47,258 nucleotides of DNA, taken from Clostridia bacterium (lineage in GTDB: Bacteria; Bacillota; Clostridia; Christensenellales; Aristaeellaceae). Within the stretch, counting starts at the first letter, position 1; every line of letters begins with the position of its first letter. Location of the stretch: the NCBI GenBank assembly GCA_017434775.1, contig JAFSGG010000030.1, forward strand, positions 1 to 47,258, in the 5' to 3' direction. Made by a program: the position numbers and the translations under genes. Positions 1-47,258 of this stretch are shown piece by piece. The notes beneath the pieces are model-generated. The model made no database searches, was not told where the DNA came from, and worked only from the letters and a program-made list of their open reading frames with translations.

Positions 1-281
1 AGAAGAACGAGCGTAAGGTCTGTTACCTTCTCCAGCAACCATCCAGCGATGTGCGGAGCAAAGGCGAAGAAGATGCCAAGGCCCACCGTCTGGAAGATCA
101 GGCCGCTGGGAGCGTTGGCGATCCACCCTGCAACAGAGCCGATGAGGAATACCGTTGCAAGCAGGTTGGTTACGATGGAGGTCAATCCAACGATTAGGGA
201 TGAAATTAGCTGGAACACCAGCAGTATCGCAATGAGAGGCAGAACGGCTATCCGCAGGGGCAGCTTGAGCAGTTTCTTCAT
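1..281 (-). CDS. CD1845-family small membrane protein, partial (C-terminus off the window)
   Basis: Leftward reading frame starting at an ATG (279-281) with GGAGG six bases upstream and open to the window edge, about 93 residues seen. The N-terminus is MKKLLKLPLRIAVLPL, followed by two or three hydrophobic segments, so this is a small multi-pass membrane protein. The size, start and hydrophobic pattern resemble the CD1845 family found in clostridial conjugative elements; its function is unknown. It lies 75 bases downstream of tnpV on the same strand, which supports assignment to the edge of an integrative element. The family call rests on recalled resemblance; membrane location is seen directly. 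Confidence 0.6.
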   Translation of the reverse strand, partial: MKKLLKLPLRIAVLPLIAILLVFQLISSLIVGLTSIVTNLLATVFLIGSVAGWIANAPSGLIFQTVGLGIFFAFAPHIAGWLLEKVTDLTLVL

Positions 282-356
282 AAGTACCTCCATCTGATTG
301 TTGGGGAGACAGGCACGGGCGTGTGGCTCGTGCCTGTTTGCTTGCGGCGCGGCTCA

Positions 357-707
357 TCAGTCGTGGATCAGCTCGTCAAATAGCATTTCTTCGATCCGGT
401 TGTGAATACTGTTCATGCGGCGTACCCATTCCATCTGGTCGGCAGCTTTCAGCTCCTCGGTAACACCCTCGGCTACTTTCATCTGAGGGATGAGCAGATC
501 CATGCGTTCCTGGCAGGCATCGTCAATGCTGTACAGGTGCTTCATGAGCTTGCCGGACAGTAGGAGCTGATTGAACAGGAGGGAACGATGCTCGCGTAGA
601 TAGCGCATGCGCATTCTGCCATACTTGCCAAGCGGGCGCATGTCCTCGGCAGGAATGCCGATGTTGGGCAGGTAGTAGTCTCCACAGCGGCGATAGGTCA
701 GTTTCAC
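357..707 (-). CDS. tnpV: TnpV-like transposon-encoded protein
   Basis: A 116-residue protein. I chose the GTG start at 707 because AGGA lies just upstream; the open frame could extend to a TTG at 731. Family hallmarks are visible: YYLPNIGIP near the start, LGKYGRMRMRYLREHR in the middle, and VTEELKAADQMEWVRRMN near the end. TnpV proteins accompany Tn4451-type and related clostridial mobile elements, where they are accessory and their biochemical role is unclear. The neighbour downstream is a CD1845-like gene and a terminator-like hairpin lies upstream. No recombinase is in this window, so the element itself lies to the left or is a remnant. Confidence 0.85.
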   Translation of the reverse strand: MKLTYRRCGDYYLPNIGIPAEDMRPLGKYGRMRMRYLREHRSLLFNQLLLSGKLMKHLYSIDDACQERMDLLIPQMKVAEGVTEELKAADQMEWVRRMNSIHNRIEEMLFDELIHD

Positions 708-733
708 GGGTATCCTCGCTTTCTGCTGCAATG

Positions 734-780
734 AAAAAAGCAGCTATGTACTTGAAGGTTTCCCTTCAAGCCATAACTGC
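734..780 (-). terminator. Hairpin plus T-run just upstream of tnpV (terminator or attenuator)
   Basis: Arms 740-758 and 762-780 pair over 19 positions with few mismatches and a 3-base loop. Read leftwards the hairpin is followed by six T (739-734). It sits 27 bases before the tnpV start on the same strand, so it may attenuate tnpV or insulate the element from chromosomal transcription. A seven-codon frame (MSRGKYK) lies just upstream of it, but without a clear ribosome site. Confidence 0.6.
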
Positions 781-781
781 T

Positions 782-914
782 TGAATTACTTGTATTTCCC
801 GCGACTCATGACGAGGAGGAGTAAACCTTCCTCTACATAATAACTCCTGCGTGGCGGGAACCGTTTTTTATGTTGCCAATGGAAGGGAATCTGTTGCAGG
901 GAGGGCCGATATAG
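782..914. other. Likely element/chromosome junction zone, no gene
   Basis: Between the tnpV leader hairpin and the terminator of the sigma/anti-sigma operon I see no coding signal. The right end of the integrative element should lie here, because chromosomal genes resume at 993. No duplicated attachment site can be recognised from one end alone. Confidence 0.35.
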
Positions 915-945
915 ATAAAACCAATGCCGGAAAATGCGGCATTGG
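915..945 (-). terminator. Terminator of the ECF sigma operon
   Basis: A perfect 9-bp stem (921-929 with 937-945, seven-base loop), followed leftwards by TTTTAT. It lies about 50 bases after the stop of the anti-sigma-like gene. Confidence 0.8.
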
Positions 946-992
946 TCGAATGGTTTGATGGGGCTTTATTGGAACGGGTAAGACATTTGTTT

Positions 993-2411
993 TCAGCCGA
1001 TTTTAAGGGTGTCAAACAGGGCCAGCATGATGGGATAAAGCCCTTCGTACATTTCAAAATCGAACTGGGCTTCGATCAGGATGCAGCCGTAATCGGCAGG
1101 AATGATGAAGAAATGGCGTTGATAGGAGGGGTAAGCGGCTTCACTTTCAAACTGTACGGAGGTTCCGTCATAGCCGCCGACTTTGACGGCAAAAACTTGG
1201 CTGCCGGCGTAGTTTTCACCGTACTGTTCCATCAGTTCTTCGCAGATCTGGTTCGGGTTGCCGTCAAGGAGGAAGCGGACCGAATAGTACACTGCACGTT
1301 CGCCCTGCCAGGCATCGTAAGTGAAGGTATCAACGCCATTTAAGATAGTGTGGGTGAAGTATTCGGGCACTGTGGCGATGGTGGAGCCGGAATCAAGAAT
1401 GCAGATGGTTTCCACGGGAATCTTTTCCGCAACGCCTTCGCGGCTGACTTCAATATATTCCTGTTCCGGATCGGCATCAGCGGATTGCCGGAAATCCTTT
1501 GCGGACAAGAAATTTCTGCTTTCAATCACGGAGAAATCGATGGTATTGGCCAGATCCTTCAGATCGTCATATGTGATACCCATATCTGTGCCGCCCATCA
1601 CATTGATACAGATAAAACAGTCATCAAATTCTGCAATCAGCACCGCCTGCTGTTCAGACAGGGCAGCGATGAGCTGAACGCCGGAAGCGGTGACAAGCAC
1701 CTGTTCCTGATAATTTTCAATATCGCCGACGTTCAGGAAAATGGGATCGAACACACCCTTGACGGAGTGCCGGAACTGATAATTCACGGACAGGCGGCCG
1801 TTGGATGCATCAAAGATGCCGTCAAAGCTGAAGGTACCGTCATCAAACATATAGCCGCCCATCAGGGTGTTGCAGGCACTGTCTGAAAATTCGGCAGGAT
1901 CGTTCACAATCAGTTTTTCGGCGAGGGGGCTCGGGATTTCGGGCACAAAGTTTCCGTAAAGCTTCAGGCCGTATTTTGCGGCGATCTGATCCAACTTCGT
2001 GCCCATTTCCGTCGTGTACACATTGTAATGGGCATATTTTTCGTCCAGATCCATGTCTTCGGGGCCTGCAGGATCCGCCTGCGCCAGAATGGAACCATCC
2101 GGATCGTAACTGTCTAAGAAGGCTTTCCATTCAGCGGCTGCCATGTATTCAGGACTGTTTGCATAGCCGGAAAGCACCATTTCATTTTTGATTTCGGGAT
2201 CATTGGAAGGAACCAGCATATCCCTCAAACCAAAGAGGTTTGTGGCAAGGGCTACGGTGGTAAAGGCGAGCAGCAGGCACAGGGCTGCCACAAGCAGCAG
2301 GGTTCTTTTGGTAAATTTTTTCGGATAGTTCACTGTCTTTTTGACCTCGCTGTTTTCAATCATTTTTTCATCCATGTATTCCATGGCACGGAACAAATCG
2401 TTTCTATTCAT
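993..2411 (-). CDS. Single-pass membrane protein paired with an ECF sigma factor (putative anti-sigma or sensor)
   Basis: A 472-residue protein with a short cytoplasmic N-terminus (about 1-33, rich in charged residues), one membrane segment around 35-57, and a roughly 410-residue extracytoplasmic part with no motif I recognise. The start ATG overlaps the sigma-factor stop codon (ATGAATAG), implying translational coupling. Clostridia often encode such a gene directly behind an ECF sigma gene; the N-terminal tail is thought to bind the sigma factor and the outer domain to sense envelope conditions. That role is inferred from position and topology only. The outer part is much longer than in small ZAS-type anti-sigma factors and I see no HxxxCxxC motif. 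Confidence 0.6.
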   Translation of the reverse strand: MNRNDLFRAMEYMDEKMIENSEVKKTVNYPKKFTKRTLLLVAALCLLLAFTTVALATNLFGLRDMLVPSNDPEIKNEMVLSGYANSPEYMAAAEWKAFLDSYDPDGSILAQADPAGPEDMDLDEKYAHYNVYTTEMGTKLDQIAAKYGLKLYGNFVPEIPSPLAEKLIVNDPAEFSDSACNTLMGGYMFDDGTFSFDGIFDASNGRLSVNYQFRHSVKGVFDPIFLNVGDIENYQEQVLVTASGVQLIAALSEQQAVLIAEFDDCFICINVMGGTDMGITYDDLKDLANTIDFSVIESRNFLSAKDFRQSADADPEQEYIEVSREGVAEKIPVETICILDSGSTIATVPEYFTHTILNGVDTFTYDAWQGERAVYYSVRFLLDGNPNQICEELMEQYGENYAGSQVFAVKVGGYDGTSVQFESEAAYPSYQRHFFIIPADYGCILIEAQFDFEMYEGLYPIMLALFDTLKIG

Positions 2412-3000
2412 TGAAATAACCCTCCCTGGAAAGGTGGCTGCGCAGCCGCTTGCGAATTCGGCTGAGCGTTACATGGACAGTGCTTTCGTTCAAGTCATAG
2501 CGGTTAGCAATGGCTTTGATGGGATCAGAAAAGAAATATCTTCTGACGAACAGGTTCTGTTCACGTTCCGTCAGGGATGCTACAAACTGATTGATTACTT
2601 TTCCCAGTTCTTTTGCATCCACCTGACCTTCCACATCCGATTCATCGGCGATGCATTCTGCCAGTTCATCCAGAACCAGCTGAATATTTCCACCGCCGCG
2701 TTTCAGCGTTTTTCCTGCCTTGTATTTATCAAAAGACAAATGACGGGTGATCTTGGCGAAAAAGACTTTCAGCACGGTGGGTCTGGTGGGTGGAATGGCG
2801 TTCCACGCTCTCAGCCATGTATCGTTTACGCACTCCTCGGCGTCCTGTACATTGTCCAGAATGCCGTTGGCAATGGAAAAGCAGTAGGCGCCGTACCGGT
2901 TCATGGAAGCGGAGATGGCTTGGGCATCTCTGTTCCAGTAAAAATCGATGATCTGGGCATCGTTGCTGTTTCCCAACGCCACAATCTTGGAATCTTTCAC
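2404..3000 (-). CDS. ECF-type RNA polymerase sigma factor
   Basis: A 198-residue protein starting at GTG (2998-3000); GGAAAGGAGG lies seven bases upstream, while the longer TTG start at 3021 would include that site. Region 2 is visible as DAEECVNDTWLRAWN with the following RPTVLKVFFAKITRHLSFD. Region 4 is LTEREQNLFVRRYFFSDPIK followed by the helix-turn-helix NESTVHVTLSRIRKRLR. It would direct RNA polymerase to a small regulon. The gene overlaps the downstream membrane protein by eight bases. The sequence upstream contains an ECF-style promoter, suggesting autoregulation. The sigma-70 family assignment is secure; the regulon is unknown. Confidence 0.93.
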   Translation of the reverse strand: MKDSKIVALGNSNDAQIIDFYWNRDAQAISASMNRYGAYCFSIANGILDNVQDAEECVNDTWLRAWNAIPPTRPTVLKVFFAKITRHLSFDKYKAGKTLKRGGGNIQLVLDELAECIADESDVEGQVDAKELGKVINQFVASLTEREQNLFVRRYFFSDPIKAIANRYDLNESTVHVTLSRIRKRLRSHLSREGYFNE

Positions 3001-3045
3001 GATGAGCCTCCTTTCCGGCAATTCAAGGATCCTTTCACCTTATAA

Positions 3046-3071
3046 GACGATAAACAGCGAAAAACCTTACA
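3046..3071 (-). promoter_or_regulatory. ECF-type autoregulatory promoter candidate
   Basis: Read leftwards: TGTAAG (3071-3066), 16 bases, CGTC (3049-3046). This matches the spacing and style of Bacillus SigM/SigW/SigX promoters (TGAAAC or TGTAAC - N16/17 - CGTC/CGTA). It lies about 45 bases before the sigma gene start. Confidence 0.5.
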
Positions 3072-3226
3072 AGCAAACAAAAAATTATATTTCACATCAT
3101 TCGCATCATCGTTCAGGTGTGCCTTGTTTGAAGACACATCCAATATTTTGGCAAAGAACAGGCAGATTGTCAATGCCGCGAATTGCTTTCAAAAACAAAG
3201 AAGCAAAATAGGGACAATCATTCGTA

Positions 3227-3255
3227 TTGAGTTATTTTGCCGGTTCATGTATAAT
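3227..3255 (+). promoter_or_regulatory. Sigma-A promoter for the hydrolase pair
   Basis: TTGAGT (3227-3232), 17-base spacer, TATAAT (3250-3255), about 70 bases before the first start codon of the following two-gene unit. Confidence 0.75.
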
Positions 3256-3325
3256 CATCTGGAAGATGTTGTTTTGAAGTGAGCGATAATAGACGAAAAG
3301 GCAAGCGCCGATACAGGAGGCTCTC

Positions 3326-3544
3326 TTGGATAATTTGGAACACAGGGCTTTTGAGAGGCCGCTTAAAAAACAGCCGGATAGAAATTGGGAAGAATTATCC
3401 CCCGAAGAAAAGAAGAAGGTTTTGTTTTTGCGGCAGAAGCAGACCTTGGATTTGTTTCTGGAGCGCGGAGCCATATCGAAAAGCCAGTATAACAAAAGCC
3501 TGGGTGATCTGCGGGAGAAAATGGACATGCAGGATGTGGAATGA
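3326..3544 (+). CDS. Small hypothetical protein upstream of an alpha/beta hydrolase
   Basis: A 72-residue charged protein beginning at TTG with CAGGAGG five bases upstream. It is soluble and probably mostly helical: LSPEEKKKVLFLRQKQTLDL, then FLERGAISKSQYNKSLGDL. The second stretch resembles the short linker-helix pattern of small regulatory or adaptor proteins that 'start at the bottom of a search path' (GAISKxxYxxxL), but I cannot name a family. Its stop overlaps the next start (ATGA), so the two genes are translated together from the promoter at 3227. Confidence 0.65.
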   Translation: MDNLEHRAFERPLKKQPDRNWEELSPEEKKKVLFLRQKQTLDLFLERGAISKSQYNKSLGDLREKMDMQDVE

Positions 3545-4242
3545 AAATGCGGAAAGAAAGAATCACTATTGAAAACATCCCTGCGCTTGTGTGGGGCAGG
3601 GAAGCAGATAAGGTGCTGCTGTGCGTGCATGGGAAGATGGGATCGAAGGATGTGTTTGCACAGATTGCAGAAATTGCTGAGCAGAAGGGGTATCAGACCC
3701 TCAGTTTTGACCTGCCCCAGCATGGGGAGCGGCAGGAGGAAGCGGCCCGGTGCGATGTGTGGAACGGCATCCGGGATTTGAATGCGATGGGGGATTATGC
3801 GTTTCGGCGCTGGAAACACGTTTCCCTGTATGCATGCAGTCTGGGGGCATATTTCAGCCTGCAAGCCTATCCGGAGCGAGAATTTGAACAGTGTCTGTTC
3901 CAGTCACCCATTGTGGACATGGAATATTTGGTGGGGCAGATGATGGCGTGGTTTGATGTGACGGAAGAGCGGCTGGAAGTGGAAGGAGAAATTGACACGC
4001 CCATTGATCCGCTGCGGTGGGATTACCGGCAGTATATCCGGAATCATCCGGTGAATACATGGCATGTTCCCACGCACATTCTGTTTGCCGGGAAGGACAA
4101 TATGCAGACCTTGCATATCATGAACGATTTTGCCGAACGCTTTGGGGCAACCGTCCAGGTAGCTCAGGAAAGCGAGCATCCCTTCATGGGTGAAGGAGAT
4201 GGGGAGATTGTGAACCGGTGGCTGCAGAATTGCCTTGCATGA
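3541..4242 (+). CDS. Alpha/beta hydrolase
   Basis: A 233-residue cytoplasmic hydrolase. Visible family elements: LLCVHGKMGSK (oxyanion-loop HG), FDLPQHGER, the nucleophile elbow region YACSLGAYFSL (here ACSLGA, a variant of GxSxG in which the first Gly is Ala), the acid region HILFAGKDNMQ, and a C-terminal HPF with the likely catalytic His. Substrate is not indicated. The first methionine overlaps the stop of the 72-residue gene. No signal peptide. Family fold is clear; whether it is an esterase, lipase or other hydrolase is not. Confidence 0.82.
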   Translation: MKMRKERITIENIPALVWGREADKVLLCVHGKMGSKDVFAQIAEIAEQKGYQTLSFDLPQHGERQEEAARCDVWNGIRDLNAMGDYAFRRWKHVSLYACSLGAYFSLQAYPEREFEQCLFQSPIVDMEYLVGQMMAWFDVTEERLEVEGEIDTPIDPLRWDYRQYIRNHPVNTWHVPTHILFAGKDNMQTLHIMNDFAERFGATVQVAQESEHPFMGEGDGEIVNRWLQNCLA

Positions 4243-4339
4243 AAACACAGACATACCGTCCTGGTGTCAAGCGAAAGAATATCTTCCGGGTCAAGGGTTT
4301 TGCCGTTTTCGATCCGGTCTTTGGCGGTGATGGCAATGC

Positions 4340-4571
4340 TTGTGCTTCGTATTCAGGTATAGTATAATGAAAGGGACGAAAAGCCATACGCCGTGAGGGC
4401 ATCAGGCATCCGGGAACAGAAGCTGTTTACGGTCTTCTGCCGCCAAACGGTGTGTTCTGCGGCGGAAATCGCGGAGCAGATCATGAAAAAAGAAAGTAAA
4501 GCAGAATGACGATTTTTTTTGACCGTTCTGCTTTATGTGAAAACAGGAATTTGGTAAAGGAGAATCTCTGC
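4340..4571 (+). other. Intergenic stretch with a promoter, an RBS-less frame and an inverted repeat
   Basis: TTGTGC (4340-4345), 17 bases, TATAAT (4363-4368) is a good sigma-A promoter and probably drives the PH-like and SH3 genes. A frame from GTG 4393 to TGA 4509 (38 residues) shows coding-like composition but has no ribosome site and may be a relic. An inverted repeat (AAAGCAGAA / TTCTGCTTT, about 4499-4535) follows it with eight T in the loop. The stretch 4243-4339 shows nothing certain. Confidence 0.45.
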
Positions 4572-4859
4572 GTGAAAAAGTATTTCGTTGTCAGTCTGGT
4601 CAAGAACGGCATTCTGGGCGGCGGTATTGTGGCGGATGCGGAAGCGATCACATACCATACAGGAAAGCTGACCGTGCCTGAGGAATACAGAAATCTGGTG
4701 ATGAAATACGAAGAGATCCGCGAAGTGAAGAAGGGCTGGCTTTTCATTTTACCTACGGTTCTGGTAAAGATGAAAAACGGAAACGAATACAAATTCGTTG
4801 TGTTTTTCAGCAGGAGACGTTTTATTCATTGCCTCAAAGAATGTGGCCTTCATTCATAA
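4572..4859 (+). CDS. Small PH/GRAM-like protein, hypothetical
   Basis: A 95-residue protein; GTG start chosen because AAAGGAG lies nine bases upstream, although the frame is open from 4506. The N-terminal VKKYFVVSLVKNGILGGG leads into alternating beta-type segments (AITYHTGKLTVPEEYRNLVM, EIREVKKGWLFILPTVLVKM, GNEYKFVVFF) ending in a basic helix. This pattern resembles bacterial GRAM/PH-like domains that sit on the cytoplasmic face of the membrane. No enzymatic motif. The SH3 gene follows after 35 bases, suggesting co-transcription. Confidence 0.6.
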   Translation: MKKYFVVSLVKNGILGGGIVADAEAITYHTGKLTVPEEYRNLVMKYEEIREVKKGWLFILPTVLVKMKNGNEYKFVVFFSRRRFIHCLKECGLHS

Positions 4860-4894
4860 ACGGAAAGAGCGATCGTGGAAAGGTGGTAGTCTGT

Positions 4895-5842
4895 ATGAAA
4901 AAATGGATTACGTTATTCTTACTGCTGTGCATGGTGATGGTTGCCATGCCGGCGTCAGCTGAAAATGAATTCTATGGCAACATGGAAATTGTGAACTGCA
5001 GCGAGTGGGTTTCTTTGCGGGAAAAGCCCAGAACGAATGCTGCGCGGATTATCAAAGTACCCCTGGGAGCTTTGGTAACGCAGTGCCAGCAATATGGTAA
5101 CGGCTGGGTGTATGCAGAGTACGACGGGGAACAGGGCTACATCCAGGATAAATATGTGCAGGTGCTGGAGGGTGTGGATGTGTATAGCGCCATGCTGATT
5201 ACGGATTGCGGCGAGGGAACGGAATATTACGTAAACGTTGGTGGGCTGGAACCGGACGGTTTCATTCCGGCGGATACCCTTGTGCGCAATTGTGCGGTGC
5301 TGGCCAGGGGCAGGGCTTATGTGGAAATTGGCGGAAAGGGCGTGTATGTGAATGCGGAGCATGTGAAGCCCTACAACGAACTCTCCCACTATCCGCTGCA
5401 TATGATACTGCACTATGATTACAGCCGGTTTGAAGAGGGCAATGAAGCCCCGGCACCTGCCCTGAAGGTGGCTTATACCGAAGATTTCGACTTGGCGGGA
5501 CTTGAGTACAATGAATATGATTACACCGAGTTTGAACCAGTGGATGAGGATACCCCGAAAGTACACTATGTGCTGTATGCGGATGAAACGGTGAAGAAAG
5601 TGCATCTGTTCAGCGTTTCCATCCGGTGTATCGACGATGAAACCGGGGAAGAGGTAATCGATACCACGCTGGAGGATATGCAGCAGCTGGTGGATCCGGA
5701 GCATCCGCTTTCTGTGACGGCGGTGATGTACGGTGATATGCCCAACCTGGCCGTTGGCTATGAGGACTGGACAGGGGCGTATCATTTTGTCTTTGTGGAA
5801 ATCAGCGGTGAAGACGGCAGCATTTATCTGAATGCATTCTGA
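4895..5842 (+). CDS. Secreted SH3-domain protein
   Basis: A 315-residue protein with a classical signal peptide (MKKWITLFLLLCMVMVAMPA, cleavage near SAE at 20-22). Residues about 28-85 form a bacterial SH3 domain (CSEWVSLREKPRTNAARI ... GNGWVYAEYDGEQGYIQDKY), which typically binds cell-wall peptides or glycan. The remaining about 225 residues are acidic, may hold a second SH3-like unit (NCAVLARGRAYVEIGGKGVY) and have no known motif. Start at ATG 4895 follows AAAGGTGG; upstream in-frame ATGs lie before the signal peptide. Probably exported and wall-associated; exact role unknown. Confidence 0.8.
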   Translation: MKKWITLFLLLCMVMVAMPASAENEFYGNMEIVNCSEWVSLREKPRTNAARIIKVPLGALVTQCQQYGNGWVYAEYDGEQGYIQDKYVQVLEGVDVYSAMLITDCGEGTEYYVNVGGLEPDGFIPADTLVRNCAVLARGRAYVEIGGKGVYVNAEHVKPYNELSHYPLHMILHYDYSRFEEGNEAPAPALKVAYTEDFDLAGLEYNEYDYTEFEPVDEDTPKVHYVLYADETVKKVHLFSVSIRCIDDETGEEVIDTTLEDMQQLVDPEHPLSVTAVMYGDMPNLAVGYEDWTGAYHFVFVEISGEDGSIYLNAF

Positions 5843-5941
5843 TGGTGCTGCGATCCATTGATACTAAACAGAGAAACAGTATGAATTTTGGGAGCATTTT
5901 GATTGCTTCGAAAAATTTAGCTTTACTTAACAGAGGAAGAA

Positions 5942-6166
5942 ATGAACAGAATAAATAATATATTCTCCCGAAAAAGAAAGAATCTGACCGACAAATCCGA
6001 AGAGGGTCGAATTAAGGAACAACAACCTTCACAATCCATAGAAAAGCAGAACCTGGAGGAAGCGCGTTATCAGGCAGAACAGGCATTCCAACGTGGTGGT
6101 CTCGATAGAGAACAAGCATATGGATTGTATGGATTGGATAAAAACGGCAATTGGCTGAAAATGTAA
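5942..6166 (+). CDS. Small hydrophilic hypothetical protein
   Basis: A 74-residue highly charged protein with GAGGAAG before its ATG. It has a basic N-terminus (FSRKRKNLTDK), a glutamine/glutamate-rich helical middle (LEEARYQAEQAFQRGG) and ends in a GLYGLDKNGNWLKM tail. No membrane segment and no family that I recognise. It is followed after 38 bases by the double acetyltransferase gene. Confidence 0.6.
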   Translation: MNRINNIFSRKRKNLTDKSEEGRIKEQQPSQSIEKQNLEEARYQAEQAFQRGGLDREQAYGLYGLDKNGNWLKM

Positions 6167-6204
6167 CTACGGACAAATCCTGATTGATCAAAGGAAGAAT
6201 TGTA

Positions 6205-7179
6205 ATGAATGGGCTTTTATACAGGCTGCCACTGTACAAAGATCAGGCCGCATTGCTGGCGTATGTCCAGGAACATTATGACAACCATGAAACCGGCATC
6301 AGCGCCAGTTTGGGCCTGACATCGATGGCGTATTCTGAATGGGTTAAGAAAATACACAAAAACGCTGTTGTAGGTGATGAAGTCTGGGGAAAAACGCTGC
6401 TGTACCTTTGCTTTGATCAACAAAAATTGATCGGTTTATTGAGCATCCGATATGAATCGCCGGAAGAAGTGACAAGGAAATACGGCGATATCGGATATGG
6501 TGTCAGGCCGTCGGAAAGAAACAAGGGCTATGCCACACAGATGCTCCAATATGCCCTGAAGGTATGCCAAGAAAAGGGAAAAGATCATGTTATCCTGGGA
6601 TGCTATCAGGATAACATTGCCTCAGCCAGAACCATTTTGAAAAACGGCGGCGTACTGACAGCAGAAAATGAAAATTACCAGGACGGTAAAATCAGCCAGT
6701 ATTATTTGATCCCTCTAAGCACAGCCGGGATTGAATTCAGAAAAGCGGACAGAAGCGATGCAGAACAGCTGATCGATCTCTATAACGCCGCATTCTATAG
6801 CGATTTTGTGAAATACGGTGAATGTCCGGCCTATGGCAGGACGAAGGAACAGATGGAAGAATCCATCCTCCGCTATCCCAAGTTTATTATTTTGTATGGT
6901 GGAAAGCCGGTCGGCTGTGTGTCCTGTAAAGAAGAAAAAGCTGGAATGTATGAAGTGGGTTGCCTGTGCGTAATCCCGGCGTATCAAGGCAGGGGAATCG
7001 GCAGGAAAGCCATATCCTTTATCAAATCATACTACAGCAATTGGCAGCAATTCACTCTGATCACCCCTGTTGATAAAGAGGAAAACATCCGGTTCTATAC
7101 AGAAAAATGTGGATTTGAGATTGTGTCCGCTGAAATGGACGGGCATGTGAAAGTGGCGCGGTTTGTCTTAAAAAGATAA
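6205..7179 (+). CDS. Tandem GNAT-family N-acetyltransferase
   Basis: A 324-residue protein made of two GNAT units. The first (about 1-170) has the acetyl-CoA loop region DIGYGVRPSERNKGYATQM; the second (about 180-324) has VIPAYQGRGIGRKAISFI, the classical Q/RxxGxG/A pyrophosphate-binding motif, and ends with FYTEKCGFE. It transfers acetyl groups from acetyl-CoA to an amine that cannot be inferred here. ATG 6205 was chosen over TTG 6184 because AAAGGAAGA precedes it. Fused GNAT pairs are known. In-frame sequence continues after the stop (see the next entry). Confidence 0.85.
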   Translation: MNGLLYRLPLYKDQAALLAYVQEHYDNHETGISASLGLTSMAYSEWVKKIHKNAVVGDEVWGKTLLYLCFDQQKLIGLLSIRYESPEEVTRKYGDIGYGVRPSERNKGYATQMLQYALKVCQEKGKDHVILGCYQDNIASARTILKNGGVLTAENENYQDGKISQYYLIPLSTAGIEFRKADRSDAEQLIDLYNAAFYSDFVKYGECPAYGRTKEQMEESILRYPKFIILYGGKPVGCVSCKEEKAGMYEVGCLCVIPAYQGRGIGRKAISFIKSYYSNWQQFTLITPVDKEENIRFYTEKCGFEIVSAEMDGHVKVARFVLKR

Positions 7180-7335
7180 GATGCTGCCGGTGCCGGGAGG
7201 GAAGCAGCGGAGGAATACTGCAAGCCGTTGAAGGAAGTATATGGCGATATGCCGGTGCTGTGCTTTTCCCCCTCATCTGGCGCGGCGATTGTCCGGAGCG
7301 AGAGGATGTATTTGAGCTTTTTTGCGAAAATGTGA
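7180..7335 (+). pseudogene. Possible gene remnant after the acetyltransferase
   Basis: Immediately after the acetyltransferase stop, the same frame stays open for 51 codons with coding-like composition (for example AAEEYCKPLKEVYGDMPVLC). There is no start codon with a ribosome site. It looks like the C-terminal end of a lost gene; I cannot name it. Confidence 0.3.
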
Positions 7336-7340
7336 AAAAA

Positions 7341-7374
7341 AAGCTGACAGTTTTGTGCTGCCAGCTTGTTTTTT
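7341..7374. terminator. Bidirectional terminator
   Basis: Arms 7341-7350 and 7358-7367 pair at nine of ten positions; T-rich on the right (GTTTTTTT) and, read leftwards, eight T from the A-run before 7341. It serves the leftward ferredoxin gene and the rightward acetyltransferase. Confidence 0.8.
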
Positions 7375-7380
7375 TGGGGG

Positions 7381-8064
7381 CTAAACAATTTTACCGTCCG
7401 GAGCGATGGTGATGATGCGCATTGGAATATCTTTTCCGCTTTGGGTTCGTGCGGCTTCAACAGCGTGGGAGAGCCCGCCGCAGCAGGGAACGGTCATACG
7501 GGTGACGGTGATGGAGCGGATGGGGTTGGAACGGAAAATTTGTGCCAGCTTATCCGCATATTGTACAGCATCCAACTTGGGGCAGCCAATGAGGGTCACC
7601 TTGCCCTGAATAAAGTCTTGATGAAAATTGCCGTAAGCGTAGGCGGTGCAATCGGCGGAGATCAAAAGATCTGCATTTTTGAACCAGGGGCTGATTGACG
7701 GTACCAGCTTGATTTGCACCGGAAAATTGGAAAGACAGCTGGGTACGGAATCACTTTCGGTATTGGCACTGGCCTGAATGCTTTGGCAGGCGCTGCCATG
7801 GCAGCTGCAGGGAGACGGCATTTCTTTGGAAAGTTTGGCTGCCAGAACGGCCTTTTCGTCATAGGCAGGGGCTTCTTTTTCCTCAAAGGAGATGGCGCCG
7901 GTGGGACAGGCGGGCAGACAATCCCCCAAGCCGTCGCAATAATCTTCCCGCAATAGCTTTGCCTTCCCGTTCACCATGCCGATAGCCCCTTCGTGACAGG
8001 CGTCTGCGCACAGGCCGCAACCGATGCATTTTTCTTCGTTGATTTTGATAATTCTGCGGATCAT
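7381..8064 (-). CDS. Ferredoxin-like 4Fe-4S protein with extra cysteine motifs
   Basis: A 227-residue protein. The N-terminal 60 residues are a two-cluster ferredoxin: CIGCGLCADACHEGAIG for cluster I, and a variant second set CDGLGDCLPACPTGAI. The C-terminal part carries further cysteines (PSPCSCHGSAC, ADCTAY, IGCPKLD, PCCGGL), so it may bind another metal centre. Such proteins are common in Clostridia next to Crp/Fnr regulators; electron transfer is likely, the partner is unknown. AGGAGG lies upstream of ATG 8064. The gene is divergent from the Crp/Fnr gene across a 100-base shared control region, which suggests that it is a target of that regulator. Confidence 0.85.
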   Translation of the reverse strand: MIRRIIKINEEKCIGCGLCADACHEGAIGMVNGKAKLLREDYCDGLGDCLPACPTGAISFEEKEAPAYDEKAVLAAKLSKEMPSPCSCHGSACQSIQASANTESDSVPSCLSNFPVQIKLVPSISPWFKNADLLISADCTAYAYGNFHQDFIQGKVTLIGCPKLDAVQYADKLAQIFRSNPIRSITVTRMTVPCCGGLSHAVEAARTQSGKDIPMRIITIAPDGKIV

Positions 8065-8089
8065 AAAAAACCTCCTGAATGCGTTGTTC

Positions 8090-8118
8090 TTGACCGGACA
8101 AAAGCATTATAGTATACT
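8090..8118 (+). promoter_or_regulatory. Sigma-A promoter of the Crp/Fnr gene
   Basis: TTGACC (8090-8095), 17 bases, TATACT (8113-8118). The regulator start codon is 46 bases downstream. Confidence 0.8.
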
Positions 8119-8133
8119 GGGAACAGAAGGTCT

Positions 8134-8147
8134 GTTGAAATTTCAAC
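8134..8147. promoter_or_regulatory. Palindromic operator candidate in the ferredoxin/Crp-Fnr control region
   Basis: GTTGAAATTTCAAC is a perfect 14-base palindrome lying between the predicted transcription start and the start codon of the Crp/Fnr gene. Its half-site TTGA matches half of the classical FNR box (TTGAT-N4-ATCAA), though the central spacing is different. Position suggests autoregulation by roadblock; binding is inferred. Confidence 0.45.
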
Positions 8148-8164
8148 GAAAAAGGTGGAAAGGG

Positions 8165-8839
8165 ATGCATTTTTCGGACGAATTGCTGATGTGTCCGCTG
8201 TTTTGGGGCATTGAGAAAAAAGATGGAGAGGCTGTGCTGGGATGCCTTGGTGCCCGGCGGATGCGGTACAAAAAAGGGGAAATTATTTTTGCAGAGGGGG
8301 AGCCGGCCAGGGATGTGGGCATTCTGCTGAAAGGACAGGTGCAACTGATACGGACGGATTACTTTGGCAACCGAAGTATTATGATGCACATCCATCCGGG
8401 GCAATTGTTTGCAGAATCTTTTGCTTGTGCCCGGGCGGAAAAGTTGCCGGTGAGTGTGATGGCGACAGAGGAAGCGGAGGTTATGCTGCTGGATTGCCAA
8501 AGGGTGCTTTCCAGCTGCTGCAAGGCCTGCGAATTCCACAGCAAAATTATCTTTAACCTATTGAAAATAGTGGCGGAAAAGAATCTTGCCCTGCATCAGA
8601 AGGCGATGATCTGTGCCAAGCGAAGCACCCGGGAAAAGCTGATGGCTTACCTGCTTTTGCGGGCCAAAGAAGCGGGAAAGGCGGATTTTTCCATTCCATT
8701 TGATCGGCAGGGACTGGCGGATTATCTGGAAGTGGATCGCAGCGGTCTTTCTGCCGAAATGAGCAAACTGAAAAAAGAAGGCATTCTGGATTATTATAAG
8801 AACAATTTTCGCCTGCTGCGTATGGCACGGGATGAATGA
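8165..8839 (+). CDS. Crp/Fnr-family transcriptional regulator
   Basis: A 224-residue regulator. The N-terminal cyclic-nucleotide-type beta-barrel is recognisable from YKKGEIIFAEGEPARDVGIL and MHIHPGQLFAESFA. The C-terminal winged helix-turn-helix contains FDRQGLADYLEVDRSGLSAE and MSKLKKEGILDYYKNNF. Several cysteines lie in the sensor half (CPLF, CLGARR, SSCCKACEF), so an iron-sulfur or thiol sensor is possible, but the spacing is not that of E. coli FNR. It is divergent from the ferredoxin-like gene, its probable target. ATG 8165 is chosen because the promoter lies at 8090-8118 and would fall inside a longer frame. Confidence 0.9.
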   Translation: MHFSDELLMCPLFWGIEKKDGEAVLGCLGARRMRYKKGEIIFAEGEPARDVGILLKGQVQLIRTDYFGNRSIMMHIHPGQLFAESFACARAEKLPVSVMATEEAEVMLLDCQRVLSSCCKACEFHSKIIFNLLKIVAEKNLALHQKAMICAKRSTREKLMAYLLLRAKEAGKADFSIPFDRQGLADYLEVDRSGLSAEMSKLKKEGILDYYKNNFRLLRMARDE

Positions 8840-8856
8840 ACAAGCGAGGTAAAGAA

Positions 8857-9324
8857 ATGGACAGGATATCAAAACAAACAGCAAATGCGGCGTATCTTGC
8901 ATGGACGCTTCTTTCCTGCGCGGTGCACATTTTGTTGTTCCGGGGAAAAGTGAACATGGCGCTTGCCGTATGGCAGAGGCTTTTGCTGGTTCCCATTGCC
9001 ATTTTGGCGGTATTGTTTGTGCACGAAGGGGTACATTTTGTGTTTATGAAGCTGTTTGGGCTGGGAAAAGTAAAACTGATCTTCGCCCGGGACAAGCTGG
9101 GCATTCCTACGCCGGGGGTATTGGCACAAAAGCAAGGTACGAAGAGGCAGGAGATCATCATGCGGCTGGCGCCTTTTGCCCTTTTAACCCTCCTGCCAGA
9201 TATCCTGTTTGCATTTTACAGCGGGGTTCATTTGCTTTTCTTTCTGATGGCGATGGCCAATTGCGCAGGCTGCTTTTATGACCTGCTGGATGTGTGCAGG
9301 CTGCTGAAAGCAGAACGTGGATAA
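8857..9324 (+). CDS. DUF3267-like membrane zinc protease candidate
   Basis: A 155-residue membrane protein with four hydrophobic segments and the sequence FVHEGVHFVFMKLFG, i.e. a HExxH metalloprotease motif near a membrane segment, as in the putative zincin family DUF3267. It overlaps nothing if the ATG at 8857 (GCGAGG seven bases upstream) is used; an in-frame ATG at 8836 overlaps the Crp/Fnr stop (ATGA) and is the alternative. Co-transcription with the regulator is likely. Substrate unknown. Confidence 0.75.
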   Translation: MDRISKQTANAAYLAWTLLSCAVHILLFRGKVNMALAVWQRLLLVPIAILAVLFVHEGVHFVFMKLFGLGKVKLIFARDKLGIPTPGVLAQKQGTKRQEIIMRLAPFALLTLLPDILFAFYSGVHLLFFLMAMANCAGCFYDLLDVCRLLKAERG

Positions 9325-9342
9325 CACAGAGGAGATAAAACA

Positions 9343-9792
9343 ATGCGAAACAGAAGCATGGCACTGGTGGTGCGGGATGACAGGATCCTGATGATTCAAA
9401 CCTTTCGACATAATCGCTCGATCTGGGAATTGCCGGGCGGAGGGATTGAAAAGGGTGAAACCCCTCAGGAAGCAGCTGTCCGGGAATTAAAGGAGGAATG
9501 CGGCGTGGACGGCGTTGCCGTTCGGCCGCTGAACACCCTGCATTGCAAAGACGGCAGCGTGGAATATGTGTTTCTGGTGGAGGTACCGCAGGATCAGCAG
9601 CCCATGGTGGGCATGGACCCGGAAGTGGAACCGGGCAGGGAGCAATCCATCAAAAATGTGTGCTGGAAAAAGCTGAAGGAACTGAGCGAAAAGGACCGGG
9701 CGTTTTTGTGGTCTTACGGATTGCTGGAGGTGGAACCCTATTTTGAGCTGGTGCTCAGCTGGGGCGATGCCATCAGTTATCCGGGGGAATGA
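9343..9792 (+). CDS. Nudix hydrolase
   Basis: A 149-residue protein with a complete Nudix box: GGGIEKGETPQEAAVRELKE followed by ECGV, matching G-x5-E-x7-REUxEExGU. It hydrolyses a nucleoside diphosphate linked to another group; the substrate cannot be told from the sequence. GAGGAG precedes the ATG, and the gene follows the membrane protease candidate by 18 bases, so both probably belong to the operon headed by the Crp/Fnr gene. Confidence 0.92.
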   Translation: MRNRSMALVVRDDRILMIQTFRHNRSIWELPGGGIEKGETPQEAAVRELKEECGVDGVAVRPLNTLHCKDGSVEYVFLVEVPQDQQPMVGMDPEVEPGREQSIKNVCWKKLKELSEKDRAFLWSYGLLEVEPYFELVLSWGDAISYPGE

Positions 9793-9816
9793 CAGCACAG
9801 CAAAAACGGAGGAAAC

Positions 9817-10758
9817 ATGCACAATCTGTTTATAGAAGGGCTGAAAGAAGGAAATCGGGAAAAGCTTTTGCAGGTGCCCAAGAGTGACCTGCACAACCAT
9901 TCCACCAAGGGCTGCCGGAGGGTCTGGCTGGAGAAAAGGCTGAACCGGTGCTTTCCTGCGCCGCCGGAGAAATTCAGCGGTTTGATTGGCATGCGGGAAT
10001 GGTTCAAAGCCACCATCAAACCTTTCTGCAATAACACCGAAGGAATGGTGATGCGCTGGGAAGGAGCGTTTGCAGAGGCAAAGCGGAACAACATTCAGAG
10101 GCTTTCCATGAACTTCGGCGCACCGGAGATTGATGAAATGGGGGGAATGGAGGCTTTCAAAACCGTGATTCAGGATTTTCACCGTGCCTATTGCCCCAAT
10201 ACCGTCTTTGAGCCGGAGATCACCTATGTTTCCTGCTGCGATGCGGCGAAGGAAGCTGAAATGATGGATGACTATCTATCCTTCGGTTTTTTCAAATCCC
10301 TGGATGTGTGCGGCGGTGAAGATGTGCAGCCAGTGGAGGCCTTTTTGCCTCTGTACCGAAAGGCGGAACAATATGGCCTGGTCAAGCGCATGCACGTGGG
10401 GGAAAGCGGTACTGCGGAGGATGTGCGGCGGGCTGTGGAAACGCTGGGCCTTGATGAAGTGAACCACGGCATTCATGCAGCAGAATCGAAAAAGGTGATG
10501 CAGTTTCTGGCAGATCATAAAATTTGCCTGCATGTGTGTCCTTCCAGCAATGTGATGCTGGGCTATGCCGCAGATTACAAAACTCACCCGATCAAACGTT
10601 TGTATGAACACGGTGTGTCAGTGACCGTCAATACCGATGATCTGCTGCTGTTTGACAGCTCCATCGAAAATGAGTATCTGCTTTTGTATCAGGCCGGTAC
10701 TTTGACTGCAGAGCAGCTGAATGAGATCCGTAGGAATGGGTTAATGAAGAGCGTATAG
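9817..10758 (+). CDS. Adenosine deaminase-family amidohydrolase
   Basis: A 313-residue TIM-barrel metallohydrolase. Visible active-site elements: DLHNHST near residue 28 (the HxH metal ligands), MHVGESGTAEDV (His and the HxGE catalytic Glu), LHVCPSSNVMLG, and VNTDDLLLF, which carries the metal-binding Asp. This order is typical of adenosine/AMP deaminase-like enzymes. The protein is slightly short compared with classical adenosine deaminases (about 340 residues), so the exact purine substrate is uncertain. CGGAGG precedes the ATG. The gene ends in TAG. Confidence 0.85.
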   Translation: MHNLFIEGLKEGNREKLLQVPKSDLHNHSTKGCRRVWLEKRLNRCFPAPPEKFSGLIGMREWFKATIKPFCNNTEGMVMRWEGAFAEAKRNNIQRLSMNFGAPEIDEMGGMEAFKTVIQDFHRAYCPNTVFEPEITYVSCCDAAKEAEMMDDYLSFGFFKSLDVCGGEDVQPVEAFLPLYRKAEQYGLVKRMHVGESGTAEDVRRAVETLGLDEVNHGIHAAESKKVMQFLADHKICLHVCPSSNVMLGYAADYKTHPIKRLYEHGVSVTVNTDDLLLFDSSIENEYLLLYQAGTLTAEQLNEIRRNGLMKSV

Positions 10759-10835
10759 AAACAAACTTTTATCAGATTCATTTTATGAAAAATATGACCA
10801 AATTAGATGTAATCTTATAAGGAGAACTGTCTGCC

Positions 10836-11216
10836 ATGCCATACAAATACATGCGCATCCAGGGAAGGGAAAATTCCTACATCACGGGGTATCCCAAGGG
10901 GTTGTTCAGCCTGTGCTGGAACCTGATCCGGGACGGAAAACTGAGCGAAGAAGAAAAAGCAAGGTTTATTGCCATTGATGATTGGTTCAAAGAACATCTG
11001 CCGGAGCCGGAGCCCTGTGTGAATCACGAGAAGGTGATCACTTTCTTTAAGTGCGAAACCACGGAAGAAATGCGGGCCAAGCTGGCCCCCGCCATCGCCC
11101 TGCTGGATAAGTATCACAAGGCGTATGATGTGGTGTACACCAATTTTGTGGGCACGATTGTGTACGAAGATGCATGGCAGGTAGCGGTTCGGGTGGAAGA
11201 TGGAAAAATGGTGTAA
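10836..11216 (+). CDS. Hypothetical protein, 126 residues
   Basis: A soluble 126-residue protein with AAGGAG before its ATG. The beginning (YKYMRIQGRENSYITGYPKG) suggests a small beta-structured fold; a charged helix (LSEEEKARFIAIDDWFKEHL) and an ITFFKCETTEEM strand follow. No catalytic or binding motif that I recognise. It stands alone between the deaminase and the MerR-type regulator. Confidence 0.65.
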   Translation: MPYKYMRIQGRENSYITGYPKGLFSLCWNLIRDGKLSEEEKARFIAIDDWFKEHLPEPEPCVNHEKVITFFKCETTEEMRAKLAPAIALLDKYHKAYDVVYTNFVGTIVYEDAWQVAVRVEDGKMV

Positions 11217-11225
11217 AAATAGGTA

Positions 11226-11256
11226 TTGACACTTACGTTCCGTCAGGGTGTACACT
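11226..11256 (+). promoter_or_regulatory. MerR-type promoter with 19-bp spacer
   Basis: TTGACA (11226-11231), 19-base spacer, TACACT (11251-11256). The over-long spacer is the hallmark of promoters twisted into activity by MerR-family proteins, and the spacer has a partial dyad around TTACGTTCCGTCAGG. It fires into the MerR gene itself, so autoactivation is likely. Confidence 0.7.
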
Positions 11257-11277
11257 GCGTACTGTGAGGTGAGGAAC

Positions 11278-12006
11278 ATGAGGATGCAGATCAAGGAATT
11301 TGCAGATTTCACGGGGGTCAGTGTACGTACGCTGCATTATTACGATGAGATCGGGCTGATGAAACCGGCTTGGGTGGATCCAATTACCGGGTATCGGTAT
11401 TATGACGAACAATCCCTCCTTCGGATGCAGGAGATTTTGTTTTACCGGGAACTGGATTTTTCTCTGAAAAGCATCGGCGATATGTTATCTTCCCCGGATT
11501 ATGACAGGCAAAGAGCGCTGGAGGATCAGAAAAAGCTGCTGACCTTGAAAAAGGAACGGCTGGAGCGGCTGATTCTGGCCATTGACGGCGCCGCGAAAGG
11601 AGAGAATGTGATGACCGCTTTTGACAAGCATGCCTTTGAAAAATACAAGGAAGAAGCCAAAGAAAAATGGGGTCAGACCGCTGCTTATCAAGAGCATGCG
11701 GAAAAGACCCGGAACTATACCAATCAGACATGGGGCGAGCTGGCAGAGAGGCTGGATCGGATCATGGCGGAGTTTGCCCTGTGTATGAAGCGCGGCGAAA
11801 CGCCGGATTCTTCGGAAGCACAACAGCTGGTGAAAACGCTTCAGAGCCACATTACGGATAACTATTACACCTGCAATGATCAGATCCTGCTGGGCCTTGG
11901 ACAGATGTATGTGGGGGATGAGCGTTTCCGGCAGAATATTGACAGGCATGGAGATGGCACGGCGCGGTTCATCTGTGATGCTGTTGAGGTATATTGCAAA
12001 AAGTAA
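11278..12006 (+). CDS. MerR-family regulator with TipAS-type ligand domain
   Basis: A 242-residue regulator. The N-terminal MerR helix-turn-helix is clear (IKEFADFTGVSVRTLHYYDE, then GLMKPAWVDPITGYRYYDEQ), followed by a dimerisation helix to about residue 110. The C-terminal 130 residues (EEAKEKWGQTAAYQEHAEKT, YTCNDQILLGLGQMYVGDER) match the TipAS fold that binds thiopeptide and other drugs in TipA and Mta/SkgA-like regulators. ATG 11278 is chosen because GAGGTGAGG precedes it; the longer frame would start inside the promoter. Target genes beyond itself are not evident. Confidence 0.92.
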   Translation: MRMQIKEFADFTGVSVRTLHYYDEIGLMKPAWVDPITGYRYYDEQSLLRMQEILFYRELDFSLKSIGDMLSSPDYDRQRALEDQKKLLTLKKERLERLILAIDGAAKGENVMTAFDKHAFEKYKEEAKEKWGQTAAYQEHAEKTRNYTNQTWGELAERLDRIMAEFALCMKRGETPDSSEAQQLVKTLQSHITDNYYTCNDQILLGLGQMYVGDERFRQNIDRHGDGTARFICDAVEVYCKK

Positions 12007-12010
12007 AGAT

Positions 12011-12071
12011 AATTGGGTTCGCTTGCATTGGTCACGGCGGCGTGATAAAATGAAAGCGGACCCAATTTTTT
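12011..12071 (+). terminator. Terminator of the MerR gene
   Basis: Arms 12011-12022 and 12056-12067 pair at 11 of 12 positions and are followed by T-rich sequence. The loop holds a second hairpin (TCACG/CGTGA) and a promoter for the next unit. Confidence 0.6.
12023..12051 (+). promoter_or_regulatory. Sigma-A promoter inside the MerR terminator, driving the methyltransferase
   Basis: TTGCAT (12023-12028), 17 bases, TAAAAT (12046-12051). It would give a 5' leader of about 160 bases before the methyltransferase. Confidence 0.55.
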
Positions 12072-12090
12072 CTTTTTCAGGAGGTTCAAT

Positions 12091-12126
12091 GTGAGAAAAC
12101 GAATTAAATACTCGGTGCAGTTGTAA
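12091..12126 (+). CDS. Possible leader peptide (11 residues)
   Basis: GTG start with CAGGAGG correctly spaced upstream, encoding VRKRIKYSVQL then TAA. Its last codons overlap the left arm of the inverted repeat at 12114-12176. Such an arrangement is typical of ribosome-controlled leaders, but it could also be the start of a decayed gene, because the +1 frame continues for about 15 codons (VVRDNRLYRG...). Confidence 0.35.
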   Translation: MRKRIKYSVQL

Positions 12127-12176
12127 GGGACAACAGGCTGTATCGAGGATCATTGTATGTTGCCTGAAACTGCACC
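12114..12176 (+). promoter_or_regulatory. Nested hairpin in the methyltransferase 5' leader
   Basis: Outer arms GGTGCAGTT (12114-12122) and AACTGCACC (12168-12176) pair perfectly; inner arms CAGGC (12134-12138) and GCCTG (12162-12166) pair inside. No T-run follows, so this is not a terminator. Confidence 0.5.
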
Positions 12177-12219
12177 GCATCCATGAACAGAACGAAAATT
12201 GGAAAGGAAGCAGTTTGAT

Positions 12220-12975
12220 ATGACGAACAACCATTGGAAAGCAATCTGGAAAAACGAAGAAAAGATCGCCCACATTCACGGCTGGGATTTTTCCCACATT
12301 GACGGCCGGTGTGAAGAAGCGGCATTACCCTGGGATTACCGGGCTGTCATCGACCGGTACCGGACGGATGATATGCGTATTCTGGATTACGATACTGGCG
12401 GCGGGGAATTTCTGTTGTTTTTGAATCATCCCTTCTGCAATACCGCAGCTACGGAGGGCTATACGCCCAACGTGCAATTGTGCCGTGAAACCCTTTTGCC
12501 CCGGGGCATTGATTTCAGGCCCTGTGACGATCCGGCGAAGATTCCCTTTCCGGACGAAAGCTTTGATATGCTCCTGAACCGGCATGGGGATTTTGATGCC
12601 CGGGAAGTGCATCGGCTGCTGAAAAAGGGCGGCTTGTTTATCACCCAGCAGGTGGGCTGCGATAATGACCGGGATCTGGTGGACATGGTGCTGCCGGGAC
12701 TGGAAACCCCCTTTCCCCAGCTGCATCTGCAGGAGCAGGTAAAAGTCTTTGAGGCGGCTGGGTTTGAGCTTGTGGAAAAGGGTGAAGCACACCTGCCCAT
12801 CCGCTTTTATGACGTGGGGGCCTTTGTGTGGTTCGCTCGGGTGATCCCCTGGGAATTTACGGATTTTTCTGTGGACAAATGCTATGAGAAGCTGCTGGAT
12901 ATACAGAAGATCATTGAAGAAAAAGGCTTTGTGGAGGGTACCATCCATCGCTATCTGATGGTGGCACGGAAATAA
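12220..12975 (+). CDS. Class I SAM-dependent methyltransferase
   Basis: A 251-residue protein. Motif I is ILDYDTGGGEFLLFL (residues about 56-70), the acidic post-motif is TEGYTPN, and the catalytic-loop region is IPFPDESFDMLLNRHGDFDA, followed by LLKKGGLFITQQVG. These are the core elements of methyltransferase type 11/25 proteins. The methyl acceptor is unknown; no zinc ribbon or RNA-binding domain is seen. ATG 12220 follows GGAAAGGAAG; the longer TTG start would consume that site. The gene has its own promoter and a structured leader. Confidence 0.88.
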   Translation: MTNNHWKAIWKNEEKIAHIHGWDFSHIDGRCEEAALPWDYRAVIDRYRTDDMRILDYDTGGGEFLLFLNHPFCNTAATEGYTPNVQLCRETLLPRGIDFRPCDDPAKIPFPDESFDMLLNRHGDFDAREVHRLLKKGGLFITQQVGCDNDRDLVDMVLPGLETPFPQLHLQEQVKVFEAAGFELVEKGEAHLPIRFYDVGAFVWFARVIPWEFTDFSVDKCYEKLLDIQKIIEEKGFVEGTIHRYLMVARK

Positions 12976-12982
12976 AGAACGG

Positions 12983-13014
12983 TGTGTGGTGGGGAAACCT
13001 GCCGCACATTTTTT
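12983..13014 (+). terminator. Terminator of the methyltransferase gene
   Basis: Arms 12983-12992 and 12999-13008 pair with wobble pairs and a six-base loop, followed by TTTTTT. Confidence 0.65.
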
Positions 13015-13053
13015 CCATATAGAGTGTTTGACTACGAAACAAATGGTCTATAC

Positions 13054-13082
13054 TTGACCCTGTTTCTATGCAAGGGTATAAT
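13054..13082 (+). promoter_or_regulatory. Sigma-A promoter of the AAA ATPase gene
   Basis: TTGACC (13054-13059), 17 bases, TATAAT (13077-13082). Confidence 0.85.
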
Positions 13083-13115
13083 GAAATGCATGAATCGGAA
13101 AGGAGGGTGAAGGGT

Positions 13116-13871
13116 GTGGAGTTTGCGAAAAAACGATACATCGGGGATGTGATCATGGCTGGCGAGCCGGAGAAAGGGTCTTATCTGAATAACATTCCCA
13201 CGGTGAAGCATTTGAAAAAGATGAAGCATTTGCCCCTGCATGCCCCGGTCACGTTTCTGGTGGGGGAAAATGGAACCGGTAAATCCACGCTGCTGGAGGC
13301 CATTGCCGTGGCGGCCGGGTTTAACCCGGAGGGTGGAACGAAAAATTTTTCTTTCACCACCCGAGCCACCCATTCTTCCTTGCATGAATGCATCCGGCTG
13401 GCCCGATACGGCTTTCCCAGGGACGGCTTTTTTCTGCGGGCGGAAAGCTTTTATAACATGGCCACCAATATTGACGAAATGGACGAAGGCGGGGGATTGG
13501 GCGCCCCGGTGATCGAAAGCTTCGGCGGCGTATCCCTGCACGAGCAGAGCCATGGGGAAAGCTTTTTATCGGTGGTGCTGCATCGGTTCGGCGGCAACGG
13601 CCTGTACATCCTGGATGAACCGGAGGCAGCGCTTTCGCCCATGCGGCTGATGACCCTGCTTTCTGCCATGGACAAGCTGGTGAAAAACAACAGCCAGTTC
13701 ATCATCTCCACCCATTCGCCGATTTTAATGGCCTATCCCGGAGCGGAAATACTGGAACTGAGCGAAGCGGGCATCCGCAGCGTGGATTATAGAGAAACAG
13801 AGCATTATCAGGTGACAAGGCGTTTTCTGGAAAACCCGGAAAAGATGCTGCATTACCTGCTGGAGGAATGA
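13116..13871 (+). CDS. Stand-alone ABC/AAA-type ATPase
   Basis: A 251-residue protein with Walker A GENGTGKST (50-58), signature-like LHEQSHGESFLS, Walker B LYILDEPEAALSP and the switch ISTHSPILM. This combination places it in the SMC/RecF-like ABC ATPases of the predicted AAA ATPase group, without membrane segments. It is not next to a permease, so a transport role is not supported; similar single ATPases are of unknown role or act with nucleases. GTG 13116 was chosen because AAAGGAGG lies nine bases upstream and earlier starts overlap the promoter. Confidence 0.85.
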   Translation: MEFAKKRYIGDVIMAGEPEKGSYLNNIPTVKHLKKMKHLPLHAPVTFLVGENGTGKSTLLEAIAVAAGFNPEGGTKNFSFTTRATHSSLHECIRLARYGFPRDGFFLRAESFYNMATNIDEMDEGGGLGAPVIESFGGVSLHEQSHGESFLSVVLHRFGGNGLYILDEPEAALSPMRLMTLLSAMDKLVKNNSQFIISTHSPILMAYPGAEILELSEAGIRSVDYRETEHYQVTRRFLENPEKMLHYLLEE

Positions 13872-13930
13872 AACAGGGTTTTGGTAAATATAAGGTTTTA
13901 TCCCGTTTGACTGCTGTATACAGAAAAAAG

Positions 13931-13962
13931 AACGGCGCTGCATTTGAAGCAACGCCGTTTTT
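13931..13962. terminator. Bidirectional terminator between convergent genes
   Basis: Arms 13931-13941 and 13949-13959 pair at 10 of 11 positions with T-rich flanks on both sides. It serves the ATPase (rightward) and the GH5 gene (leftward). Confidence 0.8.
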
Positions 13963-13990
13963 GTATGGAGTGGATTTTCAGCAATAAGAA

Positions 13991-15214
13991 TCAGTCGTAA
14001 TCCGCGTATTTCTTGGGATCGGCGTTGTATTCGCCCAGCACAATGGGCACACCGAATTTTTCGGAATACTTTTTGTAGATTTCAAAGGATTTGCGCAACA
14101 CATTGCCGTGGGTGGTTTCGTCCCAGCGGGCGGTCATTTGGGTCCAGGTGGCGGTGGTCCAGGTGAAGGCTTGAGGATCGTAATTGTGGACGGTGATCAT
14201 CAGGTGTTCCGGGTCTTCTTCCGGCAGCACAAAGGAAGCAAAATTGCCTTCCGCACCGCCGCCGGAATAGGTCATGAGGATCAGATTGCGCTTTTCGTTG
14301 TTGCCGCCTGTCTGCCGTACCGTTTCTACAAAGAGCTTATTCCAGGCATTCACCCATTTGGCAGCATCCGGGGAGGGGGTGTTCCAGTTGTTGCCGGCAT
14401 CCAGCACTTCATTCATGCTTTCAAAGAGCAGCCGTTCGTCGTAATCGGCAAAGGTTTCCGCAATCTGGGTCCAGGCGGCGGCAAAACGGGGACTGTAGGT
14501 GGTATAGGAATCTTCGGAAGCTTCAATCCAGCCATCGGCGCCGCCGTCATGGTGCATATTGATGATCACATAGATGCCCCGACTGTGGAAAAGATCCACC
14601 ACTTCCCTGACCCTTGCCAGCCAGAGGGGATCGATCCGGTTGTTTTCATCCATATGCTCTGCCCAGGTGATGGGGATGCGCACGGTGGTAAAGCCAAGGG
14701 ACAGCACATAATCGGCAAGGACTTCTGTTACAATGGGCTGGCCCCAGGCGGTTTCCCAGGCTTCCGGTAACAGACGGCCTTTGGCATCCTTTTTGCCCCA
14801 TTGAACAATCCAGCCCTTTTTACCGGCCTTGTCTTCCACGATATTATAGCTGGTGGAATCCAGCGTGTTGCCCAGATTCCAGCCGGGGCCAAAGTTGGCG
14901 GCGGCTTCAAAAGCGGTTTCTTCTTCAAACACGGCAGGATCACCGCCGTTGCCGGGCTGCCTGTCGGCCGGGTAGCAGCTCATGATGGCATCGATATAGG
15001 CCGGAAAATTTACCTTCCGTTCCTTGCGGTTCACATGGGTGGAACAATCCCACAGGATGACGGGCACGCCGTATTCCACCGAAAGGGAATTGACACAGGC
15101 GGCATAGGCGGCCATATCGGCTTCGTTGTATTCGGTGTTTTCGGCACTGCATACAGGCAGCATGCCCAGAAGGAACATGAGGACAAGAAGCAGGGAAAGC
15201 AGTTTTTTCTTCAT
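13991..15214 (-). CDS. Secreted GH5 endoglucanase-like enzyme with permuted domain order
   Basis: A 407-residue protein with signal peptide (1-24). Residues about 108-407 are a GH5 barrel: GPGWNLGNTLDS, VRIPITWAEHMD, IINMHHDGG, acid/base FESMNEV (E269), TVHNYDP, and nucleophile VPIVLGEYNA (E395). The chain stops only 12 residues after the nucleophile, so the usual last helix-strand-helix is missing at the C-terminus. Matching sequence is instead found at the N-terminus (about 34-82: AYAACVNSLSVEYGVPVILW, DCSTHVNRK, YIDAIMSCYP). The order therefore looks circularly permuted. The likely substrate is beta-glucan or cellulose. Promoter at 15272-15300. Confidence 0.88.
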   Translation of the reverse strand: MKKKLLSLLLVLMFLLGMLPVCSAENTEYNEADMAAYAACVNSLSVEYGVPVILWDCSTHVNRKERKVNFPAYIDAIMSCYPADRQPGNGGDPAVFEEETAFEAAANFGPGWNLGNTLDSTSYNIVEDKAGKKGWIVQWGKKDAKGRLLPEAWETAWGQPIVTEVLADYVLSLGFTTVRIPITWAEHMDENNRIDPLWLARVREVVDLFHSRGIYVIINMHHDGGADGWIEASEDSYTTYSPRFAAAWTQIAETFADYDERLLFESMNEVLDAGNNWNTPSPDAAKWVNAWNKLFVETVRQTGGNNEKRNLILMTYSGGGAEGNFASFVLPEEDPEHLMITVHNYDPQAFTWTTATWTQMTARWDETTHGNVLRKSFEIYKKYSEKFGVPIVLGEYNADPKKYADYD

Positions 15215-15271
15215 GACAAGGAACTTCCTTTCGGGACAGAATCAGAAAAACAAGGGTTAAATATATACTGT

Positions 15272-15300
15272 AGTATAACAAAAGAGGGACCGGATGTACA
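15272..15300 (-). promoter_or_regulatory. Promoter candidate of the GH5 gene
   Basis: Read leftwards: TGTACA (15300-15295), 17 bases, TATACT (15277-15272). The -35 is weak, the -10 good. Confidence 0.5.
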
Positions 15301-15385
15301 GGGGGGAAGAAAAAGTTTTATTGGTTTGTTTTTATGAACGCAAGTGCACAATGGTATCTGTATGAAGCTTTTATTTTTGCACCGC

Positions 15386-15414
15386 TTGACCTTGGCTGCA
15401 TCCGGCGGTATAAT
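15386..15414 (+). promoter_or_regulatory. Sigma-A promoter of the M42 peptidase gene
   Basis: TTGACC (15386-15391), 17 bases, TATAAT (15409-15414). Confidence 0.85.
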
Positions 15415-15452
15415 AAACCCATATGATTTACAAGAAAAAGGAGCCTGTTTAT

Positions 15453-16493
15453 ATGAAGTTTCCGATTGATGAAAAATACCTGATTGATTGTTTCCGGGCA
15501 ATTGTGAACGTGCCCAGCCCCGTGGGCTATTACGCCCAAATGAACCCTGTGCTGGAAAAGATGGCGGCGGAATTTGGCTGCGAAGTGACGTACGATCACA
15601 AGAGCACCGCCTATATCCATCTGGAGGGGGAAGACCACAGCAAGAAAGTGCTGATTGGTGCCCATGTGGACACCATCGGCTGCGTGGTGCGCACCATTGA
15701 TAAAAACGGCTGGCTGCGGCTGCGGAATCTGGGCGGCGTGAACTACAGTACTCTGGAAGGGGAAACGGTCACCATCCACACCCGGGACGGCCGGGAATAC
15801 ACCGGCCTTGTGGCCTGCCAGAGCCACAGCGTGCATGTGTTTGACGATGCCAGAACGCTGGAACGCAACGAAAACACCATGGTGGTCATGCTGGATGAAA
15901 AAGTAAGCAGCAAAGAAGAAGTGAACCAACTGGGCATCCGCCATGGGGATTTTGTTTCCGTGGATCCCCGGTGCCAGTTCACGAAGAACGGTTATTTGAA
16001 ATCCCGGTTTATTGATGATAAGGCAGCGGTGGCCTGTGTATTTGCCATGCTGAAATACCTGAAGGAGAATAACCTGAAGCCCAAGTTTGACACGCTGTTG
16101 GCTTTCCCTTACGGGGAAGAAATCGGCTTTGGCGGAACTTATGTGCCCGAAGGCGTCAGCGAGTATGTGGCCATTGATATCGGTCTCATCGGCCCGGATT
16201 ATGACGGTAATGAATACAATGTGGCCATCTGCGCCAAGGATGCTTCCGCGCCCTATGACTGGGATCTGACCAACCGGCTGATTGCTTATGCGGAAAAAGC
16301 TGGCTGCGATTATGCGGTGGATGTGTTCTATCGCTATGGCACCGACGGTAATGCTGCCGTCCGGGCGGGCAATAACCTGCGCTCGGCTGCCTTTGGTATG
16401 CCGGTACTGTGCAGCCATGGCATGGAACGCACCCATATTTCCAGCCTGAATAACACCACCAATCTGCTGCTGGCTTATGTGCTGGATATCTGA
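15453..16493 (+). CDS. M42-family metallopeptidase (aminopeptidase)
   Basis: A 346-residue cytoplasmic dinuclear-metal peptidase. Visible ligands and catalytic residues in family order: IGAHVDTIG (His, Asp), RFIDDKAAVA (bridging Asp), FPYGEEIGFGG (catalytic Glu and ligand Glu), VAIDIGLIGPD (ligand Asp) and SHGMERTHISS (ligand His). M42 enzymes trim N-terminal residues from peptides and form large tetrahedral complexes. Start ATG 15453 follows AAAAGGAG; the upstream ATG at 15423 lacks a site. It stands alone between its own promoter and a strong terminator. Confidence 0.92.
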   Translation: MKFPIDEKYLIDCFRAIVNVPSPVGYYAQMNPVLEKMAAEFGCEVTYDHKSTAYIHLEGEDHSKKVLIGAHVDTIGCVVRTIDKNGWLRLRNLGGVNYSTLEGETVTIHTRDGREYTGLVACQSHSVHVFDDARTLERNENTMVVMLDEKVSSKEEVNQLGIRHGDFVSVDPRCQFTKNGYLKSRFIDDKAAVACVFAMLKYLKENNLKPKFDTLLAFPYGEEIGFGGTYVPEGVSEYVAIDIGLIGPDYDGNEYNVAICAKDASAPYDWDLTNRLIAYAEKAGCDYAVDVFYRYGTDGNAAVRAGNNLRSAAFGMPVLCSHGMERTHISSLNNTTNLLLAYVLDI

Positions 16494-16497
16494 ACAG

Positions 16498-16531
16498 AAA
16501 AAAGCGCCGTATCGGAAAACGGCGCTTTTTT
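16498..16531. terminator. Bidirectional terminator
   Basis: A perfect 13-bp stem (16498-16510 with 16519-16531, eight-base loop) with A-run and T-run at its ends, between two convergent genes. Confidence 0.9.
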
Positions 16532-16552
16532 GTTGCTTTCGATTGGCAGCCT

Positions 16553-17473
16553 TCAGCCCATGACAACAGCCAATACCGCAAAGAGGGCCAGGCTGACCAC
16601 CGTCAGCGCGGAAAGGGCGGAAGATACGTCCGTCCGCTCTTCCTCCACGTCGGCGAACACCGGCAGCACATAGGGCGGCGGCAGTACAAACATGAGGATC
16701 AGCGCGCCGGTATGGATCATGCCGCCCAGCACGAAATGATTGAGCAGCCACACGATGCCAAGCAATACTGCGCTGACTCCGATACGCAGCCCCAGCAGGG
16801 AGCCGATCTTTTTCCACTGAATTTCGGCAGGATCCAGATCAAAACCGATGGCCAGCAAAATGAGCACGCTGGTGGGGGCAGAGATGAAGTCTGTCAGCGC
16901 ATCCAGCACGGAACTGACGCCGCTGGATTCCAGCGCTTTATACAGCCCCGTGGTGCCAAAGAGAAGCCCCAGCAATATGGCCCAGACCGTGGGCGCGGAC
17001 AGCGCTTCCTTCAGAGCGTCGCCCACATTGTTCTTTCCGGCCAGCAGCACTTTGTATACCGTGAACACAAACAGCACCTGCCCCAGGTCCACAATGGCAA
17101 AAGCTGGCCGCATTTCTTCCCCAAAGAGGATGGCAAAGAGGGTATACCCCAGCATGCCGGCTTCAAACCCGGCAGTGATGAAGGGGGAGAGCCGGCCGCC
17201 GATTTTCATGCCCCGGCACAGCCGGAAACCAATGAACAGGGCGATGCAGCACACCGTGAACATGATCAGCGGCACGCAGATGCTGTTTACGGTATATTCA
17301 GCTGTGGCAAAGGAGGAAAACATCACCGCAGGCAGGGCAATATCCACCGCTACTTTTTTCAGGGCGTTGATGCCTTCCCGGGTGAGCAATGTACGCTTTC
17401 TGCACAGAATGCCCAGAAACAGCACCACAAAAACAGGCAGCACTTTTTGCAGCAGGGTAATAACAGCATCCAT
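16553..17473 (-). CDS. AEC-family (auxin efflux carrier-type) transporter
   Basis: A 306-residue membrane protein with about ten hydrophobic segments. Family features: the N-terminal VLPVFVVLFLGILCRK, a conserved NALKKVAVDIALPAVMFSSF region, and a C-terminal half with FVLPPPYVLPVF. The family moves organic acids such as malate or other anions out of or into the cell; the specific solute is unknown. ATG 17473 was chosen because GGAAGGAAG lies upstream; the frame is open to 17554, where the promoter lies. It is not obviously linked to neighbouring genes. Confidence 0.88.
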   Translation of the reverse strand: MDAVITLLQKVLPVFVVLFLGILCRKRTLLTREGINALKKVAVDIALPAVMFSSFATAEYTVNSICVPLIMFTVCCIALFIGFRLCRGMKIGGRLSPFITAGFEAGMLGYTLFAILFGEEMRPAFAIVDLGQVLFVFTVYKVLLAGKNNVGDALKEALSAPTVWAILLGLLFGTTGLYKALESSGVSSVLDALTDFISAPTSVLILLAIGFDLDPAEIQWKKIGSLLGLRIGVSAVLLGIVWLLNHFVLGGMIHTGALILMFVLPPPYVLPVFADVEEERTDVSSALSALTVVSLALFAVLAVVMG

Positions 17474-17525
17474 AAGGGTACTTCCTTCCTGTGTTGAAAT
17501 TATTAAGAAGTATTTGTTTCGATTA

Positions 17526-17554
17526 ATTATAACAAATAACTGTTTTTTTCGCAA
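17526..17554 (-). promoter_or_regulatory. Sigma-A promoter of the AEC transporter
   Basis: Read leftwards: TTGCGA (17554-17549), 17 bases, TATAAT (17531-17526). Confidence 0.7.
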
Positions 17555-17610
17555 TCGTTGTTTCAGAAAGAATGGTCGGGTTATAAAATGAATACAGAAC
17601 AGTTTCCAGA

Positions 17611-17639
17611 TTTACAAACATCAAAAAACATGATATAAT
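17611..17639 (+). promoter_or_regulatory. Sigma-A promoter of the sugar catabolic operon
   Basis: TTTACA (17611-17616), 17 bases, TATAAT (17634-17639). Followed after 80 bases by the first gene of a four-gene operon. Confidence 0.8.
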
Positions 17640-17719
17640 GCATTTACAATCATTAAAAAAAAGAAAACATTCCCCCAAAGCATCGTTTGTTCTGTAAATG
17701 GATAATAGGAAGGTGTTTT

Positions 17720-18700
17720 ATGATGGAAGAGCGCTTTAAAAGCGGATATGTGTGTCATCCGGGGCAAATGTATACATTGCGCCGGGTGCAGGTGGACGAA
17801 GGTAAAGCCAAAGGTACCGGGCTGATTGAAGTATGCACGGCAGACGGCTTGCAATTGGATATACTGCCGGATGCCGGGCTGGATATCGGCCAGGTGCGCT
17901 ACAAAGGCGTAAACATGACTTTCATCAGCAAAAACGGCTATGACAGCCCGGCGGCCATCAGCGCCCATGAAACGGAATTTTTGCACACATTCCCCGGCGG
18001 CATGCTCTATACCTGTGGCCTTCGCAGCACGGGCGGCGCCCACCGGGATGGGGACGAATGGCATCCCCTCCATGGCCGCTACCACAGCCTGCCTGCGGAA
18101 AATGTATGCACCGAAGTTTCGGATGATGTGATCATTATCAAGGGTACTATTCGGGAAACGGCGCTATTTGGCTGTCATCTGGAACTGAAGCGTACCATCC
18201 GTATCCCGGTGTTTGGCGCGGAAGTGACGGTGGAGGATCAGCTTTGCAACCGTGCCCACAGCCCGGAAGAATATACGGTATTGTATCACTGCAATTTTGG
18301 CTATCCGCTGGTGAGCGAATATGCGAAAGTGGAATTGCCCCAGAAACGCAAAACTACGCCCAGAACGCCTTTTGCCGCCACCGGCCTTGGCCGGGAAGAA
18401 AGCTTTGATCCGCCGGTTGCCGGGGAAGAAGAAAGGGTATTTTTCCATGAGGAAATGGAAAAGAAGGCGGCGATCCGAAACGATCAGCTTCATACCCGCA
18501 TGACCCTCACCTGGAGCGATACCCTGCCCATTTTGGCGCACTGGCGCAGCATGGCCAGCGGTGATTATGTGTGCGGCCTGGAACCCACCAACGCCTACAT
18601 CATGGGCCGCAAGGCCGAGCGAGAAAATGGCACGCTGCCTGTGATTCAACCGTTTGAAACCATAAAAACCAGTATCCATATTCAATTTGAAACCATTTGA
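17720..18700 (+). CDS. DUF4432 aldose-1-epimerase-like protein
   Basis: A 326-residue beta-sandwich protein of the galactose-mutarotase superfamily. Typical stretches are LDILPDAGLDIGQVRYKGV, FLHTFPGGMLYTCGL, HPLHGRYHSLPAENV and YTVLYHCNFGYPLV. Members convert sugar anomers; the DUF4432 branch is uncharacterised in detail. Position at the head of an operon with an isomerase, a kinase and an aldolase suggests that it delivers the right anomer to the isomerase. ATG 17720 follows GGAAGG; ATG 17723 is an equal alternative. Confidence 0.88.
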   Translation: MMEERFKSGYVCHPGQMYTLRRVQVDEGKAKGTGLIEVCTADGLQLDILPDAGLDIGQVRYKGVNMTFISKNGYDSPAAISAHETEFLHTFPGGMLYTCGLRSTGGAHRDGDEWHPLHGRYHSLPAENVCTEVSDDVIIIKGTIRETALFGCHLELKRTIRIPVFGAEVTVEDQLCNRAHSPEEYTVLYHCNFGYPLVSEYAKVELPQKRKTTPRTPFAATGLGREESFDPPVAGEEERVFFHEEMEKKAAIRNDQLHTRMTLTWSDTLPILAHWRSMASGDYVCGLEPTNAYIMGRKAERENGTLPVIQPFETIKTSIHIQFETI

Positions 18701-18714
18701 GGAGGAATAATGCC

Positions 18715-20118
18715 ATGAAGAAAAAGATGACCTTTGCCCTGTGCTTTTGCAACCGCGGCTTTATGCCCGGGGAACTGATTTACGGTGCCCGGGAAGATAT
18801 GATCAAGGCAGTGACGGATGCCGGCTATGATTACATTGCCATGGATGCGGAACTGACCCGTTTTGGCGGCGTGGAAACCCGGGATGAAGGCCGGCTGTAC
18901 GCCAAGTGGCTGAAGGAGCACGAGGGCCAGTATGACGGCGTGATTTTCTCCATGCCCATCTTTGCCGATGAAAACGGCGCCATCACAGCCTTGCAGGATG
19001 CGGGCGTGCCCATTCTGATGCAGGCTTATCCGGATGAAATCGGCAAAATGGATTTCAAACACCGTCGGGATGCGTATTGCGGCAAATTCTCCGTGACGGA
19101 CGTATTCTGCCAGTACAAGGTGCCCTTCACTGTGATGAAGCCCCATGTGGTGCATCCTCTTACCCCGGCCTTTGCCCAGAACCTGAAAGATTTTGCCGCC
19201 ATCTGCCGGGTGGTGAACGGCATGAAGCGGTTTAACCTGGGCTGTATTGGCGCCCGGACCACTGCGTTCAAAACCGTGCGCTTTGACGAAATTGCCATGC
19301 AGAAGTACGGCATTAATGTGGAAAGCTTTGACCTGAGCGAATTGTTTGAAAAAGTGCGGGAAAAGGCAGATGATGATGCTGTGGTACTGGAAAAACTGGA
19401 GCATCTGAAGAACTATACCGATTTTTCCGGCGTGCCGGCAGCCAATGCCCTGACCCTGGCCAAAGTGGGGGTGGTGCTGGATGAATACATTGAAGAATAT
19501 CATCTGGATGCCCTGGCTCTGCGCTGCTGGAACGAAATGGAAACCTACCTGCGCGTATGCCCCTGTGTGCTGCTGAGCGAACTGAATGACCGGGGCATTG
19601 CCGCTTCCTGCGAAATTGACATGTGTTCCGCCATTACCATGCGGGCCATGCGCCTGGCTTCCGAAGGCCCTGCTGCGGTGCTGGACTGGAATAATAATTA
19701 CGGCGATGCGGAAGACAAGGTGATCCTGTTCCACTGCGGACCCGTGGCTCAGAGCCTGATGACCTGCAAGGGCACCGTTACCGAACACAAGATGTTTGCT
19801 AAAAACGATCCCGGCAGCGGCTGGGGCTGCAACGAAGGCCGCATCAAGCCCATGCCCATCACCATTTCCAACTGCCAGACGAAGGACGGCAAAATTGTCA
19901 TCTATGCCAGTGAAGCCCGCATTACGGAAGATGAAATTGAACCTGAATTCTTCGGCTGCGGCGGCGTGGCGGAAATTGACGATCTGCAGAACAAGCTGAT
20001 CCGTCTGGCCCGGGGCGGCTTCAAGCACCATACCGCCATCTGCGAAGGGCATTATAAGGCTATCCTGGAAGAAGCGTTTACCACCTATCTTGGCTATGAT
20101 TTTGTGGATATTGACTGA
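18715..20118 (+). CDS. L-fucose/L-arabinose isomerase-family sugar isomerase
   Basis: A 467-residue protein of the fucose/arabinose isomerase fold: an N-terminal Rossmann-like substrate part (YGAREDMIKAVTDAGYDYIA, DGVIFSMPIFADENG) and a C-terminal catalytic part with RCWNEMETYLRVCPCV, ASCEIDMCSAITMRAM, LFHCGPVAQSL and GGFKHHTAICEGHY. The Glu, Asp and His in these stretches correspond to the Mn-binding residues of FucI/AraA. It interconverts an aldose and a ketose in the cytoplasm. GGAGG precedes ATG 18715, 14 bases after the DUF4432 stop. Which sugar is used is not determinable here. Confidence 0.85.
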   Translation: MKKKMTFALCFCNRGFMPGELIYGAREDMIKAVTDAGYDYIAMDAELTRFGGVETRDEGRLYAKWLKEHEGQYDGVIFSMPIFADENGAITALQDAGVPILMQAYPDEIGKMDFKHRRDAYCGKFSVTDVFCQYKVPFTVMKPHVVHPLTPAFAQNLKDFAAICRVVNGMKRFNLGCIGARTTAFKTVRFDEIAMQKYGINVESFDLSELFEKVREKADDDAVVLEKLEHLKNYTDFSGVPAANALTLAKVGVVLDEYIEEYHLDALALRCWNEMETYLRVCPCVLLSELNDRGIAASCEIDMCSAITMRAMRLASEGPAAVLDWNNNYGDAEDKVILFHCGPVAQSLMTCKGTVTEHKMFAKNDPGSGWGCNEGRIKPMPITISNCQTKDGKIVIYASEARITEDEIEPEFFGCGGVAEIDDLQNKLIRLARGGFKHHTAICEGHYKAILEEAFTTYLGYDFVDID

Positions 20119-20129
20119 GAGGGATGCAA

Positions 20130-21596
20130 ATGATCAGCCTTGGCATTGATATTGGCGGAACCGGCTGTAAATGTGTGGCCTTTTCCCTGGAAGGGCAGCA
20201 GCTGGCATCTTGCTATGAAGAATATCCCCTGGCGGCAGGGCATGCGAACCTGCCGCCCCGGGTGCTGAGCCAATCGGTTTTCAATGTGATCCGCGGCTGC
20301 GTGGACAAGCTGGCAAACAAAAACGACGTGGCTGTGATCACGGTATCTTCCTTTGGTGAATCGTTTGTGGCCATTGACAGGAACGGGAAAGAACTGGACG
20401 ATATCCTGATGTACTTTGCCCACACCCAGAGCGCTGCTTTTGATGAGCTGGTGGAGCGTGTAGGGCAGGAAAAGTTTATGGATATCTGCCGCATCAAGCC
20501 GGATGCATCCTATTCCCTGGCCAAAATGCTCTATACCGTGCAGCAGGCGGATGTGCCGGTGTGGAAATTCCTGTTCATTGCCGGGTACATCTGCTATCAG
20601 CTGACAGGCTGTGCGGCAACGGATGTTTCCCTGGCTTGCCGTTCTCTTTTGTTTGATGTAAAAAACGAATGCTGGAGTCAGGAATTGATGGCCTGTGCCG
20701 GAATTGAGGAAGATCAGCTGCCTCAGGTGGTGCAGCCGGGTACCATGCTTGGCAAACTGCTGCCGGAAGCTGCGGAAAGGCTGGGGTTGTCTGCCGACGT
20801 TTCTGTGGTGATCGGTTCGCACGACCAGATCGTCAACGCCCTGGGCGCCGGGGTGCAAAAGCCCGGGGATGCCGTGGATGTATCCGGCACCTGCGAGTGT
20901 ATTGAACCCCTGTTTGATGCCATTCCGGATACGCTGGATTTTCAGGCGGATAATTATGCCTGTGTGCCGTATCTGGAGGGCAGGGGATATGTGACCTATG
21001 CCTACAATATTTCCGCAGGATCCGTGGTGCGCTGGTGCAGGGATGCCCTGGGCAGCCACCTGAAAACGGATGAAAAAAGCGTGTATACGGTGCTTAACGA
21101 AGCAGCACCGGCAGAACCCACTTCCCTGATGGTGCTGCCCTTCCTGCAGGGCATGGGCGGTACGCCGGATGTGGTTCCCGGAGCCACCGGGATGATCGCA
21201 GGGCTTACCACCCAGACAAGGCTGCCGGATTTGTACCGGGCCATTCTGGAAGGAATCACCTTTGAAATGCGGTACAATCTGGAGCGGCTGGAAAAAGGCA
21301 ATGTGCGTATTCAAAGGATGATGGCCTGTGGCGGCGGCGTCCGGTCCCAAGTGTGGCTGCAGATCAAGGCGGATATTCTGGGCTGCGAAATTCTGCCGGT
21401 TCAGCAGGAGGAAACCGGAGCCATGGGCAGTGCCATTCTGGGCTTTGCCGCAGTGCTGGGGGAAAAGCCGCTCACGCTGGCTACCCGGTACTGGCAGTAC
21501 GCACCGCCGGTACGCCCCAATCCCGTACACGCAAAAATCTATGATAAACGATACGAGCTGTACAAGAAATACAGAGCATGGATGAAGGAGAATTGA
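20130..21596 (+). CDS. FGGY-family carbohydrate kinase
   Basis: A 488-residue sugar kinase. N-terminal phosphate loop SLGIDIGGTGCKCVAF, SSFGESFVAIDRNG in the first domain, and second-domain motifs VVIGSHDQIVNALGAG, LPFLQGMGGTPDVVPGATG, ACGGGVRSQVWLQIKADILG and QEETGAMGSAILG. It phosphorylates the ketose made by the upstream isomerase. The start ATG 20130 gives correct spacing to GAGGG; ATG 20124 lies inside the site. The gap to the isomerase is 11 bases and to the aldolase one base, which indicates one transcript. Confidence 0.92.
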   Translation: MISLGIDIGGTGCKCVAFSLEGQQLASCYEEYPLAAGHANLPPRVLSQSVFNVIRGCVDKLANKNDVAVITVSSFGESFVAIDRNGKELDDILMYFAHTQSAAFDELVERVGQEKFMDICRIKPDASYSLAKMLYTVQQADVPVWKFLFIAGYICYQLTGCAATDVSLACRSLLFDVKNECWSQELMACAGIEEDQLPQVVQPGTMLGKLLPEAAERLGLSADVSVVIGSHDQIVNALGAGVQKPGDAVDVSGTCECIEPLFDAIPDTLDFQADNYACVPYLEGRGYVTYAYNISAGSVVRWCRDALGSHLKTDEKSVYTVLNEAAPAEPTSLMVLPFLQGMGGTPDVVPGATGMIAGLTTQTRLPDLYRAILEGITFEMRYNLERLEKGNVRIQRMMACGGGVRSQVWLQIKADILGCEILPVQQEETGAMGSAILGFAAVLGEKPLTLATRYWQYAPPVRPNPVHAKIYDKRYELYKKYRAWMKEN

Positions 21597-21597
21597 T

Positions 21598-22434
21598 ATG
21601 CTGGTAACGTTGAAGGAAATCCTGGCCCTGGCGGAAGAAAAAAACTGTGCCATCGGCGCATTCAATACCCCCAATCTGGAAAATCTCAATGCGGTTCTGC
21701 GCACGGCGGAGCGGCTGAACCTGCCGGTGATTATCAGCCATGCTGAGCTCCATGAGCCAGCCTCTCCCTTGCGCATCATCGGTCCGGTAATGGTGGATGC
21801 CGCAAAGCGTGCCAAGGTGCCGGTGTGCGTCCATCTGGATCATTGCGAAACTTTTTCGTATATGGAAGAAGCACTGGAAATGGGCTTCACCGGTATTATG
21901 TACGACGGAAGTGCCCTCTCTTATGAAGAAAATGTAGAAAATACCCGCCGGGCTGTGGCTATGAGCCGGAAATACGGCGCCAGTGTGGAAGCGGAAATCG
22001 GCCAGCTGGCTGCCCGTGAAGGCGGGGAAGGGGAAAACGCTGCAGGCCCTGTGTACACCGACCCGGATCTGGCCCTGAAATTCTGTCGGGAAACGGGCAT
22101 TGATGCCCTGGCCCCCAGTTTTGGAACGGCCCATGGCGTATATAAGAGCAAGCCCGTATTGGATCTGGAAAGGGTCAAAACCATTGCCGATATGACCGGC
22201 CTGCCTCTGGTGATGCACGGCGGCAGCGGCGTCAGCGAAGATGAATACCGCCGGGCCATCAAAAACGGCATCCGGAAGGTGAATTACTATACCTATATGT
22301 CCAAAGCCGGCGTGAAGGCTGTGCAGAAGATGCTGGCCGAGCAGGACGTGACCTTCTACCACGATCTGGCCCTGGCGGCGGAATATGCCATGGAAGAAGA
22401 TGTGGAAAAAGCCATGCGGGTTTTTGCGGAATAA
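21598..22434 (+). CDS. Class II fructose-bisphosphate/tagatose-bisphosphate-type aldolase
   Basis: A 278-residue zinc aldolase. Ligands and phosphate-binding parts are all visible: IGAFNTPNLENLNAVL, VCVHLDHCETF (His, and catalytic Asp), VEAEIGQLA, SFGTAHGVYK (His), LVMHGGSGVS (His and glycine loop) and NGIRKVNYYTYM. It cleaves a ketose bisphosphate (fructose/tagatose type) to two triose phosphates. Its stop overlaps a small hairpin (22431-22450). It is the last gene of the operon begun at 17720. Confidence 0.93.
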   Translation: MLVTLKEILALAEEKNCAIGAFNTPNLENLNAVLRTAERLNLPVIISHAELHEPASPLRIIGPVMVDAAKRAKVPVCVHLDHCETFSYMEEALEMGFTGIMYDGSALSYEENVENTRRAVAMSRKYGASVEAEIGQLAAREGGEGENAAGPVYTDPDLALKFCRETGIDALAPSFGTAHGVYKSKPVLDLERVKTIADMTGLPLVMHGGSGVSEDEYRRAIKNGIRKVNYYTYMSKAGVKAVQKMLAEQDVTFYHDLALAAEYAMEEDVEKAMRVFAE

Positions 22435-22455
22435 GACATATCTGTCTTATAAAAT
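22431..22455 (+). terminator. Weak hairpin at the end of the aldolase gene
   Basis: An 8-bp AT-rich stem (22431-22438 with 22443-22450) including the stop codon, followed by AAAATTTTG. It may stop part of the transcripts ahead of the transporter promoter. Confidence 0.35.
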
Positions 22456-22467
22456 TTTGTAATTGTA

Positions 22468-22496
22468 TAGACAAACAGGAAAATATCTGCTATAAT
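22468..22496 (+). promoter_or_regulatory. Sigma-A promoter of the sugar ABC transporter
   Basis: TAGACA (22468-22473), 17 bases, TATAAT (22491-22496), starting a leader of about 150 bases. Confidence 0.85.
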
Positions 22497-22587
22497 GCAT
22501 TTGACAGGAAACAAAGGACATATAATCATACATAAGTTCCATTTGCTGAGGATGCTTTTTCGTACCCCCTGATATTCTGTAGTACTT

Positions 22588-22633
22588 AAAGCAGTGGGCA
22601 TACTGCTTTGAGATAGCAGCGTGAAATGCGCTG
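22588..22633 (+). promoter_or_regulatory. Leader hairpins before the binding-protein gene
   Basis: A perfect 8-bp hairpin (22588-22595 with 22602-22609) and a smaller one (22617-22621 with 22629-22633) lie in the 150-base leader, followed by AAAGGAGG. They may stabilise the message or respond to translation; no known riboswitch was recognised. Confidence 0.4.
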
Positions 22634-22656
22634 TATAAAAAAAGGAGGATTACCCC

Positions 22657-23703
22657 ATGAAGAAACTCGTCGCTATTTTGTTGACCCTCGCACTGGCCCT
22701 GGGCTGCATGGCAACCGTCGTCGCTGAAGAAAAGACGGAATTTAACATCCATGTGCTCGTGTGGAAGTTCGACGACACCTACGGCTCCACTGTTCGTCAG
22801 GGCATGATGAAGTGGGAAGAAATCCTGGAAGATGAACTGGGCGTGACCATTAACCTGACCATGGACGATGCTCAGGATGACATGGGTAAGCAGGTTGAAC
22901 AGGCTACCCGTATCGTCGGCACCAACCCCGACTTCGTTATCGTCAATCTGGCTGACCCCGCTGGCGGCCAGGCTCTGGTGGATATCCTGAGCGCTGCCGG
23001 CATCCCCTTCCTGTTCTACAACATTCCTCCGTCTGAAGAAACCTATGAAGCCGTTGTTAAGGAATCCGGCGCTTTCTTCGTAGGCACTCTGCCCCGCGAA
23101 GCCGGCGACATGCAGGGCGAAATTCTGGCCGACCTGTGGGCTGCTGATGCTGCCAAGATCGACAAGAACGGCGACGGCGTTGTGCAGTTTGTGGAATTCA
23201 TGGGCGTTGCCAACAACCCCGAAGCCATTGCCCGTACCCAGTATTCCGAAGAAACCGCTCGTCTGCTGGGCGTTCCCATGGAAATGGTCACCGAAGTGAT
23301 CGTTGCTGACTGGGACAACGGCAAGGCCAACGAAGCCATGCTGGCTACCTGGCAGGCTCATCCCGAAATCGAACTGGTCTTCGCTAACAACGACGACATG
23401 GCTCTGGGCGTCATCGGTGCTCTGAACCAGTCCGGCTACAACACCGGCAACGAAGGCGATCCTTCCATCGCCGTTATTGGTGTTGACGCTACCGACGCTG
23501 GCGTTGAAGCTATCAAGGCCGGCAAGATGACCGCTACCGTGAAGCAGGACGGCGATGCCATGGGCGAAGCCAACCTCCGTTTTGCTCTGAACTACCTGAT
23601 GAACGGCACCTGGATTGAAGGCCTGGATCAGTACAAGCTGAATGACGACGGCTGCTCCACCTACATTCCTTACTCCAAGATCACTGTTGATTCTGTTCAG
23701 TAA
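22657..23703 (+). CDS. Mgl-type sugar ABC transporter substrate-binding protein
   Basis: A 348-residue exported protein: signal peptide MKKLVAILLTLALALGCMAT (a cysteine at 17 makes lipidation possible), then a periplasmic-binding-protein type I fold. Residues 169-180, DKNGDGVVQFVE, form a calcium loop like that of E. coli MglB. Ligand-pocket stretches are LADPAGGQALVDIL, YNIPPSEE, FANNDDMALGVIGAL and VIGVDATDAGVEAIKAG. It captures a monosaccharide, plausibly an aldohexose or pentose. The codon choice (GCT, GTT, AAC, CGT) differs from neighbouring genes and suggests very high expression. Followed by a stable hairpin that separates it from the ATPase gene. Confidence 0.93.
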   Translation: MKKLVAILLTLALALGCMATVVAEEKTEFNIHVLVWKFDDTYGSTVRQGMMKWEEILEDELGVTINLTMDDAQDDMGKQVEQATRIVGTNPDFVIVNLADPAGGQALVDILSAAGIPFLFYNIPPSEETYEAVVKESGAFFVGTLPREAGDMQGEILADLWAADAAKIDKNGDGVVQFVEFMGVANNPEAIARTQYSEETARLLGVPMEMVTEVIVADWDNGKANEAMLATWQAHPEIELVFANNDDMALGVIGALNQSGYNTGNEGDPSIAVIGVDATDAGVEAIKAGKMTATVKQDGDAMGEANLRFALNYLMNGTWIEGLDQYKLNDDGCSTYIPYSKITVDSVQ

Positions 23704-23718
23704 TCAATAATATCTATT

Positions 23719-23781
23719 CGAAGATGCGTTGATCTTCGGAAACCGGCCGGTTCCGGCAGCTTCGGCTGCCGGAACCGTTTT
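23719..23781 (+). terminator. Tandem hairpins between binding protein and ATPase
   Basis: A 7-bp hairpin (23719-23725 with 23732-23738) and a perfect 12-bp stem with UUCG loop (23749-23760 with 23765-23776), followed by GTTTTG. The T-run is short, so it is likely to let part of transcription through and to protect the binding-protein message. Confidence 0.75.
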
Positions 23782-23845
23782 GAGAAAACGGAAGAGAGGG
23801 AAATCTTTTCTTCCCCGAATGTATGAAAAGTGGTGAGGATGAAAT

Positions 23846-25363
23846 ATGTCTGAAAATCAATACCTGCTGGAGATGCTCGATATTGATAAGCAGTTCCCCG
23901 GCGTTAAGGCATTGAATCACGCCAAGTTGCAATTGCGGCCCGGCACGGTGCATGCCCTGATGGGTGAAAACGGCGCCGGTAAATCCACCCTGATGAAATG
24001 CCTTTTCGGTATTTACACCAAGGATGGCGGCACCATTTCCATGGATGGAAAGCCCGTTGCTTTTACAAGCCCCCGCGATGCGCTGGATAATGGCGTGGCC
24101 ATGGTGCACCAGGAGCTGAATCAGGTGCTTCGGCGTAACGTGATGGAAAATGTGTGGCTGGGTCGTTTCCCCACCACAAAATTTGGTACCATTGATACAA
24201 AGAAAATGTACAGCGATACCAAAGCAGTGTTTGAAAAGCTGGAAATCGACGTGGATCCCAAGCAGATCATCGGCGAACTTTCCGTTTCCAAACGCCAGAT
24301 GGTTGAAATTGCCAAAGCAGTTTCTTACAATGCCCGAATTCTGGTGCTGGATGAGCCCACCAGCTCACTGACGGAAGATGAAGTGGATCATCTGTTCCGG
24401 ATCATGAACCAATTGACGGCTGAAGGCGTGGGTATCATTTACATCAGCCATAAGATGGATGAAATCCTGCGGATTTCTAACGATGTGACCATCATGCGTG
24501 ACGGTCAGTGGATTGCAACCAAGGATGCCAGCGAACTGACCAAGGCCGAAATTATCCGGCTGATGGTTGGCCGTGAAATGAACAATCAGTTCCCTCCGAA
24601 AAACAATCAGATCGGTGACGTGCTGCTGGACGTGAAGGATTTCTCCGGCAAGTATGAGCCCACCTGCCACAATGTCAGCTTCCAGCTGCATGCAGGTGAA
24701 GTGCTGGGTGTTGCCGGGCTTGTGGGTTCCCGCCGCACAGAACTGCTCAATACGCTCTTTGGCTATTATACCAAGGGTGGCGGATCGCTGGAAATGCGCG
24801 GCAAGCCCATCAATAACGTAACCACGGCAGAAGCACGCAAAAACGGTTTTGCCCTGATTACGGAAGAGCGGCGCGCCACAGGTATTTTTGCAGAAAACAG
24901 TATCCTGTTCAACTCCATCATTGCCAATGTGGATAACTATGGCAAGCCTGTGCTGAGCAACAAAAAGATGGATAAGGACACGGATTGGGTTATTGATTCT
25001 ATCAAAGTTAAAACGCCCAGCAAAAAGACGCATATCAAGAGTCTTTCCGGCGGTAACCAGCAAAAGGTTATCATCGGCCGCTGGCTGCTGACCCAGCCGG
25101 ACGTGCTGCTGCTGGACGAACCTACCCGCGGTATTGACGTGGGTGCCAAATACGAGATTTATCAGCTGATCCTGAACCTGGCAGAACAGGGCAAGGGTGT
25201 GATGATGGTATCTTCAGAAATGCCTGAATTGCTGGGTATTTGCGACAGAATTCTGGTCATGTCCAACGGACGGCTTGCCGGGATTGTGGAGCGGGGGAAG
25301 GACTTTGGCGATATCCCCGGCGAACAGGAAACGATCATGGCTCTGGCGGCCAAGTATGTGTGA
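23846..25363 (+). CDS. Sugar ABC transporter double ATPase (MglA-type)
   Basis: A 505-residue protein with two ATPase halves. First half: Walker [10 protein letters not shown] (about 43-51), signature [14 protein letters not shown], Walker [16 protein letters not shown]. Second half: degenerate Walker [17 protein letters not shown], signature [16 protein letters not shown], Walker [17 protein letters not shown]. Degeneration of the second P-loop is normal for the MglA/RbsA group. It powers the permease encoded next. ATG 23846 is preceded by GTGAGGATGAAAT; a stronger site is absent. The permease start follows after 14 bases. Confidence 0.95.
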
Positions 25364-25377
25364 TGAGGTGAAAACAG

Positions 25378-27063
25378 ATGAAAAATAAGAAAATACTCAG
25401 CATCATCATGCTGGTCGTGCTGGTGGCCGGCATCGCATGTGCCATTTATGGTTCTACAGGTAACGCCATCTATACGAATGCGGCAGAAATGATGGGCGGC
25501 GATAAGAAAGCCGCTATGACTTACATTCAGGAGCCTTCCAAGCTGACCAAGCTGGGCAACAACAACGATATTACCAAGATCGGCCCGGAAAAGATCAAAA
25601 CCTTCCTGAAGGATCTGGGTGCTGATGCTGCCCAGGTGGATAAGGCCGTGGATCAGCGGCTGGCTTATCAGATTGCAAATGATCATGCAAAAGACAGAGA
25701 TTTGTTCCTGGCTTATATGCAGATCGAAAATCCTGCATTCACCGAAGAAGATCTGAACGCCTTTATCCGAAACCAGCGCACCGAATACGAAGCCAAACGT
25801 AAAGAAATGACCATGAAGGAAATTGGCATTGAAGACGAGGCTGCTTTCGATGAGCTGGATAAGAATACTGCTCTGATCGAACTGTACCGCAGCGTGATCC
25901 CGAAGCTGCAGAATGACCAGCATATGACTTCTGCTGTGGTTGTGCAGTTTATCGGTATCATTCTGATTGTGGGCTCTCTGGCTTATTTCCTGATTCAGGC
26001 CATGGATATCAAGCCCCGTCCCCGCACCAAGGCGGCCAACCCCAAGGTGACCAAGGTCACTTCCTTCCTGCTGAACTATGCGCTGTTCATCATCATGGGC
26101 CTGATTCTGGTGATCGTTTCCATCATTCGGATCGACTTCCTGAGCATGAACAACATCCTCAACATTCTGCAGAACGCTTCCACCAAGGGTATCCTGGCCC
26201 TGGGCTGCGCCGGCTTGATTGTGCTTGCCGGTACGGACCTGTCCATTGGCCGTGTGCTGGGCATCTCTGCTGCTGTGACGGCATCTCTGGTGCAGTCCAC
26301 CACCTATACCAGCCGCATGTATCCAACCATGGTGGAACCGCTGGGTGCTTTCGGTCTGCTGATCCCGCTGTTTGCTTCCATTGCTGTGGCTGTAGCTTTC
26401 TGCATGCTCAATGGTTTCGGTGTGGCCAAACTCCATCTGCACGCATTCATTGTGACCCTGGGTACGCAGCTGATCGCTTATGGCGCCAACTGCCTCTACA
26501 TCGAATCTCAGCCCTCCGGTACAGCCCAGTCCCTGTCCACCTTCGACCAGACCTTCCTCAACATCTCTGCCGGCGCCATCAAGCTGGGTGAAACCCGCAT
26601 TCCTTTGGTGGTTATCTACTTCATCGTGCTGGCTGGTATTGTGTGGGTTATCTGGAACAAGACGAAGCTGGGCAAGAACATGTTTGCCGTTGGCGGCAAT
26701 ACCGAAGCTGCTGCCGTATCCGGCGTTAACGTGGCCAAGACCATCATGCTGGTGTACCTGATGGCCGGTGTGCTCTATGGCATCGCCGCCTTCCTGGAAG
26801 CCGGCCGTATTACCGCCGTTGGCGCCAACACGGGTCTGAACTATGAAACCGATGCCATCAGTGCCGTTGTGGTCGGCGGCGTCAGCTTCTCCGGCGGTGT
26901 TGGTACCATCCAGGGCGTTGTGATTGGCGCAGTGATCCTGCAGGCTATCGTATACGCCCTGCAGTTCCTGGGCGTGAATCCCTACATCCAGTACATTATC
27001 CGCGGTTTGATCATCATCCTTGCCGTTTCCATCGACGTGCGTAAGTACATTGTGAAGAAGTAA
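25378..27063 (+). CDS. Sugar ABC transporter permease with long N-terminal extension (MglC-type)
   Basis: A 561-residue membrane protein. From about residue 220 it is an MglC/RbsC permease: NILQNASTKGILALGCAGL, VLAGTDLSIGRVLGISA, MLNGFGVAKLHLHAFIVTLG, LGKNMFAVGGNTEAAAVSGV and AVVVGGVSFSGGVGTIQGVV, the last near the ATPase-coupling loop. Before this lie an extra membrane segment (about 5-25), an external helical domain of some 150 residues rich in charged residues (KIGPEKIKTFLKDLGADAAQ, FTEEDLNAFIRNQRTEYEAK) and another membrane segment (about 183-205). Normal MglC proteins are about 330 residues and lack these parts. Confidence 0.93.
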   Translation: MKNKKILSIIMLVVLVAGIACAIYGSTGNAIYTNAAEMMGGDKKAAMTYIQEPSKLTKLGNNNDITKIGPEKIKTFLKDLGADAAQVDKAVDQRLAYQIANDHAKDRDLFLAYMQIENPAFTEEDLNAFIRNQRTEYEAKRKEMTMKEIGIEDEAAFDELDKNTALIELYRSVIPKLQNDQHMTSAVVVQFIGIILIVGSLAYFLIQAMDIKPRPRTKAANPKVTKVTSFLLNYALFIIMGLILVIVSIIRIDFLSMNNILNILQNASTKGILALGCAGLIVLAGTDLSIGRVLGISAAVTASLVQSTTYTSRMYPTMVEPLGAFGLLIPLFASIAVAVAFCMLNGFGVAKLHLHAFIVTLGTQLIAYGANCLYIESQPSGTAQSLSTFDQTFLNISAGAIKLGETRIPLVVIYFIVLAGIVWVIWNKTKLGKNMFAVGGNTEAAAVSGVNVAKTIMLVYLMAGVLYGIAAFLEAGRITAVGANTGLNYETDAISAVVVGGVSFSGGVGTIQGVVIGAVILQAIVYALQFLGVNPYIQYIIRGLIIILAVSIDVRKYIVKK

Positions 27064-27066
27064 GCT

Positions 27067-27297
27067 ATGAAGAATGAAATGAATGGGCGTCAAGCCCGCG
27101 CGCAAATGGACCAGGCAAAGGCGCAATCCGAAAAAACATTCGGCGGTAAGAGCGAAGGCCCCCGGCGGTATAAGCTGTATGATAAGATCAAAGAGAATGT
27201 ATCGCTGAGAACCATTGATGCAATCATCATCGGTACATCGGTGTTGATTATCGCACTGTTGATTATCGGTATTACCACCGGCACGCCTCCCCAATAA
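27067..27297 (+). CDS. Small single-pass membrane protein of the sugar transporter operon
   Basis: A 76-residue protein starting three bases after the permease stop. A basic, glutamine-rich cytoplasmic part (NGRQARAQMDQAKAQSEKT, KSEGPRRYKLYDKIKENVSL) is followed by one membrane segment (IDAIIIGTSVLIIALLIIGI) and a very short outer tail. No known family. The tight spacing before the operon terminator suggests that it acts with the transporter, perhaps as an accessory subunit. Proteins of this type have no defined function that I can name. Confidence 0.75.
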   Translation: MKNEMNGRQARAQMDQAKAQSEKTFGGKSEGPRRYKLYDKIKENVSLRTIDAIIIGTSVLIIALLIIGITTGTPPQ

Positions 27298-27304
27298 TGG
27301 ATGT

Positions 27305-27342
27305 TCCCCTTCATCTGTGCAAATGGATGAAGGGGATTTTTT
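27305..27342 (+). terminator. Terminator of the sugar transporter operon
   Basis: A perfect 10-bp stem (27306-27315 with 27326-27335, ten-base loop) followed by ATTTTTT. Confidence 0.9.
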
Positions 27343-27365
27343 ATCCGATTTTGCAGATCTTCACC

Positions 27366-27394
27366 TTGACCGGAAACACCGGGCAAGGTATAAT
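27366..27394 (+). promoter_or_regulatory. Sigma-A promoter of the xylose isomerase gene
   Basis: TTGACC (27366-27371), 17 bases, TATAAT (27389-27394). Confidence 0.85.
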
Positions 27395-27454
27395 ATAGGG
27401 GAAGGAAAAACGAAATATACCCTGTTTGTATGAACGTATAAGGAGGAAATTTTC

Positions 27455-28486
27455 ATGTCTCAGTTCAAATTCTCCGTGGGCCCCTGGAATGTTCATACGG
27501 GTGCTGATTCTTACGGCCCCGAAACCAGAAAAGCCATTGATCTGGAAACGAAATTTGCCATGTTCCGTGAGCTTGGCTTTGATGCGGTGCAGTTTCATGA
27601 TGACGATGTTGTCCCCAACATGAACGACCTTTCCGAAGATGAAATCAAGGCGGAAGCCCGGAAGGTGAAAGCGTTGCTGGATAAATACAACCTGAAAGCG
27701 GAATTTGTGGCACCCCGGCTGTGGATGGATCCTCATACCACCGACGGCGGCTATACTTCCACCAGCAGAGAAGACCGTGAATTTGCCATGTGGCGTTCTT
27801 TCCGTTCCATTGATATTGCCCGTGAACTGGGCTGCGATCTGATCGTGCTTTGGCTGGCCCGGGAAGGCACACTGTGTGCAGAGGCGAAAAGTCCTGTGGA
27901 AGCCACGCAGCAGTTAGTGGCATCCATCAATGAAATGCTGCGTTACGATGATAGCATTCGCATTTGCATTGAGCCCAAGCCCAACGAACCCATTGATCGT
28001 TCCTTCTGCGGTACCATCGGCCATGTGATGGCGGTTTCTGCCGCGACCATTGATCCCAAGCGCGTAGGCGGCAATCTGGAAAGCGCGCATGCTGTTCTGG
28101 CTGGGCTGGATCCTGCCAATGAAATGGGCTTTGCCCTGGCCTTTGGCAAGCTATTCACCGTGCACATGAATGACCAGAATGGCATCCGTTATGATCAGGA
28201 TAAGTCCTTTGGCGTGGAAAACCTGCGTTCTGCCTTTAATCAGGTGAAGGTGCTGGTGGAAAACGGCTACGGCAAGAAGGGCGAATACGTAGGGCTGGAT
28301 GTGAAAGCCATGCGCACCACCAGCGATGAAGACAGTTATGAACATCTGAAGAATTCTCTGGAGATTTTCAAGGCCATGGAAGAGAAAGTGAAGAAATACG
28401 ACTACGCCTATGCCAACGAACTGATCCGGGAAAAGAAATTTGAACAGCTGGAGATGTACGTGATGCGGCTGATCATGGGCATTTGA
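27455..28486 (+). CDS. xylA: Xylose isomerase (class I-like)
   Basis: A 343-residue TIM-barrel isomerase. The metal and catalytic residues of class I xylose isomerase are all present in order: AVQFHDDDVVP (His, Asp), ICIEPKPNEP (Glu, Lys), GGNLESAHAVLAG (Glu, His), VHMNDQNGIRYDQDKSFG (three Asp ligands) and VGLDVKAMRTT (Asp). It converts D-xylose to D-xylulose, or D-glucose to D-fructose, and related aldoses. AAGGAGG precedes the ATG. The length matches the short actinobacterial-type class rather than the 440-residue class II enzymes usual in Firmicutes, which is notable. A PfkB kinase follows after a hairpin. Confidence 0.88.
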   Translation: MSQFKFSVGPWNVHTGADSYGPETRKAIDLETKFAMFRELGFDAVQFHDDDVVPNMNDLSEDEIKAEARKVKALLDKYNLKAEFVAPRLWMDPHTTDGGYTSTSREDREFAMWRSFRSIDIARELGCDLIVLWLAREGTLCAEAKSPVEATQQLVASINEMLRYDDSIRICIEPKPNEPIDRSFCGTIGHVMAVSAATIDPKRVGGNLESAHAVLAGLDPANEMGFALAFGKLFTVHMNDQNGIRYDQDKSFGVENLRSAFNQVKVLVENGYGKKGEYVGLDVKAMRTTSDEDSYEHLKNSLEIFKAMEEKVKKYDYAYANELIREKKFEQLEMYVMRLIMGI

Positions 28487-28500
28487 TCGGAACAACATAC

Positions 28501-28531
28501 CGGCCTGTTGGGCAGCCGGCAGGCCGTTTTT
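28501..28531 (+). terminator. Terminator of the xylose isomerase gene
   Basis: Arms 28501-28507 and 28520-28526 (CGGCCTG/CAGGCCG) followed by TTTTT, lying immediately before the PfkB kinase; readthrough would join the two genes. Confidence 0.75.
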
Positions 28532-28547
28532 CAGCAGGAGGATGGAT

Positions 28548-29669
28548 ATGGGCAAACATCGGATCATTGCCGCCGGGCACATCTGCCTGGATATTACGCC
28601 GGTATTTCCAGCCGGGAAAACCGTGGGGAAAGTAAGCGAAATGCTGGTGCCAGGGAAGCTGGTGGAAATGGATGCGGCCAGTGTGCATACAGGCGGCAGC
28701 GTGGCCAATACCGGGCTGGCCATGAAAAAACTGGGAAATGATGTGCGGCTGCTTGGCAAAGTAGGGCAGGATGCCTTTGGCGCCATGGTGCAGAATATTC
28801 TGTCCGGGCACGGGGGAGGCGGCTTGATTGTGGATGCGGGGAGCACCACGTCCTATTCGGTTGTGCTGGCGCTGCCGGGCATTGACCGGATGTTTCTGCA
28901 TCATCCCGGGGCCAATGATACCTTTGCCGCCGACGATGTACCGGAAGATGCCTTGGAAGGAGCGCAGCTGTTTCACTTTGGCTATCCGCCGCTGATGAAA
29001 AGGATGTACCAAAACGGCGGCGAAGAACTGAAAAACATGATGCAGCGGGTGAAAGCCAGGGGCGTTGCCACCAGCCTGGATATGGCGGCGATGGATGCTC
29101 ATGGCGAAGGGGCAAAGGTAGACTGGGAAAGCCTTCTCAAGCTTGTATTGCCCCACGTGGACTTTTTTGTGCCCAGCTTTGAAGAATTGTGTTTTATGCT
29201 GGACAGGCCCCTGTTTGAGCGGCTGACAGCTGCCGGAACAGATTGTACGGATGGGCTGGATGTGATGCAATACGCCTTGCCGCTGGCTGAAAAATGCCTG
29301 CAGATGGGCTGCGGTGTGGTGATGATCAAGTGCGGCCTGGCCGGGCTTTTGTGGAAAGGGGCGGAGGATCAGCGTGTGGCACAGGTTGGCGGCAACTGGC
29401 AGTGCAACGCTTCCCTGTGGGCACAAAAGGGCGGCTATCAACCCTGTTATCAGGCGGATATTGTACGCAGCGGCGCCGGGGCAGGGGATGTGACCATTGC
29501 AGCCTGGCTGACGGCGGTGCTGGACGGCGAAACGCCGGAGGAATGTGCCAGACTGGCAGCTGCGGAGGGCGCCGCTTCCGTTACCAGTTACGATGCCCTG
29601 GGCGGCATCCTAAGCCTGGATGAAATACGCAAGCGGCTGGCCGACGGATGGAAACTGCGCGGAGAATGA
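28548..29669 (+). CDS. PfkB-family carbohydrate kinase
   Basis: A 373-residue sugar kinase. N-terminal signature GHICLDITP and VHTGGSVANTGLAMKKLG, middle HHPGANDTFAADDVP, and C-terminal active site VRSGAGAGDVTIAAWLTAVL with the GAGD anion hole and catalytic Asp. Ribokinase/fructokinase/phosphofructokinase-like members phosphorylate sugars or sugar phosphates with ATP. The second ATG (28548) is chosen since AGGAG lies seven bases upstream. No own promoter was found, so transcription through the hairpin at 28501 is likely. It may provide the second phosphate needed by the class II aldolase. Confidence 0.92.
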   Translation: MGKHRIIAAGHICLDITPVFPAGKTVGKVSEMLVPGKLVEMDAASVHTGGSVANTGLAMKKLGNDVRLLGKVGQDAFGAMVQNILSGHGGGGLIVDAGSTTSYSVVLALPGIDRMFLHHPGANDTFAADDVPEDALEGAQLFHFGYPPLMKRMYQNGGEELKNMMQRVKARGVATSLDMAAMDAHGEGAKVDWESLLKLVLPHVDFFVPSFEELCFMLDRPLFERLTAAGTDCTDGLDVMQYALPLAEKCLQMGCGVVMIKCGLAGLLWKGAEDQRVAQVGGNWQCNASLWAQKGGYQPCYQADIVRSGAGAGDVTIAAWLTAVLDGETPEECARLAAAEGAASVTSYDALGGILSLDEIRKRLADGWKLRGE

Positions 29670-29680
29670 ACATAAAAAAC

Positions 29681-29716
29681 AAAAGAAGCGTTTCAAACCG
29701 GACGCTTCTTTTTTAT
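29681..29716 (+). terminator. Terminator of the PfkB kinase gene
   Basis: A perfect 11-bp stem (29681-29691 with 29702-29712) ending in a T-run. Confidence 0.85.
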
Positions 29717-29761
29717 GTTCAGGGATTATACCGGAGGATGCGGTATGGGAAGATGGATTGC

Positions 29762-29799
29762 AAAAAAAGACCGCCCGGTGAAGAAAACACCGGACGATC
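29762..29799 (-). terminator. Terminator of the Cys/His-repeat membrane protein gene
   Basis: Arms 29769-29780 and 29788-29799 form a 12-bp stem with two wobble pairs; read leftwards seven T follow (29768-29762). Confidence 0.85.
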
Positions 29800-29813
29800 A
29801 GGAAGGGCGTTGA

Positions 29814-30740
29814 TTATTCGGTTACAGCGCAGACCGTGCAGGCGACGGCATGTTCAGCAGCCGCGGCGTCATCCACGGTGCCGGCCAGCAGTTCTTCCAC
29901 ATCGGCCAGGGTGGCGCAATCGGAATCGAAGTGATAGGTGTCGCCTTCGGCAGCCCAGTAAACGGTGCTGACAGCGGCTTCTTCCTTGGGTTCCACTTCA
30001 TAGTCGGAAACGTCCACGTCATCGGTGCGTACGCCATCGATGCCGTCACGCTTGGCGCAGTAGGAGCACAGGCGGGTGCGGTTGGCCGCCACTGCTTGTT
30101 CCACGGTGCCCATGGTCAGTTCGTCAGAAACATTCAGGGCATGGCATTCGGGATCGGTATGGTATACCTTGCCGAAGGTGCTCCAGTATACATCGCCGGA
30201 GATGATGGAGGAAGCTGCTTCCAGATCTTCCTTGGAGACGGGATCGAAATCGTAGCTGGCCACACCGGCGATCAGGGCAGCAATGATGGCCACGATGACC
30301 GCGATGGTTTTGGTCTTTTTATCGGCCTTCTTATCGGTGAGGGCGATAATAACAAAGGGGATGAAGGCGAAAGCAGCCACGATGACGCCCATGTTGTTCC
30401 ACAGCCAGAACTTCAGCTTGTTCTTTTCGCTGGCGGGCTTGATGCGGTTGGCTTTTTTCCAGAGCAGGGAACCGGCCACCACGCAGATAAGATCCAGCAC
30501 CAGGGCGATGATCAGCTGAGCGGTGGTGCCCATGAAGGTCCAGTTGATATTACCGGTGAGGATCAGGATGGCCAGCACTTCAAAAGCAATGGCAGCGACC
30601 CAAAGGGCTACAGCACCGATGCGAAGACCGGTGGCATTGCCGGTGGGAGCAGCCTGTTTCACAACCCGGGCTTTGGTGGCATTGGTCACTTCCGTGCCGT
30701 CAGTGGCGGAAATGATGCGCTTTTTTTTCTTTTCAGACAT
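29814..30740 (-). CDS. Membrane protein with two C-terminal Cys/His repeats
   Basis: A 308-residue protein: basic N-terminus (SEKKKKRIISATDGTE), four membrane segments between about 38 and 170, then an external or cytoplasmic C-terminal part of two repeats of about 45 residues. Repeat 1 is VYWSTFGKVYHTDPECHALN ... TRLCSYC; repeat 2 is VYWAAEGDTYHFDSDCATLA ... AVACTVC. Each holds YHxDxxC, then a GTVxxAxAA helix, then CxxC, a plausible metal-binding unit of the kind found in scattered clostridial proteins (YHxxxxCxxL ... CxxC). The second ATG (30740) is used because AAGGAG precedes it by eight bases. Function unknown. Confidence 0.8.
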   Translation of the reverse strand: MSEKKKKRIISATDGTEVTNATKARVVKQAAPTGNATGLRIGAVALWVAAIAFEVLAILILTGNINWTFMGTTAQLIIALVLDLICVVAGSLLWKKANRIKPASEKNKLKFWLWNNMGVIVAAFAFIPFVIIALTDKKADKKTKTIAVIVAIIAALIAGVASYDFDPVSKEDLEAASSIISGDVYWSTFGKVYHTDPECHALNVSDELTMGTVEQAVAANRTRLCSYCAKRDGIDGVRTDDVDVSDYEVEPKEEAAVSTVYWAAEGDTYHFDSDCATLADVEELLAGTVDDAAAAEHAVACTVCAVTE

Positions 30741-30772
30741 GATCATTTCTCCTTTTCGAGATTCTTATGTAT

Positions 30773-30800
30773 ATTATACCATGGATTTTTTGTGAGGCAA
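30773..30800 (-). promoter_or_regulatory. Sigma-A promoter of the Cys/His-repeat protein gene
   Basis: Read leftwards: TTGCCT (30800-30795), 16 bases, TATAAT (30778-30773). Confidence 0.7.
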
Positions 30801-30877
30801 GTATTTTCTTCCATATCCCATCAATATTTTGTGAAAAAAACGGTAAAGAGGAAAGAAAACCACAAGATAGTGCGTAG

Positions 30878-31075
30878 CATTTTCACAAGCAATGGACGGA
30901 AAACAAAAAGAACGAAAAGGGGAGAGGATTCTTCGGGTCACCGGCAGGCATAGAGGCTGTGCAGCTGAAGCCGGAGATCGCATATGATGACAAAAATTGC
31001 ACGGAAATGATGGCTTTTGTCCAGAAAAACAAGGGAATGGTGACAGGAAATGATCTGATTGCGGCGAATGAATGA
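30878..31075 (+). pseudogene. Possible gene remnant upstream of the intracellular GH5 gene
   Basis: A stop-to-stop frame of 65 codons with good coding composition in its second half (GSPAGIEAVQLKPEIAYDDK ... GMVTGNDLIAANE) but no start codon with a ribosome site. It looks like the C-terminal end of a lost gene; not identified. Confidence 0.3.
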
Positions 31076-31107
31076 TGGGAAAAAACACACTGCGAGGTGC
31101 TGAAACC

Positions 31108-32154
31108 ATGGAAGTGAAAAAGACCATTCCTGCTCCCTTTGAAAAGGGCGTTAATTTTACCAACTGGCTGGAATACCGTTCTGCGGAGCAGATCAATGCG
31201 GAGATGTTTGGCTATCAGGATTTTGAAAATGCCCGGAAGATGGGGTGCGATGTGATTCGCCTGCCCATTCATTTTGAAAAGATCTGCCGGGAAGAAGAAG
31301 GCTTTGCCATTCCGCAGAAAATCTGGGGTATTCTGGATAATGTGGCCGACTGGTGCGAAAAACTGCAGATGTACATCATTCTGGATTTTCATAATGATTG
31401 CTCTGCCGATTCTGCCACGCCGCATGATGTGGACCGAATTTTGATCCCCGTCTGGCGGCAGCTGGCCGGAAGGTATAAAGAACGGTCTGAATACATTGTA
31501 TATGAGATCATGAACGAGCCCCATGCCATTCCTATTCCGTTGTGGAACGATATCATTGCCCGGGTGTTCAGGGAAATCCGGGCGATTGACAAAAAGCACT
31601 GGATCATTGTGGGCGGCGCGGATTGGAACAGCACCGAAGCCATGAAAACCCTGCCGGATTTTCACGATGATAAAGTGATCTACAATTTCCATTTCTACGA
31701 TCCCCACACCTTTACCCATCAGGGGGCGTCCTGGTGCCACATGCAGCGGGTAATGGGCTTGCCGTTCCCCTACGATGCGGAAAAAATGCCGCCCATGCCG
31801 GAAAATCCAACGGAAGTGGAAAAGCGCTGTTTTGAAAATTATCCCGTTAACGGCCAGCTTTCCAAAGTGACGGATTGCTTTGATCAGTATGCGCAGTTCA
31901 GCCGGGAGAGGAATGCGCCGGTGTTCGGCGGTGAATTCGGCTGTTTCATGACGGTGCCCAACGACCTGCGTATCAACTGGTACCGCATTGTGGCCGGCCT
32001 GCTGGCGGAAAGGGGCATTGCCCGCACCAGCTGGGATTATTACGGCGCATTCGGTGTGTTCCATCGCAAGGAACGCTTTGTGCGGCCTCAGTTCCCCCAG
32101 GATCTGAACCGGGAATTGCTGCGGGCCATGGGCCTGAATGCGGATGTGGAATAA
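31108..32154 (+). CDS. Intracellular GH5 glycoside hydrolase
   Basis: A 348-residue GH5 enzyme without a signal peptide, so it acts on imported oligosaccharides. Motifs: FEKGVNFTNWLEYR, CDVIRLPIHFEKI, MYIILDFHNDC, acid/base YEIMNEPHAIP, IYNFHFYDPHTFTHQG, nucleophile VFGGEFGCF, and a C-terminal TSWDYYGAFGVF with the conserved Trp. Unlike the permuted GH5 protein at 14 kb, the order is normal. ATG 31108 follows GCGAGGTG; upstream ATGs at 31072/31075 lack a site. The substrate is a beta-linked glucan or mannan oligomer. Confidence 0.92.
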   Translation: MEVKKTIPAPFEKGVNFTNWLEYRSAEQINAEMFGYQDFENARKMGCDVIRLPIHFEKICREEEGFAIPQKIWGILDNVADWCEKLQMYIILDFHNDCSADSATPHDVDRILIPVWRQLAGRYKERSEYIVYEIMNEPHAIPIPLWNDIIARVFREIRAIDKKHWIIVGGADWNSTEAMKTLPDFHDDKVIYNFHFYDPHTFTHQGASWCHMQRVMGLPFPYDAEKMPPMPENPTEVEKRCFENYPVNGQLSKVTDCFDQYAQFSRERNAPVFGGEFGCFMTVPNDLRINWYRIVAGLLAERGIARTSWDYYGAFGVFHRKERFVRPQFPQDLNRELLRAMGLNADVE

Positions 32155-32174
32155 GAATAACACTGCCCATACGA

Positions 32175-32214
32175 TAACGCTGCAACTCATGATGAGCCTG
32201 CAGCGTTAATTTTT
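32175..32214 (+). terminator. Terminator of the intracellular GH5 gene
   Basis: A perfect 10-bp stem (32175-32184 with 32199-32208), an inner small hairpin (CTCAT/ATGAG), then ATTTTTT. Confidence 0.9.
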
Positions 32215-32263
32215 TATTTAATTGCACAAATGCGCATGAAAAAGTATGGTTTTGTCGCACATT

Positions 32264-32292
32264 TTAGCATGTGAATGTATATAATCTATAAT
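32264..32292 (+). promoter_or_regulatory. Promoter of the MATE exporter gene
   Basis: TTAGCA (32264-32269), 17 bases, TATAAT (32287-32292). A second TATAAT at 32280-32285 lacks a good -35. Confidence 0.5.
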
Positions 32293-32334
32293 GCAGAATT
32301 CTGCGGACATTATGTTTCGGGAGACAGAGGAAGC

Positions 32335-33696
32335 ATGAAAGGATTACGTAATCTGAACATGACCCAGGGGAACCCCACCCGGTTATTGATCTATTTTTCC
32401 ATTCCCATGCTGATTGGCAATCTGTTTCAGCAGGCATACAGCCTGACGGACTCGGTGATCGTAGGCCAGGTACTGGGGCCTGATCCCTTTGCAGCAATCG
32501 GTTCTACAGGACCGGTTACCTTTTTGTTCTTTTCCATCTGTAACGGCATCAGTTCCGGTGCCGGTATTGTAACAGCACAGTTCTTTGGTGCCGGGCAATT
32601 TGAACGGACCAAACGTTCCATCGCCAATGCGGCATACATCATGTTTGTGACCTCTTTTGTGATGGGTGTGGTGGCGTTTTTTGCGGCGCCCACGGTGCTG
32701 GATCTGATGGACGTGCCTTCGAAGCTGAAGAACGATGCCGTAACCTATATGCGCATGAGCTGCATCGGCGTGCCGCTGGTGGCGGTATACAACTATTCTT
32801 CTTCCATGCTGCGTTCCCTGGGGGATAGCAAAACCCCCCTGTATTTCCTGATTTTCTCGACCATCCTGAATATTGCACTGGATCTTCTGTTTATCTGCGT
32901 GTTCCATATGGAGGTTTTCGGCGCCGCCCTGGCCACCATTATTGCCCAGATGATCTCCGGTGCAGGCTGCCTTTGGTATGCGATTCGGTATAATCCCTAT
33001 TTCCGTCTGACGAAAAAAGATATGCAGCCGGATCTGGCGATTATCCGGCAGGCCGTGAAGCTTGGCTTGCCCCTGGCGCTGCAGTGGTCGCTGATTTCTG
33101 TTTCCACCACAGCGCTGCAGCGGTTTGTGAACTCCTTCGGGGCTACGGCCATGGCTGCCTTTACGGCCATTAACCGCATCGAGCAGCTGGTGCATATGCC
33201 CTATGGTTCCATCAGTGCGGCATTGGCCACCTATGCCGGGCAGAATTACGGCGCCCATGATATGAAGCGGGTGAAGGAAGGGTTCCGGCACGGCATGATG
33301 ATTTCCGCCGTGTTTACGGTGATTCTGATGCTGGCTTACCAGCTGCTGAACGAGCCCATCATGGGCATCTTTGTGCAGGATGAGGACGTAATTGGGCTGG
33401 GGGCGGATGCACTGAAGCTGACCAGCTGGTTTTATATTTTCCTGTCCGTTATTTACATGAGCCGCGGTATTCTCAACGGTGTGGGGGACGCCATGTTTGC
33501 CCTGATTAATGGGGTGGTGGAAGTTGTGTGCCGCATTGCCCTGCCCATGGCTTTGGTATGGATGTTCCCGGGCATCGGCAGCGACGCTATCTGGTGGACA
33601 GCGGCGGTAACCTGGCTGATCAGCGCGGTATTCTGCCTGCTCCGGTATGTTACCTGGCGCAGAAAAGCTAACTTTTCCCGGAACAGTATTGCATAA
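32335..33696 (+). CDS. MATE-family efflux transporter
   Basis: A 453-residue membrane protein with twelve hydrophobic segments in two pseudo-symmetric halves. Diagnostic stretches are YFSIPMLIGNLFQQAYSLTD, SVIVGQVLGPDPFAAIGSTG, SSSMLRSLGDSKTPLYFLI and AAALxTYAGQNYGA-type sequence in the second half (SAALATYAGQNYGAHDMKRV). It exports drugs or metabolites by cation antiport. ATG 32335 is preceded by AGAGGAAGC; the upstream frame overlaps the promoter. It stands alone between two terminators. Confidence 0.93.
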   Translation: MKGLRNLNMTQGNPTRLLIYFSIPMLIGNLFQQAYSLTDSVIVGQVLGPDPFAAIGSTGPVTFLFFSICNGISSGAGIVTAQFFGAGQFERTKRSIANAAYIMFVTSFVMGVVAFFAAPTVLDLMDVPSKLKNDAVTYMRMSCIGVPLVAVYNYSSSMLRSLGDSKTPLYFLIFSTILNIALDLLFICVFHMEVFGAALATIIAQMISGAGCLWYAIRYNPYFRLTKKDMQPDLAIIRQAVKLGLPLALQWSLISVSTTALQRFVNSFGATAMAAFTAINRIEQLVHMPYGSISAALATYAGQNYGAHDMKRVKEGFRHGMMISAVFTVILMLAYQLLNEPIMGIFVQDEDVIGLGADALKLTSWFYIFLSVIYMSRGILNGVGDAMFALINGVVEVVCRIALPMALVWMFPGIGSDAIWWTAAVTWLISAVFCLLRYVTWRRKANFSRNSIA

Positions 33697-33703
33697 AATC
33701 ATT

Positions 33704-33737
33704 GCCCTGAGGCCGAAAAGGCTTTGGGGCGTTCTTT
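33704..33737 (+). terminator. Terminator of the MATE gene
   Basis: Arms 33704-33714 and 33720-33730 pair with several wobbles, followed by GTTCTTTT. Confidence 0.6.
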
Positions 33738-33749
33738 TCACAAGTGGCT

Positions 33750-33777
33750 TTGCAAATCAGGAACGATTTGCTATAAT
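33750..33777 (+). promoter_or_regulatory. Sigma-A promoter of the DUF1349-deformylase-CotH unit
   Basis: TTGCAA (33750-33755), 16 bases, TATAAT (33772-33777). Confidence 0.7.
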
Positions 33778-33807
33778 AATATCAACCTGCTGAAGGAGGA
33801 ATTTTTG

Positions 33808-34398
33808 ATGAATATGACCGGATGGAAATGGCTGAACGAAAGTCCCATGGTGAACGGCGGCAGTGAAGTGGCGATTTATGCGCCCGGATGCACCGATTGG
33901 TTCAATAATCCGGTGCCTGTGGACGGTAAATTCAGCGCCCCCGTGGCCAATGCGCCGTTTTATTACACGGATGTGACCGGGGATTTTGTATTCCGTGCCA
34001 AGGTGCGTCCCAATTTCAGGACGGTGTATGATGCCTGCGCTCTGATGGTGATTCAGGATGAAAAGCTGTGGACCAAGGCGGCCTTTGAAAAATCCGATTT
34101 CGGTACCACGGCTGCAGTATGCGTTGTGACCAACGGGATCAGCGACGATGCCAACGGCTGCAACATTGCCCAGGATGAAGTATGGCTGCAGATTGTGCGT
34201 GTGGGCGATGTGTTCTGCACCCATTATTCTCTGGACGGCGAAACATTCTACATGGTGCGCCTGTTCCATCTGCCGGTGGAAAAGACGGTGAAGGTGGGCA
34301 TTGAAGCCCAGTGTCCGGCAGGGGATGGCGGTTTGCGCTTCTACAGCGATATTACGCTGGAAAACAGGACGGTTCAGAATCTGCGTGCCGGCGTGTAA
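33808..34398 (+). CDS. DUF1349 (YesU-like) carbohydrate-related protein
   Basis: A 196-residue protein of concanavalin-like beta-sandwich type. Characteristic parts are WFNNPVPVDGKFSAPVANAP, YYTDVTGDFVFRAKVRP, DACALMVIQDEKLWTKAAFE and VWLQIVRVGDVFCTHYSLDG. The Bacillus homologue YesU sits in the rhamnogalacturonan utilisation cluster, so a role in pectin-oligomer handling is plausible but unproven. AAGGAGG precedes ATG 33808. The deformylase gene follows after 17 bases. Confidence 0.85.
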   Translation: MNMTGWKWLNESPMVNGGSEVAIYAPGCTDWFNNPVPVDGKFSAPVANAPFYYTDVTGDFVFRAKVRPNFRTVYDACALMVIQDEKLWTKAAFEKSDFGTTAAVCVVTNGISDDANGCNIAQDEVWLQIVRVGDVFCTHYSLDGETFYMVRLFHLPVEKTVKVGIEAQCPAGDGGLRFYSDITLENRTVQNLRAGV

Positions 34399-34415
34399 GA
34401 AACAGGGGAAGGAAA

Positions 34416-34829
34416 ATGGTAAAAGAATTGGTGCATGATCCTGTGGTGCTGGGCATTCCGTCAGCGTTGGCCACAAAGGAGGATCTTTCGGTTGCCCGGG
34501 ATCTTGCGGACACGCTGACGTTTCATCGGGAAACCTGCGTGGGCATGGCGGCCAATATGATCGGCGTGCACAAAAGGATCATTGTTTTTGCAGATGGCAG
34601 CAATTTTACGGCCATGCTGAACCCGGAGATCATCAAAAAAGCCGGGATGTATGAAACGGAGGAAGGGTGTCTTTCCCTGCTGGGCGGCCCTCGGAAATGC
34701 AGGCGCTACCAAACGATCAAAGTGAAATGGCAGACCATGGATATGCAAGTGCGCATCAAAACCTTCACCGGCTGGACGGCGCAGATCATCCAGCACGAGG
34801 TGGATCATTGCGACGGTATCCTGATCTGA
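34416..34829 (+). CDS. def: Peptide deformylase-family protein with altered motif 1
   Basis: A 137-residue protein. Motif 2 EEGCLSLLGG (Cys metal ligand) and motif 3 QIIQHEVDHCDGILI (HExxH) are intact. Motif 1, normally GxGLAAxQ(I/V)G, is here CVGMAANMIGV, so the usual Gln position is Met. Deformylases remove the formyl group from new proteins; this short divergent type is known in Clostridia and may be active or specialised. ATG 34416 follows GGGGAAGG. The protein is shorter than typical Def (about 150-180 residues). It lies between DUF1349 and CotH genes, an unusual place for a housekeeping enzyme. Confidence 0.85.
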   Translation: MVKELVHDPVVLGIPSALATKEDLSVARDLADTLTFHRETCVGMAANMIGVHKRIIVFADGSNFTAMLNPEIIKKAGMYETEEGCLSLLGGPRKCRRYQTIKVKWQTMDMQVRIKTFTGWTAQIIQHEVDHCDGILI

Positions 34830-34854
34830 CAGGCAAGCGAAAGAGGAGGAAGGG

Positions 34855-36246
34855 ATGAAAACAAAGGGCTTTGCGCTTCTGGTTTTGCTGTTTCTGCTGA
34901 CGGCATACACTGCCGGGGCGGAAGAATTGTGGTATCCGCAGATGCCGGAAGAGATGCCGGTGATCTCCATTGAAACGATGGACGGCAGTAATCATTTTGC
35001 TGATGCTTATATGCGGGATCATAAACTGCAGGGGCTGATTCACTATGTGGACGCCCTGATCACCGTGGAAGGCACGGATGTGCAGGCGGAAAAAGCGCAA
35101 GTGAAAGCCCGGGGCAATTACACCCTGGAATACCCGCAGAAATCCATCCGCATCAAATTTGAAAACAAGCAGAGCATGCTGGGCCTGAACGAGGGTCAGG
35201 CTTACAAAAGCTGGGTGCTGCTGGCGGAATGGAAGGATCTTTCCAGGCTCCATAGCCCCATCGGCCTGTTCCTGGCAAAGAATATTGTGGGGACGGACAG
35301 CTATTACTGTACTGATTATTGCTTTGTACACCTGTACCTGAACGGCGATTACCGGGGGGTATACCTGTTGGTGGAACAGCAGGAAGTGAACCCGGGAAGG
35401 GTGGAGATTACGGAGCCCGAAGCGGAATCCAAAGAAAAACACATTGGCTATTTCATGGAGTACGACGCCTATTTTGCCGAAGAGGCGGCGCTGCCCCAGG
35501 GCGATCCTGTGTTTGAAGTATACCACAGCGGCATGGAAGGGGAACAGTACGGCTATACGGTGAAGAGCGATATGACCGATGCAGCCCAGCTCCGCTTTCT
35601 GCGCAGCTATATGACCCGGGTGTACCGAATTTGTTACAGCGCTATCCGTGAAAATAAGTTTTATGTGTTCAATGCGGATTATACAGCACTGGTGCCGGTG
35701 GAAAATATGACGGCGCAGGAAGCGATCGGCCAGGCAATTGATCTGCGTTCTCTGGTGGATATGTATATCCTGCACGAAATTGTCTGCAATCCGGATGCGG
35801 GCTGGTCCAGCTTCTATCTGTCGGTGGATTTTGGGGAAAGCGGCAACAAGAAACTCACCTTCCAGGCACCCTGGGATTTTGATTCCTGCTTTGGCATCCG
35901 CAGCGGCTATGAAAGCAATCAGGGAAGGTATGCTCTGTATGCAGCCAATCCCTGGTTTCAGCTGATTGCGGGCCAGCCCTGGTTCACCGATATGGTGAAG
36001 GAACGCTGGGCGGAACTGAAAGCCATGGAGCTGCCGGAAAAAACATTGGAATTGATCGGCGCATACGGCAATGCGTATAATGATGATTTTGATAGAAATT
36101 TTGAACGCTGGCCCCAGCGCATCCGGGAAGGGAACCATGAACTGATTGAGGAACTGAACCAATATACCAACCATCGGCAGGCCGCGGATTATCTGTACCG
36201 TTGGCTGGATGCACGTTTTGAATACCTGGATCAGAAATGGCAATAA
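34855..36246 (+). CDS. Secreted CotH-family protein
   Basis: A 463-residue exported protein with signal peptide MKTKGFALLVLLFLLTAYTA (cleavage near 21). The CotH kinase-like region is recognisable from VKARGNYTLEYPQKSIRIKF, YKSWVLLAEWKDLSRLHSP, VHLYLNGDYRGVYLLVEQQE, DMYILHEIVCNPDAGWSSFY and LTFQAPWDFDSCFGIRSG, where the final D of PWDFD and the Asn/Asp of the IVCNPD loop correspond to the atypical protein-kinase metal sites. CotH proteins phosphorylate spore-coat or cellulosome-type proteins. Export suggests phosphorylation of secreted proteins. GAGGAGG precedes the ATG. Confidence 0.88.
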   Translation: MKTKGFALLVLLFLLTAYTAGAEELWYPQMPEEMPVISIETMDGSNHFADAYMRDHKLQGLIHYVDALITVEGTDVQAEKAQVKARGNYTLEYPQKSIRIKFENKQSMLGLNEGQAYKSWVLLAEWKDLSRLHSPIGLFLAKNIVGTDSYYCTDYCFVHLYLNGDYRGVYLLVEQQEVNPGRVEITEPEAESKEKHIGYFMEYDAYFAEEAALPQGDPVFEVYHSGMEGEQYGYTVKSDMTDAAQLRFLRSYMTRVYRICYSAIRENKFYVFNADYTALVPVENMTAQEAIGQAIDLRSLVDMYILHEIVCNPDAGWSSFYLSVDFGESGNKKLTFQAPWDFDSCFGIRSGYESNQGRYALYAANPWFQLIAGQPWFTDMVKERWAELKAMELPEKTLELIGAYGNAYNDDFDRNFERWPQRIREGNHELIEELNQYTNHRQAADYLYRWLDARFEYLDQKWQ

Positions 36247-36249
36247 AAG

Positions 36250-36280
36250 AAACCGGCTTGTGATATACAGGCCGGTTTTT
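36250..36280 (+). terminator. Terminator of the CotH gene
   Basis: Arms 36251-36257 and 36271-36277 (AACCGGC/GCCGGTT) followed by a T-run. Confidence 0.8.
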
Positions 36281-36341
36281 CAAAGGAAAGGCCACGAAAA
36301 ATCAGGCGTTGCAAAGGAAGAAGTGGAAAGGCTTGCTGTAC

Positions 36342-36371
36342 TTGCACGCCGGCAGGGAACCATGATATAAT
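36342..36371 (+). promoter_or_regulatory. Sigma-A promoter of the beta-helix protein gene
   Basis: TTGCAC (36342-36347), 18 bases, TATAAT (36366-36371). Confidence 0.65.
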
Positions 36372-36466
36372 CCATTTCAGAAGATGCGGATGGAATAACA
36401 GAAATTGTTTTGCAGGACGGAGGCAAGAAATTGCCTGGGCCTGAGGCAGTGGAAGGAGAAAAAAGG

Positions 36467-37909
36467 ATGGAATATATTACGTATGAAATGTTTGGCGCGG
36501 CAGGCGATGGCGTGCAGGATGATATGCCGGCTATTATACAAGCCCATGGGGAAGCAAACCAGCTGCATCTGCCTGTAAAAGCGAAAGAAGGGGCAGTTTA
36601 TTATATCTCGCCTAAAGATCAGACAGCAATCGTACAGACATCCGTGGATTGGACAGGGACAAAATTCATCGTGGATGATGTAAACTGCGAAAGAATTTAT
36701 GCGCCGGTATTTCATGTGTGTTCGAAAGCGGCGTCAGTGCCGCTGAAAGCGGATGCCCTGGCCTATGGGCAAACGCAGCTGGATAATCCGTTCGGCTGCG
36801 ATCTGCATGGGATTGTGCAGAATGCCAACCACCGGGATTACATCCGCAAAGGGCTCAATCAGGACAACGGCCATACCCGGACGGACGTGTTTGTTCTGGA
36901 TAAGAATGGGAAAATGTCTTCCCCCCTGTCTTTCGATTTTGATACCGTTACCTCCCTGCATGCCTATCCCGTGGATGAAGAAAAGCTGACCATCCGGGGC
37001 GGTGCGTTTATCACCATTGCCAATCAGGCGGAAGCAAAATACAATTATCACATGCGCAATATCTACATTACCCGTTCCAATACGGAAGTGTGCGGTGTTA
37101 CCCATTCGATTACCGGGGAAGGGGAGCATGGAGCACCTTACCGTGGCTTCATCACGGTGGAGGATTGCGCCCGGGTGTATGTGCATGATTGCGTGTTTTG
37201 CGGCCATTTTATTTACTGGACCATTGGCAGCGCCAATCTGCCGGTACCCATGGGGTCCTATGATATCAGCCTGAATCGTGTGGCCGATGTGCGTTTTGCC
37301 CGCTGCAGCCAGACCAATGATATCCATGATGATCGGTATTGGGGGCTGATCGGCACCAATTTCTGCCGGGATCTGGTGTTTGAAGATTGCCATTTTTCCC
37401 GGTTCGATGCGCATATGGGGGTTACCAATTGCACCCTGCGCCGCTGCAGGTTGGGATGGCAGTGCCTGAATGCCATCGGGAACGGAACGTTTCTGATCGA
37501 AGAAACAGAAGCGCATGGAGATGCCTTTGTGAACCTGCGGGAGGATTACGGCTGTACCTGGCGGGGGCAGATCATCATCCGCAACAGCACATGGCATCCC
37601 CGTAGCGAAAAGCGCGCTGTCTTCAGCGCCAGGAATGACGGTACCCACTTCTTTGGCTATGATTGCTATCTGCCGGACGTGGAGATCGACGGGCTGATGA
37701 TTGAAGAAAACACCATGGCGGCAGAAGAACCGCTGTATGTGTTCAATGATTATCAGGGCCAGCAGGAACGAACGGATAAAGAGCGAAAACACAAGCTCAT
37801 TCCCCCCAAAACCGTTTTGGTCCGGAATATCCGCACAAATCGGCCGGTTGCGCTTTGTGAAAACCCTGCGCTGATGCCGGAAACTTTGTTTCGGACAGCG
37901 CTTGGATAA
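36467..37909 (+). CDS. Pectate lyase-fold (right-handed beta-helix) protein
   Basis: A 480-residue protein without a signal peptide. It begins with the standard entry motif of the Pectate_lyase_3 group, YEMFGAAGDGVQDDMPAIIQ, and then shows many short repeats of beta-helix rungs (NIYITRSNTEVCGVTHSITG, FITVEDCARVYVHDCVFCG, DLVFEDCHFSRFDAHMGV, CTLRRCRLGWQCLNAIGNG). Such proteins bind or cleave polysaccharides; catalytic residues cannot be assigned. Probably intracellular, acting on imported pectic oligomers, or exported by a non-classical path. GGAAGGAGA precedes ATG 36467. The gene ends just before a hairpin cluster. Confidence 0.8.
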   Translation: MEYITYEMFGAAGDGVQDDMPAIIQAHGEANQLHLPVKAKEGAVYYISPKDQTAIVQTSVDWTGTKFIVDDVNCERIYAPVFHVCSKAASVPLKADALAYGQTQLDNPFGCDLHGIVQNANHRDYIRKGLNQDNGHTRTDVFVLDKNGKMSSPLSFDFDTVTSLHAYPVDEEKLTIRGGAFITIANQAEAKYNYHMRNIYITRSNTEVCGVTHSITGEGEHGAPYRGFITVEDCARVYVHDCVFCGHFIYWTIGSANLPVPMGSYDISLNRVADVRFARCSQTNDIHDDRYWGLIGTNFCRDLVFEDCHFSRFDAHMGVTNCTLRRCRLGWQCLNAIGNGTFLIEETEAHGDAFVNLREDYGCTWRGQIIIRNSTWHPRSEKRAVFSARNDGTHFFGYDCYLPDVEIDGLMIEENTMAAEEPLYVFNDYQGQQERTDKERKHKLIPPKTVLVRNIRTNRPVALCENPALMPETLFRTALG

Positions 37910-37911
37910 AA

Positions 37912-38330
37912 CGGGGCAGGGGCCTGCGCAGCCCCTGTACCCCGCGGCAGGAGCACGGCTCCTGCACCCATCCCCGCGATGCAACAGAAGGGGTGCATAA
38001 TATCTGTTTCCGCGCGAAGTATGGATACGAAGCGTTGTAAGGCCACGGGCGTAATGAAAATACAAAAATGGCGAAGGAGAAAACTTGTTTTCTCTCTCGC
38101 CATTTTCTGTATTTTCCCCGGATGCACAGCATCCGGTCGGCGGCTGTAAGCCGCCAGCCCGTGGACAGCCGGATGGCAGTTGTTCCGCAATAAATCCATG
38201 ATTGGTTGAAGCGGTGTGCAGCATGTTTGTTGTTTCAGCGGGAAAGAAGGGGAGAAAAGAAGAAGCCTGTGTCCGCTGGATGGGTCCAGGGGCTATGCGT
38301 TTTGTGAGGTGTGGGGCAACGCCCCACAGA
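37912..38330. repeat. Cluster of GC-rich perfect hairpins (repeat-like, non-coding)
   Basis: No gene is seen here. Hairpins include CAGGGGC/GCCCCTG (37917-37937), GCAGGAGC-ACG-GCTCCTGC (about 37946-37964), a near-perfect 60-base palindrome (38056-38116), CCGGATGC-ACA-GCATCCGG (38118-38136), GGCGGCT-GTA-AGCCGCC (about 38139-38155) and TGTGGGGC-AAC-GCCCCACA (about 38311-38329). The arms CCACGGGC (38043-38050) and GCCCGTGG (38157-38164) enclose three of them, giving a four-way-junction shape. Several stems have three-base loops. It may be a mobile repeat of REP/MITE type or a structured RNA. Confidence 0.55.
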
Positions 38331-38353
38331 TGGTTCCCTGCCAGCCGGAACAA

Positions 38354-38998
38354 TTATTTCCGTTCTTTAAAATCCTTGTCAATGGATTGTGCCCAATTGT
38401 CCGGGATACCGCCGCGGCTGCGGACGGCGGCTACGGTTTGGCTGAGCACCTGATAATTGAGCTGTGTTCCCTTGGAATCGCTGTGGAAATTGGCGGAACG
38501 GTCTTTTTCAATGCCGATGCGGCCGGCGGTTTCAACAGCGTCTATATTGGCGCCTAAAAAGAGGAATTCCCAGCCATATTTTTCTTTCTGCCGGCGAATT
38601 TTTTCACGGATATCATCGGCGGAATATTTGCGGCTGGCGTTTTCCATGCCGTCGGTGGTGATGATGAAGAGGGTGTGCTCCGGCCTGTCTTCCTCCCGGG
38701 CGTATTTGTGCACATTGCCGATGTGATGGATGGCGCCGCCGATGGCGTCCAGAAGAGCGGTGCAGCCTCGGACGAAATATTGCTTTTCCGTCATGGATTC
38801 CATGTGCCGGATATCCACACGGTCGTGAACAACGGTGCATTCGGTGTCAAAAAGAACCGTGGAAACAAGGGCCGTGCCTTCTTCTTTCTTCTGCTTTTCG
38901 ATCATGGCGTTGAAGCCACCGATGGTGTCCTGTTCCAGCCCGGCCATGGATCCGCTGCGATCCAGAATAAATACCAGTTCGGTCAATCCTTTTTTCAT
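38354..38998 (-). CDS. VWA-domain protein (TerY-like)
   Basis: A 214-residue cytoplasmic von Willebrand A domain. The metal-site motif DRSGSM is at residues 13-18 (VFILDRSGSMAGLEQ), with the second and third loop residues in the VRGCTALLDAIGGAI and FIITTDGMENAS stretches. Short stand-alone VWA proteins of this type (TerY-like) occur with chemical-stress and phosphorylation systems and act as Mg-dependent scaffolds. ATG 38998 follows CAGGAGG. A TATAAT (39049-39044 on this strand) lies upstream with a poor -35, so it may be transcribed alone or together with the macro-domain gene 111 bases upstream. Confidence 0.88.
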   Translation of the reverse strand: MKKGLTELVFILDRSGSMAGLEQDTIGGFNAMIEKQKKEEGTALVSTVLFDTECTVVHDRVDIRHMESMTEKQYFVRGCTALLDAIGGAIHHIGNVHKYAREEDRPEHTLFIITTDGMENASRKYSADDIREKIRRQKEKYGWEFLFLGANIDAVETAGRIGIEKDRSANFHSDSKGTQLNYQVLSQTVAAVRSRGGIPDNWAQSIDKDFKERK

Positions 38999-39109
38999 AG
39001 TGAAAACCTCCTGTAATGCAATCATTTCCTTTCGGATGATCCCATTATAGGAGGTTTACAGGGGCAAAGGGTCGCCTGAAAAGCGACATTTCATTTATTT
39101 GCAAGAAAA

Positions 39110-40180
39110 TTATAAAAGCGCGCCGCCAAGCAAGGGCTGATCGAATTCGTAGAGCATTTCGTTGATCTCAAAAATATCGTATTTGCGATTCAGAATGAAA
39201 TACTCCACGATGATATCGAACTTCTCACTGTGAGAAAGGGCTAAACCGGCTTTCCGGAGCAGTTCGTTGGTTTCGTTAAGGGAAAGTTCCAGCGCAACGG
39301 CAAGAGCCAGCGCGGTGCTCTTTTTGGGCTTATAGTGGATATTGTTAATGATCTTGGAAAAAAGTTTCTTATCGATGTTGGCCTTTTTGTAACAATCGGT
39401 GTTTTTTATGTCCTTTTCGGCGAGCTTACGCAGGATCATCTGAGAGAAGCTTTCGTCCAGGTTGGCAAGGGCATCTTCCAGTGAGGATGCGTTAAGCAGG
39501 ACCGGAACCAGTTGTTTCGGTGAGGATTCCGCAGGCGCGGCCAGAGCAGCCTGACGATTGGTGAACATATCCGATTGCGGATAATAACGCCTGGCAATAT
39601 CCAGCCGGCGATTGTATTCCCGCACATGATCAAAATGGGCATCCACATAGGAATCGTCAATGTACTGGCGGATATCGGCAAACAATTGGCTGCCCACCTG
39701 CAGGCTTTCCTTGGTAAACATCACAAGGTACACCGTCAGGTCGTTATCCGGGGAGCAATGAAGCAGAAAATCGGTGATGGTATCGGTGGCGATCTTCAGA
39801 GCCGGCCGTTTGGGGTAGCCGTAGGCACCGGTGGAAATCAGCGGAAAGGCAATGCTCTGGCAATGATGGGCTACAGCCAGTTCGAGGGATTTACGGTAAC
39901 AGGAGCGCAGTGCTTCCGGTTCACCCTGATGCCCGCCTTGCCAGATGGGGCCCACGGCGTGGATCACATATTGGCAGGGTAATGCATAGGCAGCGGTAAC
40001 CACGGCGTTTCCTGTGGGACAGCCGCCCAGCAGCCGGCAATCCCTCTCCAGCTGCGGCCCGGCAGCTTTGTGAATGGCGCCGCAAACACCGCTGCCAACG
40101 GAAAGGTGCCGGTTGGCGGCATTGACGATGATATCCACTTGCATCCGGGTGATATCATTGCGTACGATTTGCAGAGGCAT
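39110..40180 (-). CDS. Macro-domain protein with C-terminal helical/HTH-like domain
   Basis: A 356-residue protein. Residues 1-175 are a macro domain (ADP-ribose binding): DIIVNAANRHLSVGSGVCGA, IHAVGPIWQGG, FPLISTGAYGYPKRPALKIA. After a linker, the C-terminal about 100 residues (YKKANIDKKLFSKIINN, YKPKKSTALALAVALELSLN, ETNELLRKAGLALSHSEKFD) form a helical domain that looks helix-turn-helix-like and is found at the end of several clostridial regulatory or stress proteins. The macro domain may read or remove ADP-ribose or O-acetyl-ADP-ribose. The start lies 17 bases after the GH26 stop, with AAAGGAG upstream, so it is probably co-transcribed with GH26. Confidence 0.88.
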   Translation of the reverse strand: MPLQIVRNDITRMQVDIIVNAANRHLSVGSGVCGAIHKAAGPQLERDCRLLGGCPTGNAVVTAAYALPCQYVIHAVGPIWQGGHQGEPEALRSCYRKSLELAVAHHCQSIAFPLISTGAYGYPKRPALKIATDTITDFLLHCSPDNDLTVYLVMFTKESLQVGSQLFADIRQYIDDSYVDAHFDHVREYNRRLDIARRYYPQSDMFTNRQAALAAPAESSPKQLVPVLLNASSLEDALANLDESFSQMILRKLAEKDIKNTDCYKKANIDKKLFSKIINNIHYKPKKSTALALAVALELSLNETNELLRKAGLALSHSEKFDIIVEYFILNRKYDIFEINEMLYEFDQPLLGGALL

Positions 40181-40197
40181 GGCAAAACTCCTTTACA

Positions 40198-41166
40198 TCA
40201 GTACAACTCCGGCAGGCTTTCTTTGGTGATGGCATAGGGACTGTGGTACACCTGCCGGAGTGCATCGAAGGTATTGAATTCTTCCGTCAGGCAAAAGCCA
40301 TGGGACCAGGTCATATAGCTTGTCCAGCCCACCTTTTCTTCGTGAACAGCTTCCGGGGAGGGCAGCACGCCGGTTTCGCCGATGAGGGCAATCTTTGGTG
40401 CATCGGTGATTTTCATCAGGTCATCATAGCGTTCTTTCTGGCTGGTGTGGCGGCGCTTTTCCGGGTACATATCCCGGGAAATAATATCCACCACATCGTC
40501 CCCGGGGTAACATTCCCGTTTGGGGGCGTTCCACACCCAGATCAGGTTGTGCAGGTGATGATGATTCACATATCGGTTATACATCATGCGCCACAGTTTC
40601 TTCAGCGGTTCCGCTCCCTTGGCGCCCCACCAGAACCAATCGCCTTCGCCTTCATGGAAGGGCCGCCAGAGAATGGGGATGCCGGCCCGGCAGAAGGGCT
40701 TGAGATACCCGGCCATGACGTCCATATCGGAAAGGAGGGCATCGTATTCGGGGGTGCCTTCCTGAACGGCCAGGGATGCATCAAAATCGGTATTGCGGGT
40801 GTAGAAAGCCTTGGAATGGCCGCCCAGAGGGGAAAACCAATGCCAGGTGAAAGTGATGAGCCCCTTTTGCCCAGCCCATTCCCAGGCTCTTTTCAGGGTG
40901 CCGAAATTATCTTCCACTTCCTTCATGCAGTCTTCATCCGTATCCAGATAGTTGATGTTGGGGGAGTAGGAGAGTAATTCAAATCCCAAAAGAGCCGGCA
41001 GTTTGCCGGTGATGGCTTTGATATGGTGCAACTCTTCCTGGGCCATGGATTGGGTGTGCTGGCCGGTGATGATTTTGTCCCCGGAAATTTCCGCAAGATA
41101 GGCCATTACATTTTTTACCCCTTGCTGAGCGTTGGGATTGACGGGAGTGGTGATCAACGGTTTCAT
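40198..41166 (-). CDS. GH26 beta-mannanase-like enzyme
   Basis: A 322-residue glycoside hydrolase without a signal peptide. Motifs in order: ISGDKIITGQHTQ, LITFTWHWFSPLGG, acid/base region PILWRPFHEGEGDWFWWG, LIWVWNAPKR, and nucleophile IALIGETGVLPS. These define GH26, which cleaves beta-1,4-mannan chains. Intracellular location implies that imported manno-oligosaccharides are the substrate. It follows the esterase by 16 bases on the same strand and shares its promoter; an acetyl-esterase plus mannanase pair fits acetylated mannan use. Confidence 0.92.
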   Translation of the reverse strand: MKPLITTPVNPNAQQGVKNVMAYLAEISGDKIITGQHTQSMAQEELHHIKAITGKLPALLGFELLSYSPNINYLDTDEDCMKEVEDNFGTLKRAWEWAGQKGLITFTWHWFSPLGGHSKAFYTRNTDFDASLAVQEGTPEYDALLSDMDVMAGYLKPFCRAGIPILWRPFHEGEGDWFWWGAKGAEPLKKLWRMMYNRYVNHHHLHNLIWVWNAPKRECYPGDDVVDIISRDMYPEKRRHTSQKERYDDLMKITDAPKIALIGETGVLPSPEAVHEEKVGWTSYMTWSHGFCLTEEFNTFDALRQVYHSPYAITKESLPELY

Positions 41167-41182
41167 ACAAAAACTCCTTTAT

Positions 41183-42097
41183 TTACAGATGCTTTTTCAG
41201 GAATGCATCCACTGTGTTCAGCGCATCATCCGAGGCAAAGCCGCCACTGCCGTGATCGGCACCTTCCAGTTTTACAAATTCCACTTCTTTATTCAGGGCA
41301 CGCAGGGCGTTATACAGATGGATGCTTTGCTGGAAATGGACGGTCTTGTCCATACTGCCGTGCATGATGAGCACCGGCGGCGTGGGGATATCCGGGTCGA
41401 GGTAGGATTGGGGCACCGTGGCGGCGGCAAGGGAAGGGTGTTCCAATACCGGCACATGGCCGATAAGCCATCCTTCCGGGCTGTCGGCATCCATATGGCC
41501 GCAACTGCTGGGTTCGTATGCCATTTCGCTGATAACGGTGGGGCCGTACCAATCCACAATGCAGGAAACGCAGGCGGATTGGGGTTCATCCGTATCAAGG
41601 GAAGGAGAATGATCCCCGGTAAAGCCTGCCATCAGGGCCGTGTGGCCGCCGCTGGAATCCCCCCAGACAGCTACACGGCTGGGATCAAAATGGAAATACC
41701 CGGGGCGGCTGCGCAGGTAGCGGATGGCGGTTTTTACGTCCTCTGCCTGGGCGGGGAAAGGGGCTGTGGTGGAAGGACGGTATTCCACCAGCGCCACGCA
41801 ATAGCCCTTCTGGCACATGCGAATCATTTCCGGCAGGTGGATGAACAGATCCTGCTTGAACCAGGCACTGCCCTGCACAAAGACGATCAGGGGATTGTCG
41901 CTGCGGCCGTTGCGGGGGGTGAGATAGTGAATGTGTAAAGGGATGCCGTTCCGGTCGGCGTAGACGATGCCGGGCTTGAAAGCCACACCGAACCCGAAGG
42001 TGTCCTGCCAGCGAACGGATCGGCAGCCTTCCGGCAAGGCCGGATAATCGGGAAAGTTTTCCGGGCAGATGGGTTCAAGAATAACACGCTTTTCCAT
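41183..42097 (-). CDS. Alpha/beta-hydrolase esterase, probably carbohydrate deacetylase
   Basis: A 304-residue cytoplasmic enzyme. Oxyanion region VFVQGSAWF, nucleophile elbow VAVWGDSSGGHTALMAG (Ser), acid loop VLIMHGSMDKTVHFQ (Asp), and LEGADHGSGGF with the catalytic His. It resembles BD-FAE/acetyl-xylan-esterase-like hydrolases that remove acetyl groups from oligosaccharides. First gene of the leftward unit esterase-GH26-macro-VWA, with a consensus promoter at 42145-42173. AAGGAGA precedes the ATG. Confidence 0.88.
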   Translation of the reverse strand: MEKRVILEPICPENFPDYPALPEGCRSVRWQDTFGFGVAFKPGIVYADRNGIPLHIHYLTPRNGRSDNPLIVFVQGSAWFKQDLFIHLPEMIRMCQKGYCVALVEYRPSTTAPFPAQAEDVKTAIRYLRSRPGYFHFDPSRVAVWGDSSGGHTALMAGFTGDHSPSLDTDEPQSACVSCIVDWYGPTVISEMAYEPSSCGHMDADSPEGWLIGHVPVLEHPSLAAATVPQSYLDPDIPTPPVLIMHGSMDKTVHFQQSIHLYNALRALNKEVEFVKLEGADHGSGGFASDDALNTVDAFLKKHL

Positions 42098-42144
42098 GGC
42101 TGTATCTCCTTGAAAATTATGGGAAATAAACAGAATATAGTACC

Positions 42145-42173
42145 ATTATATCATGGCTGCAGAGTGTCGTCAA
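42145..42173 (-). promoter_or_regulatory. Sigma-A promoter of the esterase-GH26-macro-VWA unit
   Basis: Read leftwards: TTGACG (42173-42168), 17 bases, TATAAT (42150-42145). It is divergent from the GH43 promoter 24 bases away. Confidence 0.85.
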
Positions 42174-42196
42174 ACGGTTGTTTTGTATATTTTCTC

Positions 42197-42225
42197 TTGC
42201 TATGGACCGGAAAATCTGGTATCAT
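42197..42225 (+). promoter_or_regulatory. Sigma-A promoter of the GH43 gene
   Basis: TTGCTA (42197-42202), 17 bases, TATCAT (42220-42225). Confidence 0.65.
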
Positions 42226-42264
42226 CAAAGCAGCAGATAAGTAAACAAAAAAGGAGAATCCTTT

Positions 42265-43677
42265 ATGAAACAGCAGGTATTCAATCCCTATCTGCCCAGC
42301 TGGGAATACATCCCGGACGGGGAACCCCGGGTGTTTGACGGAAGGTTGTATGTATATGGCAGCCATGACCGCTTCAACGGTGATGTATACTGCCAGAACG
42401 ATTATGTGTGCTGGTCCGCCCCGGAAGATGATTTGTCCGACTGGCGGTATGAAGGGGTTATTTTCAAAAAGACCCAGGATCCCCGAAATGCAGATGGAAG
42501 CCATGCTCTGTGGGCGCCGGACGTATGCCGGGGCAATGACGGCAAGTATTACTTGTATTACTGCCTGGATTTTTTGAAGGAAATCGGCGTGGCGGTGTGT
42601 GATACCCCGGCAGGTGAATACAAATTCCTGGATTTTGTGCGCTATCCCAACGGGGATATTCTGGGTTCCCGCCCCGGTGAAATCCGTCAGTTTGATCCCG
42701 GTATTTTCATTGACGACGACAAGCGTATTTATCTCTTTTCCGGTAACAGCCCCCGGTATAAGACCCCCGGTGTGGATAAAGACAGCCTGAAAATGGAACT
42801 GGAGCAGGATATGATCACAGTGAAGGCTGGGCCTTTCCATAACCTGCCCATCATCAACGATGCCGACGGCACGGAATACGAAGCCCATCCCTTCTTTGAA
42901 GCCAGCTCCGTGCGGAAAATCAACGGCAAATACTATTTCATTTATTCTTCCTGCTGGATGCACGAACTGTGCTGGGCTGTGGCGGATGAGCCGCTCGGGG
43001 AATACCGCTACGGCGGCGTGCTGGTTTCCAATGCGGATATCGGCGCTAACGGCAATACGGAGGCACTCAATTACCGGGGCAATACCCATGGCAGTGTGAT
43101 CAATGCCGGCGGCAAATGGTATGTGTTCTATCACCGGCAGACCAACCGACACTTTTTCTCCCGGCAAGCCTGTGCGGAAGAAATCTATTTTGACGGCGAA
43201 CGTTTCCATCAGGCGGAAATTACCTCCTGCGGCCTCAACGGCGGCCCCCTGAAGGATGAAGGCCGATATGAAGCCCGCATTGCCTGTCATCTGTATTCCA
43301 AGGACGGCACTTGTGAAAGCCTGCCGGATCAGCAGAATGAAAACCACCCGGCCTTTACTCAGGAAGGGGAGGACCGGATGGATAATCCCAATCAGTATAT
43401 CAACAACATGGTGGACGGCGCCACGGCTGGTTACCGCTATTTCAACTTTACCGGCGCTCGTACGCTTACCGTGGAAGTGCGGGGGAATGGTACGGGGCAC
43501 TTTATCGTCCGGGATGAGCGGGACGGCAGAATTGTGGCCTGTATTCCGGTTACGCCCTGCGAAGATTGGACGTCTTTCTCGGCTCCGCTTGTGATTGAAA
43601 AAGGGAAACGTCCCTTGTATTTCACTTTTGAAGGGGCAGGCAGTATGGATTTTATGGCCTTTACTTTCGTCAAGTAA
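42265..43677 (+). CDS. GH43 glycoside hydrolase with C-terminal CBM-like domain
   Basis: A 470-residue protein without a signal peptide. The five-bladed propeller is seen from EPRVFDGRLYVYGSHDRFNG, ALWAPDVCRGNDGKYYLYYC, IRQFDPGIFIDDDKRIYLFS (pKa-modulating Asp), FEASSVRKINGKYYFIYSS (acid Glu) and NTHGSVINAGGKWYVFYHRQ. From about residue 345 a beta-sandwich of CBM6-like type follows (MVDGATAGYRYFNFTGARTL, LYFTFEGAGSMDFMAFTF). GH43 enzymes remove arabinose or xylose from hemicellulose. It is divergent from the esterase-GH26 unit and probably part of the same utilisation locus. Confidence 0.93.
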   Translation: MKQQVFNPYLPSWEYIPDGEPRVFDGRLYVYGSHDRFNGDVYCQNDYVCWSAPEDDLSDWRYEGVIFKKTQDPRNADGSHALWAPDVCRGNDGKYYLYYCLDFLKEIGVAVCDTPAGEYKFLDFVRYPNGDILGSRPGEIRQFDPGIFIDDDKRIYLFSGNSPRYKTPGVDKDSLKMELEQDMITVKAGPFHNLPIINDADGTEYEAHPFFEASSVRKINGKYYFIYSSCWMHELCWAVADEPLGEYRYGGVLVSNADIGANGNTEALNYRGNTHGSVINAGGKWYVFYHRQTNRHFFSRQACAEEIYFDGERFHQAEITSCGLNGGPLKDEGRYEARIACHLYSKDGTCESLPDQQNENHPAFTQEGEDRMDNPNQYINNMVDGATAGYRYFNFTGARTLTVEVRGNGTGHFIVRDERDGRIVACIPVTPCEDWTSFSAPLVIEKGKRPLYFTFEGAGSMDFMAFTFVK

Positions 43678-43683
43678 AATATC

Positions 43684-43717
43684 AAACGGCTGACCTGAAA
43701 AGGCAGCCGTTTTTTTG
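43684..43717 (+). terminator. Terminator of the GH43 gene
   Basis: A perfect 9-bp stem (43684-43692 with 43704-43712) ending in a run of T. Confidence 0.85.
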
Positions 43718-43754
43718 TATGATGCAGAATTGGAAAAGAACAGCAAATAAAGGG

Positions 43755-43783
43755 ATGACATAAATAGCAAACTGGGGTATAAT
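43755..43783 (+). promoter_or_regulatory. Sigma-A promoter of the MFS transporter
   Basis: ATGACA (43755-43760), 17 bases, TATAAT (43778-43783). Confidence 0.7.
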
Positions 43784-43819
43784 AGGCACGATGATGTCTA
43801 TTAAGGAGATAGATGCCCC

Positions 43820-45007
43820 ATGCAAAAGAATTACAAAAAGACATTACTGGCCTGTTATCTGGGGTTCATTACCCAGGCAATCACAGCCAATTTTGCGCCT
43901 CTTTTGTTCTGGAATTTCCATGAGAATGCTTATCACATTCCCCTGGGGAAGATTGCCCTGATTCCGCTGGCCTTTTTCCTGACCCAGCTGATTGTGGATG
44001 CCCTCTGCGCCCGGTATGTGGACAAGATCGGCTATCGGAAAGCCATCATTGCTTCGCAGGTAGCCGCCGGGCTGGGCCTGATCGGTCTGGCTTTCCTGCC
44101 GGATCTCTTTTCGGATCCCTTTATCGGCGTGATCATCAGCGTGATCATTTATGCCATCGGCAGCGGATTGATCGAAGTGCTGTGCAGTCCCATTGTGGAA
44201 GCCTGTCCCTTTGATCATAAGGAAAAGGTCATGAGCTTGCTGCACTCTTTCTACTGCTGGGGCAGCTTGGGTGTGGTGCTGTTTTCCACGTTGTTCTTCT
44301 TCGCCTTTGGCATCGAAAACTGGAAGATCGTTTCTTGTGTATGGGCGCTGGTGCCCCTTTTGAACATTTATAATTTTGCTACTTGCCCCATTGAACATCT
44401 GGTGGAAGAGGGCAAGGGCATGACCATCGGCCAGCTGTGCAAAACGCCGGTTTTCTGGGTTTCGGTGGTGCTGATGGCCTGTGCCGGTGCTTCGGAGCTT
44501 GCCATGGCTCAGTGGGCCAGCGCCTATGCGGAATCGGCATTGCAGCTCTCAAAAACCCTGGGCGATCTGGCCGGCCCCTGCATGTTTGCCATCACCATGG
44601 GGATCAGCCGTGTGCTTTTTGGCAAGTACGGCGAAAAGGTGGATCTGACGGTCTATATGATGGGCTGCGGTGTTCTGTGCCTTGTATGCTATGTGCTGGC
44701 TTCCATGACGGCGAACCCGGTATGGGGATTGGTTGGCTGCATTGCCTGCGGTTTCTCGGTGGGCATTATGTGGCCGGGCACTCTCAGCATTTCCTCTGCC
44801 CGTCTGCCCATGGGCGGCACGGCGTTGTTTGCTCTGCTGGCCATGGCCGGGGATCTGGGCGGCGCCCTTGGCCCCAGTGTGGTAGGGTATGTTACTCAGG
44901 CGGCTGGGGATAACCTCAAGGCCGGGCTGCAGCTGGGCTGCATTTTCCCCATTGGGTTAATCGTCGGGCTGCTTATCATGCGGCGTATGGCAAAGAAAAC
45001 GAAATAA
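43820..45007 (+). CDS. MFS transporter, sugar-type
   Basis: A 395-residue membrane protein with twelve hydrophobic segments. The loop between segments 2 and 3 carries the MFS signature region DALCARYVDKIGYRKAIIAS; SIVEACPFDHKEKVMSLLHS-like sequence (IVEACPFDHKEKVMSLLHSF) and YCWGSLGVVLFS recall the FucP/NAG-type sugar transporters of the major facilitator group. It probably moves an unidentified sugar or sugar acid by proton symport. AGGAG precedes the ATG by 11 bases. Convergent with the patatin gene. Confidence 0.9.
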   Translation: MQKNYKKTLLACYLGFITQAITANFAPLLFWNFHENAYHIPLGKIALIPLAFFLTQLIVDALCARYVDKIGYRKAIIASQVAAGLGLIGLAFLPDLFSDPFIGVIISVIIYAIGSGLIEVLCSPIVEACPFDHKEKVMSLLHSFYCWGSLGVVLFSTLFFFAFGIENWKIVSCVWALVPLLNIYNFATCPIEHLVEEGKGMTIGQLCKTPVFWVSVVLMACAGASELAMAQWASAYAESALQLSKTLGDLAGPCMFAITMGISRVLFGKYGEKVDLTVYMMGCGVLCLVCYVLASMTANPVWGLVGCIACGFSVGIMWPGTLSISSARLPMGGTALFALLAMAGDLGGALGPSVVGYVTQAAGDNLKAGLQLGCIFPIGLIVGLLIMRRMAKKTK

Positions 45008-45010
45008 AAA

Positions 45011-45042
45011 AAAAGGCGGTGCAGTCCGTTGCGCCGCCTTTT
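45011..45042. terminator. Bidirectional terminator between MFS and patatin genes
   Basis: A 12-bp stem with one wobble (45011-45022 with 45031-45042), A-run before and T-run after. Confidence 0.88.
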
Positions 45043-45057
45043 CTATTGGGTGTTTTT

Positions 45058-45906
45058 TTATTTGCCTGCAGAAAACCAATGGATCAGCGCTTCCTTTTGC
45101 GATACGGTATCTTCCACACCCATGAGATAGGCTTGCTCTACCCGGGCAGGGTCCTTTTCCATGCGGCCGATATCAAGCGGAGCATGGGGCCGGATGACGA
45201 AGATTTTCTGCTCTTTTTCCAGTTGACGGATATGATCCAATGTTTGATTATAGCGGATGTGCAGTTTTTTCAGTGCCTTTGCAAAGGCAGGATATTTGCG
45301 GTACACAAGCCCGGGCAAAATGCCCATTTCGGCGGATTTGCGGTAACCGGCATGCTGGGTGAGGATCACCACATTTCTTTCGTACCCCATGTTCATGAAT
45401 GCATCCACAGGAAGGCTGTCCGTGGCACCGCCGTCCAGATATTTTTTTCCGTCAATTTCCACCAGGCGGGAAAAATAGGGCAAGGAAGCGGATGCACGAA
45501 GATAATCAATCTGCGATTGCATATCCGTCAGGCGGATATATTCTGCTTCGCCCGTATCCACATTGCTGCAAACCACATAAAACGGCGTGGGGTTGCGTAA
45601 AAATGCGGCATGATCATAAACGTCCAGCTTATCCGGCAGTTCGTGGTAGCAGAAATCTGCCCCCACAATGTCGCCTGTCTTCAGCCAGCTGTGAAAACCC
45701 ATAAACCGGGGATCGGCACAGTATTTTTTGTAATAGCGGATGCTGCGGCCTTTCTGCTCGGAAAGATAGGAACAGCCATGAATGGCCCCGGCAGATACGC
45801 CGATGACGCCGTCAAAAGCGAGCCCCATTTCCATCAATTGATCCAGTACCCCGGCGGCATAAATACCCCGCACGCCGCCGCCTTCAATGACAAGTCCGGT
45901 TTTCAT
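45058..45906 (-). CDS. Patatin-like phospholipase
   Basis: A 282-residue protein with the full patatin active site: oxyanion loop EGGGVRGIYAAGVLDQL, nucleophile GVSAGAIHGC (GxSxG) and catalytic Asp in YLDGGATDSLP. It hydrolyses acyl esters, probably membrane lipids, in the cytoplasm. ATG 45906 follows GGAGGGCGG; the frame is open to 45936. A promoter with TTGCAT-like -35 and TATAAT (45961-45935, 15-base spacer) lies just upstream. Convergent with the MFS gene, with no functional link seen. Confidence 0.93.
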   Translation of the reverse strand: MKTGLVIEGGGVRGIYAAGVLDQLMEMGLAFDGVIGVSAGAIHGCSYLSEQKGRSIRYYKKYCADPRFMGFHSWLKTGDIVGADFCYHELPDKLDVYDHAAFLRNPTPFYVVCSNVDTGEAEYIRLTDMQSQIDYLRASASLPYFSRLVEIDGKKYLDGGATDSLPVDAFMNMGYERNVVILTQHAGYRKSAEMGILPGLVYRKYPAFAKALKKLHIRYNQTLDHIRQLEKEQKIFVIRPHAPLDIGRMEKDPARVEQAYLMGVEDTVSQKEALIHWFSAGK

Positions 45907-45934
45907 ACTCCGCCCTCCATTCTTTACTTTTGTC

Positions 45935-45961
45935 ATTATAGCTCAAAGCGAAAAAATGCAA
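45935..45961 (-). promoter_or_regulatory. Promoter of the patatin gene
   Basis: Read leftwards: TTGCAT (45961-45956), 15 bases, TATAAT (45940-45935). The short spacer suggests moderate strength. Confidence 0.5.
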
Positions 45962-46001
45962 CACCTTTTTGCCAAAAGAAAGCGTGTTTGCAGGGCATGG
46001 A

Positions 46002-46030
46002 TTGCCATTTGCATTGCGGCGTGGTACCAT
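46002..46030 (+). promoter_or_regulatory. Promoter of the interrupted beta-helix gene
   Basis: TTGCCA (46002-46007), 17 bases, TACCAT (46025-46030), 25 bases before the start codon. Confidence 0.55.
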
Positions 46031-46054
46031 GAGAAAAAAAGAAGGGGACAGAAT

Positions 46055-47158
46055 ATGGAACGTCATCAATACTGCAAAGATGAAAACGCCGTTGCTGCTG
46101 TACGCAGACAGCTGGCGGAATATATGGAGCATGGAGGCCGGGTGCAGATGGAGAACGGCGAATATCCGCTGCAGGAAGCGTTGGTAGTGGATGCATCGTC
46201 CCTCTGCCTTTGCGGGGATGTGTGGGCCTGCAATACGGACCCCAACGGCGTTTTTGAAACGGATCACGGCACCAAGCTGCGCATGCAGGGAAAAGGTTTT
46301 GCTGCCATCCGGGTGGGAGAAAAAACGGATCCCATCAGCGGCGCCGTGGTGAAAAATCTGGGGGTGCAGGGAGATATCCGGGGGATGGACACCCGGCCTT
46401 ATGTGGATTTTGATCATCCGGAAATGATGGCCGGGCTGTGCCTGAGCGCAGTACGCACGGATCAGTGTGAGTTTTCCAAATTGTCCTTTTGTGGACTGGC
46501 AAACGGCGTTTGTGCGTCTCAAAATGCGGAAATTGACGCTTGCTTGTTTGAAAAGCTGAATGTGGATGGCTGCGGCAACGGTATCTGGTTTGCGCCCCGG
46601 GCTTCTTTCTATGCCCACATTCGTTCCTGCGTTCTGGCGGATAATCCGTACTATGCCTTTTATGCGGAGGGCAAGGGCCGGGTGATCCACAATCTGGACA
46701 TCAGCGATTGCATATTTGTGCGCAGCGGCGGCGCTTTCCGGGAAGGGGACGGCCGTATACCGGCGGCAGTATTGTTCGATCACATCAACAATTGTGCAAT
46801 AGATCGGTGCTTGTTTGATGATCCGGGCACCCACTGGTAGTTCCCACCGGACGCTGAAAAAAATGAGCAGCGCCAGCTTTCTTACAGAAAAACCGTTGCG
46901 CTGAGTATCATCGGCAACGAAAACCGCATTACGGGCAATACTTTTTTGCATAGTTCAGACGATGCCATCCGGGTGGAGGGAAACGGCAATGTGCTGATGA
47001 ATAATATTGCCGATCATTCCGTGCACATCCGGGGCAGGGGAAATCAGGTGATCGGCCTTGCTTTTACCTCTCCGGAAGGGAAACTGATTCTGGAAGGAGA
47101 AGCAGCAGAATCAACATACATCACAGGCGTGGATGAAGGCAGGATCATTCGAAGATAA
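46055..47158 (+). pseudogene. Right-handed beta-helix protein interrupted by an in-frame TAG
   Basis: Starts at ATG 46055 after AAGGGG. The first 261 codons show beta-helix rungs (CGDVWACNTDPNGVFETDHG, KNLGVQGDIRGMDTRPY, DQCEFSKLSFCGLANGVC, HIRSCVLADNPYYAFYAEG, DISDCIFVRSGGAFREGDG). A TAG at 46838-46840 stops translation after GTHW, but the same frame then runs on for 105 more codons with perfect rung pattern (VALSIIGNENRITGNTFLHS, DDAIRVEGNGNVLMNNIADH, VHIRGRGNQVIGLAF) to TAA 47158. One nonsense change therefore splits one gene of 367 codons. TAG ends other genes here, so recoding is unlikely. Confidence 0.85.
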
Positions 47159-47216
47159 AGAAAAAACATCCGCCCGGTGGTGGGAGGGTTGTTAAGGAAC
47201 AATTTATCCTGCAACG

Positions 47217-47252
47217 AACAAACGAGCATCCGTGTTTGGATGCTCGTTTGTT
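47217..47252. terminator. Strong hairpin at the right edge
   Basis: A perfect 15-bp stem (47217-47231 with 47238-47252, six-base loop) with T/A-rich flanks, closing the beta-helix gene and possibly a leftward gene beyond the window. The stretch 47159-47216 shows nothing else. Confidence 0.8.
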
Positions 47253-47258
47253 TATGTA

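Follow-up and report, generated by a model that had tools for sequence, protein, structure and literature searches.

In a 47,258-nucleotide stretch of DNA from a Clostridia bacterium (the whole of which we call the window), the minus-strand gene at 13991-15214 codes for a secreted protein of 407 residues, P0001, that is very probably a natural and functional circular permutant of a GH5 (GH5_4-like) (β/α)8 endo-β-glucanase. The order of its elements, the conservation of that order in orthologues, the homology of its N-terminal segment to the tails of canonical GH5 proteins and the selection on this segment are established from sequence; closure of the barrel, activity and substrate are predicted. 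As we read it, the chain would begin with the signal peptide, continue with helix 7, strand 8 and helix 8, then with a linker of some 13 residues, and finish with helix 0, strands 1 to 7 and the C-terminus (Table 1).

Table 1. Features of the permuted GH5 gene and its protein, in window coordinates.
Feature	Position	Strand	Basis
Permuted GH5 enzyme gene, 407 aa + stop	13991..15214	-	ORF, orthologues
Signal peptide, residues 1-24 (boundary approximate)	15143..15214	-	Lys run and hydrophobic stretch seen in the sequence
Permuted segment, residues 30-82: helix 7, strand 8, helix 8	14969..15127	-	Profile matches to canonical tails, rotated alignment
Codon of W55, strand-8 tryptophan	15050..15052	-	Alignments with permutants, canonicals and 3vdh
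New linker, residues 83-95 at most, bridging old C- and N-ends	14930..14968	-	Alignments
Main part of barrel, residues 96-398: helix 0 and strand 1 to strand 7	14021..14929	-	Pfam, PDB matches
Codon of E269, acid/base, NE motif	14408..14410	-	Alignment
Codon of E395, nucleophile	14030..14032	-	Alignment
New C-terminus, residues 399-407 (DPKKYADYD), strand 7-helix 7 loop	13994..14020	-	Orthologue alignment
Terminator-like hairpin just 3' of the stop	13931..13959	-	Consensus match only

The protein ends with GEYNADPKKYADYD, 12 residues past the nucleophile E395, and this end lacks helix 7, strand 8 and helix 8. They are found instead at residues ~33-80, directly behind the signal peptide (residues 28-82: EYNEADMAAYAACVNSLSVEYGVPVILWDCSTHVNRKERKVNFPAYIDAIMSCYP), so that the strands do not follow each other from 1 to 8: helix 7, strand 8 and helix 8 come ahead of strand 1. 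The Pfam Cellulase profile (PF00150) matched only residues 153-398, from position 13 to 238 of 272 (159.5 bits against a cut-off of 23.5), and its match ended at position 238 in all four permutants scanned (P0001, L007, L012 and L113); profile annotation thus misses part of the catalytic domain. A sequence-only reading of this DNA had given the same ORF, strand and residues E269, E395 and W55, which the sequence bears out, and its view that the core stops 12 residues past E395, short of the last helix-strand-helix, agrees with the early end of the Pfam match. An NCBIfam scan returned only a weak endoglycoceramidase match (36 of 700 bits, far under its cut-off). By its residues the enzyme fits GH5 (clan GH-A) and by element order it does not: on sequence grounds it is homologous but permuted. 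Behind strand 1, at residues ~121-150, it carries a stretch 17 residues longer than in the canonical protein L114. What we take to be a lipobox-like motif is present in L007 (ITGC) and L010 (LAGC) and absent from P0001.

To identify the N-terminal segment we compared it with canonical GH5 proteins of the window's family. The search gave 132 ORFs with a match, of which 101 distinct proteins make up the canonical set and 18 entries are nine permutants; the other 13 were left out as repeats or because their core match fell short of model position 390. The canonicals are related to each other, and counts over them are not independent. An HMM of eight permutants, run on 21 canonicals, aligned its core block (to ~404) and then, behind it, its N-terminal block (~27-80) in 18 (all but L116, L118 and L131), the second block being weak, from below zero to at most 16.5 bits. 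In 80 of the 101 canonicals (median 5.2 bits, best 17.8), the best match of a profile of the segment only (residues 31-84) fell in the tail window, no more than 25 residues from where it was expected; 16 gave no match and five matched elsewhere. Twenty column-shuffled versions of this profile placed 1 to 23 canonicals in the tail window (mean 5.1), with best scores of -1.1 to 6.4 bits. With hhalign, residues 30-79 aligned on the canonical tail with a score of 185.3, against 133.3 for 100 shuffles (sd 2.6, maximum 142.2) and 131.0 for the reversed profile. The evidence here is the score and not the place, because the best shuffles fall in the tail region too; absolute hhalign probabilities were discarded, shuffles also reaching 99%. 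These profile matches sustain the earlier proposal that the segment is the missing end of the barrel.

Rotating the protein in silico, as the sequence-only reading had suggested, lengthened the alignments. The PF00150 match then covered positions 13-269 (165.0 bits, compared with 159.5 in native order), and PDB alignments were extended by at least 30 residues in 27 of 34 chains (E up to 1e-30; for example 6xsu, 316 against 283), a count without a shuffled control. Among the others, 6xso gained 11 residues, and 9bmk, 3zmr, 4v2x and the top three PDB chains (3vdh, 5d9m and 6d2w) were taken at most two residues further by the single rotated sequence; 3vdh aligned through its tail only with profile A5, made from the rotated protein and three canonical proteins. 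In the PDB search with profile A1, 6wqp had a third block of only -1.3 bits, in which NRKELKVNYPAYVDAIM faces NRGTLTWQYPELLEAMM from the end of that chain. As a single sequence the segment alone retrieved no GH5 chain from the PDB with phmmer; the signal emerges with profiles. Identity to the canonicals is lower in the tail than in the core (median 0.22 against 0.35).

The residues of the catalytic centre follow the same rotation. R179, H221, N268, E269, H343, Y345, E395 and W55, which we take to be the full list of eight conserved GH5 residues as applied to P0001, are present in all nine permutants. In an alignment of the nine with the 101 canonicals, rotated so that tails stand opposite tails by construction, all of them but H221 face the same residue in every canonical (101/101); the figures for H221, R63 and D56 are 100, 85 and 84. 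The eighth conserved residue, W55, is recovered only with the permuted segment; a passage in PMC4488959 gives six conserved active-site residues for GH5 besides the two catalytic Glu. Through profile A5, the W55 column meets Trp324 of PbGH5A (3vdh), described in a passage of PMC5816542 as the equivalent of CjGH5D Trp432, the residue stacking in the -1 subsite. The same passage names Asn28 and Trp48 of PbGH5A alongside Trp324, and these correspond to N116 and W157.

The permuted order was found in nine of the 308 genomes of the window's family, its own included, which represent nine species in five genera. The eight other permutants are 67-79% identical to P0001. A pattern scan of 84,980 species genomes gave 69 loci, seven of which (L006-L012) match from residue 25 or earlier through 407 at 69-79% identity; as the scan used exact peptide patterns of P0001, distant permutants could escape it. 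The nine family genomes are the window's, G216 (L113) and seven that can be equated with L006-L012 from their scores and ORF lengths. All nine proteins have the same segment at the start and the same end residue, to which two add one Arg, and all close with DPK.Y.DY[DE]; N30, D33, W55, D56 and R63 are invariant. In a tree of 75 of the 110 distinct cores, they group as a single clade (support 100/100) whose stem is long (1.17); the tree carries a long-branch warning and singles out no sister group for the permutants. L114 (genome G191) scored highest of all canonicals in the family search and is the only one of the 101 to match a loose pattern for the permutants' TTATWT loop, which hints at L114 as a candidate sister.

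No permutant was found outside the family with the junction profile A4 in draws of 396 genomes from the order and 391 from the class (E up to 1e-5), and a phylum draw of 398 genomes searched with profile A1 (E up to 1e-70) returned only the window's own. The peptide patterns gave no match in viral contigs, and of 12 plasmid records with partial GH5 matches none covered 80%. Two cysteines, at residues 40 and 57 (codons 15095-15097 and 15044-15046, minus strand), are invariant in the nine permutants; Cys40 lies in helix 7 and Cys57 just behind strand 8, positions that in canonicals hold mostly Tyr or Phe (40) and Asn (66/101) or Cys (15/101) (57).

We then asked how the segment evolves. Averaged over the 36 pairs of the nine genes, pN/pS was 0.305 for the segment (31-82), 0.321 for the core (109-398), 0.436 for the linker and 0.745 for the signal region, the fastest-evolving part. 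For the last nine residues it was 0.118, a rough value because synonymous change was beyond correction in 20 of 36 pairs (segment, 4/36; core, 0/36). The closest pair (L006 and L008) has a dN/dS of 0.264 in the segment and of 0.225 in the core. Purifying selection on the segment is therefore about as strict as on the core, which argues against the segment being a relic. In that alternative, also raised by the sequence-only reading, the N-terminal piece would be the decaying first domain of a GH5 tandem, the core would have lost its tail, and the protein would be inactive or work differently. Duplication with outer deletions would leave such an arrangement, and the stem of the clade is long; yet a relic accords poorly with a segment whose constraint is close to that of the core, with W55, D56 and R63 that never vary, and with the retention of all eight residues of the catalytic centre. 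We consider it highly unlikely. Circular permutation, the reading that had been put beside it, is upheld by the eight orthologues of the same order, the profile tests with shuffled controls, the eighth conserved residue and the purifying selection.

The position of the cut can be narrowed down. Counted from the strand-8 Trp, D33 has its counterpart in the Asp at the start of helix 7 in L114, which puts D33 opposite ~residue 406 or 407; the C-terminal end falls at much the same point, so the cut is at the passage from loop 7 to helix 7. The junctions had been said to match: N30 and D33 are invariant in all nine permutants, but the EYN/EYN match itself occurs in only three of nine orthologues (P0001, L006 and L008). 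As the two new ends moreover overlap by a few residues only, this echo is probably not a trace of the breakpoint. The linker, given before as 25 residues, proved to be about 13 or fewer, residues from ~93 aligning with the N-terminal helix of 3vdh (NATYMEESAQSAVDNFG); its GN.GD is conserved.

A short linker could in principle favour swapping, with the N-terminal helix-strand-helix completing a neighbouring molecule (a swapped dimer) or another GH5 protein. The old N- and C-ends of such barrels are on the same side, however, which makes closure within one chain simpler, and Gly and Asn residues are kept in the linker; we regard such an exchange as very improbable. Under circular permutation, the new ends would be placed on the active-site face, in the loop leading from strand 7 (E395) to helix 7, with the linker bridging the old ends. 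Once exported, the N-terminal segment would complete the barrel by closing on strands 1 and 7, setting W55 beneath the -1 subsite and next to E269 and E395, and the usual retaining double-displacement hydrolysis of β-1,4-glucan could then follow. More tentatively, and with considerable doubt, we suggest that the free C-terminal DPK.Y.DY[DE], which is nearly invariant, may have been recruited to line the cleft and tune substrate binding or catalysis. Such a cleft-lining free peptide, if true, would be impossible for an ordinary GH5 chain.

Seven of the nine genomes match named public MAG records from three name series (RUG, RGIG and SIG), four of which carry a sheep, goat or water buffalo gut label. 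Flanks of ~150 bases to 4 kb per side showed no gene common to the window and the others; flanking genes were shared by L006 and L008 alone. A second GH5 copy or GH5 tail was sought up to 3 kb a side, with only ~150 bases downstream in L006 and L012, where the contigs end, and none was found (best E 1.5). A hairpin of 11 pairs with a T run begins 32 bases past the stop; the region has two such sites, not above the shuffle mean of 2.6. The chance that the true gene has ordinary order, with a C-terminus lost to assembly or annotation as the sequence-only reading had allowed, is negligible, for although all nine assemblies are multi-contig and the L006 copy lies near a contig end between inverted repeats, assembly error is very unlikely because nine separate assemblies, seven matching MAG records of three series, have the same order and end, flanking genes being shared only by L006 and L008, with a terminator-like site past the stop and no GH5 tail in the flanks examined. 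The two 107-nt repeats of L006 (3820-3926 and 5267-5373) are 98% complementary, and the second sits at the contig end; they could be mobile, or no more than a dispersed repeat. In the window, the region around the permuted gene (13700-15600) contains no inverted repeats of at least 20 nt.

Circular permutants usually arise through duplication. These ones probably go back to a single event in a gut Clostridia family, a tandem duplication from which both outer parts were then lost, the breakpoint falling where helix 7 begins; the searches turned up no intermediate.

GH5 is among the largest and most studied glycosidase families. Natural permutation is known in a secreted glucanase from the GH16 β-glucanases, whose fold is a jelly roll and not a barrel, and GH70 enzymes have α-glucan chemistry. 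P0001 is taken as GH5_4-like from its PDB matches, the best of which include the GH5_4-named enzymes PbGH5A (3vdh sequence), 6wqp, 6mq4 and 3ayr, labelled so in passages of PMC5816542 and PMC10485095. GH5_4 endoglucanases (PbGH5A: 3vdh, 5d9n, 5d9p; 6wqp) have the same catalytic residues as the permutant and share its helix-0/strand-1 motif GFNLGNTLD (3vdh, E 9.4e-75 with A1), but in their ordinary order helix 7 to helix 8 are C-terminal, whereas the permutant has them N-terminal. The closest parallel in kind is GH70, whose barrel is, in a passage of PMC11046441, a permuted GH13 barrel of order N-α3-β4 ... β3-C: likewise a natural circular permutation of a glycosidase (β/α)8 barrel that starts at a helix. 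As there, a homologous segment has moved from one end to the other with all core elements kept. The GH70 cut, as given in that passage, falls after strand 3 and that of the GH5 permutants after strand 7, and GH70 is an established family whereas the GH5 permutants are one small clade. In the open-licence PMC literature we found no natural GH5 permutant described, in keeping with the sequence-only reading, which was aware of no described case. We conclude that P0001 is a permuted relative within GH5, the product of an event of the GH70 kind whose GH5 case is itself undescribed in that literature.

The nine orthologues of one origin are well suited to studying how a barrel enzyme copes with new ends beside its nucleophile. 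They also raise the questions of how folding proceeds during export when the last barrel elements of the chain emerge first, and by which evolutionary route a barrel comes to be permuted. The window holds a second GH5 gene at 31072-32154 (plus strand), of ordinary order (Pfam 27-268 of 272) and ~24% identical to the permuted GH5 over 194 residues. At 11248-12006 (plus strand) it encodes a MerR regulator with a TipAS antibiotic-recognition domain.
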